Below, piece after piece: positions 1 to 42,513 of a stretch of 42,513 nt of DNA. Source of the stretch: a virus. Below the pieces are notes generated by a model. The model was not told the DNA's origin, made no database searches, and saw nothing but the letters and a program-made list of their open reading frames with translations. Location of the stretch: IMG/VR virus record IMGVR_UViG_3300010396_000065, positions 1 to 42,513 of that record. One strand, written 5' to 3'. The position numbers and the translations under genes were made by a program. Within the stretch, counting starts at the first letter, position 1. Every line of letters begins with the position of its first letter.

Positions 1-74
1 GGCCGAACAGGCGGCTTTGCCGCGCGTTGCAATAGCGTGAAAAACTTCCCTTTGTTGGTGTGCATAGAGGAATC

Positions 75-155
75 ATGGAGTCATTGTCCACAGTCAGTTA
101 CTTGGCGACAAGGGATAGTCGCGTAAAGCAATCTCACAAACAGTCTCAGGAGTAA
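75..155 (+). CDS. possible 26-residue leader peptide
   Basis: An ATG at 75 has an AGAGG just upstream (66-70) and opens a 26-codon frame ending at 155, six bases before the next gene. The product (MESLSTVSYLATRDSRVKQS and so on) is polar and matches nothing I know. It could be a real micro-gene or chance; the first 74 bases of the window show nothing else I can support. Confidence 0.25.
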   Translation: MESLSTVSYLATRDSRVKQSHKQSQE

Positions 156-160
156 CCGTC

Positions 161-424
161 ATGGACATTCCCTCAGTGCTCGTCGGCGTCGTCGTCGGAG
201 CCGTGCTCGGCGCGATCGCGATGCTACTCATCGCCAAGAACAACCCGAAAGAGGCCGCGGCGGCCACGGTGGACGTCGCGACCGTGATCGCACACGCGAA
301 GGCGCTGACGGCCGACCTTCCGGGGGGCACGCTCGTGCACATCGTCAGCGGGGCCAGCGAGGCGAAGATTGCGACGCCAATACCCGATTCAGTCGCAGCG
401 TCCTCGTCCGAAAAGACGGCCTGA
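161..424 (+). CDS. small single-pass membrane protein
   Basis: An 87-residue protein that opens with a hydrophobic, glycine/alanine-rich helix (about residues 5-24, including VLVGVVVGAVLGAIAMLLIA), followed by a positively charged KNNPKE and an Ala/Val/Ser-rich tail. This is the layout of a type I or N-anchored inner-membrane protein. The start is supported by AGGAG at 148-152, eight bases before the ATG. The function is unknown. It is the first of a chain of small genes leading into the terminase. Confidence 0.7.
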   Translation: MDIPSVLVGVVVGAVLGAIAMLLIAKNNPKEAAAATVDVATVIAHAKALTADLPGGTLVHIVSGASEAKIATPIPDSVAASSSEKTA

Positions 425-427
425 GCC

Positions 428-490
428 GTGGCCGTCACCTTCGTAATGCTTGGGTTTCTGGCCGGCGCGCTGGTCAGTCGCAACCTCTGA
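428..490 (+). CDS. 20-residue hydrophobic micro-protein
   Basis: A GTG at 428, three bases after the previous stop, opens a 20-codon frame MAVTFVMLGFLAGALVSRNL whose whole middle is a hydrophobic helix. Its TGA overlaps the ATG of the next gene (TGATG), the junction used throughout this genome. The coupling and the membrane-like composition favour a real micro-gene, but its length makes this uncertain. Confidence 0.4.
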   Translation: MAVTFVMLGFLAGALVSRNL

Positions 491-663
491 TGGCCGACCG
501 TCGTAGCTGGGAGTACCGCACCTTCAAGATCGTCGGCGACCTCGCACAGCTCGACCAGCTGTGCGTCGATGGCTGGCGATTGAAGATGATCGCCGAGCGG
601 CAGAAGGACGGATCGTTCATCGTCTTGCTGGAGCGCGAGAAGTCGGCGATCATCGGCGCATGA
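490..663 (+). CDS. DUF4177-like small protein
   Basis: A 57-residue protein with the pattern WEYRTFKI near the N-terminus, a leucine-rich helix, GWRLKMIAE, and FIVLLERE near the C-terminus. A leading strand with W-E-Y, a central L..L...GW and a terminal strand ending L-E-R is what DUF4177-type proteins show; their function is unknown. The ATG overlaps the preceding stop by one base, and its own stop overlaps the next start (ATGA at 660). The family call is by eye only. Confidence 0.6.
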   Translation: MADRRSWEYRTFKIVGDLAQLDQLCVDGWRLKMIAERQKDGSFIVLLEREKSAIIGA

Positions 664-857
664 CGAGGCGGCAGCGTCGGCGCGCGCGCGTACGCCGGAA
701 TCGGTTGCGGCGTGTCCGTCCGCTTGCATGGACCGAAGGATGGTTGTTCTCTCAGGAACTGCTGCACGACGACAAGCACGGTGTCACGACCGATGACATA
801 TTTGCGCTCTATCGTCGCATTCAATCTCCCTCAACCGCAGGACAGAACAATGCGTGA
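660..857 (+). CDS. small protein with strongly basic N-terminus
   Basis: A 65-residue frame starting at an ATG that overlaps the previous stop (ATGA). The first 20 residues are almost all Arg ([20 protein letters not shown]), followed by an acidic/polar segment ending [13 protein letters not shown]. The basic tail suggests nucleic-acid binding, an inference only. Its 3' end overlaps the start of the cold-shock gene by 8 bases. Confidence 0.5.
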
Positions 858-1107
858 GACAGGCACCTGCAAATGGTTCAGTGACCCGAAGGGGTTCGGC
901 TTCATCACCCGCGACGGGAAAGAGAACGCCGATCCGAAGGAGCGCGACGTGTTCGTGCACTTCTCGGAGATCGGCGAGTTGGGCGCGAACGGCAAGGTGG
1001 CCGTGCTCAAGGGATTCAAGTCCCTCGCTGAGGGCGACCGCGTGGAGTTCGAAGTCGTCCAGGGCGTGAAGGGATTGGCGGCGTCGAAGGTGACGAAGAT
1101 CGCATGA
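850..1107 (+). CDS. cold-shock domain protein (CspA-like)
   Basis: An 85-residue OB-fold protein expected to bind single-stranded RNA/DNA and melt secondary structure. The RNP1-type motif KGFGFI lies at residues 14-19 and the RNP2-type motif VFVHFS at 34-39, with the usual CKWF strand before them and an [16 protein letters not shown] end. A longer upstream start at 712 exists in frame, but the cold-shock domain begins at the ATG at 850, which fits the normal 65-90 residue family length. The gene sits between tiny unknown genes upstream of the terminase. Its ATGA overlap with the next gene implies co-translation. A role as RNA chaperone for phage mRNA is inference. Confidence 0.92.
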
Positions 1108-1376
1108 AAGCCGATATGCGGGCACCGGTCGATGGCGGCAAAGACTACCTCCTCTACGTCGAGGCGGAAACAGACTTGGAACGCTCCGTGCTGGCGCTTT
1201 TTGTCGATCGCCGCACCGACGATCGGGAGATCAGAATCGTCCACGCCATGAGCGGGCATGGCGGCGCGGGGAATGTGGAGAAGGTGTTCATGGCGTGGGG
1301 CGCGCGGAAGCCGTACGTGCCCGTGGCAGACGCCGAGGCGCAGGCGGTGGTGGCAGGGGTCGTTGCCGATGGATAG
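1104..1376 (+). CDS. conserved-looking hypothetical protein
   Basis: A 90-residue protein with alternating strand-like segments ([28 protein letters not shown]) and a central Gly-rich SGHGGAGN. No catalytic motif is recognised. The ATG overlaps the stop of the cold-shock gene (ATGA) and the 3' end overlaps the next gene by 8 bases, which supports translation as part of one polycistronic message. Confidence 0.6.
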
Positions 1377-1593
1377 CACCCACGTCATCGCCCTGATCGC
1401 CGCAAACCTGATGGTGCGGAACGCGCTGATCGTGAATGCGGCCAAACCGGATCGGCGGGACGCGGTGATCGCCTCCCTCGGCGACCCGATCGACGAGGCG
1501 AAGGATCTCATTCGGAGCGTCATGAGCGACGAACCGAAACTGCCCGAGGCACCGAACACGATGGCGCGGCGCGGCCTGCCGCCGGATGTATGA
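1369..1593 (+). CDS. hypothetical small helical protein
   Basis: The ATG at 1369 overlaps the end of the preceding gene and gives 74 residues ([20 protein letters not shown] at the N-terminus). It is mainly helical: a hydrophobic N-terminal half, then a charged KPDRRDAVIASLGDPIDEAKDLI segment split by a short turn, and a proline-rich end. Its position just before the terminase is where a small terminase subunit could lie, but it is shorter than usual TerS proteins and I see no helix-turn-helix, so no function is assigned. Confidence 0.55.
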   Translation: MDSTHVIALIAANLMVRNALIVNAAKPDRRDAVIASLGDPIDEAKDLIRSVMSDEPKLPEAPNTMARRGLPPDV

Positions 1594-1787
1594 ACGGGCG
1601 CCCGACTTCGTCGGCTACGGCATCGATCGCGACGCTGACCGTCAGCCCCGCGACGTATGACGAGATCGCCGCGAAACTCCGCAAGGCCGACTATTTCCAC
1701 TGTCTCCGCGAGGATGGCGTGATCGACATGCGTGGGCTCGGGTTGGTGCGTCTCCCGTCCGCGACGGTGCCGAAGCGGGGATCGTGA
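1590..1787 (+). CDS. hypothetical protein preceding terminase
   Basis: A 65-residue protein coupled by ATGA to the previous gene and by GTGA to the terminase. The middle reads SPATYDEIAAKLRKADYF, then a short strand VIDMRGLGLV. Small proteins with this helix-plus-'DM-G-GLV' layout occur in many phages without an assigned role. I could not identify a separate terminase small subunit in the window. Confidence 0.55.
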   Translation: MNGRPTSSATASIATLTVSPATYDEIAAKLRKADYFHCLREDGVIDMRGLGLVRLPSATVPKRGS

Positions 1788-4228
1788 CTGCGCCCGTGGC
1801 GGAAGATCCGGGCCTATCGGTAGCTGTCGCAAAGCCCCAGCCGCAAGAGCCGCGGATCGCGGCGTTGAAGAAACTCCCGCTCGTCGTGCGCAAGGAGTTG
1901 CTCGCGTCACTTCCGCCGGCTGATCGTGTGGCGATCGAGCACGACTGGAAGCTCTGGGCACGGCCGAAGCAGTTGCCGCCGCCGGGGCAGTGGGAAGTGT
2001 GGTTCTGCCTCGGGGGGCGCGGCGCAGGCAAGTCCAGGACGGGGGCCGAGTTCGTCCACTGGAAGGCCGAGACGATGCCGGGATCGCGTGGCGCGCTCAT
2101 CGGCGCGACGTCTGACGATGTGCGCTATACGATGGTCGAGGGCGAGGCGCTCGCGCTGGATACTCCAATCGTAACGCCGTCCGGATGGACGACCATCGGC
2201 GCGATTCGAGTCGGCGACGAAGTATTCGCGGCGAATGGCATGCCAACGCGGGTAGTCGCAGTCTCGCCGATATGGAATGATCGGCCCTGCTTCAGTCTCG
2301 CGATTGACGGGGCGCAGCCGATCGTGGCAGACGAGAGGCATCTGTGGGTGACGAGCGACCGCAGGGAGAGGGAGCCGCGGCGTTCCGTGCGTGCCGCGAG
2401 TATCAAGACCACCCGCGAGATTGCCGATCGCGTCACCACGCGGAACCGGCCGGATCTCATCGAGCATGAGATTGCAATGAACGCACCGCTTCAGTTGCCG
2501 GAGCGGGAGCTTCCCATTCCTCCCTATACACTCGGTGCGTGGCTCGGTGATGGCGATACGCGAGGACATGGTCAGTTCACCTGTCATCCCCGAGATGCGG
2601 AAATCGTCGAGCGCATCCGCGCTGACGGTTTCGAGGTGAGAAAGCATCGCGAGTCGTATGCATGGGGAATCCTCAAGATCGGCGCGAAACTGAGAAGCGC
2701 CAAGCTCGCTAAGGCAAAACACATTCCCGTCGACTATCTCCGCGCTTCGGCTGCTCAACGGCTTGAACTATTGCGCGGGCTGATGGATACGGACGGGTAT
2801 GTCTCAGAACGCGGGCAGTGTGCATTTGATAACACGAATGCCGCGCTAGTCGCTTCGGTCCGAGAACTGTTGCTGACGCTGGGATTCAAACCGGGAACGA
2901 TTCAGGAAAAGTCTCCGGTGAGCATCAAGCACCGCATGATGTTCCGTCTCACCTTTACATGCAATCGGCGGACGCCAGTTCCGTTTCATCTGCGGCGCAA
3001 GGTCGTGCGTTGCCGCCTCGGAAAGGAATCGGCCGGAAGACTGATCCGGGCTGTCGATTCTGTCTCCTCAGTCTCGACGCGCTGCATTCAGGTGCTCGAT
3101 CCAAGCGGCACGTTCTTGGCCGGCCGCGAGATGGTAGTGACGCACAACTCGGGAATCCTCGCGCACCAGAAGCCGCACAATCCGGTCCGCTACTGGCCGG
3201 CGAAGCGGCTCCTGAAATGGAAGAACGGCGCGCAGGCTCGCACGTTCACCGGCGAGGAACCGCAACGTCTCCGCGGTCCGCAGCATCATTGGGGCTGGCT
3301 CGACGAATGGGCCGCGTTCAAGTATCCGAAGGAAGCGTGGGACCAGTTCATGCTCGGCAAGCGGTTGGGGACGCTCGCACAGGCGTGCGTGACGACGACG
3401 CCGAAGCCGTTCACGGAACTGGTGAAGATCATCACGGACGCGGTCGACGACTGGTCGCTGCGCGGCGCCGATCCCGGCGATCCGATCCTCAAACGGCTCA
3501 TCGCGACAGTCGTCACCATCAGTTCGAGCTATGAGAACCGCGGCAACGTCTCCGACGCTTGGTATGAGCGCACGATCAAAGCCTACGAAGGCACGCGGCT
3601 CTACGATCAGGAAGTGCTGGCGAAGATCCTGACGGATATCGACGGGGCCCTGTGGAAGATGGCGACGATCGAGGCCAGCCGGCTGATGCCGAATCCGGAG
3701 ACGGGCGAGATGCCGAAACTGCCGGAGTTCAAGCGCGTGGTTGTCGCGGTCGATCCGGCCGTGACGTCGGGCAAGCATGCGAACGAGACGGGGATCATGG
3801 TGTGCGCCTCGGCCGGCTCAGGCTCCGAGAAACACGGCTACCTGAAGGAAGACCTGAGCGGGCGGTACACGCCACTACAATGGGGCACGAAGGCCGTCAC
3901 CGCGTTCCATGAGCACAAGGCGGACCGGATCGTGGCCGAGGCGAACAACGGCGGCGAGCTCGTGAAGTCGAACATTCAGGCGATCAACGGAAACGTCCCG
4001 GTGAAGCTGGTGAATGCGAGCCGCGGCAAGATGGTGCGCGCGGAGCCGGTGGCGGCCAAATCCGAGCAAGGGAAAATCCACCATCTCGGCGTATTCGCGA
4101 TGCTGGAGTCGCAGTTGACCACGTACACGCCCGACTCTGGGCTCGAATCGCCGGACCGGATGGATGCGTACGTGTGGGGCATGACCGATCTCTTGCTTGG
4201 CAAGCAGGGCGCGTTTGTAGTAGGTTGA
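1784..4228 (+). CDS. terL: terminase large subunit with in-frame intein
   Basis: The DNA-packaging motor: an ATPase that drives DNA into the prohead and a nuclease that cuts concatemers. The 814-residue precursor has a Walker A motif LGGRGAGKSRTG (76-87, Lys83), an intein (122-455), then the rest of the ATPase with Walker B-like GWLDEW (Asp507, Glu508). The RNase H-like nuclease follows, with VAVDPAVTSG (Asp657), VAEANNGG and DRMDAYVW as the acidic residues. After splicing, the exteins read MVEGE-SGILAHQ and give a mature protein of about 480 residues, normal for phage TerL. The start is GTG, overlapping the previous stop (GTGA). The identity is clear; splicing is inferred from the complete motif set. 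Confidence 0.95.
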   Translation: MTAPVAEDPGLSVAVAKPQPQEPRIAALKKLPLVVRKELLASLPPADRVAIEHDWKLWARPKQLPPPGQWEVWFCLGGRGAGKSRTGAEFVHWKAETMPGSRGALIGATSDDVRYTMVEGEALALDTPIVTPSGWTTIGAIRVGDEVFAANGMPTRVVAVSPIWNDRPCFSLAIDGAQPIVADERHLWVTSDRREREPRRSVRAASIKTTREIADRVTTRNRPDLIEHEIAMNAPLQLPERELPIPPYTLGAWLGDGDTRGHGQFTCHPRDAEIVERIRADGFEVRKHRESYAWGILKIGAKLRSAKLAKAKHIPVDYLRASAAQRLELLRGLMDTDGYVSERGQCAFDNTNAALVASVRELLLTLGFKPGTIQEKSPVSIKHRMMFRLTFTCNRRTPVPFHLRRKVVRCRLGKESAGRLIRAVDSVSSVSTRCIQVLDPSGTFLAGREMVVTHNSGILAHQKPHNPVRYWPAKRLLKWKNGAQARTFTGEEPQRLRGPQHHWGWLDEWAAFKYPKEAWDQFMLGKRLGTLAQACVTTTPKPFTELVKIITDAVDDWSLRGADPGDPILKRLIATVVTISSSYENRGNVSDAWYERTIKAYEGTRLYDQEVLAKILTDIDGALWKMATIEASRLMPNPETGEMPKLPEFKRVVVAVDPAVTSGKHANETGIMVCASAGSGSEKHGYLKEDLSGRYTPLQWGTKAVTAFHEHKADRIVAEANNGGELVKSNIQAINGNVPVKLVNASRGKMVRAEPVAAKSEQGKIHHLGVFAMLESQLTTYTPDSGLESPDRMDAYVWGMTDLLLGKQGAFVVG
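2147..3148 (+). mobile_element. class 3-type intein with LAGLIDADG endonuclease
   Basis: A 334-residue insertion in TerL, residues Ala122 to Asn455. It starts ALALDTPIVTPSGWTTIG (block A, but Ala instead of the usual Cys/Ser) and ends VVTHN followed by Ser456. Block B reads VADERHLWVT with Trp188, block F begins with Cys434 (CIQVLDPSG), and Thr453 precedes the His-Asn end. Trp, Cys and Thr at these places are the published signature of class 3 inteins, in which the block F Cys acts as first nucleophile. Two LAGLIDADG-like motifs (TLGAWLGDG near residue 248, LLRGLMDTDGYV near 330) show a homing endonuclease. All motifs look intact, so both splicing and homing could be active. Confidence 0.9.
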
Positions 4229-4283
4229 TGCGGCACCGCGACATCCGACTTCCTCACGCAGCTGACCGACCCTGAGCAACGGC

Positions 4284-7139
4284 ATGGCCGATCCCGGCAC
4301 GATGGTCGTGTGGCGTAACGGTCGCCGGGTGACCGTCCCCGCATCGTCGGCCGCGCCGGCCAACCGCATGATCGGCTGGAACGCGGGCCTGCCAATGGCC
4401 GGGATTGGCGACAAGGTCATGAAGACGACGGGCGCGATCCCGTTGCGTGGCGAGGCGCCGTCCGACTATCAGCGCACCGGCACGACCGTCCGGATCCGGG
4501 GCTGGGAGCGGCATCCGGTCGTCCAAGCGTGCATCCGGTGCATCGTGGATATCGCGAGCGCCGTGCCGCTGCAGGTCTACCAGAAGGTGCCGGCCAAGAA
4601 CGCCAGCGGCTTCTCGGACGAGATTCGCGTGCTGACGAGCGAGCATCCGCTGCAGCAGCTGTTCGATGCGCCGAACAGCTTCATGAGCGCGCAGCGGTAT
4701 CGCGGCTTCATGCTCATGCACTATCTCGGCTACGGCAACTCGCTGACGTTCCTCGAGCGCCCGGTCGGGAACGGGGAAGTGACCGGCACGCCGGGAAGTT
4801 CGGTCGATACGAACACGCGGTTGCCGGTGAGCCTTCGGGTGATCCACCCCGAGGACATCACCACCGTCTACGTCAATCACAAGGGCTACCCGCTCTGGTA
4901 TATTTGGCTGGACACGCTGGGGTACCCGCACACGTCGCCGGTGCAGGACATCTTCCACATCCGCGACCTGTCGATGAAGGGCGTGGTGTTCGGCTTCCCG
5001 CGGCTCGCCTCGGCGCTGAACGACATCATCGGCGATGACGAAGCGAGCCAGTTCGTGCGGCAGATCGTCACGAACAACGGTCAGCCGGTCGGCTATGCGA
5101 TCGTCAACGAAGAGACGACGATCGAGGAAGCCGAAGTCGCGGAATCAAAGTTCCGTGAGAAGATGGTCACGCGCGGCGGCCGCGGCTCATTCGTGTTCAT
5201 GGGCGGCGTCTCGGACGTGAAGTCCTTGGCGTTCGACCTCTCGAAGCTGGAGTTTCCAGACCTGCGCCGTGTCGCGCGCGAGGACATCTGCGCTGCGGCG
5301 GGGGTCGATCCGCGCATGGTCGGCATCACGACCGCGACGCGGGACGCCGGCCTGTCGGGGACGCAGTACATCGAGGCGCGGGTCCGGCTCATCAAACAGA
5401 CGATCGAGCCGATGATGCGCGCGATCGAGTCGGAGTTGAATCACTGGGTGTGCCCCGAGTTCGGCGCCGATGTGTATGTCCGGTTCGATCCCGACGCGCT
5501 CGCGGCGCTCTCGGAAGATCGGGACAGCACCAGCAAGCGCGTCCTCACGGAACTGCAGGCCGGCGCGCGCACCGTGCAGGAGACGCGCGAAGTGCTCGAA
5601 CTGCGGCCGGACTATGACCCCGAGGACTTGCTGGCCCCGCTCACGACGGTGGCGATCAAGAGCGTGGAAGTGGCGCTCGAACCGCCCACGCCGCCGAGCT
5701 CTCCCGCGCTCACCAGCGACGGGTCGCCCGTGGTGCACCCGGAAACCGGCGAGCCGTTGCACACGGCGCCGGCTGGCCCGAAGCCGCCACTCGCGTTGCC
5801 GAGCGGGAGCGACGATTCCGATGTTCCGGACGACGACGAGGAGGTGCTCCCCACCGACGAAGGCACGCTCGGTGGCGCGCCGACGCCCGTCCCGGGAAAG
5901 ACGGGAAAGAAGGAAAAGGACGCCGTGGGGCCGAAGGCGACGGACCCCGGCACGAACAAGGACGCGCAAGAAGTGGACCCGAACAAGCCGGACTCGGGCG
6001 GGATCGGGCCGAAGGTGAATGACGGGCTCGCGGAGCCGAAGGCGAAGCGCGCGGCGCGGCTGGCCGTCGTGACGGAAGGCTCCGTGCGGAGCGGGCATGC
6101 GGTCTATCAGCGCGGGATCGTGCTCACGCCGGAACAGCGGACCTCGCTCTGGCAGCAGTTCGATGCGCGCGCAACGAAGGAGGAGGCACCGTTCCGGCGC
6201 CAGGCGTTGCAACTATTCAGCGAGGAGCGGGCGAACATCGCCGCGATCTTCGCACGCGTGGAAGCGAAGGGCGGACCGGATGACGCAACGATGGCGAAGA
6301 GCGCGCGCGCCCAAGTGCGGCGGGCGTATCGCCCCGACGGCGAGGTCAAACTGCGCTGGGCCGATCGGTTCCACCCGCTGATCGGCGCGGTCTACGGCAA
6401 GGGCGCGGACCATGTGCTCACGAGCCTTGCGGCGCATCGGAGCGCGATGCGCGCGGTGTGGAGCGTGCGCGACGACGACCCCACGGGCAAGAAGAAGCCG
6501 ACGGACACCGAGCCGACCTTCGATCCAGCGGCGGGCATCCCGTTCGACTTCGATCTCCAGAATCCGGACGTGCAGCAGGCGGTGCGCGCGCGCGCCGAGC
6601 GGTTGGCCTCACTGGTGGGCGACACGACGGCGGAAGCCATCAGCGAGGCGATCGAGTTCGGCCTGCAGGAAGGGTTGTCAATCGCGGAGATCGCGACGCT
6701 GGTGGATCAGACGGCGTTCGGCGGCCGTGATCCGGTGCGCGCGACAATGATTGCCAGAACGGAAACCGTGGGCAGTCTCAACCAAGGGGAGTTCGATACT
6801 GCCGTGTCGACGGGCATCATCACCGGCAAAGAATGGTTGACGCAGGGCGACGAGCGCGTGCGCGATACTCACTACGCCTGCGAGCGCGAAGGCATGCTGG
6901 CGCTCGACGCGCGCTTTCAGACGAATGGAATGCTGCGCCCGGGCGATCCGGCGGGACCGGCCGACGAGGTGATTAATTGCCGGTGCACGCTCACGTTTTA
7001 CGACACACTCGAACCCGGCAAAAGCTCACTGGAGAATCCCGGCGCGCCGCTCGATCGCGCGGAGGCACGCACCTTCCTGATTCGCGGCGTCGAGCATGTG
7101 CTGCTCGCGCTCCCGCGTTCCACCAACGGCACCCACTGA
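4284..7139 (+). CDS. portal protein fused to MuF-type head protein
   Basis: A 951-residue protein. Residues about 60-430 are an HK97-type portal (HPVVQACIRCIVDIASAVPL at the start, RLASALNDIIGDDEAS mid-way, and a VDPRMVGI turn), which forms the dodecameric DNA entry ring at the capsid vertex. A Pro/Asp/Lys-rich low-complexity linker follows (about 465-590). The C-terminal 330 residues match the Mu gpF / SPP1 gp7 family, with ARTETVGSLNQGEFD near 823 and ADEVINCRCTLTF near 895. These two proteins are usually separate neighbours; here they are one chain. The ORF is open throughout, so this is not a sequencing frameshift I can see. MuF proteins are thought to be minor capsid or ejected proteins. 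Confidence 0.92.
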   Translation: MADPGTMVVWRNGRRVTVPASSAAPANRMIGWNAGLPMAGIGDKVMKTTGAIPLRGEAPSDYQRTGTTVRIRGWERHPVVQACIRCIVDIASAVPLQVYQKVPAKNASGFSDEIRVLTSEHPLQQLFDAPNSFMSAQRYRGFMLMHYLGYGNSLTFLERPVGNGEVTGTPGSSVDTNTRLPVSLRVIHPEDITTVYVNHKGYPLWYIWLDTLGYPHTSPVQDIFHIRDLSMKGVVFGFPRLASALNDIIGDDEASQFVRQIVTNNGQPVGYAIVNEETTIEEAEVAESKFREKMVTRGGRGSFVFMGGVSDVKSLAFDLSKLEFPDLRRVAREDICAAAGVDPRMVGITTATRDAGLSGTQYIEARVRLIKQTIEPMMRAIESELNHWVCPEFGADVYVRFDPDALAALSEDRDSTSKRVLTELQAGARTVQETREVLELRPDYDPEDLLAPLTTVAIKSVEVALEPPTPPSSPALTSDGSPVVHPETGEPLHTAPAGPKPPLALPSGSDDSDVPDDDEEVLPTDEGTLGGAPTPVPGKTGKKEKDAVGPKATDPGTNKDAQEVDPNKPDSGGIGPKVNDGLAEPKAKRAARLAVVTEGSVRSGHAVYQRGIVLTPEQRTSLWQQFDARATKEEAPFRRQALQLFSEERANIAAIFARVEAKGGPDDATMAKSARAQVRRAYRPDGEVKLRWADRFHPLIGAVYGKGADHVLTSLAAHRSAMRAVWSVRDDDPTGKKKPTDTEPTFDPAAGIPFDFDLQNPDVQQAVRARAERLASLVGDTTAEAISEAIEFGLQEGLSIAEIATLVDQTAFGGRDPVRATMIARTETVGSLNQGEFDTAVSTGIITGKEWLTQGDERVRDTHYACEREGMLALDARFQTNGMLRPGDPAGPADEVINCRCTLTFYDTLEPGKSSLENPGAPLDRAEARTFLIRGVEHVLLALPRSTNGTH

Positions 7140-7150
7140 GGACTTGATCG

Positions 7151-8581
7151 ATGCCACTCCCGAAGCCGAAGGACGGCGAGAGCCGCGAGGACTTTGTCGC
7201 GCGCTGCATGACGAGCGACGCCGCGAAAGAGTTCGAGACGAAGGACAAGGACGGCAAGAACCAGCGGCTCGCGGTGTGCGAGGCGCAGTATGATGAGAAA
7301 GACAACAAGAAGGCGGAGGCCGACGACGAGTTCGAGGTGCGGTTCACGCACAACTCGACGCTGGCCGATGGCGAGCCCACATGGGGCGATGTCGACAAGA
7401 CCGCGCTGCCACGATTGGCGTTCGCGGACAAGGGCGAAGCGGACAAGAAATCCACGTGGGGATACCCGCACCACTGGGTCAAAGGCGGCACGAAGAAAGA
7501 CGCGGACGGGATCTGGACGGACGGCACGCTCTACCTGCACAAGGGCGGCTTGGCGGCGGCGTGGTCGGCGGCACAGGGCGGGCACGGTGGCGGGAAGGCG
7601 GACGAGGCGGTGATCGCCCACCTCGAGCGGCACCGCAAGGCGATCGGCGTCGACGACGCCTCGAAAGACAAAGAGTCGCAGGACTCCAAGAAAAAGGACA
7701 AGGGCAAATCCATGATCTACAAGGACGAGCGCTACACGGGCCAGTTCACGATCTCAGCGCTGGTCACGCGGGCGAGCGACGGGTCGAACGCGGCCGACCT
7801 GCCGCCGGGATGCTGCGCCAAGATGACGGGGGTCGCCCTGGTCTACAATGTGACCGATGACTATGGCACGCGGTTCGCGCCGGGGTGTCTCGCCAAGACG
7901 ATCGCCGAGAAGGTGCGGCCGGGGAAGGTGCGCCTGTTCGCCGACCATGAAGCGCGGACGAAGGCCCATGTCGGCACGGTGACGGACATCAAGGACGTGG
8001 GCGATACCGCAGTCATGACGGCCGTGATCTTCGACACCGAAGCGGGACGGGCGATGAAGGAGTACCTCGAGGCCGTCACGCAGTCCGGGAAGGTGACGGG
8101 GGCGGTCACGGGACTGTCGGTCGGCTTCCGCTCGCGCGAGGACGAAAGCGTGACCGTGGACGACGGGGACGGGCCGCAATGGGCGTGCTTATTCAAGGAG
8201 ATCGAGCTTCGCGAGATCAGCGTCACGCCGGTGAATGCCGTGCCCGGCACGGACGTGATCGCGGTGCGCCGCGAGCGCGCCGGAGACGCGGCCGAAACGG
8301 ATGGGGGCTTGCTCCATCGCATGCTCGCACGTATTCTTGCCGAAGTACCGGAGAGCGAGGCGCAGGCGGTCTATCGGACCGTGTATGCGTCGGCCGCCGA
8401 CCCGGCGCATCACGACGCGGACCCGACCGGAGCGACACCGGCGGCGCAACCCGCACCGGACGGCGCCCGAGGATCGGAGAGCTCCACCGCGTCCGCAGTG
8501 CCGAAGGCAGCGACCCTCGACGAGCGCCGGAAAATCCTGCGCGAGGCGATGGGGACGACTGCCGCAGCCGCCACCACCTAA
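7151..8581 (+). CDS. HK97-type prohead protease
   Basis: A serine protease that matures the prohead by cutting scaffold or delta domains. The catalytic core runs about residues 190-375: His266 in LFADHEART and Ser323 in TGLSVGF match the His/Ser pair of the HK97 gp4 / peptidase U35 family, followed by LREISVTPVNAVPGTDVI. The core is preceded by about 185 extra residues: an N-terminal GESREDFVARCM...QRLAVCEAQ motif often seen on phage head proteins, and a lysine-rich linker. The tail after 380 is Ala/Glu-rich and could act as an internal scaffold, an inference. It lies between portal and capsid genes, as usual. Confidence 0.92.
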   Translation: MPLPKPKDGESREDFVARCMTSDAAKEFETKDKDGKNQRLAVCEAQYDEKDNKKAEADDEFEVRFTHNSTLADGEPTWGDVDKTALPRLAFADKGEADKKSTWGYPHHWVKGGTKKDADGIWTDGTLYLHKGGLAAAWSAAQGGHGGGKADEAVIAHLERHRKAIGVDDASKDKESQDSKKKDKGKSMIYKDERYTGQFTISALVTRASDGSNAADLPPGCCAKMTGVALVYNVTDDYGTRFAPGCLAKTIAEKVRPGKVRLFADHEARTKAHVGTVTDIKDVGDTAVMTAVIFDTEAGRAMKEYLEAVTQSGKVTGAVTGLSVGFRSREDESVTVDDGDGPQWACLFKEIELREISVTPVNAVPGTDVIAVRRERAGDAAETDGGLLHRMLARILAEVPESEAQAVYRTVYASAADPAHHDADPTGATPAAQPAPDGARGSESSTASAVPKAATLDERRKILREAMGTTAAAATT

Positions 8582-8631
8582 GGCCCGGCTGACCGACCTG
8601 ATACGCAGCGCTCCGATCCAGACAACTGACC

Positions 8632-10083
8632 ATGCCTGACCAGACGATGCCCGGCATCACGCTCGAGGCGAAGAACCGCAAGGCGAACGACCTGCGCGGC
8701 CGCGCGAACGCGCTGATGCTCGAGATCATGAACGACGACAAGCTGACGGCCGAGCAGTGCGCGGCCAAAGCGAAAGAAGCGAAGGACCTGACCGAGCGCG
8801 CGAACACCATCGCGGGCTTCACGGCCAGTGAGGAAATCGCCCGGCAGGGCGGCAACGGCGACCTCGTGGCCGAAGTCCTGGACGCGGACCGCGCGTCCAA
8901 GGGCGGCGAGTACACGCGGGCCACGCTCGGCTTCGAGCCGGCCGCGCTGATGCGACCGATGCAGGAGCAGATCAAGAAGCACACCGAGGAAGTGCGGATG
9001 GGCTTCGGCTCCGTCTACAACTTCCTGCGCGTGGCGCGCGGCGAGGACGCGGTGGACGTGTCGAACGCCAGCCGCGCGAAGTTCCAGCAGAAGGTGCTGA
9101 AGGACAACCTGACCCTCCAGCGCATGATCACCGGCGCCACGGGCGATGTCTCCGGCGGCTCGTTCCTGCTCCCGCTCACGCAGGTGCAGTCGATCTTCTC
9201 GCTCGCGAACGTGCAGCAGGGCCTCCTGCAGCGCGCGCGGGCCTTCACGGTGCCAGGCCGGTCGCTCCGCATCCCCTACCTGATCCAGAGCGATACCAAC
9301 GCCTCGACGGTGCTGAACCGTCCGATGGCCGGTCAGATCGCACAGGTCGGGATCGTCGGCGAAGGCGCCACGAAGCCGCAGGCGACGCCGCAGTTCGGTC
9401 AGCGCATGCTGAACGTGCTGAAGTATGCGGCGTACACGCAGGTGTCCGACGAAATGCTGATGGACGACTTCACCGGCGAACTGCCGCAGGAGTTCATCAA
9501 CGCCGTCGGCCAGCAGGCGCTCAACTCGCTGAACGAAGACATGACCATCACGGGCAGCGACACGACCGGCACGACCACGCCGGCGGGCGCGCTGTTCGCG
9601 GGCGCGGCGTACAACATCGCCGTGAACCGCGCGGTCGGTGGACAGATCGGCACAGCCGACCTGTTCAAGATGTATAGCGAGTTCACGCACGGCCCGAATG
9701 CGGTCTGGCTGGCATCGCGCCGCACGGTCCAGCAGCTGTATGCGCTGTCGCTGACCAGCTCGTCGCTCGTCACGTTCCTGCGTGACCTGAACGGGCTGCC
9801 GTCGATGATGATCCTCGGGTACCCGGTGGTGCTCACGGACATCCTCAACACCGTCGGCACGGCAGGCGACATCGCACTCGTCAACCCGGACTTCTACGCC
9901 TTCGCGCTGCGCCAGGCGCTGACGGTCGAGATGAGCCGCGACTTCGCCTTCACCTCGGACGTCACGACCTATCGGTTCGTGGTTCGCGGCGGCGGCATCC
10001 CGATCAACGACGGCAAGTACGCGTACAAATATGCGGGCTCGGCCGGCGTCGACGAGCACTCCCCGTTCGTCTACCTGAACTAA
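8632..10083 (+). CDS. HK97-fold major capsid protein
   Basis: A 483-residue major capsid protein that builds the icosahedral shell. Residues 1 to about 110 are charged and helical (NDLRGRANALMLEIMNDDKL, CAAKAKEAKDLTERAN), typical of a delta domain that acts as built-in scaffold and is removed by the neighbouring protease. The rest shows the usual HK97-fold features: LLPLTQVQSIFSLANVQQGL, repeated strand-turn segments, YTQVSDEMLMDD, AVWLASRRTVQQL, and a C-terminal FAFTSDVTTYRFVVRGGG. Position after the protease and length fit the family. Confidence 0.93.
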   Translation: MPDQTMPGITLEAKNRKANDLRGRANALMLEIMNDDKLTAEQCAAKAKEAKDLTERANTIAGFTASEEIARQGGNGDLVAEVLDADRASKGGEYTRATLGFEPAALMRPMQEQIKKHTEEVRMGFGSVYNFLRVARGEDAVDVSNASRAKFQQKVLKDNLTLQRMITGATGDVSGGSFLLPLTQVQSIFSLANVQQGLLQRARAFTVPGRSLRIPYLIQSDTNASTVLNRPMAGQIAQVGIVGEGATKPQATPQFGQRMLNVLKYAAYTQVSDEMLMDDFTGELPQEFINAVGQQALNSLNEDMTITGSDTTGTTTPAGALFAGAAYNIAVNRAVGGQIGTADLFKMYSEFTHGPNAVWLASRRTVQQLYALSLTSSSLVTFLRDLNGLPSMMILGYPVVLTDILNTVGTAGDIALVNPDFYAFALRQALTVEMSRDFAFTSDVTTYRFVVRGGGIPINDGKYAYKYAGSAGVDEHSPFVYLN

Positions 10084-10108
10084 TCGATCACTCGCCGAGT
10101 TTAGGGGA

Positions 10109-10174
10109 ACGGTAGGTACACGGTAGGTACGAGGATTGCGCGGGGCGGCGGAGCTGTCGAGGCCGCCGCCCCGC
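10109..10174 (+). terminator. tandem 11-bp repeat and strong hairpin after capsid gene
   Basis: Downstream of the capsid stop lie two perfect tandem copies of ACGGTAGGTAC (10109-10119 and 10120-10130). A perfect 12-bp GC stem follows: GCGGGGCGGCGG at 10140-10151 pairs with CCGCCGCCCCGC at 10163-10174, with an 11-base loop. No clear T-run follows, so this is either a weak terminator or an mRNA-stabilising 3' hairpin for the abundant capsid transcript. The repeat's role is unknown. Confidence 0.6.
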
Positions 10175-10202
10175 TTCCACTTTGCGGACGAGGACTCTCC
10201 CG

Positions 10203-11441
10203 GTGAAGATGCGCGCGGTCGTGCTCCAGAACGATCTGGACGGCAACCGGATTCAGCCGGGGGCGCTGTTCGACGCCGATGAGGGACGCGGGCGGCAGTT
10301 GATCGAGAGCGGCTATGCGATCTCGCTCGAGCGGCAGGATTATGTGGGCTGGGATCAAGCGTTCGGCCGGCAGTTGGCCCCGCTCCCCGAGGAGACGCAG
10401 TATGGCCGGCGCGAACGCGAGGCGTTGGCATCGCCGCATCCCCGCGTGCTGCAGTTGACGCAGTACGATCCGGGGTGCGCGGCGTACCGCTACCATGCCG
10501 CGTTCAATCACGCGGCCGACGTCGATGGCACCGGAGCCACCAGCGCGTTCGTGCGGTACGGAGAATCCAATCCGTACTGTGACCTGCGGCAGTATGACGG
10601 CTTCCGGCATCGCATCGGCGTGTCGAACCTATTCGAGACGGCCGACATCGTGCACGTGCACATGGATTACACGACGCTTGAGCAGGGGTGCATGAATCGC
10701 TGGCCCGATCGCTCGAAGCAGTTGCTCGTGCGGCACTACCACGGGTCGCAGGGGCCGGAATCCTTCAAGACGGACTATCGGCTCGTGCAGCAGGCGCTGG
10801 ATGAGCAGGTCGGTGCGATCCAGATCGGGGCGCGCCTCTACCATCCGCGGCGCTATGGCGCGCACATCCCCTGGGTGCCGATCCCGGTGCCGTGCGCGGA
10901 CTATGCGGCGCTGCGCGCGAAATACTGGGTGCCGGTCGAGGAGCGGCCGAACAAGCGCATCCGGATCTGCCATTCGCCGACCAACGAGCGGGTCAAGGGC
11001 ACCACGCAACTCGATTTCGTGATGTTCGAGCTCATGCAGAAAGGCTGGCCGATCGAGTACATCAAGGTCATGGGCAAAAAGCACGCCGAGTGCTTGAAGA
11101 TCAAGGCGACGTGCGACATCACCTTCGACTCGTTCTGGCTGGGCATTCAGGGATCCGGGATCGAGGCGTCGGCGATGGGCCAACCCGTGATCGCGGGCGA
11201 CTCGGAGGTGCGGGACGACTATCTCGATGAGATCGGCGAGTGCCCCTACACGTTTGCGAAGGACCACGAGGATATCGTGGGCGTGCTCGAGCGCTTGGTA
11301 TTCGATGAGGCATACCGCGCGAGCGAGGCGGCGCGCACGCGGCGCTATGTGGAGGCCTATCACGATTACCTGCCCGTGGGACGGAAGTATTGGCGGATCA
11401 TCACGGCGGCCCTCAAGGAGCGGAATCTTGTCGCCGCGTGA
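10203..11441 (+). CDS. glycosyltransferase-like protein with small N-terminal domain
   Basis: About 412 residues. The first roughly 40 (VVLQNDLDGNRIQPGALFDAD, then LIESGYAISLE) look like the small beta domain often encoded as a separate short protein after phage capsid genes. The rest resembles a GT-B glycosyltransferase: HPRVLQLTQYDPGCAAYRYH, a DIVHVHMDY segment, HIPWVPIPVP, then RIRICHSPTNERVKGT and a C-terminal GSGIEASAMGQPVIAGDSE matching the GT4 nucleotide-sugar loop. I chose the GTG at 10203, since AGGA at 10191-10194 is eight bases upstream; TTG at 10182 and ATG at 10209 are alternatives. The sugar and acceptor are unknown. Its place behind the capsid gene suggests virion decoration, an inference. 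Confidence 0.8.
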   Translation: MKMRAVVLQNDLDGNRIQPGALFDADEGRGRQLIESGYAISLERQDYVGWDQAFGRQLAPLPEETQYGRREREALASPHPRVLQLTQYDPGCAAYRYHAAFNHAADVDGTGATSAFVRYGESNPYCDLRQYDGFRHRIGVSNLFETADIVHVHMDYTTLEQGCMNRWPDRSKQLLVRHYHGSQGPESFKTDYRLVQQALDEQVGAIQIGARLYHPRRYGAHIPWVPIPVPCADYAALRAKYWVPVEERPNKRIRICHSPTNERVKGTTQLDFVMFELMQKGWPIEYIKVMGKKHAECLKIKATCDITFDSFWLGIQGSGIEASAMGQPVIAGDSEVRDDYLDEIGECPYTFAKDHEDIVGVLERLVFDEAYRASEAARTRRYVEAYHDYLPVGRKYWRIITAALKERNLVAA

Positions 11442-11646
11442 GGCTGGTGCGAAGGGCGCGAAGCCGGCGCGCCGGCTATTGCCGCGGATCAAGGGCGCGA
11501 ATGTCCTATGTCCGAGGCACGGCAGTTCGGCGCTGGCCGGCCCGAATGCCCGGCGCCAGATCGTCTGTTTGCAGTGCGGCTGGACGGCGCCGTATGACCA
11601 TCGAGTCGTGCTCACGCCGCGCGTTGAACCCAACGAGGAGCGCTGA
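11428..11646 (+). CDS. small zinc-ribbon protein with TTG start
   Basis: A 72-residue protein in a different frame from its neighbours. Two metal-binding knuckles are visible, CPRH (Cys-x2-His) and CLQC (Cys-x2-Cys), separated by about 18 residues, giving a short zinc ribbon; the N-terminus is basic. The chosen start is TTG at 11428, since AAGGAG lies at 11415-11420 with a seven-base gap, and no ATG or GTG fits. It overlaps the glycosyltransferase by 14 bases, and its stop overlaps the next start (TGATG). The function is unknown. Confidence 0.6.
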   Translation: MSPREAGAKGAKPARRLLPRIKGANVLCPRHGSSALAGPNARRQIVCLQCGWTAPYDHRVVLTPRVEPNEER

Positions 11647-12569
11647 TGGCCGCCACGACGATTGCGCTCTCGGCGGGCAACGCGCAACTCGGCCTGCCAT
11701 CGACGCTCCTGCCCGTCTCGCTGGCGGTGCTGGTCACGGATGGCAGCGGCAACCCGGTCGCGGGCGTCACCGTGAACTGGCAGGTGGGGACGGGGGCCGG
11801 AACCCTCACGTCACCGACCTCGGTCACGGGAGCGAACGGGATCGCGACGAACGGGTGGACGCTGGGACCGGCGACCGGCCAGCAGATCGTCACCGCGGAC
11901 GTCGCGGGCTTGGCGGGCACCCCGATCGTGTTCACGTCGACCGCCGTACTCGTCACGCCGGCCGACATCACGACGTACTACCGCATCCAGACGAGCGCCG
12001 AGGTCGTGAATGGGCTGATCGCGGAACTCATCAGCGAGGCCCAAGGGGAGATCGAGGGCAACAGCGGGAAGTGCCTCACGATCAAGCCGGTCCTCTGGTA
12101 CGACGACGCGACGACGTTGCGGATTGGCGAGGGCGTCTCGAACCTCATCCTAAAGTACGTGCCGGTCGATCCCGCGAGCATCGTCGTCAAGAACTACATG
12201 GGCGTAACCATCGACCCGGCGACGTACACGGTGCGGCTCGACAAGGGGCTGATCGTGGGACTGCCGGCGAACGGTCCCGGCGCCTTCTTCGCGGGTCCGT
12301 GGAGCCTGTTCAATCAAGGTCCGTACACGATCGCGGCGAACGCGGGCTGGGGCACCTCACCCGATTATGCGACGATCTGGCTCCCGCTCATCCGGCGGGC
12401 GGTCATTGATTATGTGGGATATCTGTTCCAGCAGCGGGATATCGGGGCGTCGGCGCTCAAGGCGGCAGGAACGAGTGTCACGTACGCGATCGATCCGATC
12501 ACGGGCTTGCCTGACCGCGTGGCGCGGGCCATTCGGAAGTTGCGCGGGCCAGTGGTGACCGGCCAATGA
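11646..12569 (+). CDS. head-tail adaptor with N-terminal Ig-like (Big_1-type) domain
   Basis: A 307-residue protein of two parts. Residues about 1-105 form an Ig-like beta sandwich of the invasin/Big_1 type: VLVTDGSGNPVAGVTVNWQV, then GAGTLTSPTSVTGANGIA and a closing GQQIVTADVAGLAGTPIVF. From about 110 on it looks like an HK97 gp6-type connector (ITTYYRIQTSAEVVNGLIAE, YVPVDPASIVVKN, a Tyr/Thr strand pattern, and a C-terminal IRRAVIDYVGYLFQQRDIGA helix), which sits between portal and tail. Ig-like domains on phage virions are usually surface adhesins; on a connector the domain would project from the neck. The domain boundary is an estimate. Confidence 0.75.
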   Translation: MAATTIALSAGNAQLGLPSTLLPVSLAVLVTDGSGNPVAGVTVNWQVGTGAGTLTSPTSVTGANGIATNGWTLGPATGQQIVTADVAGLAGTPIVFTSTAVLVTPADITTYYRIQTSAEVVNGLIAELISEAQGEIEGNSGKCLTIKPVLWYDDATTLRIGEGVSNLILKYVPVDPASIVVKNYMGVTIDPATYTVRLDKGLIVGLPANGPGAFFAGPWSLFNQGPYTIAANAGWGTSPDYATIWLPLIRRAVIDYVGYLFQQRDIGASALKAAGTSVTYAIDPITGLPDRVARAIRKLRGPVVTGQ

Positions 12570-12694
12570 ATCAATCGCATATCACCTTCGAGGTCATCAC
12601 GCGCGAGGTCGCGGGGCTCGCGCGCGTGGTCATCAGCGTGCTGCCTGATGGGGTGATCCGCGTGCTCCTCCCGATGGGATTCCGTCATGAATAG
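12566..12694 (+). CDS. 42-residue hypothetical protein
   Basis: The ATG overlaps the adaptor stop (ATGA) and the frame ends eight bases inside the next gene. The product is two amphipathic strands, ITFEVITREVAGLARVVISV and PDGVIRVLLPMGF. Tight coupling on both sides argues for translation; the role is unknown. Confidence 0.45.
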   Translation: MNQSHITFEVITREVAGLARVVISVLPDGVIRVLLPMGFRHE

Positions 12695-13109
12695 CGCGAA
12701 TGCGGTGGGCCTTCGGGATCAAATGTTGCGGCTCTACACGCGGACGAATCAAGGCGTGCGCGGCAACGTGCGCCCCGTGTTTACGTTCGCCGCGAGCTGG
12801 TGGGGCCGCATCGACACGATGACGTCGAACGTCCGCACGGCGCAGGACAAGACGCAACTGCGCTATGATGCGCAGGCGCAGTTCGCCGACGAGTGCGTGG
12901 TGCCGTCGCAGGGCATTCTCAAAGACGAGTCGGGCACGATCTGGTGGCTGCGCGGCATCACGGCGATCCGCGCGACGCGCACGATCCTCGTCGGGCTCGA
13001 TCGCATCGACGAAGAACTGCGCAAGACGTTCGTCCTCACCGAAGGCGATTCCGTGCTCGATGGTGTGCACCTCGTCGATCCCGTCGCGCAACCCGGAGAT
13101 ACGGCATGA
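12687..13109 (+). CDS. head-tail joining (stopper) protein
   Basis: A 140-residue protein with the layout of the phage head-closure / head-tail joining family (SPP1 gp16-like): a short N-terminal helix, then a beta barrel beginning VFTFAASWWGRIDTM and ending with TIWWLRGITAIRATRTILVG. It would plug the portal-adaptor channel after packaging. The gene follows the adaptor and is coupled by ATGA to the fibre gene. The family call rests on position, size and fold pattern rather than a single motif. Confidence 0.7.
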   Translation: MNSANAVGLRDQMLRLYTRTNQGVRGNVRPVFTFAASWWGRIDTMTSNVRTAQDKTQLRYDAQAQFADECVVPSQGILKDESGTIWWLRGITAIRATRTILVGLDRIDEELRKTFVLTEGDSVLDGVHLVDPVAQPGDTA

Positions 13110-15724
13110 GCATCCTCGCGGTATCGGATCGCACCCAAGAGACGGCGCAGAACATCGGCGCATCGACGCCGATCACGCTGCTGGGCGCGGCTGGGATTGG
13201 CTTGCAGGCGTTCCCCGCGCGGCTCGACGGCGAACTCGTGCCGTACACGATCGAGCACGAGACGAGCGGCCAGTGGGAGGTCGGCGAGGGTGTCTACAAT
13301 CACGCCGCGAAAACGCTCGCGCGTACGATCGTCTACGACACGTCGAACGGCAACACGTCACTCGTGAACTTCGCGAACGGCATCGTCGACGTGTGGATCG
13401 ACTTGCCCGCCGAGAAGGCGGTGATGCTTGATGCGGATTCGAGCAACCTGACGGTGCCGGGCAACCTGACGATGCAGGCGGGGAACACGATGGCGCTCAC
13501 CGGGGCGACGGTGAGCGGCGCACCGACGTGGTCGAGCAATCAGGCGATCACGCTGAGCACGGCAATCCAGCCGAACGTGACGACAATGGCGGCGCTCGCG
13601 AGCGTTGGCACGATCGCAACGGGCACGTGGAACGCAACGCCGATCACGACACCGTATGGCGGGACGGGCCTCACGACCTACGCGGCGGGTGACACGCTCT
13701 ACTACGTGTCGGGCACGACGCTCACACGCCGCGCGATTGGCGCGGCGAACACCATCAGCCTGTCGAACGGGACGAATCCCACATGGGCCGCGAACCTGCC
13801 GTACGCGACGCTCCCGACCGGCAACGGATCGTGGGATACGGGCGCGGGGACGACGATCACCGTCACGCGCTCGCTCACGGTTTCCGGGACGCTGACGGGC
13901 ACGCTGACCGGCAACATCACGGGCAATGCGGCGACGGCGACGGCGCTCCAGACGGGACGCACGATCAACGGTGTCACGTTCGACGGCACGACCAATATCA
14001 CGGTCACGGCGGCGGCGGGCACGCTGACCGGCACGACGCTGAACGCGACCGTGGTGACGAGTTCGCTGACGACCATCGGGACGCTGATCGCTGGGGCGGT
14101 ACCGGCCTCGCTGGTGACCGCAGGGACGTTCGGCACGGGTGGCTACACCTTCCCGAGCACGCTTGCGGTGAGCGGGGCGCTGACCATGAGCGCGGGCGGT
14201 ACGCTCTCGTCGGGTCAGACGCTGGCGGCGGCTGGTGCGACGATCTCGGGCGCGTTCACGGCGTCCGGCACGGTCGCCTTCACGAACGCCTCGCCGTTTT
14301 CGCTGACGAACGCGCAGGTGCTGACGCTCTCGACGACGGCGCAGACGGTCGGCGCGGCGACACTGACGATCCCGAACTTCGCGGGCGTCAGCGATACGTT
14401 TGCGTTCCTCGCGCTCGCGCAGACGTTCTCGAACAAGACCGAAGCGTCTCCGACGTTCACCGGCACCATTGCCGGTACGCCGACCGTCGCGAGCGCATGG
14501 ACATGGTCGAGCGCGCAGACATTCGCGACAAATACGCAAGTGTCAAGCGCGGCGTCCGCGGCGTTCATCATCAACGGCGCGACGAGTCAGGTTCGCGACC
14601 TCCAGTTCGAGACGGCGGGCAGTCTGCGATGGGTCATCCGCGCAAACGCCACAGCCGAGAGCGGCGGCAATGCGGGGTCAGACTTCAACCTTGTCGCGCG
14701 CGACGATACGGGCGCGCAGATTGACGCGCCGATCTCGATCCCGCGCGTTGCGGGCGGCGTGATGACGCTCGTACGCCCGTTGCGGGTCAGCAACACGATC
14801 GGCGTCAACACTGCGCCCGCCACGACCGTCGGCATCAACATGATCTCGACGCTGACGGGCGGGACGACGCAGAGCGGCATTCTCTCGACAGCGACGATCG
14901 ACTCCACTGGCACCAGCGTGGGCCGCGGCATCTACGCGAAGGTTGCCACGGCGGCCGCGTCGTTCACGCTCACGAATGCCTACGGCATTCACATTGATAG
15001 CGGCGCGGTTGGTGCAGGCTCGACGATCACGAACCTGTATGGCCTGAAGATAGAAAACCAGACTGCGGGCGCGTCTAACTTTGCCTTGTGGGTCGGTTCT
15101 GGCCAGTCACGGTTCAACGATGCTGTCGTTTTTCAAGGCTCGATGTCGCTGAACGCAGTGAACATCACCGCATCCATCATGGCATCTTCCGCTAGCACAC
15201 GCGCGATCTTCATTGATCCCACTCACATCGCGGCGGCGAACAACGATTCTCTAAACGGTATAGTCGTTTCTAATCTATACACACCTGGCTCTTTCACAGG
15301 TCTCACCACGGTCGGGATTCGCATTGACGGATGGAACATATCGGGATTCACATCACCTGGTGACCCCGTAATGCTTGGCGTCGGGCACTTGACACAACTC
15401 AATGGTACAGGAGCGACAAACGCCTACGCTATCAAACTCGGTGCGGGGCCGACAGGAGCCACGAACAACTACCTGATTCATGCCACGAACTTCCAACTGA
15501 CGAGTGCGGGAGCGGGTACCTTTGCCTCAACGCTGACGGTCACGGGCGGCTTCGGGTGCAACACCAAGACACCGCAGACGGCCTTCGCCTCGGGCGGCGC
15601 GGCCCCAGCGGGCGGCACGGGCACGGCGGCGGGCGGCTGGGACACGTCCGCCCATCGCGACGCAGCAATCACCCTGCTCAACAACATCCGTTCCGCGCTC
15701 GTCGCGAACGGCATCATGTCCTAA
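13106..15724 (+). CDS. tail fibre protein
   Basis: An 872-residue fibre with three zones. Residues 1-110 are a common phage virion-attachment module (DRTQETAQNIGASTPITLLG, ending VDVWIDLPAEKAVML). The middle is a long Thr/Gly/Ala-rich repetitive shaft with repeats such as GTLTGTLTGNITGNAATATA and a PYGGTGLTTYAAGDTLYYVS element found in many fibres. The C-terminal third is less repetitive, and from about 15180 to 15480 is clearly richer in A+T than the rest; it probably holds the receptor-binding part. It ends in a helical trimerisation-like segment, AAITLLNNIRSALVANG. The ATG at 13106 overlaps the previous stop; in-frame sequence extends upstream but lacks the conserved module. Its place inside the connector block is unusual. 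Confidence 0.88.
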   Translation: MSILAVSDRTQETAQNIGASTPITLLGAAGIGLQAFPARLDGELVPYTIEHETSGQWEVGEGVYNHAAKTLARTIVYDTSNGNTSLVNFANGIVDVWIDLPAEKAVMLDADSSNLTVPGNLTMQAGNTMALTGATVSGAPTWSSNQAITLSTAIQPNVTTMAALASVGTIATGTWNATPITTPYGGTGLTTYAAGDTLYYVSGTTLTRRAIGAANTISLSNGTNPTWAANLPYATLPTGNGSWDTGAGTTITVTRSLTVSGTLTGTLTGNITGNAATATALQTGRTINGVTFDGTTNITVTAAAGTLTGTTLNATVVTSSLTTIGTLIAGAVPASLVTAGTFGTGGYTFPSTLAVSGALTMSAGGTLSSGQTLAAAGATISGAFTASGTVAFTNASPFSLTNAQVLTLSTTAQTVGAATLTIPNFAGVSDTFAFLALAQTFSNKTEASPTFTGTIAGTPTVASAWTWSSAQTFATNTQVSSAASAAFIINGATSQVRDLQFETAGSLRWVIRANATAESGGNAGSDFNLVARDDTGAQIDAPISIPRVAGGVMTLVRPLRVSNTIGVNTAPATTVGINMISTLTGGTTQSGILSTATIDSTGTSVGRGIYAKVATAAASFTLTNAYGIHIDSGAVGAGSTITNLYGLKIENQTAGASNFALWVGSGQSRFNDAVVFQGSMSLNAVNITASIMASSASTRAIFIDPTHIAAANNDSLNGIVVSNLYTPGSFTGLTTVGIRIDGWNISGFTSPGDPVMLGVGHLTQLNGTGATNAYAIKLGAGPTGATNNYLIHATNFQLTSAGAGTFASTLTVTGGFGCNTKTPQTAFASGGAAPAGGTGTAAGGWDTSAHRDAAITLLNNIRSALVANGIMS

Positions 15725-15749
15725 CCTCACGCCTCTCGGAGCATTTTCC

Positions 15750-16109
15750 ATGACAACGCCCCCGTTCTTCATCAAGCACCTGCGCACCGAGTACACGGGC
15801 GATCAGGCGACGATCTACTTCGCGCGTGCCGCGACGGCGCCCGATGGCTCGGTGCTCATGGGCATCCCCGAAGCGCTGCCGACGACACAGGCCGCGCTTG
15901 GCACGCTCGCCGTCGCGAACGGGGCGGATGCGAGCCGGTGGGGCGATCAGGAGGTCGGCCAGACGCTCGGCGCGGCGATCGTCGTCGACAAGGACGCGAT
16001 CCCTGCGCAGGATGCCGTCATGGATGGCGACACGGTGGTGACGCCCGCAGTGGCGACGGTTCCGGCCGTGACGCATCTTCTCTGCGGTGGTTTGCCCATC
16101 GAGTTCTGA
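15750..16109 (+). CDS. hypothetical protein next to tail fibre
   Basis: A 119-residue acidic, Ala/Thr-rich protein starting MTTPPFFIKHLRTEYTGDQA, with a region of short strands and a closing VTHLLCGGLPIEF. No motif is known to me. It lies 25 bases after the fibre and could be a fibre chaperone or a fibre-associated structural protein; this is only positional inference. Confidence 0.6.
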   Translation: MTTPPFFIKHLRTEYTGDQATIYFARAATAPDGSVLMGIPEALPTTQAALGTLAVANGADASRWGDQEVGQTLGAAIVVDKDAIPAQDAVMDGDTVVTPAVATVPAVTHLLCGGLPIEF

Positions 16110-16145
16110 TCGTCGTCTCACCGTCTCACTGGAGTTCTCCGCATC

Positions 16146-16670
16146 ATGAGCACCGAGTTGAAGATCGTTCCCATGAAGACCGAGAAGTTCCGCGTGGCGT
16201 ACGAAGCGATGCAACGGATCGCGGCCAAGACGCTCGCCCCCGAGAGCGAGGTCAAGCTCGCGCTCTTGGTCGCGGCATATCAGAAAACGTATGACGGGAC
16301 GACGGCCGTGCTGAAGAAGATCGAGGCCGCGCATACGCGCCGTGTGGGTCGGCAGGATCTGCTAACGCCCGAGGGGGTCGTGCGGCGCGATCGCGTGCTC
16401 GCGACCTCGATCATGGTCAAGCTCCCGAAGATCCTGATCGTGCGCGGCGACCTGCCGGCAAAGGACGACGCGCCGACGGACGCGGAGAATCGGCAGTCGG
16501 TGGCGTGGCTCGCGGCTGCACTCGGCCCGTTCTACGATCACGGCCCCGATGGCAAGGAACTGCTCGGCTTTGCGCTCGACGACGACGCGCTGGCGGCGCT
16601 TGAAGCGGCCGCGGATGCGCCCGTGGATGCGCCCGTGCCCGTTGCGGACGCCCCCGAGGCGAGCGCGTAA
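16146..16670 (+). CDS. hypothetical helical protein
   Basis: A 174-residue protein, helical and charged at the N-terminus (STELKIVPMKTEKFRVAYEA), with a central HTRRVGRQDLLTPEGVVRRD and an Ala/Pro/Asp-rich end (DAPVDAPVPVADAPEASA). It contains no recognisable domain. It belongs to the short-gene cluster between the fibre and the gp10-like gene; a TAA stop abuts the next ATG directly. Confidence 0.6.
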   Translation: MSTELKIVPMKTEKFRVAYEAMQRIAAKTLAPESEVKLALLVAAYQKTYDGTTAVLKKIEAAHTRRVGRQDLLTPEGVVRRDRVLATSIMVKLPKILIVRGDLPAKDDAPTDAENRQSVAWLAAALGPFYDHGPDGKELLGFALDDDALAALEAAADAPVDAPVPVADAPEASA

Positions 16671-16844
16671 ATGTTCGGCCGTCAGCCGCTCAGCACGGCG
16701 CCCTTCTGCACGCTCGATGTGCGGGCGGTGATCAATGCCGTGCAGCGGCTGATGGCGCGCGACTTCTCGCAACCGTTCTTCGGTGTCCGCGACTTCTCTG
16801 GCCCGTTCATTCGCGTACGCGACGAGACGCGGGGAGTGCCCTAA
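16671..16844 (+). CDS. 57-residue hypothetical protein
   Basis: Starts at the ATG immediately after the preceding stop and ends three bases before the next gene. The product contains an internal near-repeat: RDFSQPFFGVRDFSGPFIRV, two copies of R-D-F-S-x-P-F. A 57-residue protein with such a repeat may be a small structural or adaptor piece; no family is recognised. Confidence 0.5.
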   Translation: MFGRQPLSTAPFCTLDVRAVINAVQRLMARDFSQPFFGVRDFSGPFIRVRDETRGVP

Positions 16845-16847
16845 CCC

Positions 16848-17228
16848 ATGACACCGCCACTCGGGACACAGAAGGTCATCTTCATCGGGAACGCGCACCT
16901 CGTGCGGCACGAAGTGCGCTACTACGATCCCGTCAGCAACACGTTTCTACCGTGGAGCGGGCCGGGCACCGTCTCGATCTGCACGTCGTCCACCGACAGC
17001 GCGGGTGTCACGACCTACACGCCGATAGCGGGCATGGGGCCGTTCAATCTGATTCAGGGGTTGAACGGCATCCTGTACTGCGAGATTCCGACCAGCGTCG
17101 TCGCCCTGCTGAACACGGATGCGTTTATCAACACCGTGGTCTATCAGGTCGTGATCGCGGGCGGCTCAGATGAACTGCAGAGCGTGCAGCCGCTGTTCGT
17201 GGCACCCTCGCGGTTCCCGTCCCCGTGA
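16848..17228 (+). CDS. hypothetical beta-rich protein in connector block
   Basis: A 126-residue protein made largely of strands: KVIFIGNAHLVRHEVRYYDP, GPGTVSICTSSTDSAGVTTY, NGILYCEIPTSVVALL, TVVYQVVIAGGSDELQSVQP. The pattern is that of a single beta-sandwich, as in many small phage tail or neck-decorating proteins. No exact family is recognised. Confidence 0.6.
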   Translation: MTPPLGTQKVIFIGNAHLVRHEVRYYDPVSNTFLPWSGPGTVSICTSSTDSAGVTTYTPIAGMGPFNLIQGLNGILYCEIPTSVVALLNTDAFINTVVYQVVIAGGSDELQSVQPLFVAPSRFPSP

Positions 17229-17235
17229 GGCATCC

Positions 17236-17712
17236 ATGAGGATGTTCGTGGACGCGCGGAGCAACAAGGCGGCGGTGCTCTCCGCGATCCAGCGCGGGCA
17301 GGTCGACGGCTTGACCGCGATGGCGTATCCGGTGTTCAACGAAGTGCGGCGCCAACTGCGGCACGGCTACCATTCGTCGCTCGGGAACTGGGGGAACTTC
17401 GCCATCGGGAACAACGTCAACCATGTGACCATCAGCCCGGTCACGGTGAACGACGACGGTGCCTCGATCACGGTCGGCACCGATCTGGACTACGCGCTGT
17501 TCTGGGAGATCGGCCACCACAACATCTTCACGCGGCACTTCGAGCGCGATGAGAAGTGGCGTCCCGCGTACGAGGCCACGCTGGATGAGGCGCGGGCGGC
17601 GTTTGCCAGAACCTTCCATGCGGCCTTCACCGGATCGTCGTCCTTCGGGATTGCAAACGACGTGGCCCAGAGCGTGAGCTTCGGCAGCGGCGAGGGCGTG
17701 GACATCATATGA
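17236..17712 (+). CDS. HK97 gp10-like tail/neck protein
   Basis: A 158-residue protein resembling the HK97 gp10 / minor tail completion family. It has an N-terminal helix pair (AIQRGQVDGLTAMAYPVFNE), a central strand region, and the signature LFWEIGHHNIFTRHFERDEK-WRPAYEATLDEARAAF, where an EFGT-like turn is followed by a long C-terminal helix. These proteins sit at the head-tail interface. The ATG at 17236 lies seven bases after the preceding stop. Its ATGA overlap with the tail terminator fits the usual gp10-then-terminator order. Confidence 0.75.
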   Translation: MRMFVDARSNKAAVLSAIQRGQVDGLTAMAYPVFNEVRRQLRHGYHSSLGNWGNFAIGNNVNHVTISPVTVNDDGASITVGTDLDYALFWEIGHHNIFTRHFERDEKWRPAYEATLDEARAAFARTFHAAFTGSSSFGIANDVAQSVSFGSGEGVDII

Positions 17713-18182
17713 TCCTCCCCACCGGCCACACGAGGAGCACGAATGCGCTGATGGAGTCGCTCCGTTCCACGCTCCTGGAGTTCGAGGACGTGAACGGGAA
17801 CACGCTGGAGGACATCATTGGCGAGAACCTGTATCGCCGTGCGGCGCCTGCCAATACCGCGTTCCCGTACGGGGTGATGCGGCTCGACACGCGACGCTCG
17901 AACGGGTTCAATCCGCTGCGCAAGACCGGCACGCTGGAAATCCAGCTCTACGGCCGCCCCTCCTCGCAACTGGAGGATATCAGCGACGCGGCCGATCGGT
18001 GCGAGCAAGCGATGGCATTCTACGTCGACAGTTCTGGGGGCGGATTGGCATTCGTGAACGATGTGCAGCGCACGGAACTGCCGGAAGGATCGGCGCCCGT
18101 GGATGGCGAGACCTGCGGTATCCGTCTAGTATTCACGCTGGTGATCTGGCCCGCATTCTTGAGTAGCTTGACGCTTTCCTGA
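17709..18182 (+). CDS. tail terminator-like protein
   Basis: A 157-residue protein placed between the gp10-like and tail-tube genes, the normal position of the tail terminator that caps the tube and joins it to the head. It shows the expected layout: an N-terminal helix (ALMESLRSTLLEFED), a strand with PYGVMRLDTRR, GTLEIQLYGR, a helix ISDAADRCEQAM and a final strand CGIRLVFTLVIWP. The call is from context and fold pattern. Confidence 0.65.
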   Translation: MILPTGHTRSTNALMESLRSTLLEFEDVNGNTLEDIIGENLYRRAAPANTAFPYGVMRLDTRRSNGFNPLRKTGTLEIQLYGRPSSQLEDISDAADRCEQAMAFYVDSSGGGLAFVNDVQRTELPEGSAPVDGETCGIRLVFTLVIWPAFLSSLTLS

Positions 18183-18237
18183 CTCTCTCCCGATGGTAGC
18201 AGGCCCAACGCAGCGCGCTTACTGATGGGACACGACG

Positions 18238-18816
18238 ATGCCGAATCCCTTGAGCTCTTGGAATGGTCAGATTCCCACGGACGTACTGCTCGATTCGGGC
18301 ATCTTCCTGATCGGAGCGAGCCCGCAGAATGCCTTCTCAGCGCAGGAGGGAGGCCTGAAATGGGACCCCGGCAAGACCTTGCGCGAGATCGACTTCGACG
18401 GACGTCGGAGCGCAGTAGCCGGTCTGGACCGCACGGTGTTCTGGAAAGCGAAGCTCACGGCGACGCTCCTCGAGATTCCGCTCGCCGCGTGGTCGCAACT
18501 GGAGCCGGGCTCGGTGCTGGCGACGGTCGCGGGCGGCCCGTCCGGCGCGACACAGGTGCAGCCGAAGCCCGCAGGAGTGCTGTACGCAGCCGGCGATTAC
18601 ATCGCCAACGCGCGCATCGCGTGGCAGCGCACCGATGGGACGTACTTCCAGATCCGCATGCCGAAGGCGCTCGTGGTGAAGTGGGACATCGCCGGCACGG
18701 ACAAACAGGAGGGCAAATGGGCGGTCGAGGTCGAGCCGCGGCTCGACATGGGCGTCTCGGGCCAGCTCGTGAACAACCCGCCGTACGTCGGCGAGTACTT
18801 CTCGGTCCAGCCGTAA
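18238..18816 (+). CDS. major tail (tube) protein
   Basis: A 192-residue protein in the standard tail-tube position, just upstream of the chaperone pair. It contains GGLKWDPGKTLREIDFDGRR, GLDRTVFWKAKLTATLLEI and a closing KWAVEVEPRLDMGVSGQLVN, consistent with the beta-barrel fold of siphovirus tube proteins that stack as hexamers. Length and order match the family; a direct motif is lacking. Confidence 0.75.
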   Translation: MPNPLSSWNGQIPTDVLLDSGIFLIGASPQNAFSAQEGGLKWDPGKTLREIDFDGRRSAVAGLDRTVFWKAKLTATLLEIPLAAWSQLEPGSVLATVAGGPSGATQVQPKPAGVLYAAGDYIANARIAWQRTDGTYFQIRMPKALVVKWDIAGTDKQEGKWAVEVEPRLDMGVSGQLVNNPPYVGEYFSVQP

Positions 18817-18847
18817 ACGGCTCTCACGGCTTCACGGAGCGCGGCGC

Positions 18848-19234
18848 ATGAGCACAGACGACGAACTACCCACGATCGACCTGAACGCCCTCGTCCGGCC
18901 GGTGGCGCGGATTCATCTGGACGACGCGGACTATGATGTCCTGCCAATCCAGGGGGACGCGATCACGGTGTTCGAGAAGGCGGCGGCGGCCAAGCGCGCG
19001 CGCGCGGCGAGCGCGGAAGCGGACACTGAGGAGGAACGGAACGCGCGCGTGTTGCAGGATCTCGACTGGGCACGCCGGATCGTGTATGCGGTGTGCCCGC
19101 AAGTACCGCGGGAGCGGGTGGGCACGATGATGATCGGCCAGCTCATGGCGATCGCGGAAATGTCGGTGGATCCGGTGCGCCGGGTGCAGGAGGTGAAGGA
19201 GCGTGCCGAGGGAAAAGACGGCGGCCCAGCGTAG
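18848..19234 (+). CDS. tail assembly chaperone, gpG-like product
   Basis: The 128-residue 0-frame product of the tail chaperone pair. It is helical and charged (FEKAAAAKRARAASAEADTE, EERNARVLQDLDWARRIVYA). It lies between tube and tape-measure genes, the place of lambda G/GT-type genes, whose products hold the tape measure in an assembly-ready form. Near its end the codons GAG-GGA-AAA create the slippery heptamer GGGAAAA at 19210-19216, and the next five codons lead to the stop. Confidence 0.85.
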   Translation: MSTDDELPTIDLNALVRPVARIHLDDADYDVLPIQGDAITVFEKAAAAKRARAASAEADTEEERNARVLQDLDWARRIVYAVCPQVPRERVGTMMIGQLMAIAEMSVDPVRRVQEVKERAEGKDGGPA

Positions 19235-19626
19235 CGGAAGGCGAGGAGGCGGTTGGGCCGCTGATTGATCATGAGATCCAGTTCGTCATTGTGGAGGTGG
19301 CGGTGGCGACGGGTCGAGATGTCCTCGCGGTAGCGCATGAGTCCTTCGCCCTGACGCTCTATACGCACTGGCATCTGGAACAGCGGCGCCGCCTCACGAT
19401 GTTGACGCAGAAGTCCGAACGTCTTGACCTGGCGGGGCTCATGGCCGGAGCATACCACGATCCGAAATCCCTGGTTGATCGGCACGCCGAGTTCATGGAG
19501 TCGGTGTCGCTGATCGCGCCGCCGCGGCGTGCTGCCCAAGTGGCCGCGAAGCGCGCGCAGGATGTCGCGGCCGTCGTGCGGGCGATGCTGGGCGCTCCCG
19601 ACGTCCATACCGTGCTCCCGAGCTAG
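18848..19626 (+). CDS. gpGT-like frameshift fusion of tail chaperone (-1 at 19216)
   Basis: A -1 shift at GGGAAAA joins the first 123 codons of the gpG-like frame to a 136-residue downstream frame (19216-19626), giving about 259 residues, close to lambda gpGT. The downstream frame has a strong protein-like sequence (DHEIQFVIVEVAVATGRDVL, HWHLEQRRRLTMLTQKSERL, HAEFMESVSL) but no start codon with a ribosome-binding site near its beginning, as expected if it is reached by frameshift only. The extension would bind the tape measure encoded right after it. Confidence 0.82.
19210..19263 (+). promoter_or_regulatory. programmed -1 ribosomal frameshift site
   Basis: The slippery heptamer G-GGA-AAA (19210-19216) fits X-XXY-YYZ in the 0 frame. 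A hairpin follows: 19219-19228 pairs with 19254-19263, ten pairs with one G-U and a 25-base loop; its core GCGGCCCA / TGGGCCGC is perfect. Lambda uses GGGAAAG at the equivalent place. The short spacer (2-4 bases) is tighter than in most known sites. Confidence 0.82.
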
Positions 19627-19632
19627 CCGTTC

Positions 19633-21387
19633 GTGGATCTCGAAACCCTCGCCATCCGCTACGAAACCCTCGGGGAGGACGAGGTCCGGCAGAGCATGGA
19701 CCGGATCACGGACTCCACGCGGCAAATGACGCTGACGCAGGCCAAAGCCATCGAAATCAACGAGGCCGGGCGTCAGGCGTGGGAGCGCGGTTCCGTGGCG
19801 ATGCAAGCGCACGGCTTTCAGGTCGGACGCCTCCGGCAGGACTTGGGCTCACTCGTTGGCCGACTCACAGGGACGAGTCTTGCGATTGATCGGGTCGGCT
19901 CTGCGCTCGGCGCGATGGCAATCGGCAACGTCGCCGTGATCGGCGTATTGGCCGCGATTGCGGCAATGGCCTATGGGTGGGAGCAGCTTTCGCTCAAGCT
20001 CAAGGGCGTAACCGCTGACCAAGAGAAAGCGATTGATGCCTTTGAGAAAGCGCAAAAGCTCAAGGAAGCGGGCGGCAAAACGGGTGAGGCCGAGACGGGC
20101 TTAAAGGCCGAAGTCGCGAAGATGCAGGCCACATTGGACAATGTGAAGTCGGTGCTTGCGGAAGCCGAAGCGAATGGCACGAATAAGCCCGCGATCGCGT
20201 CCCTCAGGATTGAAGTCGCAAATGAGCAGAAGGCGCTCGATGCGCGAAAGGCGCTTCTCGACGCGGCGAGCGCTGAGCGCGATAAGGAGATGGCGCGCGA
20301 ATCGCAGCAGAATGCCACAAAACATGCCGAGGAGCTGGCGAGCGCCATCAAGCACAACGAGGCGACGAAAGCGCAGTTTGCCGAAGCGCTGCGATTGGAG
20401 AAGAACTATTACGCGGCGGCAAAAGAGTTGGCACGTTCCGGCAATCTCGCGATGGCGGACGAGTTCAACAAGCTTGGCGACATTTTGCAGGAAGCGACAA
20501 AGCCGAAGAAAGAAAAGCGTACAACGACACGCGACCTGCCTGGCCTTACAGATTTCCTCGCCGAGCAGAAGGCGGAAGTCGCCGCGATGCAGGAAACGCA
20601 CGCCTTGCAGGTGAAGTTGGAGCAGGACAGCACGGATTCGACGGCCCAGAAATATGCGAAGATCGAAGCGCTCGATCAGGCGTATCTGATCGAAATCATG
20701 TCGATCTACGGGGCCGAGTCGAAAGAGTACGACGCGATGCTCAAGGAAATGGAGGAGCATCGGAAGCAGCACACCGACGCGATCGTGGCCGAAGGACGGC
20801 GGCAGACGCAACTGGAGAACGCGGAGGCTGATCGCCAGTCGACGCAGGACGAGCAGGAACTGAAGCGGCGCGAGCGCGTGGCCGAGAGCTTCGCGAAGAG
20901 CACCGCCGACATCATCGCCGAAACCTTCAAGAAGGGGCTGGCGAAGGGCGGGAACGCGAGCAGTGCGTTGCAGGGGTTCGGGGACGGGCTTCTCAAGCAA
21001 CTGGGCGGCATCTTCGTGCGCATGGGTGAGAAGTCGGTGGCCGCGTCGGCGCCGCTCGCCATCATCCGGGCTGGCCTCTCGAACATCTTCACGGCACCGG
21101 AAGCGTCACTCGCTGGCGGCTTGGCGCTGATCGCGCTGGGCGAGGCGCTGGACGCCATCGGGAGCGGCGGGGGCGGCGGAGGCTCGGGCGGCGGTCCGGT
21201 GCAGTCCACGCTGGCTCCTATCACGTTTGGCGGGTCGATCTCGGCCGCGGGCGGGAACGCGGCCGCGGCGTCGGGACAGATCACGCCGATCACGCCGGTG
21301 AACGCGACGATCATTGGCCCGAACGACCCGCAGGCCCAGCGGCAACTCGTGCAACTGCTCGCAAATGCCGCGCGGAGGAATCTCTAA
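19633..21387 (+). CDS. tail tape-measure protein
   Basis: A 584-residue protein that sets tail length and passes through the tube at ejection. The N-terminal 90 residues are helical, followed by a hydrophobic segment (about 93-116, VGSALGAMAIGNVAVIGVLA). A very long charged coiled coil spans about 130-460 (for example ESQQNATKHAEELASAIKHN), then a second hydrophobic stretch and a Gly-rich linker (GSGGGGGGSGGG). It starts with GTG at 19633. By the usual 1.5 Angstrom per residue rule the tail would be near 85-90 nm, a short siphovirus tail. The call rests on position, coiled-coil content and size. Confidence 0.87.
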   Translation: MDLETLAIRYETLGEDEVRQSMDRITDSTRQMTLTQAKAIEINEAGRQAWERGSVAMQAHGFQVGRLRQDLGSLVGRLTGTSLAIDRVGSALGAMAIGNVAVIGVLAAIAAMAYGWEQLSLKLKGVTADQEKAIDAFEKAQKLKEAGGKTGEAETGLKAEVAKMQATLDNVKSVLAEAEANGTNKPAIASLRIEVANEQKALDARKALLDAASAERDKEMARESQQNATKHAEELASAIKHNEATKAQFAEALRLEKNYYAAAKELARSGNLAMADEFNKLGDILQEATKPKKEKRTTTRDLPGLTDFLAEQKAEVAAMQETHALQVKLEQDSTDSTAQKYAKIEALDQAYLIEIMSIYGAESKEYDAMLKEMEEHRKQHTDAIVAEGRRQTQLENAEADRQSTQDEQELKRRERVAESFAKSTADIIAETFKKGLAKGGNASSALQGFGDGLLKQLGGIFVRMGEKSVAASAPLAIIRAGLSNIFTAPEASLAGGLALIALGEALDAIGSGGGGGGSGGGPVQSTLAPITFGGSISAAGGNAAAASGQITPITPVNATIIGPNDPQAQRQLVQLLANAARRNL

Positions 21388-21843
21388 ATGTCATCCCCGG
21401 CGTTCATTTCGTTCACCGATGGCACCGGCGCCGCGCAACTGGACAACGGCATGACGGCCGGCGCGATCGCCGACGGCTCCCATTTCAAGAACTGGGTGTC
21501 CGACTCTGATCCGATCGGGCCGGAGGTCAACAACCTCGGGACGGGCGCGTTGACGAAGTTCGTATTTCGCACGGACTACACAGCGAGCTTTGACCTGACG
21601 GACATCCCGAACAGCAAGAGCACGATCATTGATCGGCTGTTTGTGTGGCTCCGCGCGGGCGGGACGGTCAGCGTGACAACGGGCGACTCGCTGGGCTCGG
21701 TCTACGCGACGTGTTGCCTCGCGCCCGGCGCGAAACTCGCGAAGAAGATGGACAACAAGAGCGACATCACGTGGACGGTATCGCTCAAGTTGTTGAATGT
21801 CGCCGGGTCGCCGGTGCCCATGACGTGTTTGTATAACTCCTAG
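21388..21843 (+). CDS. minor tail protein (unknown type)
   Basis: A 151-residue beta-rich protein directly after the tape measure, with no gap. It has FISFTDGTGAAQLDNGMTAG, TKFVFRTDYTASFDLTDIPN, and strands with SDITWTVSLKLLNVAG. In siphophages the slot after the tape measure holds distal-tail or tip proteins, so a tail-tip role is likely by position. No exact family match. Confidence 0.6.
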   Translation: MSSPAFISFTDGTGAAQLDNGMTAGAIADGSHFKNWVSDSDPIGPEVNNLGTGALTKFVFRTDYTASFDLTDIPNSKSTIIDRLFVWLRAGGTVSVTTGDSLGSVYATCCLAPGAKLAKKMDNKSDITWTVSLKLLNVAGSPVPMTCLYNS

Positions 21844-21846
21844 CAC

Positions 21847-24800
21847 ATGGGATCAACGAGCGTTACCTACCGCGTGCGCGTACGGAACGCCACGGACACC
21901 GGCGATGCGCTGGTGCTCACCTCGTTGCGAGGCGGCACGAATCCGGTGATCGCGAAGGCACCCACGGGCGACGGGCAGGAGCTCGATCCCGTCACGGGCG
22001 TAATCGCGACCGGCCAGTACTCCATCGACATCGCCGACCCCGTGATCGTGGGATCGTCGCCGCCGTCGCGCGTCGTCACCTCGCAGCTGTTCGACGCGAA
22101 CGGTCGGCAACTGCTACTCTCGCGGCGCTGCTACATCGAGGAGTCGAACGATGGCGGCTCGACGTGGCCGCTGACGGTGATCGCGGGCTACTTGATGAAC
22201 TACCAGCTCACGGATGCGGTCACATGGACGTTCTCGGTCGGTGATACGCGCCGCATCCAGAATACGCTTCAGGCATGGGACGGCGTCACGGGCTTCGGGA
22301 CGCGCGGCGCGCTGTTCGGTGGCCCGCTCGCAGGCGGAGGCTGGGGGCCGGTCAACGATCGCGGCGGCTGGAAGTTCAAGGTGGTATCGGCCGGAGCGGG
22401 CAGCGCCCCGTATTTCAGCGCGAGCGTCGAGTTGAACTTCGTGAGCGGATACCGCGGCATCAACGATCATGTCTCGCGTCGATACTCCGATTTCCTGGGC
22501 AGTGGCGGCTTGGTGGAACAGGTCAATCAGACGGCGCAGGCGTACTTCTCGCCGATGGTCGCGAAAGTGCCGGCCTCGAGCGGACGGTTCGGCTCGATTG
22601 ATTCCGGATATGGCTTCCCCGGCTTTCCTGGCCTCACGCTCAGGATTCTGGAATACATCGGCGCGGCGAACAACGGCTTATTCATTCCGGGATCGCTGGA
22701 CATTGCGACCGGCTCGCCCGCGGGAACGGGGCCAGCATGGTTGCTGAATGCGCTGACGAATGATGAGATCGAGACGCTCGATGTCATCTGGCCGGATGCG
22801 CTGGCGTTGCCGACGGTGGGCCAGATTCTCTCGGTGTCGGTGTATACCTCGACGCCGACTACCACCTCGCCGGTCTACGTGGACGCGCATCCCGTCGATA
22901 TCGCGGCGACATTGTACGCGCAGGCAGGGATTCCCTTCGATAACACTTCGGCGATCAACACCACGGCGGCGCTGGGCGACACGCTCCGGGTGGCCCTCCG
23001 CGTGACGACGACGCAGACGTTGCAAACCTTTTTGGAACAGGTGCTGTTCGGCCCATTCGGCTTTTCGACCAGAACGAATGCGGCCGGCGTGCTGGAGTTC
23101 TTCGTCACGCGATTGAAGAGCGCCACGCCACCGTCCGTGACGATCGGCACCGCGGATTTGCAGGACGCGAGCGGGATCATCTTCGAGAACGATGAGGCGA
23201 CCGTCTATTCCAGCGTGCGCCTCAAAACCAAGATGTTCTGGGCGTATGCGCCGAACACGCAGACCGATACGAACAGCCGGCCGCTCGACAGCGTGATCGA
23301 GCAGGACGTACAAACCGTGGTCGTGAACGCGGATGCGAATGCGTTCGTCACGCGGGAGATCGTCTACGAAATCCCCGGCTATATCCATGAGGCGTCCGCC
23401 TATGGCAACGCCGTTGATCTGCCTGCCTATACCAACGCGATCGCGCTGGAGATTTTCGACCGTTTCGGGCGCGGGGGTCCGGTCTGCGATGCGCTCGCGA
23501 TCAACGCCGCATCGGATACGGGGTTTGGTGTGGGCGACTTGCTCTATATCGAGCCCGCGCACTTTCCGAATGCCAACTATCGCTTTGGGGACAATGCGGC
23601 GGTTGGGCCACGCATCATGCAGATCCTGCGTCGCTCAGAGACGCCGAAAGGCCCGCTCGTCAAGGTCATTGATGCGGGCTCGAATGTCACGCCGGGGGTC
23701 GCACCCACCATCACGATCGCCGGCAATCCGGGAGCGCCGCGCACCGTGGCGGCGTTCACGATCACGAACGCGGCCACGATCAACGCGGCGGCGAACCTCG
23801 TCACGGCGGTGCAGGTTGGCAGCGGCGCGAGTGCGCCGACGAATGGCGTGAACTTCGCGCGGTACGCGCCGGGCACATGTCCCACGGCGGCCGTGAACCT
23901 GCCCGCCATGACACCGGGCACGAAGGTGTGGGTGCGCGCGCGGACGGAGAATCAGGGCGGCTTGCCGAGCGCATGGACGGCGTGGACGAGCTTCACGCTG
24001 ACGGCGATTTCATTCGTGACGGGGCTCGGGGCGTCGCCCATCTATCAGAACGCCGCCCAGATCAACTGGACGCCAGCGAATAACACCGATCTGGTGGATG
24101 TGTACTTGTTCGAGGGGTCGTCGCCGCCTGCCGACTGGTCGGCGTCCTTCATGGGAACGATGCTCGCGAGCACCGCGTCGGCGCTGATGCGAAACCTCGA
24201 TGGTCCGTCCGTCCAGTATCAGGTGGCAGTCGCGCATCGCGATCCCAGCACTGGCGCGAATGGCGTGCTCGTCACGGGCACGTTCACGACGAATAGTGCC
24301 TCGATCGGCACGGCGCCGACGCCGCTCGCGTTCTCGATCATGCCGACGACGCAAGATGCGTCGCTGCAGTCGGGCATCACGCTCGCGCTCTATGCGGCGA
24401 ACCCGATCTATGACCTCGTGATCGAGCGTGCGCCGGATGTATCGGGCTCACCCGGCACGTTCGTGTTTCTCTCGCAGGTCGCGGGCCGCTCGCAATACTA
24501 CACGGACTGGTTGCCGAACGATGGCGTGAAGCGCTGGTACCGGATCAAGGCCCGGCTCTCCGGCGAGACGGATTCCGCATATCTGGCGGCGCAGTCTGGC
24601 ATTCCGGGTGGCGTGCTAAACGTGCAGCCGATCGGTGCGGGTGTGGGGATTATTCCCGTCACAACGGCACCGGCGGGCAAGATTCGCCGCTTGGCGGCCG
24701 TGCTCGCGGCGGGCACGCACTCGGGTTACACGCCCGGCACGACCACGACGCGCATCGAGTTCGAGGGCAACGGCGCCGGCGGTGGAGGTGGTCAGTTCAG

Positions 24801-25335
24801 CTCCTCTGGCAACGTGGGCGGTGGCGGCGGTGAGTACGCTTTCGGTGCGGTCGACGTGAGCCCAGGTGATACCTACGACATCGTCGTCGGCGCTGGTGGC
24901 GCTGGGTCAACGACGGGGAGCTCGACGAACGGCGGCGATACGAAAGTCACGCGCGTCTCAGACTCCCATGTGGTGATTCAGGCCGTAGGCGGCAAGGCTG
25001 GTGATGACGCCTCGAATGGCGGCGGCGGCTCAGGCGGCGTGGGTGACGTCACGATCAACGGCGAAAGCAACTCGTCCTACGATGATGGCTATGCGAGCAA
25101 CAGCGGCCTCACGACTATCCTTCCAGGCGCCTTTGTCCCGCAGTATGTTAGCGCGCGCGGCGGCGATTCCCCGCGTGGTGGGTTCGGCGGCTTCATTGGG
25201 CCTGGTGTCGGCAATGTCGCACCGACGATCCCCGGCGGCGGCGGCGGCGCGCAGACGTTCCAACCGGCAGGATCGAACACGAAGGTCGTCCAAAATGGCG
25301 CGGATGGTATCTGTCTCGTCTGGGAGTGGAGCTAA
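21847..25335 (+). CDS. tail-tip / central fibre protein with FN3-like and Gly-rich domains
   Basis: A 1162-residue protein, the largest structural product. Residues 1 to about 600 look like a tail-tip hub: repeated beta domains, SRRCYIEESNDGGSTWPLTV, and FLEQVLFGPFGFSTRTNAAG. From about 635 to 920 come two or three fibronectin III-like repeats (MTPGTKVWVRARTENQGGLP; VQYQVAVAHRDPSTGANGV; KRWYRIKARLSGETDSAYLA). The last 200 residues are extremely Gly-rich (GNGAGGGGGQF, NVGGGGGEYAF, VGAGGAGSTTG), the type of fold seen in several phage adhesin tips. It should sit at the distal end and may contact the host receptor. Confidence 0.82.
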   Translation: MGSTSVTYRVRVRNATDTGDALVLTSLRGGTNPVIAKAPTGDGQELDPVTGVIATGQYSIDIADPVIVGSSPPSRVVTSQLFDANGRQLLLSRRCYIEESNDGGSTWPLTVIAGYLMNYQLTDAVTWTFSVGDTRRIQNTLQAWDGVTGFGTRGALFGGPLAGGGWGPVNDRGGWKFKVVSAGAGSAPYFSASVELNFVSGYRGINDHVSRRYSDFLGSGGLVEQVNQTAQAYFSPMVAKVPASSGRFGSIDSGYGFPGFPGLTLRILEYIGAANNGLFIPGSLDIATGSPAGTGPAWLLNALTNDEIETLDVIWPDALALPTVGQILSVSVYTSTPTTTSPVYVDAHPVDIAATLYAQAGIPFDNTSAINTTAALGDTLRVALRVTTTQTLQTFLEQVLFGPFGFSTRTNAAGVLEFFVTRLKSATPPSVTIGTADLQDASGIIFENDEATVYSSVRLKTKMFWAYAPNTQTDTNSRPLDSVIEQDVQTVVVNADANAFVTREIVYEIPGYIHEASAYGNAVDLPAYTNAIALEIFDRFGRGGPVCDALAINAASDTGFGVGDLLYIEPAHFPNANYRFGDNAAVGPRIMQILRRSETPKGPLVKVIDAGSNVTPGVAPTITIAGNPGAPRTVAAFTITNAATINAAANLVTAVQVGSGASAPTNGVNFARYAPGTCPTAAVNLPAMTPGTKVWVRARTENQGGLPSAWTAWTSFTLTAISFVTGLGASPIYQNAAQINWTPANNTDLVDVYLFEGSSPPADWSASFMGTMLASTASALMRNLDGPSVQYQVAVAHRDPSTGANGVLVTGTFTTNSASIGTAPTPLAFSIMPTTQDASLQSGITLALYAANPIYDLVIERAPDVSGSPGTFVFLSQVAGRSQYYTDWLPNDGVKRWYRIKARLSGETDSAYLAAQSGIPGGVLNVQPIGAGVGIIPVTTAPAGKIRRLAAVLAAGTHSGYTPGTTTTRIEFEGNGAGGGGGQFSSSGNVGGGGGEYAFGAVDVSPGDTYDIVVGAGGAGSTTGSSTNGGDTKVTRVSDSHVVIQAVGGKAGDDASNGGGGSGGVGDVTINGESNSSYDDGYASNSGLTTILPGAFVPQYVSARGGDSPRGGFGGFIGPGVGNVAPTIPGGGGGAQTFQPAGSNTKVVQNGADGICLVWEWS

Positions 25336-25341
25336 ACGATC

Positions 25342-26478
25342 ATGAGATTGCATCTTCTCGCCCTGCCGCACACCGTGACCGATCGGACGTTCTCGCACTG
25401 CGCATTCAGTGGAAAAGTCTTGCGCTTCGCGCCGATGTTGCGCGCGCAGGGCTTCGACGTCATCCACTACGGCGTGGAGGGCGCGGAGTCGGGCGCCAAC
25501 GAGCAGGTCGATCTCATGACGCAGGAGGAACACCTCGGCCTCCTCGGTCAACAGCGCTATCACGAAAACGGCACCGGCTTCGTGGGTGACAAGGCGCTGG
25601 TCGGATCGGAGCTGTATCGGCGATTCAACTTCCGGTTGCACGACGAGCTGGTGGATCGGCTCGAGCCCGGCGATGTGATCTGCCTGCCGTTCGGCTACGC
25701 GCATGACAACGCGATCCGTGGACTGGAGTTGCTCAAATCGGGCGAGGCGCGCGCGGTTGAGACGGGCATCGGCTACCCGAACCCCTGCACGATCTACCGC
25801 GTGTTCGAGTCGCAGGCGTGGCGGCACTGGGTCACGGGGAAAGAGGAGCGGGATGGCGCAGGGTGGGACTCGCCACGTCAGGAGTGGGTGATCCCGAACT
25901 ATTACGTGCTCAACGATTGGCCGGTCGTGCTGGAGCCCGCGAATCGCAAGACGGTCGTGTTCTTCGGTCGGATCAACGAGTCGAAGGGGTGCGCGGTGTT
26001 GCCGGTGCTCGCGCGCGCCTTTCCCGGCTTGCATTTCGTGATGTGCGGGCAGGGCGATCCGGCACCGTTCCTCGGGCCGCCGAACCTCGAATACCGGCCA
26101 CCGATCAATGGGGACGGGCGTGCGGAGTTTCTGGGGAACGCGGCGGCCGCGATCTTCCCCTCGCGCATGATCGAACCCTTCTGCGGGGCGGCCGTCGAAG
26201 CGATGTTGTGCGGCACCCCGGTCTTGACATCGGACGCTGGCGCGTTCACGGAGACAAACTTGAATGGGATCACGGGGTATCGCTGCGCGGATCAACGGGC
26301 GTTCATCGCCCGATTGAGTGCCGCGATATTCTTGGATCGGGCGACGGTGGCGGCGTCGGCGCGCGCGCGGTTCTCGACGGAAGTCTGCGGGCCGATGTAC
26401 GCGAACGTTTTTGACGATGTCGCACGCGCCATGCAACGGCTGTCTCTGCCCGCACGCGTATCGGCGGGTGCCGCGTGA
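25342..26478 (+). CDS. glycosyltransferase, GT4-like
   Basis: A 378-residue GT-B enzyme expected to move a sugar from a nucleotide donor. The C-terminal domain shows VVFFGRINESKGCAVLPVLA (the phosphate-binding start of the second Rossmann domain), LHFVMCGQGDP, AAAAIFPSRMIEPFCGAAVE and AMLCGTPVLTSDAGAFTE, the E-x7-E type region with Pro-Val-(L/I) typical of GT4. The N-terminus has a weak Rossmann pattern (FAPMLRAQGFDVIHYGVEG). It follows the tail-tip gene by six bases and overlaps the PAS gene by GTGA. The acceptor is unknown. Confidence 0.88.
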   Translation: MRLHLLALPHTVTDRTFSHCAFSGKVLRFAPMLRAQGFDVIHYGVEGAESGANEQVDLMTQEEHLGLLGQQRYHENGTGFVGDKALVGSELYRRFNFRLHDELVDRLEPGDVICLPFGYAHDNAIRGLELLKSGEARAVETGIGYPNPCTIYRVFESQAWRHWVTGKEERDGAGWDSPRQEWVIPNYYVLNDWPVVLEPANRKTVVFFGRINESKGCAVLPVLARAFPGLHFVMCGQGDPAPFLGPPNLEYRPPINGDGRAEFLGNAAAAIFPSRMIEPFCGAAVEAMLCGTPVLTSDAGAFTETNLNGITGYRCADQRAFIARLSAAIFLDRATVAASARARFSTEVCGPMYANVFDDVARAMQRLSLPARVSAGAA

Positions 26479-27107
26479 TCGCCATCCTGCAACAGGCCTC
26501 GCTCGTCCAGTGGTACTATCTGCTCGGCATTGCGGCCATCATCGGCGGGGGCATGCTGTTCGTCTGGCGGAAGGTCGTCCGGCCGAGTTACCGCTACATC
26601 CGAGAGCGGATGCGGCGCGTCACGGAGGCATTCGACTCCGTCGCCGCGATCCGCAAGGAAGTATTCCCGAACGGCGGGTCGTCCTTGCGTGACGCGGTCA
26701 ACAGCACATCGCATACGGTGCGCGAGATGTCCCGCGCCGTAGCGATGTCGATCGCACAAAATCGCTCGCTCGCCGAGCAGATGGAGACGGGCATGTTTGA
26801 GGGCGACGCAAACGGGCTGATCGTGTGGGCGAACCGCTCGCTCCGGCAGGTGACGGGCCTCCGCATGGAGCAGATCGTCGGCAGCGGCTGGGTGAACGCA
26901 GTGCATGATGATGATCGGCGCCGCATCGAAAACGACTGGGCGATGGCGATGCACAACCAGCGACCGTTTATCGCGATGTTCCGATTTACGCACGTCGGGA
27001 CGGGCACGTCGGTGCCAGTGCACTGCGAAGCGTACCCCATCTTTGCGAGCGAAGATACGACGTCCGGCTGGCTCGGCTTACTGCGCACGCGGGAGGTAGA
27101 GGCGTGA
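26475..27107 (+). CDS. membrane-anchored PAS-domain protein
   Basis: A 210-residue protein. Residues about 12-33 form one transmembrane helix (YYLLGIAAIIGGGMLFVW), followed by a basic stretch and a helical linker (to about 100). A single PAS domain then runs about 105-205: GMFEGDANGLIVWANRSLRQ, VTGLRMEQIVGSGWVNAVHD, DRRRIENDWAMAMHNQRPFI, and a closing AYPIFASEDTTSGWLGLL. This is the S-box order of PAS domains that sense ligands or redox state or mediate contacts. No histidine kinase, GGDEF or methyl-accepting part follows. It starts with GTG inside the GTGA overlap. The role in the phage is unknown. Confidence 0.85.
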   Translation: MIAILQQASLVQWYYLLGIAAIIGGGMLFVWRKVVRPSYRYIRERMRRVTEAFDSVAAIRKEVFPNGGSSLRDAVNSTSHTVREMSRAVAMSIAQNRSLAEQMETGMFEGDANGLIVWANRSLRQVTGLRMEQIVGSGWVNAVHDDDRRRIENDWAMAMHNQRPFIAMFRFTHVGTGTSVPVHCEAYPIFASEDTTSGWLGLLRTREVEA

Positions 27108-27358
27108 AGCTCCGAAACGATGTCTCCGAGGTGCGGCGGTTGATGGGTCGCACCGTCCTGGGCATGTTGTCGTCGCTGTTGCTGGCGCTGATCTCATGGG
27201 GCGCGGTGCAATTATGGGCATCGAAGCTCGACGTCTCGGTGTATGCGGACGACCATGCGCGGCTCGCGCTCCATACGCAGATCGACTCGCTGCGACTCGC
27301 GCACATCGAGCGGCAAGTGTTCGCGATTGCGTGTCCGCGAGGGCACAATGGACGCTGA
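27104..27358 (+). CDS. small membrane protein with periplasmic-type tail
   Basis: An 84-residue protein with one hydrophobic segment (about 18-40, VLGMLSSLLLALISWGAVQL) and a soluble, helical C-terminal part ending AIACPRGHNGR. The start is GTG overlapping the previous stop (GTGA). A single N-terminal helix with a polar tail would suit an antiholin, a spanin-like piece or a general membrane protein; its place before the holin-like gene hints at lysis, as inference. Confidence 0.6.
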   Translation: MKLRNDVSEVRRLMGRTVLGMLSSLLLALISWGAVQLWASKLDVSVYADDHARLALHTQIDSLRLAHIERQVFAIACPRGHNGR

Positions 27359-27617
27359 CGAGATCAAGCGCGATGTGGCCGTGGTGTGCCACTGGTACGA
27401 GGAAGCGCCGAGCGTGGTGTCCTCGACACGCGTCTTCACGGCCGTGCTCATCGCGCTCGGCGCGATTGATCTCGTGCTGCTCATCGTCTATGTCGTGACG
27501 TGCTTGCTCCGGCATGAGAAGCCGGACGCAAACGCGGTGGCGGCCATCGCATCACCGCTCGCGCCGCTGATCCCGTCCGGCGCCGTCGCGATTTACGCCC
27601 GCAACAAGGGAGCCTGA
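27348..27617 (+). CDS. holin-like membrane protein
   Basis: An 89-residue protein with two hydrophobic segments: FTAVLIALGAIDLVLLIVYV (about 30-53) and AIASPLAPLIPSGAVAIYA (about 66-84), with a charged RHEKPD turn between and a short basic C-terminus. Size and two-helix layout fit a class II-like holin, which would form holes in the inner membrane for lysis. I do not recognise a family motif, and other small membrane genes are near. Confidence 0.55.
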   Translation: MDADEIKRDVAVVCHWYEEAPSVVSSTRVFTAVLIALGAIDLVLLIVYVVTCLLRHEKPDANAVAAIASPLAPLIPSGAVAIYARNKGA

Positions 27618-27618
27618 C

Positions 27619-27687
27619 ATGAAGGAATGGATCATCGACCGCGACGATCAAAATGCGGGGGAGGCGACTCGTGACCTGGCGCATTGA
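27619..27687 (+). pseudogene. 22-codon fragment resembling the start of the DUF5675 gene
   Basis: An ATG right after the holin-like gene opens MKEWIIDRDDQNAGEATRDL, then stops at 27687. The first 12 residues match MKEWTFNRDDQNEYRTYAT at 28102 in 9 positions and the DNA is also similar. After the shared part the frame is unrelated and ends. It looks like a leftover of a partial duplication, or a small leader peptide. Confidence 0.4.
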
Positions 27688-28105
27688 ATACTTCGACCGG
27701 ATCGAGGACGTCTACGCGAAATACGGCGAGAGCGGCCCGTGGCCGATCGGCGTCATGTATCCGGATCCGGAGTACCTCGAGCATCGCATCAACGGGAAGC
27801 CGCTGATCTCGCCCGAGTACCGGCAGGTCTGGGCCGCGCTGCGGCCGCCGCTCGTGGTCGAGTTGCCCTGCGGGCATTTCTGCATCGACATGGTCACGAT
27901 GGCCGATGGCGTGCCGGGCGATCACGGCTGGGAAGTCTCCGGCCATCCTGCGCAACTCACCGTGAAGCCGAGTATCAACATCAAGAACGGCTACCACGGC
28001 TTCATCACCGACGGCGTGATCTGGGATGATGTCGAGGGGAGAACGTTCGCCGAGCGGCGCGAGAGCTTTCCCGACCATGTAGAGCACGCACGGCCGATCA
28101 TATGA
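27671..28105 (+). CDS. hypothetical protein, possible DUF6527-like fold
   Basis: About 144 residues from the GTG at 27671, which has GGGGAGG at 27657-27663; an ATG at 27653 would add six residues but lacks a site. It has MTWRIEYFDRIEDVYAKYGE, VVELPCGHFCID with a Cys/His pair, GDHGWEVSGHP, then TVKPSINIKNGYHGFITDGV. The order Cys-Gly..., Trp, Pro-Ser-Ile, His-x-Phe-Ile, Gly-Val-Ile-Trp recalls DUF6527 proteins. The likeness is by eye and partial; function unknown. Its stop overlaps the next start (ATGA). Confidence 0.5.
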   Translation: MTWRIEYFDRIEDVYAKYGESGPWPIGVMYPDPEYLEHRINGKPLISPEYRQVWAALRPPLVVELPCGHFCIDMVTMADGVPGDHGWEVSGHPAQLTVKPSINIKNGYHGFITDGVIWDDVEGRTFAERRESFPDHVEHARPII

Positions 28106-28647
28106 AAGAATGGACGTTCAACCGCGACGACCAGAACGAATACCGGACGTATGCGACGATCCTCCGTGAGGACGGCTCGCGCTTCGGCGACCTGCTCGAG
28201 CTGCCGTGGAAGGGCAACGCGCACGATGTCTCGTGCATTCCCGGCAATCAGCACTACCTGCTCGATCTCGTCTGGTCGAAGAAGCACGCGGGCGGCCGGT
28301 ACTGCTACCGCGACGTGCCGGGACCCACGGGCGAACCGAGCGATGAGCGCACCGGCTGTGAAATCCACAGCGCGAACATTCCCGCGCAGTTGCTCGGCTG
28401 TCAGGCGCCGGGGTATGCGCGGGTGCCGATGATGCCGATCAACGGTTTCCCGCCGCAGGACGGCGTCGCAAGCTCCGGGGACGCGACCATGAACTTCTAT
28501 CGCGAGTGCGGTGTCGAGAACTATCTCGCGTTGAACACACCCGATCTCGTGGCGCTGTTCGTGCGTGAGCATCCCGAGGCCGCAACAATCGGGGTGCAGA
28601 TCAACAACCCGCCCGTGGGCTTGCCGCCCATCGAGGTGGACGCATGA
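28102..28647 (+). CDS. DUF5675-family protein
   Basis: A 181-residue protein with the DUF5675 signature: an early strand TYATILREDGSRFGDLLELP, then WKGNAHDVSCIPGNQHYLLD, a central VPGPTGEPSDERTGCEIHSA and NIPAQLLGCQAPGY. These proteins are frequent in phages and near lysis genes; their biochemical role is not known to me. The C-terminal 45 residues look like an added helical piece (NFYRECGVENYLALNTPDLV). The start overlaps the previous stop and the end overlaps the next gene. Confidence 0.75.
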   Translation: MKEWTFNRDDQNEYRTYATILREDGSRFGDLLELPWKGNAHDVSCIPGNQHYLLDLVWSKKHAGGRYCYRDVPGPTGEPSDERTGCEIHSANIPAQLLGCQAPGYARVPMMPINGFPPQDGVASSGDATMNFYRECGVENYLALNTPDLVALFVREHPEAATIGVQINNPPVGLPPIEVDA

Positions 28648-29267
28648 CCGCGCCCGCGATCTCGGTCATTGTTCCGACGGTATCGTGGCGCGCCGCGCTC
28701 TATGCGGAGGCGCTCGCTGGGCTCAGCGCCCAGACGCTCCCGCGCGAGCAGTTCGAGATCGTGACGGCGTGCGATGACTCGACCGATGCCACGAAGTTCA
28801 ACCGGATGCTCGCGCGGTGCACCGGCGAGTTCGTGCTGTGGCACGCCGACGATGACCGGTTGCGACCGCACGCGCTGGAACACATGCTGGCAAAGGCGCG
28901 CGCGACAGGCGCGCACGTGATTTCGAGCGATGTGCAGACGTTCGGCGATCTCGGGCCGGGGCCGATCGCGCATTTCACCGATGGGCCGTGGACGTTCCAG
29001 AGCTTTCGCCACGGGCCGCCGATCTGGATCACATCCCTAATCGATCGCGCGCGGTGCATCGCGGCCGGCGGCTTCGCGTTCGACGCGCTCGTCTACGCGG
29101 ATTGGGCCTTGTGGTATGAGCTCTGGAAGGGCGGGGCGCAGAATGCGCACGTGAGCGAGGTGCTCTGGGACTACCGGTCGCATAGTGATCAGGCCTCGAC
29201 CCGGATCGATCCGAAGGCGTGCCGCGCGGCCTTCTATGCGAGGTATCCCGAGTTGTTTCCGGGGTAG
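28644..29267 (+). CDS. glycosyltransferase family 2-like protein
   Basis: A 207-residue GT-A type enzyme. It begins PAISVIVPTVSWRAALYAEA, continues with QTLPREQFEIVTACDDSTDA, and has the metal- and sugar-nucleotide-binding triplet in VLWHADDDRLRPHALEHML, the DxD-type motif. The later ARCIAAGGFAFDALVYADWA, with Asp in the acceptor loop, and DYRSHSDQAS also fit GT2. It is near the lower size limit for a full catalytic domain. This is the third glycosyltransferase in the window, and its target is unknown. Confidence 0.85.
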   Translation: MTAPAISVIVPTVSWRAALYAEALAGLSAQTLPREQFEIVTACDDSTDATKFNRMLARCTGEFVLWHADDDRLRPHALEHMLAKARATGAHVISSDVQTFGDLGPGPIAHFTDGPWTFQSFRHGPPIWITSLIDRARCIAAGGFAFDALVYADWALWYELWKGGAQNAHVSEVLWDYRSHSDQASTRIDPKACRAAFYARYPELFPG

Positions 29268-29364
29268 TGCGTTCCGGACCGGCACGCGGTATACTTCACT
29301 CGGATTCCCAACCCCTCGACTACCACACGATCCTGCAGCGCCATTCCCTTCGGAGGATTCGATC

Positions 29365-29676
29365 ATGAACAAGCATCGCGACGACGGTGAGGTCATGAGC
29401 CACAAGAGCCACGCCGACCACGAGAAGTCGCATAAGAAGAGCGGTGACGCCGGTGCGCTCGGTCCCGACCAGGGCATGCCGCGCAACAAGCGGGCTGACC
29501 CGATGCACGACCCGCTCGGCGATGCGTCCCACGACGCCGGCGCGCTCGGGCCGGATCAGGGGACGCCCCGCAGTGACGCAGGCTCGCCCACCACGCACGA
29601 GCATCCGGAGTTCGACGGTGGCGCGCACGAACACTCGCCGCACATGCCGGGCACCGCGCACGAACCGAACTGCTGA
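29365..29676 (+). CDS. histidine-rich disordered protein with internal repeat
   Basis: A 103-residue protein starting at ATG 29365, which follows CGGAGGATT. It is very polar and rich in His, Asp and Gly (MSHKSHADHEKSHKKSGDAG; HEHPEFDGGAHEHSPHMPGT). The segment DAGALGPDQGMPR is repeated as DAGALGPDQGTPR 32 residues later. No hydrophobic core is seen, so it is probably disordered; His clusters may bind metal. A weak TATACT at 29290-29295 upstream could be a -10 element, with no clear -35. Confidence 0.6.
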   Translation: MNKHRDDGEVMSHKSHADHEKSHKKSGDAGALGPDQGMPRNKRADPMHDPLGDASHDAGALGPDQGTPRSDAGSPTTHEHPEFDGGAHEHSPHMPGTAHEPNC

Positions 29677-29723
29677 ACCTGCGGACCCTCCCGCGTCTCT
29701 CTCCTCATCGAGGAACCGAATCG

Positions 29724-29984
29724 ATGGCAGCCAAGATCTACGACAACACCGTCGAGCACGGGAAGGCGAACGTGCCGGGCCACCCGACCGGCGACGGGAA
29801 CACGACGGAGCAGCCGAGCGATAGCGGCGCGACGTCGACGAAGGTGCAGGAACCGCCCGCCGAGGCGGCAAGCACCGAAGGGCCGGACGCGGCGGCTGGG
29901 CTGGCCTTCAAGGCACCGCCCACTTCGCCGCTGAAGGGTGAGAGCTCCCACATGCCGGGGTCCGACTCGACGCCGCACGTCTGA
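29724..29984 (+). CDS. disordered hypothetical protein
   Basis: An 86-residue protein (MAAKIYDNTVEHGKANVPGH at the start) rich in Pro, Ser, Thr, Ala and Gly and with no hydrophobic core. It ends SSHMPGSDSTPHV, similar in style to the preceding gene's HSPHMPGTAHEPNC, so the two small genes may be related. Function unknown. Confidence 0.5.
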   Translation: MAAKIYDNTVEHGKANVPGHPTGDGNTTEQPSDSGATSTKVQEPPAEAASTEGPDAAAGLAFKAPPTSPLKGESSHMPGSDSTPHV

Positions 29985-29987
29985 GCC

Positions 29988-30665
29988 GTGGCCGCACTCC
30001 GTAGCTACATCGTGACCGCCGCCGTTGCCCTGCTCGTGGGCGCCGGCGGCGCGCTCACATTCGCCTGGCATGCATGGCGCCCGAAGCAGGTTGTCGAGAC
30101 GTCGGCGCCAGCCGTCCGGCAGAAGGACTCAAGCCTCGTGGTGCAGCGTGTGCCCGACGCGCACGCCAAGCCGGCGCAGACGATCCCGAAAGGGACGACG
30201 GTCGAGCGCGTGGTGCATGTCGAAGTGCAGTCGAAGGCGATCGCCCCGGTTCCTGTTTCCGTACCTAGCGATAGCGGCAAAAATGAGAACCGAGTGGTCG
30301 GCTCCACTCCGGTTGAAAATCCATCACACGCCGTTGCTGTGGCATCGGTGCTGTGCCCGCCGGTCGGTATCGACCTCACACTCTTGCGTCTCAAAGATGG
30401 GACACAACGGGTCGTCGCCTCGAGCAAGGACGGGATCGTCCTGGACTCGGTGTCGGTGGATCATCCAGTGTCAGACGTGGCGCCCGCGCGCGTTCTGGCG
30501 TGGTCCGCAGGGCCGATCTGGGGCGGGGGCGACAATGGGGCGGGCCTGAACGTCACGCGTGACCTGGGCTTCCTCAGGGTGGTCGGCGCGGCGCTGCGCG
30601 CGCCGGCGCGAGGGCCGGTCCCGATTCACACCGTGGGATTGCTCGCGGTGAACATCCGCTTTTGA
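29988..30665 (+). CDS. membrane-anchored hypothetical protein
   Basis: A 225-residue protein starting at GTG 29988. It opens with a signal-anchor helix (about 5-27, SYIVTAAVALLVGAGGALTF) and then a periplasmic-type domain: SSLVVQRVPDAHAKPAQTIP, KGTTVERVVHVEVQ, CPPVGIDLTLLRLKDGTQRV, VASSKDGIVLDSVSVD, and a final beta-rich part ending GLLAVNIRF. Proteins of this layout occur in other siphophage genomes without a known function. Position among the late accessory genes is compatible with a spanin or cell-envelope role, but nothing shows it directly. Confidence 0.6.
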   Translation: MAALRSYIVTAAVALLVGAGGALTFAWHAWRPKQVVETSAPAVRQKDSSLVVQRVPDAHAKPAQTIPKGTTVERVVHVEVQSKAIAPVPVSVPSDSGKNENRVVGSTPVENPSHAVAVASVLCPPVGIDLTLLRLKDGTQRVVASSKDGIVLDSVSVDHPVSDVAPARVLAWSAGPIWGGGDNGAGLNVTRDLGFLRVVGAALRAPARGPVPIHTVGLLAVNIRF

Positions 30666-30853
30666 TGGCGAACCGCAAAGCGCAGCGCGTGAGGCAGCTG
30701 GCCGTCGAAAAGGCGATGCGCGGAACGCTCGAAAAACTTCTGGGCGAGGGGTTCCAACTCTTGCCGACCATTGAAGATACGGCGCGCGCGGAGATCGCGT
30801 TGGCGCACTGCGTAACAATGAAACTGCGCAGGATGCGCCGCCGAAAGGCTTGA
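30665..30853 (+). CDS. small basic helical protein
   Basis: A 62-residue protein coupled by TGATG to the previous gene. It is helical and basic at both ends (MANRKAQRVRQLAVEKAMRG; MKLRRMRRRKA) with a middle GTLEKLLGEGFQLLPTIEDT. It may bind nucleic acid, an inference from charge only. Confidence 0.5.
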   Translation: MANRKAQRVRQLAVEKAMRGTLEKLLGEGFQLLPTIEDTARAEIALAHCVTMKLRRMRRRKA

Positions 30854-30884
30854 CGCGATGGCTTGAAAATGGTATGGATCAGCC

Positions 30885-31073
30885 ATGCCAGAACAGCGTG
30901 CGAAGGCCGTCGAAGCGGTATGCGATGTATGCCACGGAACGGGAAAGCGCCCGAGCGAGTGGGATGCGCTCACGGGTGCCGTCGTCGCGTACGGGCCGTG
31001 TGGCTCCTGCCTTTGCCGCGGGCAGGTGCTCGTGAACGCGCCGGCGGTTGCGCCGGAGCTGGTGGCGGCGTAA
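30885..31073 (+). CDS. small DnaJ-like zinc-knuckle protein
   Basis: A 62-residue protein with CDVCHGTGKR and CGSCLCRGQV, two Cys-x2-Cys type knuckles of the DnaJ zinc-domain pattern (CxxCxGxG), separated by about 23 residues. The rest is short and Ala-rich. Such free zinc knuckles are frequent in phage genomes, role unknown. It is the last gene before the long non-coding divider. Confidence 0.6.
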   Translation: MPEQRAKAVEAVCDVCHGTGKRPSEWDALTGAVVAYGPCGSCLCRGQVLVNAPAVAPELVAA

Positions 31074-31388
31074 CGTAGTAGCTCGTACCCGCGCAGATTC
31101 TGAGCACTGCTGGACGGATCCGCAGCCGTTGGCCCCGAGCGGCGCGCACCATCGGGGCACTCTCCATTTCCGATAGCGGCGTGGTGCAGGTGAACCCGCC
31201 GGCCAGAGTTGCGCTTGAGCCGGCGGCAGCGTAAGTTCCTTCCCATGCCGAGCGCCGCTTGAAGCCGAACTGAGAAACCGGCCCGAGACCTTTCCGGCAT
31301 CCGACGGGGCACGACCCTTTAGTGGGCGGCCGTCAGTGGGTGCGAGAAAAGTGAGAAATACGCGCATACGTCGCGCCCTGAGTGGATG
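31074..31388 (+). other. non-coding divider with two perfect hairpins
   Basis: No frame here looks coding. Two strong hairpins are present: GCCCCGA (31132-31138) with TCGGGGC (31152-31158), loop 13; and CCGCCGGC (31196-31203) with GCCGGCGG (31219-31226), loop 15. The stretch could be a structured RNA, a replication or packaging element, or decayed coding sequence; I do not recognise a known RNA family. Confidence 0.5.
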
Positions 31389-31421
31389 AACGGCCCTGTC
31401 TCAGCGGGGCCGTTTGTCTTT
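31389..31421 (+). terminator. rho-independent terminator
   Basis: AACGGCCC at 31389-31396 pairs with GGGCCGTT at 31407-31414, extended inward by T-G and G-C pairs to a ten-pair stem with a six-base loop, followed by TGTCTTT. It sits at the end of the late-region genes and would separate them from the early genes that begin near 31507. Confidence 0.8.
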
Positions 31422-31437
31422 GGCAGTTATGAAAGTC

Positions 31438-31486
31438 CTTTACAAGCACTTGCGGGAATGAAAGTACTTGTATAAAGTGCTTGTCA
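31438..31486 (+). promoter_or_regulatory. operator-like cluster of 10-bp half-sites with -10 element
   Basis: Three related half-sites are visible: ACAAGCACTT (31442-31451), AAGTACTTGT (31462-31471) and AAGTGCTTGT (31475-31484); the first and third form a perfect 10-bp inverted repeat. A TATAAA at 31471-31476 could be a -10 element overlapping the sites; a good -35 is not clear. The layout suggests a promoter controlled by a dimeric DNA-binding protein, possibly the HTH protein encoded just downstream. Confidence 0.6.
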
Positions 31487-31506
31487 TGGACAGACGCGAG
31501 GACGAA

Positions 31507-31698
31507 ATGAACGCTGCGGAAGCCGCCCGATACGTCGGCGTCTCTGTGGCGGCGGTGCATCAGCGCCGGGAGAACCCGCGCAAGCAGCTGTCCGCCCGGC
31601 AGGTCAATGGCGTGTGGGTCTACTGGACGCCCGATCTCGATGCATGGCGCCTTGAGCGCAAGGCAGCGGCACTCGCCAAGCTGGAACATCTACAGTAG
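31507..31698 (+). CDS. small helix-turn-helix protein (MerR/excisionase-like)
   Basis: A 63-residue protein with NAAEAARYVGVSVAAVHQRR, the classic start of a MerR/Xis-type helix-turn-helix, a short wing (ARQVNGVWVYWTPDLDAWR) and a closing helix. I chose the ATG at 31507, with GAGGA at 31498-31502; an ATG at 31486 would add seven residues and overlap the operator. It probably binds DNA, likely near the half-site cluster just upstream, as inference. No integrase is present, so an excisionase role is unlikely. Confidence 0.7.
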   Translation: MNAAEAARYVGVSVAAVHQRRENPRKQLSARQVNGVWVYWTPDLDAWRLERKAAALAKLEHLQ

Positions 31699-31753
31699 AC
31701 GGGACGGGTCGCCCACATGCGGGCGGCGCGAACACGAAGCGGAGGGCGATCGG

Positions 31754-32797
31754 ATGAATGAGGCAGACGCACGCGAGGTCGAAGCGCGTAAGGCAGGATG
31801 GCTCGGCAAGCGCCGGACGTTGATCACGGCGACGGACGCAGCGAAGGTGCTGGGCTTCTCGCCCTGGGGCACCCAGATTGATGTCTGGCTGGACAAGCGG
31901 GGCGAAGCGCCAGAGCGTGAGGAAAACGCGGCCATGCGCCGAGGGAAGCGGCGGGAACGGTTGGTGCTCGAAGCGTACGCCGACGATGAACAGACCGAGA
32001 TCGCGTTTGCCGATCCATTCCACGTCCTAACGAATCCGCGTGTGCCGCACCTCGGGGCGACGCTGGATGCGCAGCGGCTGGACGACGGTCGCTCGGTCGA
32101 AGCGAAAACGGCGCGGTGGCCCGGTGCCGAGTGGGGACCGCACGACACGGACATCATGCCGATGCATTACGCGACGCAGTTGTATGTGCAGATGATCGTG
32201 ACCGCGACCGACGTCGCAGACCTGCCGGTGGAGTTCTACGGAGAGGAGTATCGGCGGTATCGTCTCCACCGCGATCCGGTGACGTCGGAGAAGATCGTGG
32301 ACATGCTCGGCGAGTTCTGGACGAACTACATCGCCACGGGCAAGGTGCCGCCGATCGACGGCTCGAAGAGTTATGCGGCCTTCCTCCAGCGGCGCTTCGC
32401 GAAGCACACCGAGGCCGTCGTGCATTCGAACGCGGCCGTGGATCGGGTGGCGACCACGCTGGCGCTGGTCCGAGGACAGATCGCGGCACTGACCGCGCAG
32501 AAGATCGAGGCAGAGAATACGATCAAGGCGGCGATCGCGGACGCAAAGAAGATTGAAGGGCCGAACTGGCAGGCGTCCTGGTCGAAGGCGAAGGATGGTG
32601 TCAAGGTGGACTGGGAAGCAGTGGCGTATGATGTCGCTGGCGAGCTCGCGCTGTCGCGCGCCGCGCATGCGCACCAGCAGATCACGCCGGATGGCGTCGT
32701 GCGGGAGCGGGTGGAGAAGTTCTCGACGCCGAAGCCGGGCGTGCGCCGATTCCTGTTCAAGTCGGAAGAGGACACGTCAGGGGAGGCGGACGCATGA
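31754..32797 (+). CDS. YqaJ-type recombination exonuclease
   Basis: A 347-residue nuclease of the lambda-exonuclease/YqaJ family that resects double-strand ends to give 3' single strands for the annealase. The core is at residues 25-175: LITATDAAKVLGFSPWGTQI, the RRGKRRERLVLEAYA helix, LGATLDAQRL with Asp, SVEAKTA with Glu and Lys, and MHYATQLYVQMIVTATDVAD. A helical C-terminal region (about 220-300) is an extra coiled part. The start at ATG 31754 has GGAGGG at 31741-31746. The stop overlaps the RecT start, as in other phage exonuclease-RecT pairs. Confidence 0.88.
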   Translation: MNEADAREVEARKAGWLGKRRTLITATDAAKVLGFSPWGTQIDVWLDKRGEAPEREENAAMRRGKRRERLVLEAYADDEQTEIAFADPFHVLTNPRVPHLGATLDAQRLDDGRSVEAKTARWPGAEWGPHDTDIMPMHYATQLYVQMIVTATDVADLPVEFYGEEYRRYRLHRDPVTSEKIVDMLGEFWTNYIATGKVPPIDGSKSYAAFLQRRFAKHTEAVVHSNAAVDRVATTLALVRGQIAALTAQKIEAENTIKAAIADAKKIEGPNWQASWSKAKDGVKVDWEAVAYDVAGELALSRAAHAHQQITPDGVVRERVEKFSTPKPGVRRFLFKSEEDTSGEADA

Positions 32798-33771
32798 GCA
32801 CCAACGACGCGCAGGAATCCACGGCACTCGCGAAGCCGGAGGACGCGAAAGACGAGGCGACGGAATCGCTGAAGAAGTTCCTCGAAAAGCATCGCGAGGC
32901 GATCGTTTCGGCGGCGGCGAATCGGATCAATCCAGACCGGGTGCTGAAGGTGGCGCTGCTCGCCGTCACGAAAGCACCACAGCTCTCGCACCCCAAGACG
33001 GATCGCATGAGTCTTCTGCGGTCGATCGTCTCCGCGGCCTCGCTCGGCTTGGAGGCGGGTTCGGCGCTGGGCGAGGCGTATCTCGTGCCTTACTGGAACA
33101 AAAACACGGGCCGGTACGATGTGGAGTTGATCATCGGATACCGTGGACTGGTGACGCTGGCAAGGCGCAGCGGGTCGATCAAGAGCGTGGACTCCCGTCC
33201 GGTGTTCGAGGGGGAGCGCTTCGAGCCGCATTATGGCACGGACCCGAAGATCATTCATGTGCCCGACTTCTCCATCGCGCGGACGCCGGACACGCTGACG
33301 GCGGTCTACACGGTGTGGAAGTTGGAGGACGGCGGCGAGCAGTTCGATATCATGAGCAAGGAAGAAGTTGAGGCCATCCGCACGCGGTCGAAGGCGAAGG
33401 ACAATGGACCGTGGAAAACCGACTACATCGAAATGGCGAAAAAGACCGTCACGCGTCGATCGGTGAAGATGGTGCCCATGTCCATCGAAATGGCCGAGGC
33501 GCTGGATGATGATACGCGGCGCGAGTTCGGCGATCTGGAGTTGGGCACCGTGACCGATGAGACGGAGGCGCTCGACGGGAAGGGCGCGAACGCGAAGCTG
33601 GCGGCGATGCTTCCGTCGTCCACGAAGGCGAACGAACCCAGCGGACCAAGCGAACGGCAACGTCGGCTGATCGAGAACGAACACACGCCGGGCGCGCTGG
33701 GCGATGAGGACAAGGAAGAACTGCGGCAGTTGAAGCTCGATCATCCTGAATGGTTCAAGGCGGCGTCGTGA
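32794..33771 (+). CDS. recT: RecT-family single-strand annealing protein
   Basis: A 325-residue annealase that coats 3' single strands and pairs them with complementary DNA. Family traits: INPDRVLKVALLAVTKAPQL, SLLRSIVSAASLGLEAGSAL, GEAYLVPYWNKNTG, VELIIGYRGLVTLARRSG, and YIEMAKKTVTRRSVK near 215-230. A charged C-terminal tail (about 260-325) may contact the exonuclease. It works with the upstream YqaJ protein in recombination-dependent replication or repair. Confidence 0.92.
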   Translation: MSTNDAQESTALAKPEDAKDEATESLKKFLEKHREAIVSAAANRINPDRVLKVALLAVTKAPQLSHPKTDRMSLLRSIVSAASLGLEAGSALGEAYLVPYWNKNTGRYDVELIIGYRGLVTLARRSGSIKSVDSRPVFEGERFEPHYGTDPKIIHVPDFSIARTPDTLTAVYTVWKLEDGGEQFDIMSKEEVEAIRTRSKAKDNGPWKTDYIEMAKKTVTRRSVKMVPMSIEMAEALDDDTRREFGDLELGTVTDETEALDGKGANAKLAAMLPSSTKANEPSGPSERQRRLIENEHTPGALGDEDKEELRQLKLDHPEWFKAAS

Positions 33772-34139
33772 AGATGAGCACGGGCTCGCTCGACCTGCAC
33801 ACGCGGGGGATCGTGACCTGCGTGTGCGGGAGCAAGCGGGAGATCACGATCCCCGCGGAAATCGGCGTCCCGCTCCGGTGCATCTGCGGGCGGACGAACG
33901 AGGTGCGCCTCGTGGACGGGGCGCATGTCTTGCATTGCGGCGCGGAACCCCCGCAGGTGATCGACACGGCGAACGTATGGGGCGTGTCGGCGCGGGGGGA
34001 CCGGATCGCGCTGCTGTTCCCTGGCCGTACGCGGGACATGAGCGAGGATGAGGCGTTGACGCTGGCGGCGTGGCTGGTGCATCTCGTCGGGCGTGACACG
34101 CGGTTCGCGGCGATTCGTGATGCGGTGCGCGATCTATGA
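33768..34139 (+). CDS. zinc-ribbon-containing hypothetical protein
   Basis: About 123 residues from the GTG at 33768, which overlaps the RecT stop (GTGA); ATG at 33774 is an alternative. The N-terminal part has CVC and CIC about 18 residues apart (VTCVCGSKREI, LRCICGRTNEV), a likely zinc ribbon. The second half shows short strands and a helical EDEALTLAAWLVHLVG. Function unknown; it may help the recombination module. Confidence 0.6.
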   Translation: MKMSTGSLDLHTRGIVTCVCGSKREITIPAEIGVPLRCICGRTNEVRLVDGAHVLHCGAEPPQVIDTANVWGVSARGDRIALLFPGRTRDMSEDEALTLAAWLVHLVGRDTRFAAIRDAVRDL

Positions 34140-34234
34140 TATCGGATGAGGGCGTGCAGGGATCGCTGTTCGGCTTCCCCATCGTGGTGGACGAGACGTT
34201 GGAAACGCCACCCATCGCGTTCTATGCTCGCTGA
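34136..34234 (+). CDS. 32-residue hypothetical protein
   Basis: The ATG overlaps the preceding stop (ATGA), and the frame ends within the first codons of the HNH gene. Product: MISDEGVQGSLFGFPIVVDE and then ETLETPPIAFYAR (with shared residues at the join). The coupling suggests a real small gene; nothing is known about it. Confidence 0.4.
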   Translation: MISDEGVQGSLFGFPIVVDETLETPPIAFYAR

Positions 34235-34784
34235 CCACGCTGTCAATGATTCGCCGCGCTCTTGCACGCGGTGCAGAAAACCGAGAGACACAGCGTACAC
34301 TCGTTGCTTCAGATGCCGTGAACGAGACCAGATCGCATATCGAAAGTGGTGCGAACAGAATCCAGAAAGGGTCCGTGAATACGGAAAGCGCAACTATGCT
34401 CGGCATCCCGAAAGGGCCAAAAAAAGCGCACGCGAATGGGCAAAGAAAAATCCAGAAAAACGTTCGCGTATAATGGCCTTTCAGAACGCTAAGCGTAGAT
34501 CACGACAGAAGGCGAACGGTGGGCGCGGATTCACAAAAGCCCACTGGAACAAGCTCTTAGCAAAATGCGGAAACGTTTGCGCGTATTGTCGGACAGCCCC
34601 AGCGACGAGTATTGACCACTTCATGCCGCTTGCGGGTGGTGGTAAGCATGATTTCTCCAATCTCGTTCCGGCCTGCAGATCCTGCAACTCACTCAAAGGA
34701 CAGAAAGACCCTCGGACGTGGATCGTTGAACGATTCGGAGAAGAAAGACTAGAGTTTGTGCGCTCAATCAGGCTTCGGAAATAA
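34224..34784 (+). CDS. HNH homing-endonuclease-like protein
   Basis: A 186-residue protein. Residues about 14-30 hold two Cys knuckles (CTRCRKPRDTAYTRCFRCRE), followed by a very basic region (KKSAREWAKKNPEKRSR, AKRRSRQK). The HNH core is at about 112-160: CGNVCAYCRTAPATSIDHFM, PLAGGGKHDFSNLVPACRSC, NSLKGQKDP, with the Cys pairs and D-H of the metal site. DNA from about 34240 to 34780 is visibly richer in A+T than its neighbours, as expected for an invading free-standing homing gene. It overlaps the preceding small gene by 11 bases. Confidence 0.85.
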   Translation: MLADHAVNDSPRSCTRCRKPRDTAYTRCFRCRERDQIAYRKWCEQNPERVREYGKRNYARHPERAKKSAREWAKKNPEKRSRIMAFQNAKRRSRQKANGGRGFTKAHWNKLLAKCGNVCAYCRTAPATSIDHFMPLAGGGKHDFSNLVPACRSCNSLKGQKDPRTWIVERFGEERLEFVRSIRLRK

Positions 34785-34845
34785 ACTGATCTTGCCGTGA
34801 CGCGGGCTACCCCCGAGCGACAGCAGGATGAACTACGGGACTGAG

Positions 34846-34923
34846 TACGAGCCGTGGGACTCGAACCCACAAGATGCGCATTTTGAGTGCACGATGTCTG
34901 CCAGTTGCATCAGCCACGCTCAT
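34846..34923 (-). tRNA. tRNA-Leu(CAA)-like, atypical
   Basis: On the minus strand the T arm is perfect (GTGGG-TTCGAGT-CCCAC). The anticodon arm pairs GTGCA with TGCGC around a seven-base loop CTCAAAA, giving anticodon CAA. The acceptor pairs ATGAGCG with GGCTCGT except for the last base pair. Odd points: the variable region is only five bases instead of the long arm normal for bacterial tRNA-Leu, the D region is enlarged (22 bases), and no CCA is encoded. It is the only clear minus-strand gene. It could be a functional phage tRNA or a degenerate one; the rest of 34785-35001 shows nothing else. Confidence 0.65.
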
Positions 34924-35001
34924 GGGCTGGCGCGTCTTGCGCACCACGCCCCAGACGCTCAAATCCCGTGAGACCCTTTCCCTCCTCACCGCACTGCTCA
35001 C

Positions 35002-35253
35002 ATGAAGAAACGCATCGATTGGGTTCCTGAAATGTCCGAGGACGTCCGCGCCGGTGATTACGACACCGCATGGGAACTGGAAGAACTCCGCGAGCTATGC
35101 GAAAAGGCGAAGCGCACGCTTGACGTCCTCGACGGGAAGGTCGCGACGATCCATCGCGTGGCCTTCGCCGTGCGCATGCTCGGCTGGGCGATGGTGTTCG
35201 GGATGCTGGGGTTCATCGCCGTGCGCGTTGGGCTTGCACTGGGAGCCGGCTGA
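35002..35253 (+). CDS. small membrane protein with charged N-terminus
   Basis: An 83-residue protein with a charged, helical first half (DTAWELEELRELCEKAKRTL) and one hydrophobic helix at about 58-80 (MLGWAMVFGMLGFIAVRVGL). This fits a tail-anchored membrane protein. The stop overlaps the next start (TGATG). Function unknown. Confidence 0.6.
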   Translation: MKKRIDWVPEMSEDVRAGDYDTAWELEELRELCEKAKRTLDVLDGKVATIHRVAFAVRMLGWAMVFGMLGFIAVRVGLALGAG

Positions 35254-35420
35254 TGTACGCGCGCGAGGAATGGCTCACGCCACAGCATGCGCTCATCGTG
35301 CTCTTGCTCGCCGCGCTGTTCGGCACGCTCGCGTTCTTCATGGCGGTCGATAAGGCCGCGACGCAGTGCGCGACGTTCACCGATCCCCCGCTTGTGACGC
35401 CCGCGAAGGCGAAACGATGA
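35253..35420 (+). CDS. 55-residue single-pass membrane protein
   Basis: Starts in the TGATG overlap of the preceding gene. A hydrophobic helix spans about residues 12-31 (HALIVLLLAALFGTLAFFMA), followed by a polar tail. It pairs with the preceding membrane gene and overlaps the next by ATGA. Function unknown. Confidence 0.5.
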   Translation: MYAREEWLTPQHALIVLLLAALFGTLAFFMAVDKAATQCATFTDPPLVTPAKAKR

Positions 35421-35602
35421 CCTCACGTCTCACCGTGCTGGACATCGTGGAGACGACGAACGTCGCGGTCGCAGACATGCGGCCGGGACGCGTGGCGCTC
35501 GGGTTGTTGGTCGGCGCAGAACCGGCGCTGTGGGAATCCGAGGCGCTCCTGAACGCCAACGCGCTCTTTCGGTGGCTCGTCTCGCGCGGGGCGTCGAAAT
35601 GA
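35417..35602 (+). CDS. hypothetical protein
   Basis: A 61-residue protein coupled by ATGA on both sides. It has strands RLTVLDIVETTNVAVADMRP and GRVALGLLVGAEPALW, then a helix. No family is recognised. Confidence 0.5.
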   Translation: MTSRLTVLDIVETTNVAVADMRPGRVALGLLVGAEPALWESEALLNANALFRWLVSRGASK

Positions 35603-35937
35603 ACGCCCTCGCGCAGTCCATCGTCCAGATGGCGGCGAAGGTCGGGCCGTCCGCGCCACCCGTTCGCATCATCCTCGACTTTCCGGGCATCCGGCCGTGG
35701 GCGCTCATCGAGGTCGAAGCCGAGCATCTCATTCTCATCGGCGCGGACCGGCTCGAACGCATCAAAGCCGAGTTTTCATTCACAGGAAGCCCTACGCCTG
35801 AGGAAGTCAAGGAGCTGACCGTGGGCCGGTGCATGGGCATCGAGATCGAACGATTCGGCGCGAAGCCGGACCATGCCGCGCTGGCCGCGCGCGTCAAGAA
35901 GTTGTCGCTGCCGAACGACTGGCCGGATCTCGATTGA
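35599..35937 (+). CDS. hypothetical protein
   Basis: A 112-residue protein with strand-like VRIILDFPGIRPWALIEVEA and EHLILIGADRL, and a helical charged C-terminal half (TPEEVKELTVGRCMGIEIER). No motif is recognised. It is coupled upstream (ATGA) and lies between small membrane genes and the glycosidase-like gene. Confidence 0.55.
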   Translation: MNALAQSIVQMAAKVGPSAPPVRIILDFPGIRPWALIEVEAEHLILIGADRLERIKAEFSFTGSPTPEEVKELTVGRCMGIEIERFGAKPDHAALAARVKKLSLPNDWPDLD

Positions 35938-35938
35938 C

Positions 35939-36127
35939 ATGGCGATGATCCGGATGATGCTCAAATGTGGCTGTCGCGCCACGACCTCGTATCCCGGCTT
36001 GCGGAAGTGGCCGGCGCTCTCCGAGGAGGAACGTGCGGGGATCACGAAGCAGGTGGTCGACGCCCATCAATGTCCGAAGCCGAAGAAGCCCGCGCCTGCC
36101 ACCTCAACCGTGCCGCAGAAACCATGA
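35939..36127 (+). CDS. small Cys-containing hypothetical protein
   Basis: A 62-residue protein starting two bases after the previous stop. A CGC near the N-terminus (IRMMLKCGCRATTSYPGLRK) and a lone Cys in AHQCPKPKKPAPATS could bind a metal ion with other residues, but a full zinc site is not evident. Its stop overlaps the next start by ATGA. Confidence 0.45.
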   Translation: MAMIRMMLKCGCRATTSYPGLRKWPALSEEERAGITKQVVDAHQCPKPKKPAPATSTVPQKP

Positions 36128-36945
36128 GCCTCACCGAATCGTTCCGCACCACCATCGACCACGCGCGCCGCCGGTTCTCCCGCCGTCTCGCGGGGGCGAG
36201 GATCGGGATCTGCGTCGATGAGGCCACGGCGGGCGACCTCGCGGCGCTGCGCTCGCTGGAGTACCGCGGGCGGTTGCCGCTCGTCCGGACCTTCAATCAC
36301 GGCGACCCCGCGAGCGCAGAGCGCATCCTCACGCTGGCCGACGAAGGCTTCCCGCTCCTGGTCACGATTCCCTTCGGCAAGGGGCTGGGGCCGGTCGTAC
36401 CGGGCATGACAATCCAGATCGACCACGAGCCGGATGCGCAATCGCCGGCCGTGAGTCCGGAGCAATACGGAGGGACCTTCCGTTCCACGGTGCAGTTTAT
36501 GCGGAAACGGCTACCATCCTCGATCCCGATTGTCACCGCTGGGTTCTCGGCGACGGCCTCAGTGAACTGGATTGCGCGCGCGCTGTCGGCGGGTGGCTGC
36601 GACGCGGACGCCGTGTGCTTCAACATCCTGAGCCCGGGGCGGACACTGGTGCCAGAATATCTCCGACAGCTCGCGGTGGTGCAGGCGGCGATGGAGCAGG
36701 CCGAATGCGAGAAGCCGCTCTGGCTCACGGGTGTCGGATACGTGGCCGCTGGCGCGCGATCCTACGCAATGGCGCTCGCCGATCTCTTGGCGTTGCCGGA
36801 ACTGCGGACGGTGGAGCGGGTCTATCTCGGACCGCTCGCCGGCGAGGAGTCGGCCGATTGGCCGTTCGCGTTGTGCGCGCACGATCCTCAGCGAACGCCT
36901 CGGCCCGCCTTCAGCGTCCTACGCAAGGCGATGCTTCGTCCATGA
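36124..36945 (+). CDS. TIM-barrel, glycoside hydrolase clan A-like protein, nucleophile apparently lost
   Basis: A 273-residue protein with the strand order of clan GH-A barrels. LPLVRTFN leads; FPLLVTIPFGKG is the third-strand type; MTIQIDHEPDAQSP matches the strand-4 'xNEPD' acid/base segment, here His-Glu-Pro with Glu kept; SIPIVTAGFSATAS follows. DAVCFNILSPG is next, then PLWLTGVGYV, where active family members have T-E-x-G, so the nucleophile Glu is Gly. The end (ERVYLGPLAGEESADWPFAL; RPAFSVLRKAM) fits the last strand and closing helix. It may be an inactive carbohydrate-binding barrel or use another residue. No signal peptide is seen. Confidence 0.7.
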   Translation: MSLTESFRTTIDHARRRFSRRLAGARIGICVDEATAGDLAALRSLEYRGRLPLVRTFNHGDPASAERILTLADEGFPLLVTIPFGKGLGPVVPGMTIQIDHEPDAQSPAVSPEQYGGTFRSTVQFMRKRLPSSIPIVTAGFSATASVNWIARALSAGGCDADAVCFNILSPGRTLVPEYLRQLAVVQAAMEQAECEKPLWLTGVGYVAAGARSYAMALADLLALPELRTVERVYLGPLAGEESADWPFALCAHDPQRTPRPAFSVLRKAMLRP

Positions 36946-36964
36946 CGCTCATCAGCTCCGTTGT

Positions 36965-37091
36965 GTAACGCATGCGGTAACGTGGCATTGTTACAAGTAA
37001 CGGTGTGTCTGTGTATGTATCTACAGCTTAAGTCTGTCTCTCGTAGTTAACTAACCACCTTGCGAGAGCGCGTAACAAGCGTTACCGTAAC
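36965..37091 (+). repeat. cluster of GTAAC/GTTAC repeats (possible origin or operator)
   Basis: Seven copies of GTAAC or its complement lie in 127 bases: 36965, 36977, 36990 (reverse), 36997, 37072, 37081 (reverse) and 37087. A palindromic GTTAAC lies at 37046, and CTCTCG (37038-37043) can pair with CGAGAG (37063-37068). The stretch is much more A+T-rich than its surroundings and lies between the glycosidase-like gene and the initiator-like gene, a typical place for an initiator-binding origin or an operator. Confidence 0.65.
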
Positions 37092-37096
37092 CGGCC

Positions 37097-37858
37097 ATGT
37101 ACTCGAAACTATTCGCGTCGATCCTTGATTCTTCCGTCTGGCTCGAGCCGCTGCCTACGCGCGTCGTCTGGCTCACGTTGCTGGCTGCGAAGGATGGTGA
37201 CGGGTTTGCGCGCTTCGCCTGTCTGGAGAATCTGGCGCAGCGTGCCCGCGTCACGGAACGAGAGGCGGAGATCGCTGTGGCGAAGCTGGAAGCCCCCGAT
37301 ACCAGGAGCAGCAATCCCGACCACGAAGGCCGGCGCATCGAGCGCGTTCCGGGTGGTTGGGTCGTGCTCAATGCGACGTTCTATGACGAAATGGTTCGGC
37401 GAGAAGATGAGCGCGCGGCGACGCGGAAGCGTGTCGCGCTCCATCGGCAGCGGAAACGCGGCGAGGCGACGGCGCCCATCATTGAACCGGCGGCGGTCAC
37501 GGTCAAGACGGATCATGGAGAATCCGTCGATCCGGCGTTCGAGAAGGCGTTCGGACTGTACCCGAGCCGCGGAGATCACGGAAATCCGAAAGGCGCGGCG
37601 CGCAAGGCGTGGCGCGCGCGGGTGCGGAGCGGCATCTCGGTCGACGAGCTCACGAACGGAGTCATCCGTTACGCCGCGTTCATCCGCGCGAAGGGCACCG
37701 AAGGCACCGAGTTCGTCAAGCAGGCCTCCACCTTCTTCGGCCCGCAGCGGTTCTGGCTTGAGCCGTGGACACCGCCGGCACCGTCAAACGGGAACGGATC
37801 GTCCTCCAACAAGCTCTCTGACAGTCGCGCGGCCATCGCGAAATGGATGGAACACTAG
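37097..37858 (+). CDS. phage replication initiation / replisome-organiser-like protein
   Basis: A 253-residue protein with an N-terminal winged-helix: YSKLFASILDSSVWLEPLPT, RVVWLTLLAAKDGDGFARFA, LENLAQRARVTEREAEIAVA, then a basic segment RKRVALHRQRKRG. The C-terminal part is DnaD-like (FEKAFGLYPSRGDHGNPKGA, ARKAWRARVRSGISVDELTN, FVKQASTFFGPQRFW). Proteins of this type bind the phage origin and recruit a helicase loader. The GTAAC repeats upstream are a likely binding region, and the next gene is loader-like. Call by pattern and context. Confidence 0.72.
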   Translation: MYSKLFASILDSSVWLEPLPTRVVWLTLLAAKDGDGFARFACLENLAQRARVTEREAEIAVAKLEAPDTRSSNPDHEGRRIERVPGGWVVLNATFYDEMVRREDERAATRKRVALHRQRKRGEATAPIIEPAAVTVKTDHGESVDPAFEKAFGLYPSRGDHGNPKGAARKAWRARVRSGISVDELTNGVIRYAAFIRAKGTEGTEFVKQASTFFGPQRFWLEPWTPPAPSNGNGSSSNKLSDSRAAIAKWMEH

Positions 37859-37860
37859 AA

Positions 37861-38484
37861 ATGGCGACGAAACAAGCCATCGGGCTGATGCTCGCCTATC
37901 TCCACGAACTGTTCCCGTCGCGGCCGCCCATCACGGAGGCCACGCTGGAGGCCTGGATGGTGACGTTCGAGGACGTGACCGATGACTATGCGATGATGAA
38001 CGCCGCCAAGCAATGCGGTGCCGAACCGGAGCGGCGATTCTTTCCGGCACCCGGCGAGATCAGGGTCTATCTCCCCCAGCCGTCAGCGGAACCGGCGGCG
38101 GAGACGCTCAAAAAGATCGAAGCGATCGGCGGCTTCAACTGGCAAATGCGCTGGTGTCTCCCCACGGTCGAGGCCGTGCGCGCGCACTTCGGGGAGACTG
38201 TCGCGCAGGCGTATGGGCATGTCGGCCCGCATCGGCTCGGCTCTGACACGGAAATGACACGGGAGATCGCGGAGCGGGACTTCGCCGTGGCGCTCGAGCA
38301 ACAGCGCGCCCGCTCCCGCGCGTCAGAGCCCGATACGCGGGCGATCGCGGCCAGGAGCTGCACTCCGGCACTTCCCGCTTCCAACAGCGCCCCACGGGAC
38401 GACGGCGAGCCACTCAGCGCGATCGAACGCTGGTACGCCGAGAGGGATGGTGTCTCAAAAAGGCTACAGCCGCCGTCCTCCTGA
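37861..38484 (+). CDS. helicase loader-like protein (G39P-type)
   Basis: A 207-residue protein whose first 80 residues resemble the G39P family of phage helicase loaders/inhibitors: IGLMLAYLHELFPSRPPITE, EAWMVTFEDVTDDYAMMNAA, and a FFPAPGEIRVYL end. The rest is a charged linker and a C-terminal segment. ATG at 37843 would add six residues and overlap the initiator; I prefer 37861, without strong site evidence. No replicative helicase gene was found in the window, so a host helicase would be loaded. Confidence 0.65.
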   Translation: MATKQAIGLMLAYLHELFPSRPPITEATLEAWMVTFEDVTDDYAMMNAAKQCGAEPERRFFPAPGEIRVYLPQPSAEPAAETLKKIEAIGGFNWQMRWCLPTVEAVRAHFGETVAQAYGHVGPHRLGSDTEMTREIAERDFAVALEQQRARSRASEPDTRAIAARSCTPALPASNSAPRDDGEPLSAIERWYAERDGVSKRLQPPSS

Positions 38485-38495
38485 ACTCATGCTCG

Positions 38496-38525
38496 GTGTT
38501 GCCGGATGTTGCCGCGTGTTGCCTC
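38496..38525 (+). repeat. three 10-bp tandem repeats, helix-phased
   Basis: GTGTTGCCGG (38496-38505), ATGTTGCCGC (38506-38515) and GTGTTGCCTC (38516-38525) share a TGTTGCC core with exact 10-bp spacing, so the same face of the DNA helix repeats each turn. They abut the -35 of the next promoter, the position of an activator or repressor array. Confidence 0.7.
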
Positions 38526-38554
38526 TTGCGCGGCGGAGCGTGAGTTATTAGAAT
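38526..38554 (+). promoter_or_regulatory. sigma-70-like promoter
   Basis: TTGCGC at 38526-38531 and TAGAAT at 38549-38554 are 17 bases apart, with an AT-rich stretch around the -10. The -35 is weak (3 of 6 matches) and the -10 strong (5 of 6), a pattern often helped by an activator. It would drive the small-gene cluster from 38610. Confidence 0.6.
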
Positions 38555-38609
38555 ATAACCGTAAGCCTTGTCGGTTCCTGTTCGTCACCTCTCACGGAGC
38601 ACCCACACC

Positions 38610-38993
38610 ATGTTGACCCCGGCTCAGATTCTCTCCTCCTCGCGCCCGACGTCCGACCGCATGGCGACGCTTGCGACGCGCAACGCCGCGAAGCATACCC
38701 GCGCCGAGCTGGAACGCTACGCCGCGGTCTCCTCGGGCTGGGTCCGCGACATGTGGCTCGCCGCGCTCGTGCTCCGTCGCGTCAATGCGACCTGCGCCGT
38801 GTGGGGCGACCGGCACAAGGTCGTGTTCGACCGGCATCTGGGCGAGGGCGAAGCGTGCGACCTCTACGTCTGCCACTGCGGGTGGGAGCGCGCGTGGGCC
38901 GATGTGGATGCTGAGAACCGCGAGCACCCCGAGTATGTAATCCTCGACGCAGACGAAGAAGCGGAGGCACTGCTCGCGCTGGAGGGCCGTTAA
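38610..38993 (+). CDS. hypothetical protein, first gene of early cluster
   Basis: A 127-residue protein with a helical first half (NAAKHTRAELERYAAVSSGW, MWLAALVLRRVNATC) and a CDLYVCHCGWERAWADV segment, where C-x4-C-x-C could bind metal. The end is acidic (DADEEAEALLALEG). CACGGAGC at about 38593-38600 may serve as the ribosome-binding site. Function unknown. Confidence 0.6.
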   Translation: MLTPAQILSSSRPTSDRMATLATRNAAKHTRAELERYAAVSSGWVRDMWLAALVLRRVNATCAVWGDRHKVVFDRHLGEGEACDLYVCHCGWERAWADVDAENREHPEYVILDADEEAEALLALEGR

Positions 38994-38994
38994 C

Positions 38995-39261
38995 ATGGCG
39001 ACCCGTGAAGCGATCGACATGGCCCCAATGGCGACGTACATGGCGCTGAAGGACGCGGCGCTCGCCGTCCAGGCGCTGGCATCGCGAATGGAACCGGGCG
39101 AGTCATTCGGGTTGGCCTATCGCACCGCGAGCGTGGGCGAACTCGGGAACTTCGCCGCGCAGCTCCGCGCCCGCGCCGACGAGTTCGACGTGCGGCCGAT
39201 GTCGTGCACAGACTGCGGAACGCGGCATACGAAGGCAGAGGGCTGCTACGATGGCCGCTAA
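38995..39261 (+). CDS. hypothetical protein with C-terminal Cys cluster
   Basis: An 88-residue helical protein (MALKDAALAVQALASRMEPG; AAQLRARADEFDVRP) ending with MSCTDCGTRHTKAEGCYDGR, where C-x2-C and a third Cys and a His could hold a zinc ion. It overlaps the next gene by 11 bases. Function unknown. Confidence 0.55.
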   Translation: MATREAIDMAPMATYMALKDAALAVQALASRMEPGESFGLAYRTASVGELGNFAAQLRARADEFDVRPMSCTDCGTRHTKAEGCYDGR

Positions 39262-39496
39262 TCGGCGTCTCGTGCTCATAGAGGCCAGCCGCGTGGCGCT
39301 GGCGGCGGATGCCGAGGTGCGTGCGCAGACGCCGCCCCACGGGGATCGCGGGCCGTTCTACCGGTGTCCGGCGTGCGGGATGCGTTCCACGATCCGGCAC
39401 ACCGTTCGCGAACATCTGCTCCTCTGCGAGGCATACCGCGCGCAGATCTTGGGGTTCACCCGCTGGCTTCCGTCGTTGCCAGCCCTTCTCTCCTAG
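39251..39496 (+). CDS. small zinc-finger-like protein
   Basis: An 81-residue protein with CPACGMRSTIRHTVREHLLLC, a C2HC-type zinc-finger pattern (Cys-x2-Cys then His and Cys about 15 residues later). It may bind DNA or RNA. A hydrophobic, proline-rich C-terminus (WLPSLPALLS) follows. It overlaps the preceding gene. Confidence 0.6.
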   Translation: MAANRRLVLIEASRVALAADAEVRAQTPPHGDRGPFYRCPACGMRSTIRHTVREHLLLCEAYRAQILGFTRWLPSLPALLS

Positions 39497-39500
39497 TCCC

Positions 39501-39830
39501 ATGAAACCACCGACCGGAACCGCCCTGGCGTCGCTGGCACAGCGCACCGTCACATTCCTCGATGTGGTGCCGCTGGCGAAGAACAGCGCACCGTATCGCA
39601 AGGAAGCCGACGCCATCAAGCAGGGTATGCAGCGCGTCGTCGACGCGTTCGACGCGATCGACCACTCGGTATTCGCGGCCAAAGTCGAGACGGCAGCAGA
39701 GGCCCTCGCCGCAGCCTCACGCACGAACACGATCGGCTGGTCGTCCTTCACGAACCAGCAGCGGGAATACTACCGAGGCGTGGCGCGGGTCGTGCTCGCC
39801 GCCGTCGGGCTGTCGGAGGATGGACGGTGA
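39501..39830 (+). CDS. hypothetical helical protein
   Basis: A 109-residue mainly helical protein (KEADAIKQGMQRVVDAFDAI; AKVETAAEALAAASRTNTIG; REYYRGVARVVLAAVGL). No recognised motif. Starts five bases after the previous stop; coupled by GTGA to the next gene. Confidence 0.55.
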   Translation: MKPPTGTALASLAQRTVTFLDVVPLAKNSAPYRKEADAIKQGMQRVVDAFDAIDHSVFAAKVETAAEALAAASRTNTIGWSSFTNQQREYYRGVARVVLAAVGLSEDGR

Positions 39831-40021
39831 CGCGCCCTCGGCCATCCCACCTCGCCATCACGCAAGCGGCGAAGTTCGCGCGCGTGAGCCAGCCGGCCAT
39901 CACGAAGGCCGTCCGCGAGGGACGACTCCCGTGTGAGCCCGTGTTCGGGGTGAAGATGATTCCCCTGCGGGCGCTCCGGCGCTGGATGCGGGCGCGCGGC
40001 AAAACTCGGCGGTCGTCATGA
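39827..40021 (+). CDS. small helix-turn-helix protein
   Basis: A 64-residue protein starting at GTG. It shows the LAITQAAKFARVSQPAITKA helix-turn-helix of small MerR-type regulators, then a short wing (EGRLPCEPVFGVKMIPLRAL) and a basic end. It likely binds DNA; the target is unknown. This is the second small HTH protein in the early region. The stop overlaps the next start (ATGA). Confidence 0.65.
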   Translation: MTRPRPSHLAITQAAKFARVSQPAITKAVREGRLPCEPVFGVKMIPLRALRRWMRARGKTRRSS

Positions 40022-40290
40022 GCCACGACGGCGGACAGTTCTTTCTCGATCATCTCCACGAGATGAGCAAGCGCGCCGCGTGCGTGCGGTTCGGCCTCGA
40101 GGCGTATACGATCGGCGTGCAGGATGGATTCGCGGGGCGTCTCGAGGACAACGGATATACGGGCGCCGCGCAACGCCGGGACTATGCGCAAGGCTACCGC
40201 GTCGGATACGGCACGCGCCCCGTGAAGATGGCCGAGAGCGGAAGTTGGCAGTTGAGGCGTGGGTTCGGAGACGGAGCGGTATGGCAATGA
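40018..40290 (+). CDS. hypothetical protein
   Basis: A 90-residue protein with a central RFGLEAYTIGVQDGFAGRLE, then RRDYAQGYRVGYGTRPVKMA. The two G-x-x-D/Y-A-type stretches look repetitive, but no family is recognised. It is coupled upstream and downstream by ATGA. Confidence 0.55.
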   Translation: MSHDGGQFFLDHLHEMSKRAACVRFGLEAYTIGVQDGFAGRLEDNGYTGAAQRRDYAQGYRVGYGTRPVKMAESGSWQLRRGFGDGAVWQ

Positions 40291-40505
40291 TCGACGCGGT
40301 CGAGGTCGAGCGGATGCGCGTGGAAGCGGAGCGCTGCCGATATAAGACGGGCACGCTCGGGGTGTGGGCGCGGCACTGGCTCGCGCTCTACGAGTTTTCA
40401 CTCGCGGCACTAAATCCTGGCGGTTGCGCATGCAAGCATCCAGATCTTCTCGGGTATCATAGCCGGAATGTCTGTAACCCTTCGGCGAGAAGACTCCGTG
40501 GCTAA
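40287..40505 (+). CDS. hypothetical protein
   Basis: A 72-residue protein from ATG 40287 (ATGA overlap; ATG at 40281 also fits, with GGAG four bases upstream). It begins MIDAVEVERMRVEAERCRYK, then a hydrophobic-polar stretch with CACKHPDLLG and a C-terminal Arg-rich end. The Cys-x-Cys-Lys-His cluster might bind metal. Function unknown. Confidence 0.45.
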   Translation: MIDAVEVERMRVEAERCRYKTGTLGVWARHWLALYEFSLAALNPGGCACKHPDLLGYHSRNVCNPSARRLRG

Positions 40506-40818
40506 CGGCGATCCTTCGGGCTGGGAGCTCGCCTTGACCGCCGGCATCGTCTCACTCGCAATCATGCTGGGCGAGGAACGGAAGGCCGAGATTCTCGCAA
40601 AGGCGTCCGTGCCACCGGAAGGCTGGGAACGGCGCGTCGCCCGCTGCTGCGATCGGGCGCATGCGGAGTGCCACGGGTTCGGCGTCAAGTACGAACTGCA
40701 TCACATGCCGAAGTTGCGGCTCGAGGTCTACGAGTGTGAGTGCGTGAAGTATGAGTTGCTTTATGCGCCGATCCTCTTGGCGAGTGATCGGATGCTCGTC
40801 GCGGAGGTGGTCGCATGA
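40468..40818 (+). CDS. hypothetical protein
   Basis: A 116-residue protein (from ATG 40468; GTG at 40498 would give less overlap with the preceding gene). It has WELALTAGIVSLAIMLGEER, then several Cys (ARCCDRAHAECHGFGVKYE; VYECECVKYELLYAPI). The Cys-rich middle may form a metal site. The true start is uncertain. It is coupled to the next gene by ATGA. Confidence 0.5.
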   Translation: MSVTLRREDSVANGDPSGWELALTAGIVSLAIMLGEERKAEILAKASVPPEGWERRVARCCDRAHAECHGFGVKYELHHMPKLRLEVYECECVKYELLYAPILLASDRMLVAEVVA

Positions 40819-41390
40819 CGCTCGCCACAGCATGCCCAAAGCCAGCGAAGGCGACGGACTCAGAGAAGCGAGTTCAGGCGCTGGTGAAGGCGTGGGGCCG
40901 CAAAGACCGCTGGCGCTCGAAAGCGATCGCGAACGCCAAAGGGAAGCCACGGACGAAGGTGAAGTCCATCAACCCGCGCGCGACGAAGCGCCGGCATGAG
41001 CGGTACACGAAGTTGATCCGCTCAGACTTCAACCTCCGTCTGCGGTATGCGGCATGGGATCGAAGCAACGGGCTCTGCGAGTGCGAAACGTGTGCGTACT
41101 GGCGTGGTGCTGATTGCCTCTCGCTCTTGTCGATCGTGACGGATATGGCGCAAGAAGCCGAGATCAACGCGGCCTTCACACCACCCGCAGTCTGGTTCAC
41201 CAAAGGTGGCACTGAGCCGCACAAACGCTTCCGCTCCACCGAAGGCCAGTTGCACCACCTCCCGCGCGGGTACACGCTGACCGAACGGGAAAGTCCTGAG
41301 GCCATCAAGCACGTCCGGTGGATGTGGAAGGGATGCCACGAACGGATCGAAAGTGCTTTAGGTACTCGTCGCCGGTTCTTGAAGTCCTAA
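40815..41390 (+). CDS. HNH-like endonuclease (probable)
   Basis: A 191-residue basic protein. The N-terminal half is very Lys/Arg-rich (AKGKPRTKVKSINPRATKRR). The core has RSNGLCECETC with a Cys knuckle, then after a long insert GQLHHLPRGYTLTERESPEA and WMWKGCHERIES, where H-H and C-H recall the HNH metal-binding fold. This may be a phage endonuclease or recombination nuclease; the call is moderate because the central insert is long. Confidence 0.6.
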   Translation: MTLATACPKPAKATDSEKRVQALVKAWGRKDRWRSKAIANAKGKPRTKVKSINPRATKRRHERYTKLIRSDFNLRLRYAAWDRSNGLCECETCAYWRGADCLSLLSIVTDMAQEAEINAAFTPPAVWFTKGGTEPHKRFRSTEGQLHHLPRGYTLTERESPEAIKHVRWMWKGCHERIESALGTRRRFLKS

Positions 41391-41412
41391 CCCGCTCTCC
41401 TGAGGAACGAAA

Positions 41413-42018
41413 ATGCCGACTGGATATACCGCTGATGTGGCCGACGGGAAGGTGACGGACTTCCGCACGTTTGCGCTGCGATGCGCGAGAGCAATGGGCG
41501 CGACGATCCTGCAACGCGATGAGCCGATGGACGCGCCGCCACGTCTTGCGGAGCCGAGCGACTTCTACGCGAAGCATGAGCGCGAACTACTCGACAAGTT
41601 GTGTCTGCTCGACGCGATGACGGAAGCCGACGCCCAGCGCCAGCAGAACGAGGAGGCGATAGCGCGGGCGAAGTTGCGCGCCGACAGCCGCCACAAACGC
41701 CGCCAGACGCGTCAGCGGTACGAGGCGATGATCCGCGACACGGAAGCGTGGGTGCCTCCGACCGCTGACCATGCGGGCCTGAAGAAGTTCATGCTCGAAC
41801 AACTCCGCGACTCCGTGAAGCTCGATTGCTCGGAGTACGCCGAGGAAGAACCGGCCCCCGAATCGCCCGCGCAGTGGTTGGCACGCCAGCGAGCGCAGAC
41901 GGCGAAAGACATTGGCCGCGCCCAAAGCGAGTACGCCGCAGAAGTCTCACGCGCGAACGGGCGCAATGCGTGGATTCAGGCGCTCTACACTTCGCTGGAA
42001 GTCAAAGCCAATGGATAA
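41413..42018 (+). CDS. conserved phage hypothetical protein
   Basis: A 201-residue protein of a family common in phages, recognised by the start MPTGYTADVADGKVTDFRTF and ALRCARAMGATI...DEPMDAPP. A long charged helical region (DAQRQQNEEAIARAKLRADS) follows, then a C-terminal EEPAPESPAQWLARQRAQTA. The function is unknown. Confidence 0.7.
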   Translation: MPTGYTADVADGKVTDFRTFALRCARAMGATILQRDEPMDAPPRLAEPSDFYAKHERELLDKLCLLDAMTEADAQRQQNEEAIARAKLRADSRHKRRQTRQRYEAMIRDTEAWVPPTADHAGLKKFMLEQLRDSVKLDCSEYAEEEPAPESPAQWLARQRAQTAKDIGRAQSEYAAEVSRANGRNAWIQALYTSLEVKANG

Positions 42019-42400
42019 CCTCCCCACGAAGTACTACCACGGTGGCCCTGACGGCTTCCATGTCGGTGGCTGGATTCTGCCCGCTGACGAAACCGGAGCC
42101 AAGACGTTCGGCCCGCAGGTGGCGGCAGAGAAGGGTGTGCCGGAGACGGTGCGGACGGATCGGGTGTACGTCACCCCGCTCATGGCGTGCGCGCTGATGT
42201 TCGCAAGTGGGCACCGCCGCCCGATGATCTACGAAGTGGAGCCGGAGGACGTGGTCGAAGTCGATCCCGATTACCACGGCGATCCGCATGAGTCAGGCAT
42301 GTGCCTTCGCGCTCGCATCGTGGCGCGTCATCCGGTGCGCCCCTCGGACGTTGAGCAGGTGCGCCGCGTCATCTTCGGCCTCGGAGCATCCCATGCCTGA
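42011..42400 (+). CDS. Arr-like ADP-ribosyltransferase
   Basis: A 129-residue protein like the small Arr (rifampicin ADP-ribosyltransferase) family, which transfers ADP-ribose from NAD. TKYYHGGPDGFHVGGWI carries the first-strand His10, RVYVTP carries Tyr53, and the PMIYEVEPEDVVEVDPDY strand ends with Asp85/Asp87, matching the His-Tyr-Asp triad order of Arr enzymes. SGMCLRARIV closes the fold. The substrate is not known and may be a host protein, nucleic acid or drug. Start ATG 42011 lies just inside the end of the preceding gene. Confidence 0.7.
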   Translation: MDNLPTKYYHGGPDGFHVGGWILPADETGAKTFGPQVAAEKGVPETVRTDRVYVTPLMACALMFASGHRRPMIYEVEPEDVVEVDPDYHGDPHESGMCLRARIVARHPVRPSDVEQVRRVIFGLGASHA

Positions 42401-42461
42401 CCTTCCTTCTCTCGTCTCCGCAGACAGAGTTGTACCCACCCACTTTCATTCTGAGGACTGA
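42393..42461 (+). CDS. possible 22-residue peptide
   Basis: An ATG at 42393 opens MPDLPSLVSADRVVPTHFHS and ends at 42461, overlapping the previous stop. It is short and lacks a family match; it could be a chance frame or a leader for the next gene. Confidence 0.2.
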   Translation: MPDLPSLVSADRVVPTHFHSED

Positions 42462-42464
42462 CCC

Positions 42465-42513
42465 GTGACCACGATCTTTCTGGAGAAGGGCAATCACACT
42501 GCCGAGTCAGGCA
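42465..42513 (+). CDS. start of a gene cut by the window edge
   Basis: A GTG at 42465 with TGAGGA seven bases upstream opens MTTIFLEKGNHTAESG and runs off the window end. If the window ends join, the frame would continue through positions 1-36 as RPNRRLCRALQ and stop, making a 27-residue peptide; this cannot be confirmed here. Confidence 0.4.
   Translation, partial: MTTIFLEKGNHTAESG

Follow-up and report, generated by a model that had tools for sequence, protein, structure and literature searches.

The window analysed here spans the whole of an IMG/VR virus record, 42,513 bases long. Near its 5' end, an 814-aa open reading frame (1784-4228, + strand) encodes the precursor of a terminase large subunit (TerL), whose outer parts match Pfam Terminase_6N (3e-17) and Terminase_6C (6e-10) and whose middle matches LAGLIDADG_3; the same frame also matches PHROG terminase families. 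Genes for a portal, a prohead protease and a major head protein lie downstream, and a gene for a cold-shock domain protein (712-1107, +; Pfam CSD, 3e-20) lies 5' of TerL. Two putative glycosyltransferase genes were found elsewhere in the window (25342-26478 and 28644-29267, both +).

An uninterrupted insert in the terminase gene

The middle of the TerL frame (2147-3148, +) comprises 334 codons without a stop, starting with ALALDTPIVTPSGW and ending with GREMVVTHN, and is here assigned to a class 3 intein with a LAGLIDADG endonuclease from its empty-site siblings, its matches to class 3 inteins in the Protein Data Bank (PDB) and its AlphaFold2 model. It separates an N-extein of 121 aa ending in VRYTMVEGE (1784-2146, +) from a C-extein of 359 aa plus the stop codon (3149-4228, +), whose first residue would be the nucleophile Ser+1. 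As the first-pass annotation had claimed, the insert sits between the Walker A motif GGRGAGKS of the N-extein (2012-2035, +) and a Walker B-like motif, WGWLDEW, inside the C-extein (starting at 3290, +).

Two siblings, L017 and L018, were found by searching viral contigs with the C-extein as query, over which they are 84% identical to the window; their TerL is 83% identical to that of the window and collinear with its N-extein. Both read without interruption through the site as YTM(V/I)EGESGLL, and the insert therefore corresponds exactly to one element, lying between Glu121 and Ser456 of the precursor (EGE↓SG, the arrow marking the insertion point). At the DNA level, the flanks of the window align with those of the siblings on both sides and the alignment ends at the insert. 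The window and L017 share 20 of 20 bases upstream of the site; on the downstream side of the putative target, 11-12 of 20 bases match in the siblings (11/20 in L017), the 3' half being less conserved. As residues E119-G120-E121-S122-G123 are invariant in six of six aligned TerLs, the insert occupies a conserved motif. A chance open frame or a frame artefact was ruled out, since phmmer matches the insert to class 3 inteins in the PDB at 9e-23 and two intein-free siblings lack precisely these codons. The limits 2147-3148, proposed earlier from the letters alone, thus proved exact to the base, and all the residue positions given with them were correct in precursor numbering (Ala122, His186, Trp188, Cys434, Thr453, His454, Asn455 and Ser456). 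The recommended comparison with intein-free TerL, together with the sequence itself, also bears out TerL as the host.

Predicted splicing residues of the insert

Class 3 inteins are recognised by Trp N3:12, Cys C2:4 and Thr C1:5 (PMC7891396). In the window, residue 1 of the insert, whose boundary is set by the empty siblings, is Ala (2147-2149, +), in place of an N-terminal Cys or Ser. Block B contains His65-Leu-Trp67 (2339-2347, +; precursor His186 and Trp188), with Trp at position B:12 and both positions matching His65 and Trp67 of the Mch DnaB1 intein. Block F carries Cys313 at F:4 (3083-3085, +; precursor Cys434), which aligns with Mch DnaB1 Cys124 and is the predicted first nucleophile, and block G ends the insert with Thr332-His333-Asn334 (3140-3148, +), Thr being at G:5 and the terminal Asn being followed by Ser+1. 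Conservation was counted in the nearest 80 viral relatives among the matches listed, and there His65, Trp67, Cys313, Thr332 and Asn334 are invariant (80/80), His333 being kept in 76.

Searching the PDB with the single sequence (phmmer) returned Mch DnaB1 (6rix, the 9e-23 match mentioned above) and Msm DnaBi1 (6bs8, 1e-20) as top matches, and a profile search reached class 3 inteins at 9e-35 with Ala1, His65, Trp67, the block F Cys and Thr-His-Asn aligned. Mch DnaB1 uses Cys124, His65 and Thr143, together with Trp67 (PMC7664689), a set that corresponds here to Cys313, His65, Thr332 and Trp67. Alignment to these solved inteins, one of the checks suggested in the first-pass annotation, places the block B Trp in its class 3 position. 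In the AlphaFold2 model, a Hint fold is predicted that superimposes on 6bs8 and 6rix with TM scores of 0.79-0.85, normalised by target length. Given the aligned residues and their invariance among relatives, the published class 3 signature is complete; the assignment proposed earlier is therefore supported by sequence, empty-site comparison and structure model alike, and the insert would be expected to splice as a class 3 intein.

An N-terminal Ala, without Cys or Ser at position 1, is also what a class 2 intein would show, in which Ser+1 would attack the N-terminal splice bond directly and the block F Cys would not be used. Class 2 inteins, however, are all found in KlbA orthologs and have Ser G:6, Asp F:4 and Cys+1 (PMC4031507), whereas the window intein lies in TerL, has His G:6, Cys F:4 and Ser+1 and carries the full Trp-Cys-Thr (WCT) set. 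Class 2 identity was rejected on these grounds, and we regard such a route as extremely improbable. It is also very improbable, if somewhat less so, that the insert is a broken intein that does not splice and leaves the phage with a dead TerL: the source is an uncultured contig, which would allow for this, but the frame is open over 334 codons, the catalytic residues are all kept and the TerL domains are intact on either side.

The endonuclease domain and a proposed homing cycle

The central part of the class 3 intein contains two LAGLIDADG motifs. The first, TLGAWLGDG (intein residues 128-136; 2528-2554, +), aligns with GLWIGDG of PI-SceI and supplies the catalytic Asp135, present in 76 of the 80 relatives; the second, LRGLMDTDG (residues 209-217; 2771-2797, +), was detected by Pfam LAGLIDADG_3 (3e-7) and by the PI-SceI alignment, and supplies the catalytic Asp216 (79/80). 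Between them, the block D Lys191 in KHIP (2717-2719, +) aligns with KNIP of PI-SceI and is kept in 80/80. A family profile aligns with PI-SceI across residues 122-267, with both Asp residues and the Lys matching, so that the two motifs with catalytic Asp and the block D Lys of a LAGLIDADG homing endonuclease are all present. The AlphaFold2 model of the intein (pLDDT 90.5, pTM 0.90) combines a Hint domain with a LAGLIDADG domain resembling that of PI-SceI; helices span residues 126-135 and 202-216. Foldseek ranked PI-SceI first (1.6e-17) and placed 6bs8 and 6rix on the Hint part.

The endonuclease thus looks intact, as judged from sequence and model, in agreement with the earlier view that both motifs are, and it probably cuts DNA. 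A different outcome, that the intein splices as class 3 while its endonuclease is inactive, as in the decaying copies at this site in Microbacterium phages, finds some support in the same-site inteins of L012, L019, L020 and L185-L187, which are down to 264-271 aa and no longer have the motif 1 Asp, and in the poor conservation of the downstream half of the target in the siblings. The window copy, in contrast, is full length, keeps both motifs with Asp135, Asp216 and Lys191, and has a confidently predicted endonuclease fold, so we consider inactivity unlikely.

Base composition sets the intein apart from its host gene. Its GC at third codon positions is 67% (62% in the endonuclease part), versus 82-84% in the exteins, and every 1002-base stretch in the long genes sampled has at least 71.6%. 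As this value is lower than in every other long gene sampled, the intein looks acquired, and, on composition, after TerL had taken on that of the genome. No near-identical copy was found among the viral matches listed, the closest relative there being the same-site intein of contig L181, with 42% identity.

Taken together, the locus is best explained, with high confidence, by a tailed phage whose TerL gene harbours a mobile class 3 intein; this rests on the sequence, the precise limits of the insert, the conservation of its key residues, its predicted fold and the empty alleles of the siblings. According to this model, the TerL precursor would be made as one whole polypeptide, in which Cys313 of the intein would attack the peptide bond preceding Ala1 to give a branched thioester. 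The N-extein would then pass to Ser+1 of the C-extein, cyclisation of Asn334 would release the intein, and an acyl shift would yield intact TerL, joined as EGE-SG. The central LAGLIDADG domain would cut intein-free TerL at the EGE↓SG codons, and repair would then copy the intein in. The window also encodes, in tandem, a RecE-like exonuclease and a RecT-like annealing protein (31607-33771, +), and such phage recombination proteins could help in repair-driven homing. A free-standing HNH endonuclease gene (34146-34784, +) lies directly 3' of the RecT-like gene.

The EGE↓SG site and comparison with known inteins

Among annotated phages, the intein has matches in 734 records (E 1e-3), 508 of which cover 80% or more of its length. 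The nearest relatives inspected lie mostly within Walker A (GK↓S/T), judged by flanking residues. Insertion at EGE↓SG is less common: searching with a strict DNA pattern of the junction EGE-ALALDT returned eight viral contigs, one of them with the intein in a portal-like gene, and a junction probe returned seven Microbacterium phage records with class 3 inteins at this site. A hand-composed class-3-like probe was used solely for finding extra phage matches, and its sequence is not evidence. Uninterrupted EGES[GA] loci numbered 148 of 160, a biased figure that is uninformative on site occupancy because the patterns by which the loci were selected include EGESG. A branch of the tree with modest support (82/59) has the EGE-site inteins together on one side, which is consistent with a single lineage but is not proof of it. 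That EGE↓SG represents a terminase intein site of its own, unnamed in the survey of PMC5050341 and occupied by one old class 3 lineage, is accordingly offered as a tentative proposal, which we hold slightly less probable than its converse. If it were true, a single lineage would supply empty alleles, decayed copies and homing copies of full length, and homing by a class 3 intein could be traced through its cycle at one conserved motor motif.

Several related arrangements were observed during these searches. A 1,248-aa open frame for TerL in L181 (IMGVR_UViG_3300037722_000708, 9110-11788, -) contains three inteins: a class 3 intein in Walker A, another at EGE↓SG, and a class 1 mini-intein of 124 aa (Cys1, HN↓C) close to Walker B. 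In L182 (IMGVR_UViG_3300036668_000246, 5909-6952, -), the second of the class 3 inteins in TerL starts with an unusual Arg (RLDIATP), ends in Thr-Ser-Asn and forms the longest branch of the tree; the same site is empty in its sibling L184 (RGPQF↓SHAWGDE). In a portal-like protein of L183 (IMGVR_UViG_3300009149_000384, 439-1416, +), a class 3 intein follows Glu-Gly-Glu (FEGE↓SILRG), a site that may be a coincidence since the search pattern selected for EGE. Finally, class 3 inteins located after PQK in terminase-like proteins (L002-L005) end in Thr-Gly-Asn, without the penultimate His.

Terminase inteins grouped with class 3 have been described in mycobacteriophages, where TerL1-c, -d and -e lie in the terminase ATPase domain, splicing having been shown for c and e and DNA cutting for c (PMC5050341). 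Their hosts are Terminase_1 proteins, whereas the window host is Terminase_6, and the insertion points differ. The Beatrix insert, inferred to represent site c, follows SQDQ and begins P/LALNT; identity with TerL1-c was rejected, as SQDQ lies near the helix start and the window insert about 10 residues further on. LittleE (d) is interrupted at HEFK↓T, and JonJames and Nebkiss (e type) just after the Walker B Glu. Compared with these examples, EGE↓SG belongs to a Terminase_6 protein, precedes Walker B and corresponds to none of the named sites a-g. Of the seven terminase sites a-g in mycobacteriophages, the sole one in Terminase_6 is in the C-motif (PMC5050341); by description none of the seven is EGE↓SG, and other surveys beyond the open-licence literature may name it.

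The Microbacterium phages Pumpernickel, Cece, A3Wally, Big4 and Zooman have inteins that share EGE↓SG, an insertion point read completely in the first three, and the same WCT set; the copies inspected, 264-271 aa long and with a decayed endonuclease, are 30-35% identical to the window intein. The second intein of L181 has, like that of the window, a full-length endonuclease at this site, but in a TerL with three inteins rather than one. The first-pass annotation was mistaken in calling class 3 the rarest class, as class 2 is the one confined to KlbA orthologs (PMC4031507) and a count of nr up to 2020 gave 1,701 class 3 inteins, of which 82.5% had LAGLIDADG (PMC7891396). With terminase class 3 inteins that splice and cut already documented (PMC5050341), the window intein is an ordinary further example and leaves views on intein function or spread unchanged. 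It contributes a class 3 intein of full length at the terminase motif EGESG, for which the empty siblings are a ready natural target. Mch DnaB1 and Msm DnaBi1 share with it Ala1, His65, Trp67, the block F Cys, Thr-His-Asn and the Hint fold, but are mini-inteins in a bacterial helicase, whereas the window intein bears a LAGLIDADG domain in a phage terminase and could be an endonuclease-bearing counterpart to these solved structures.
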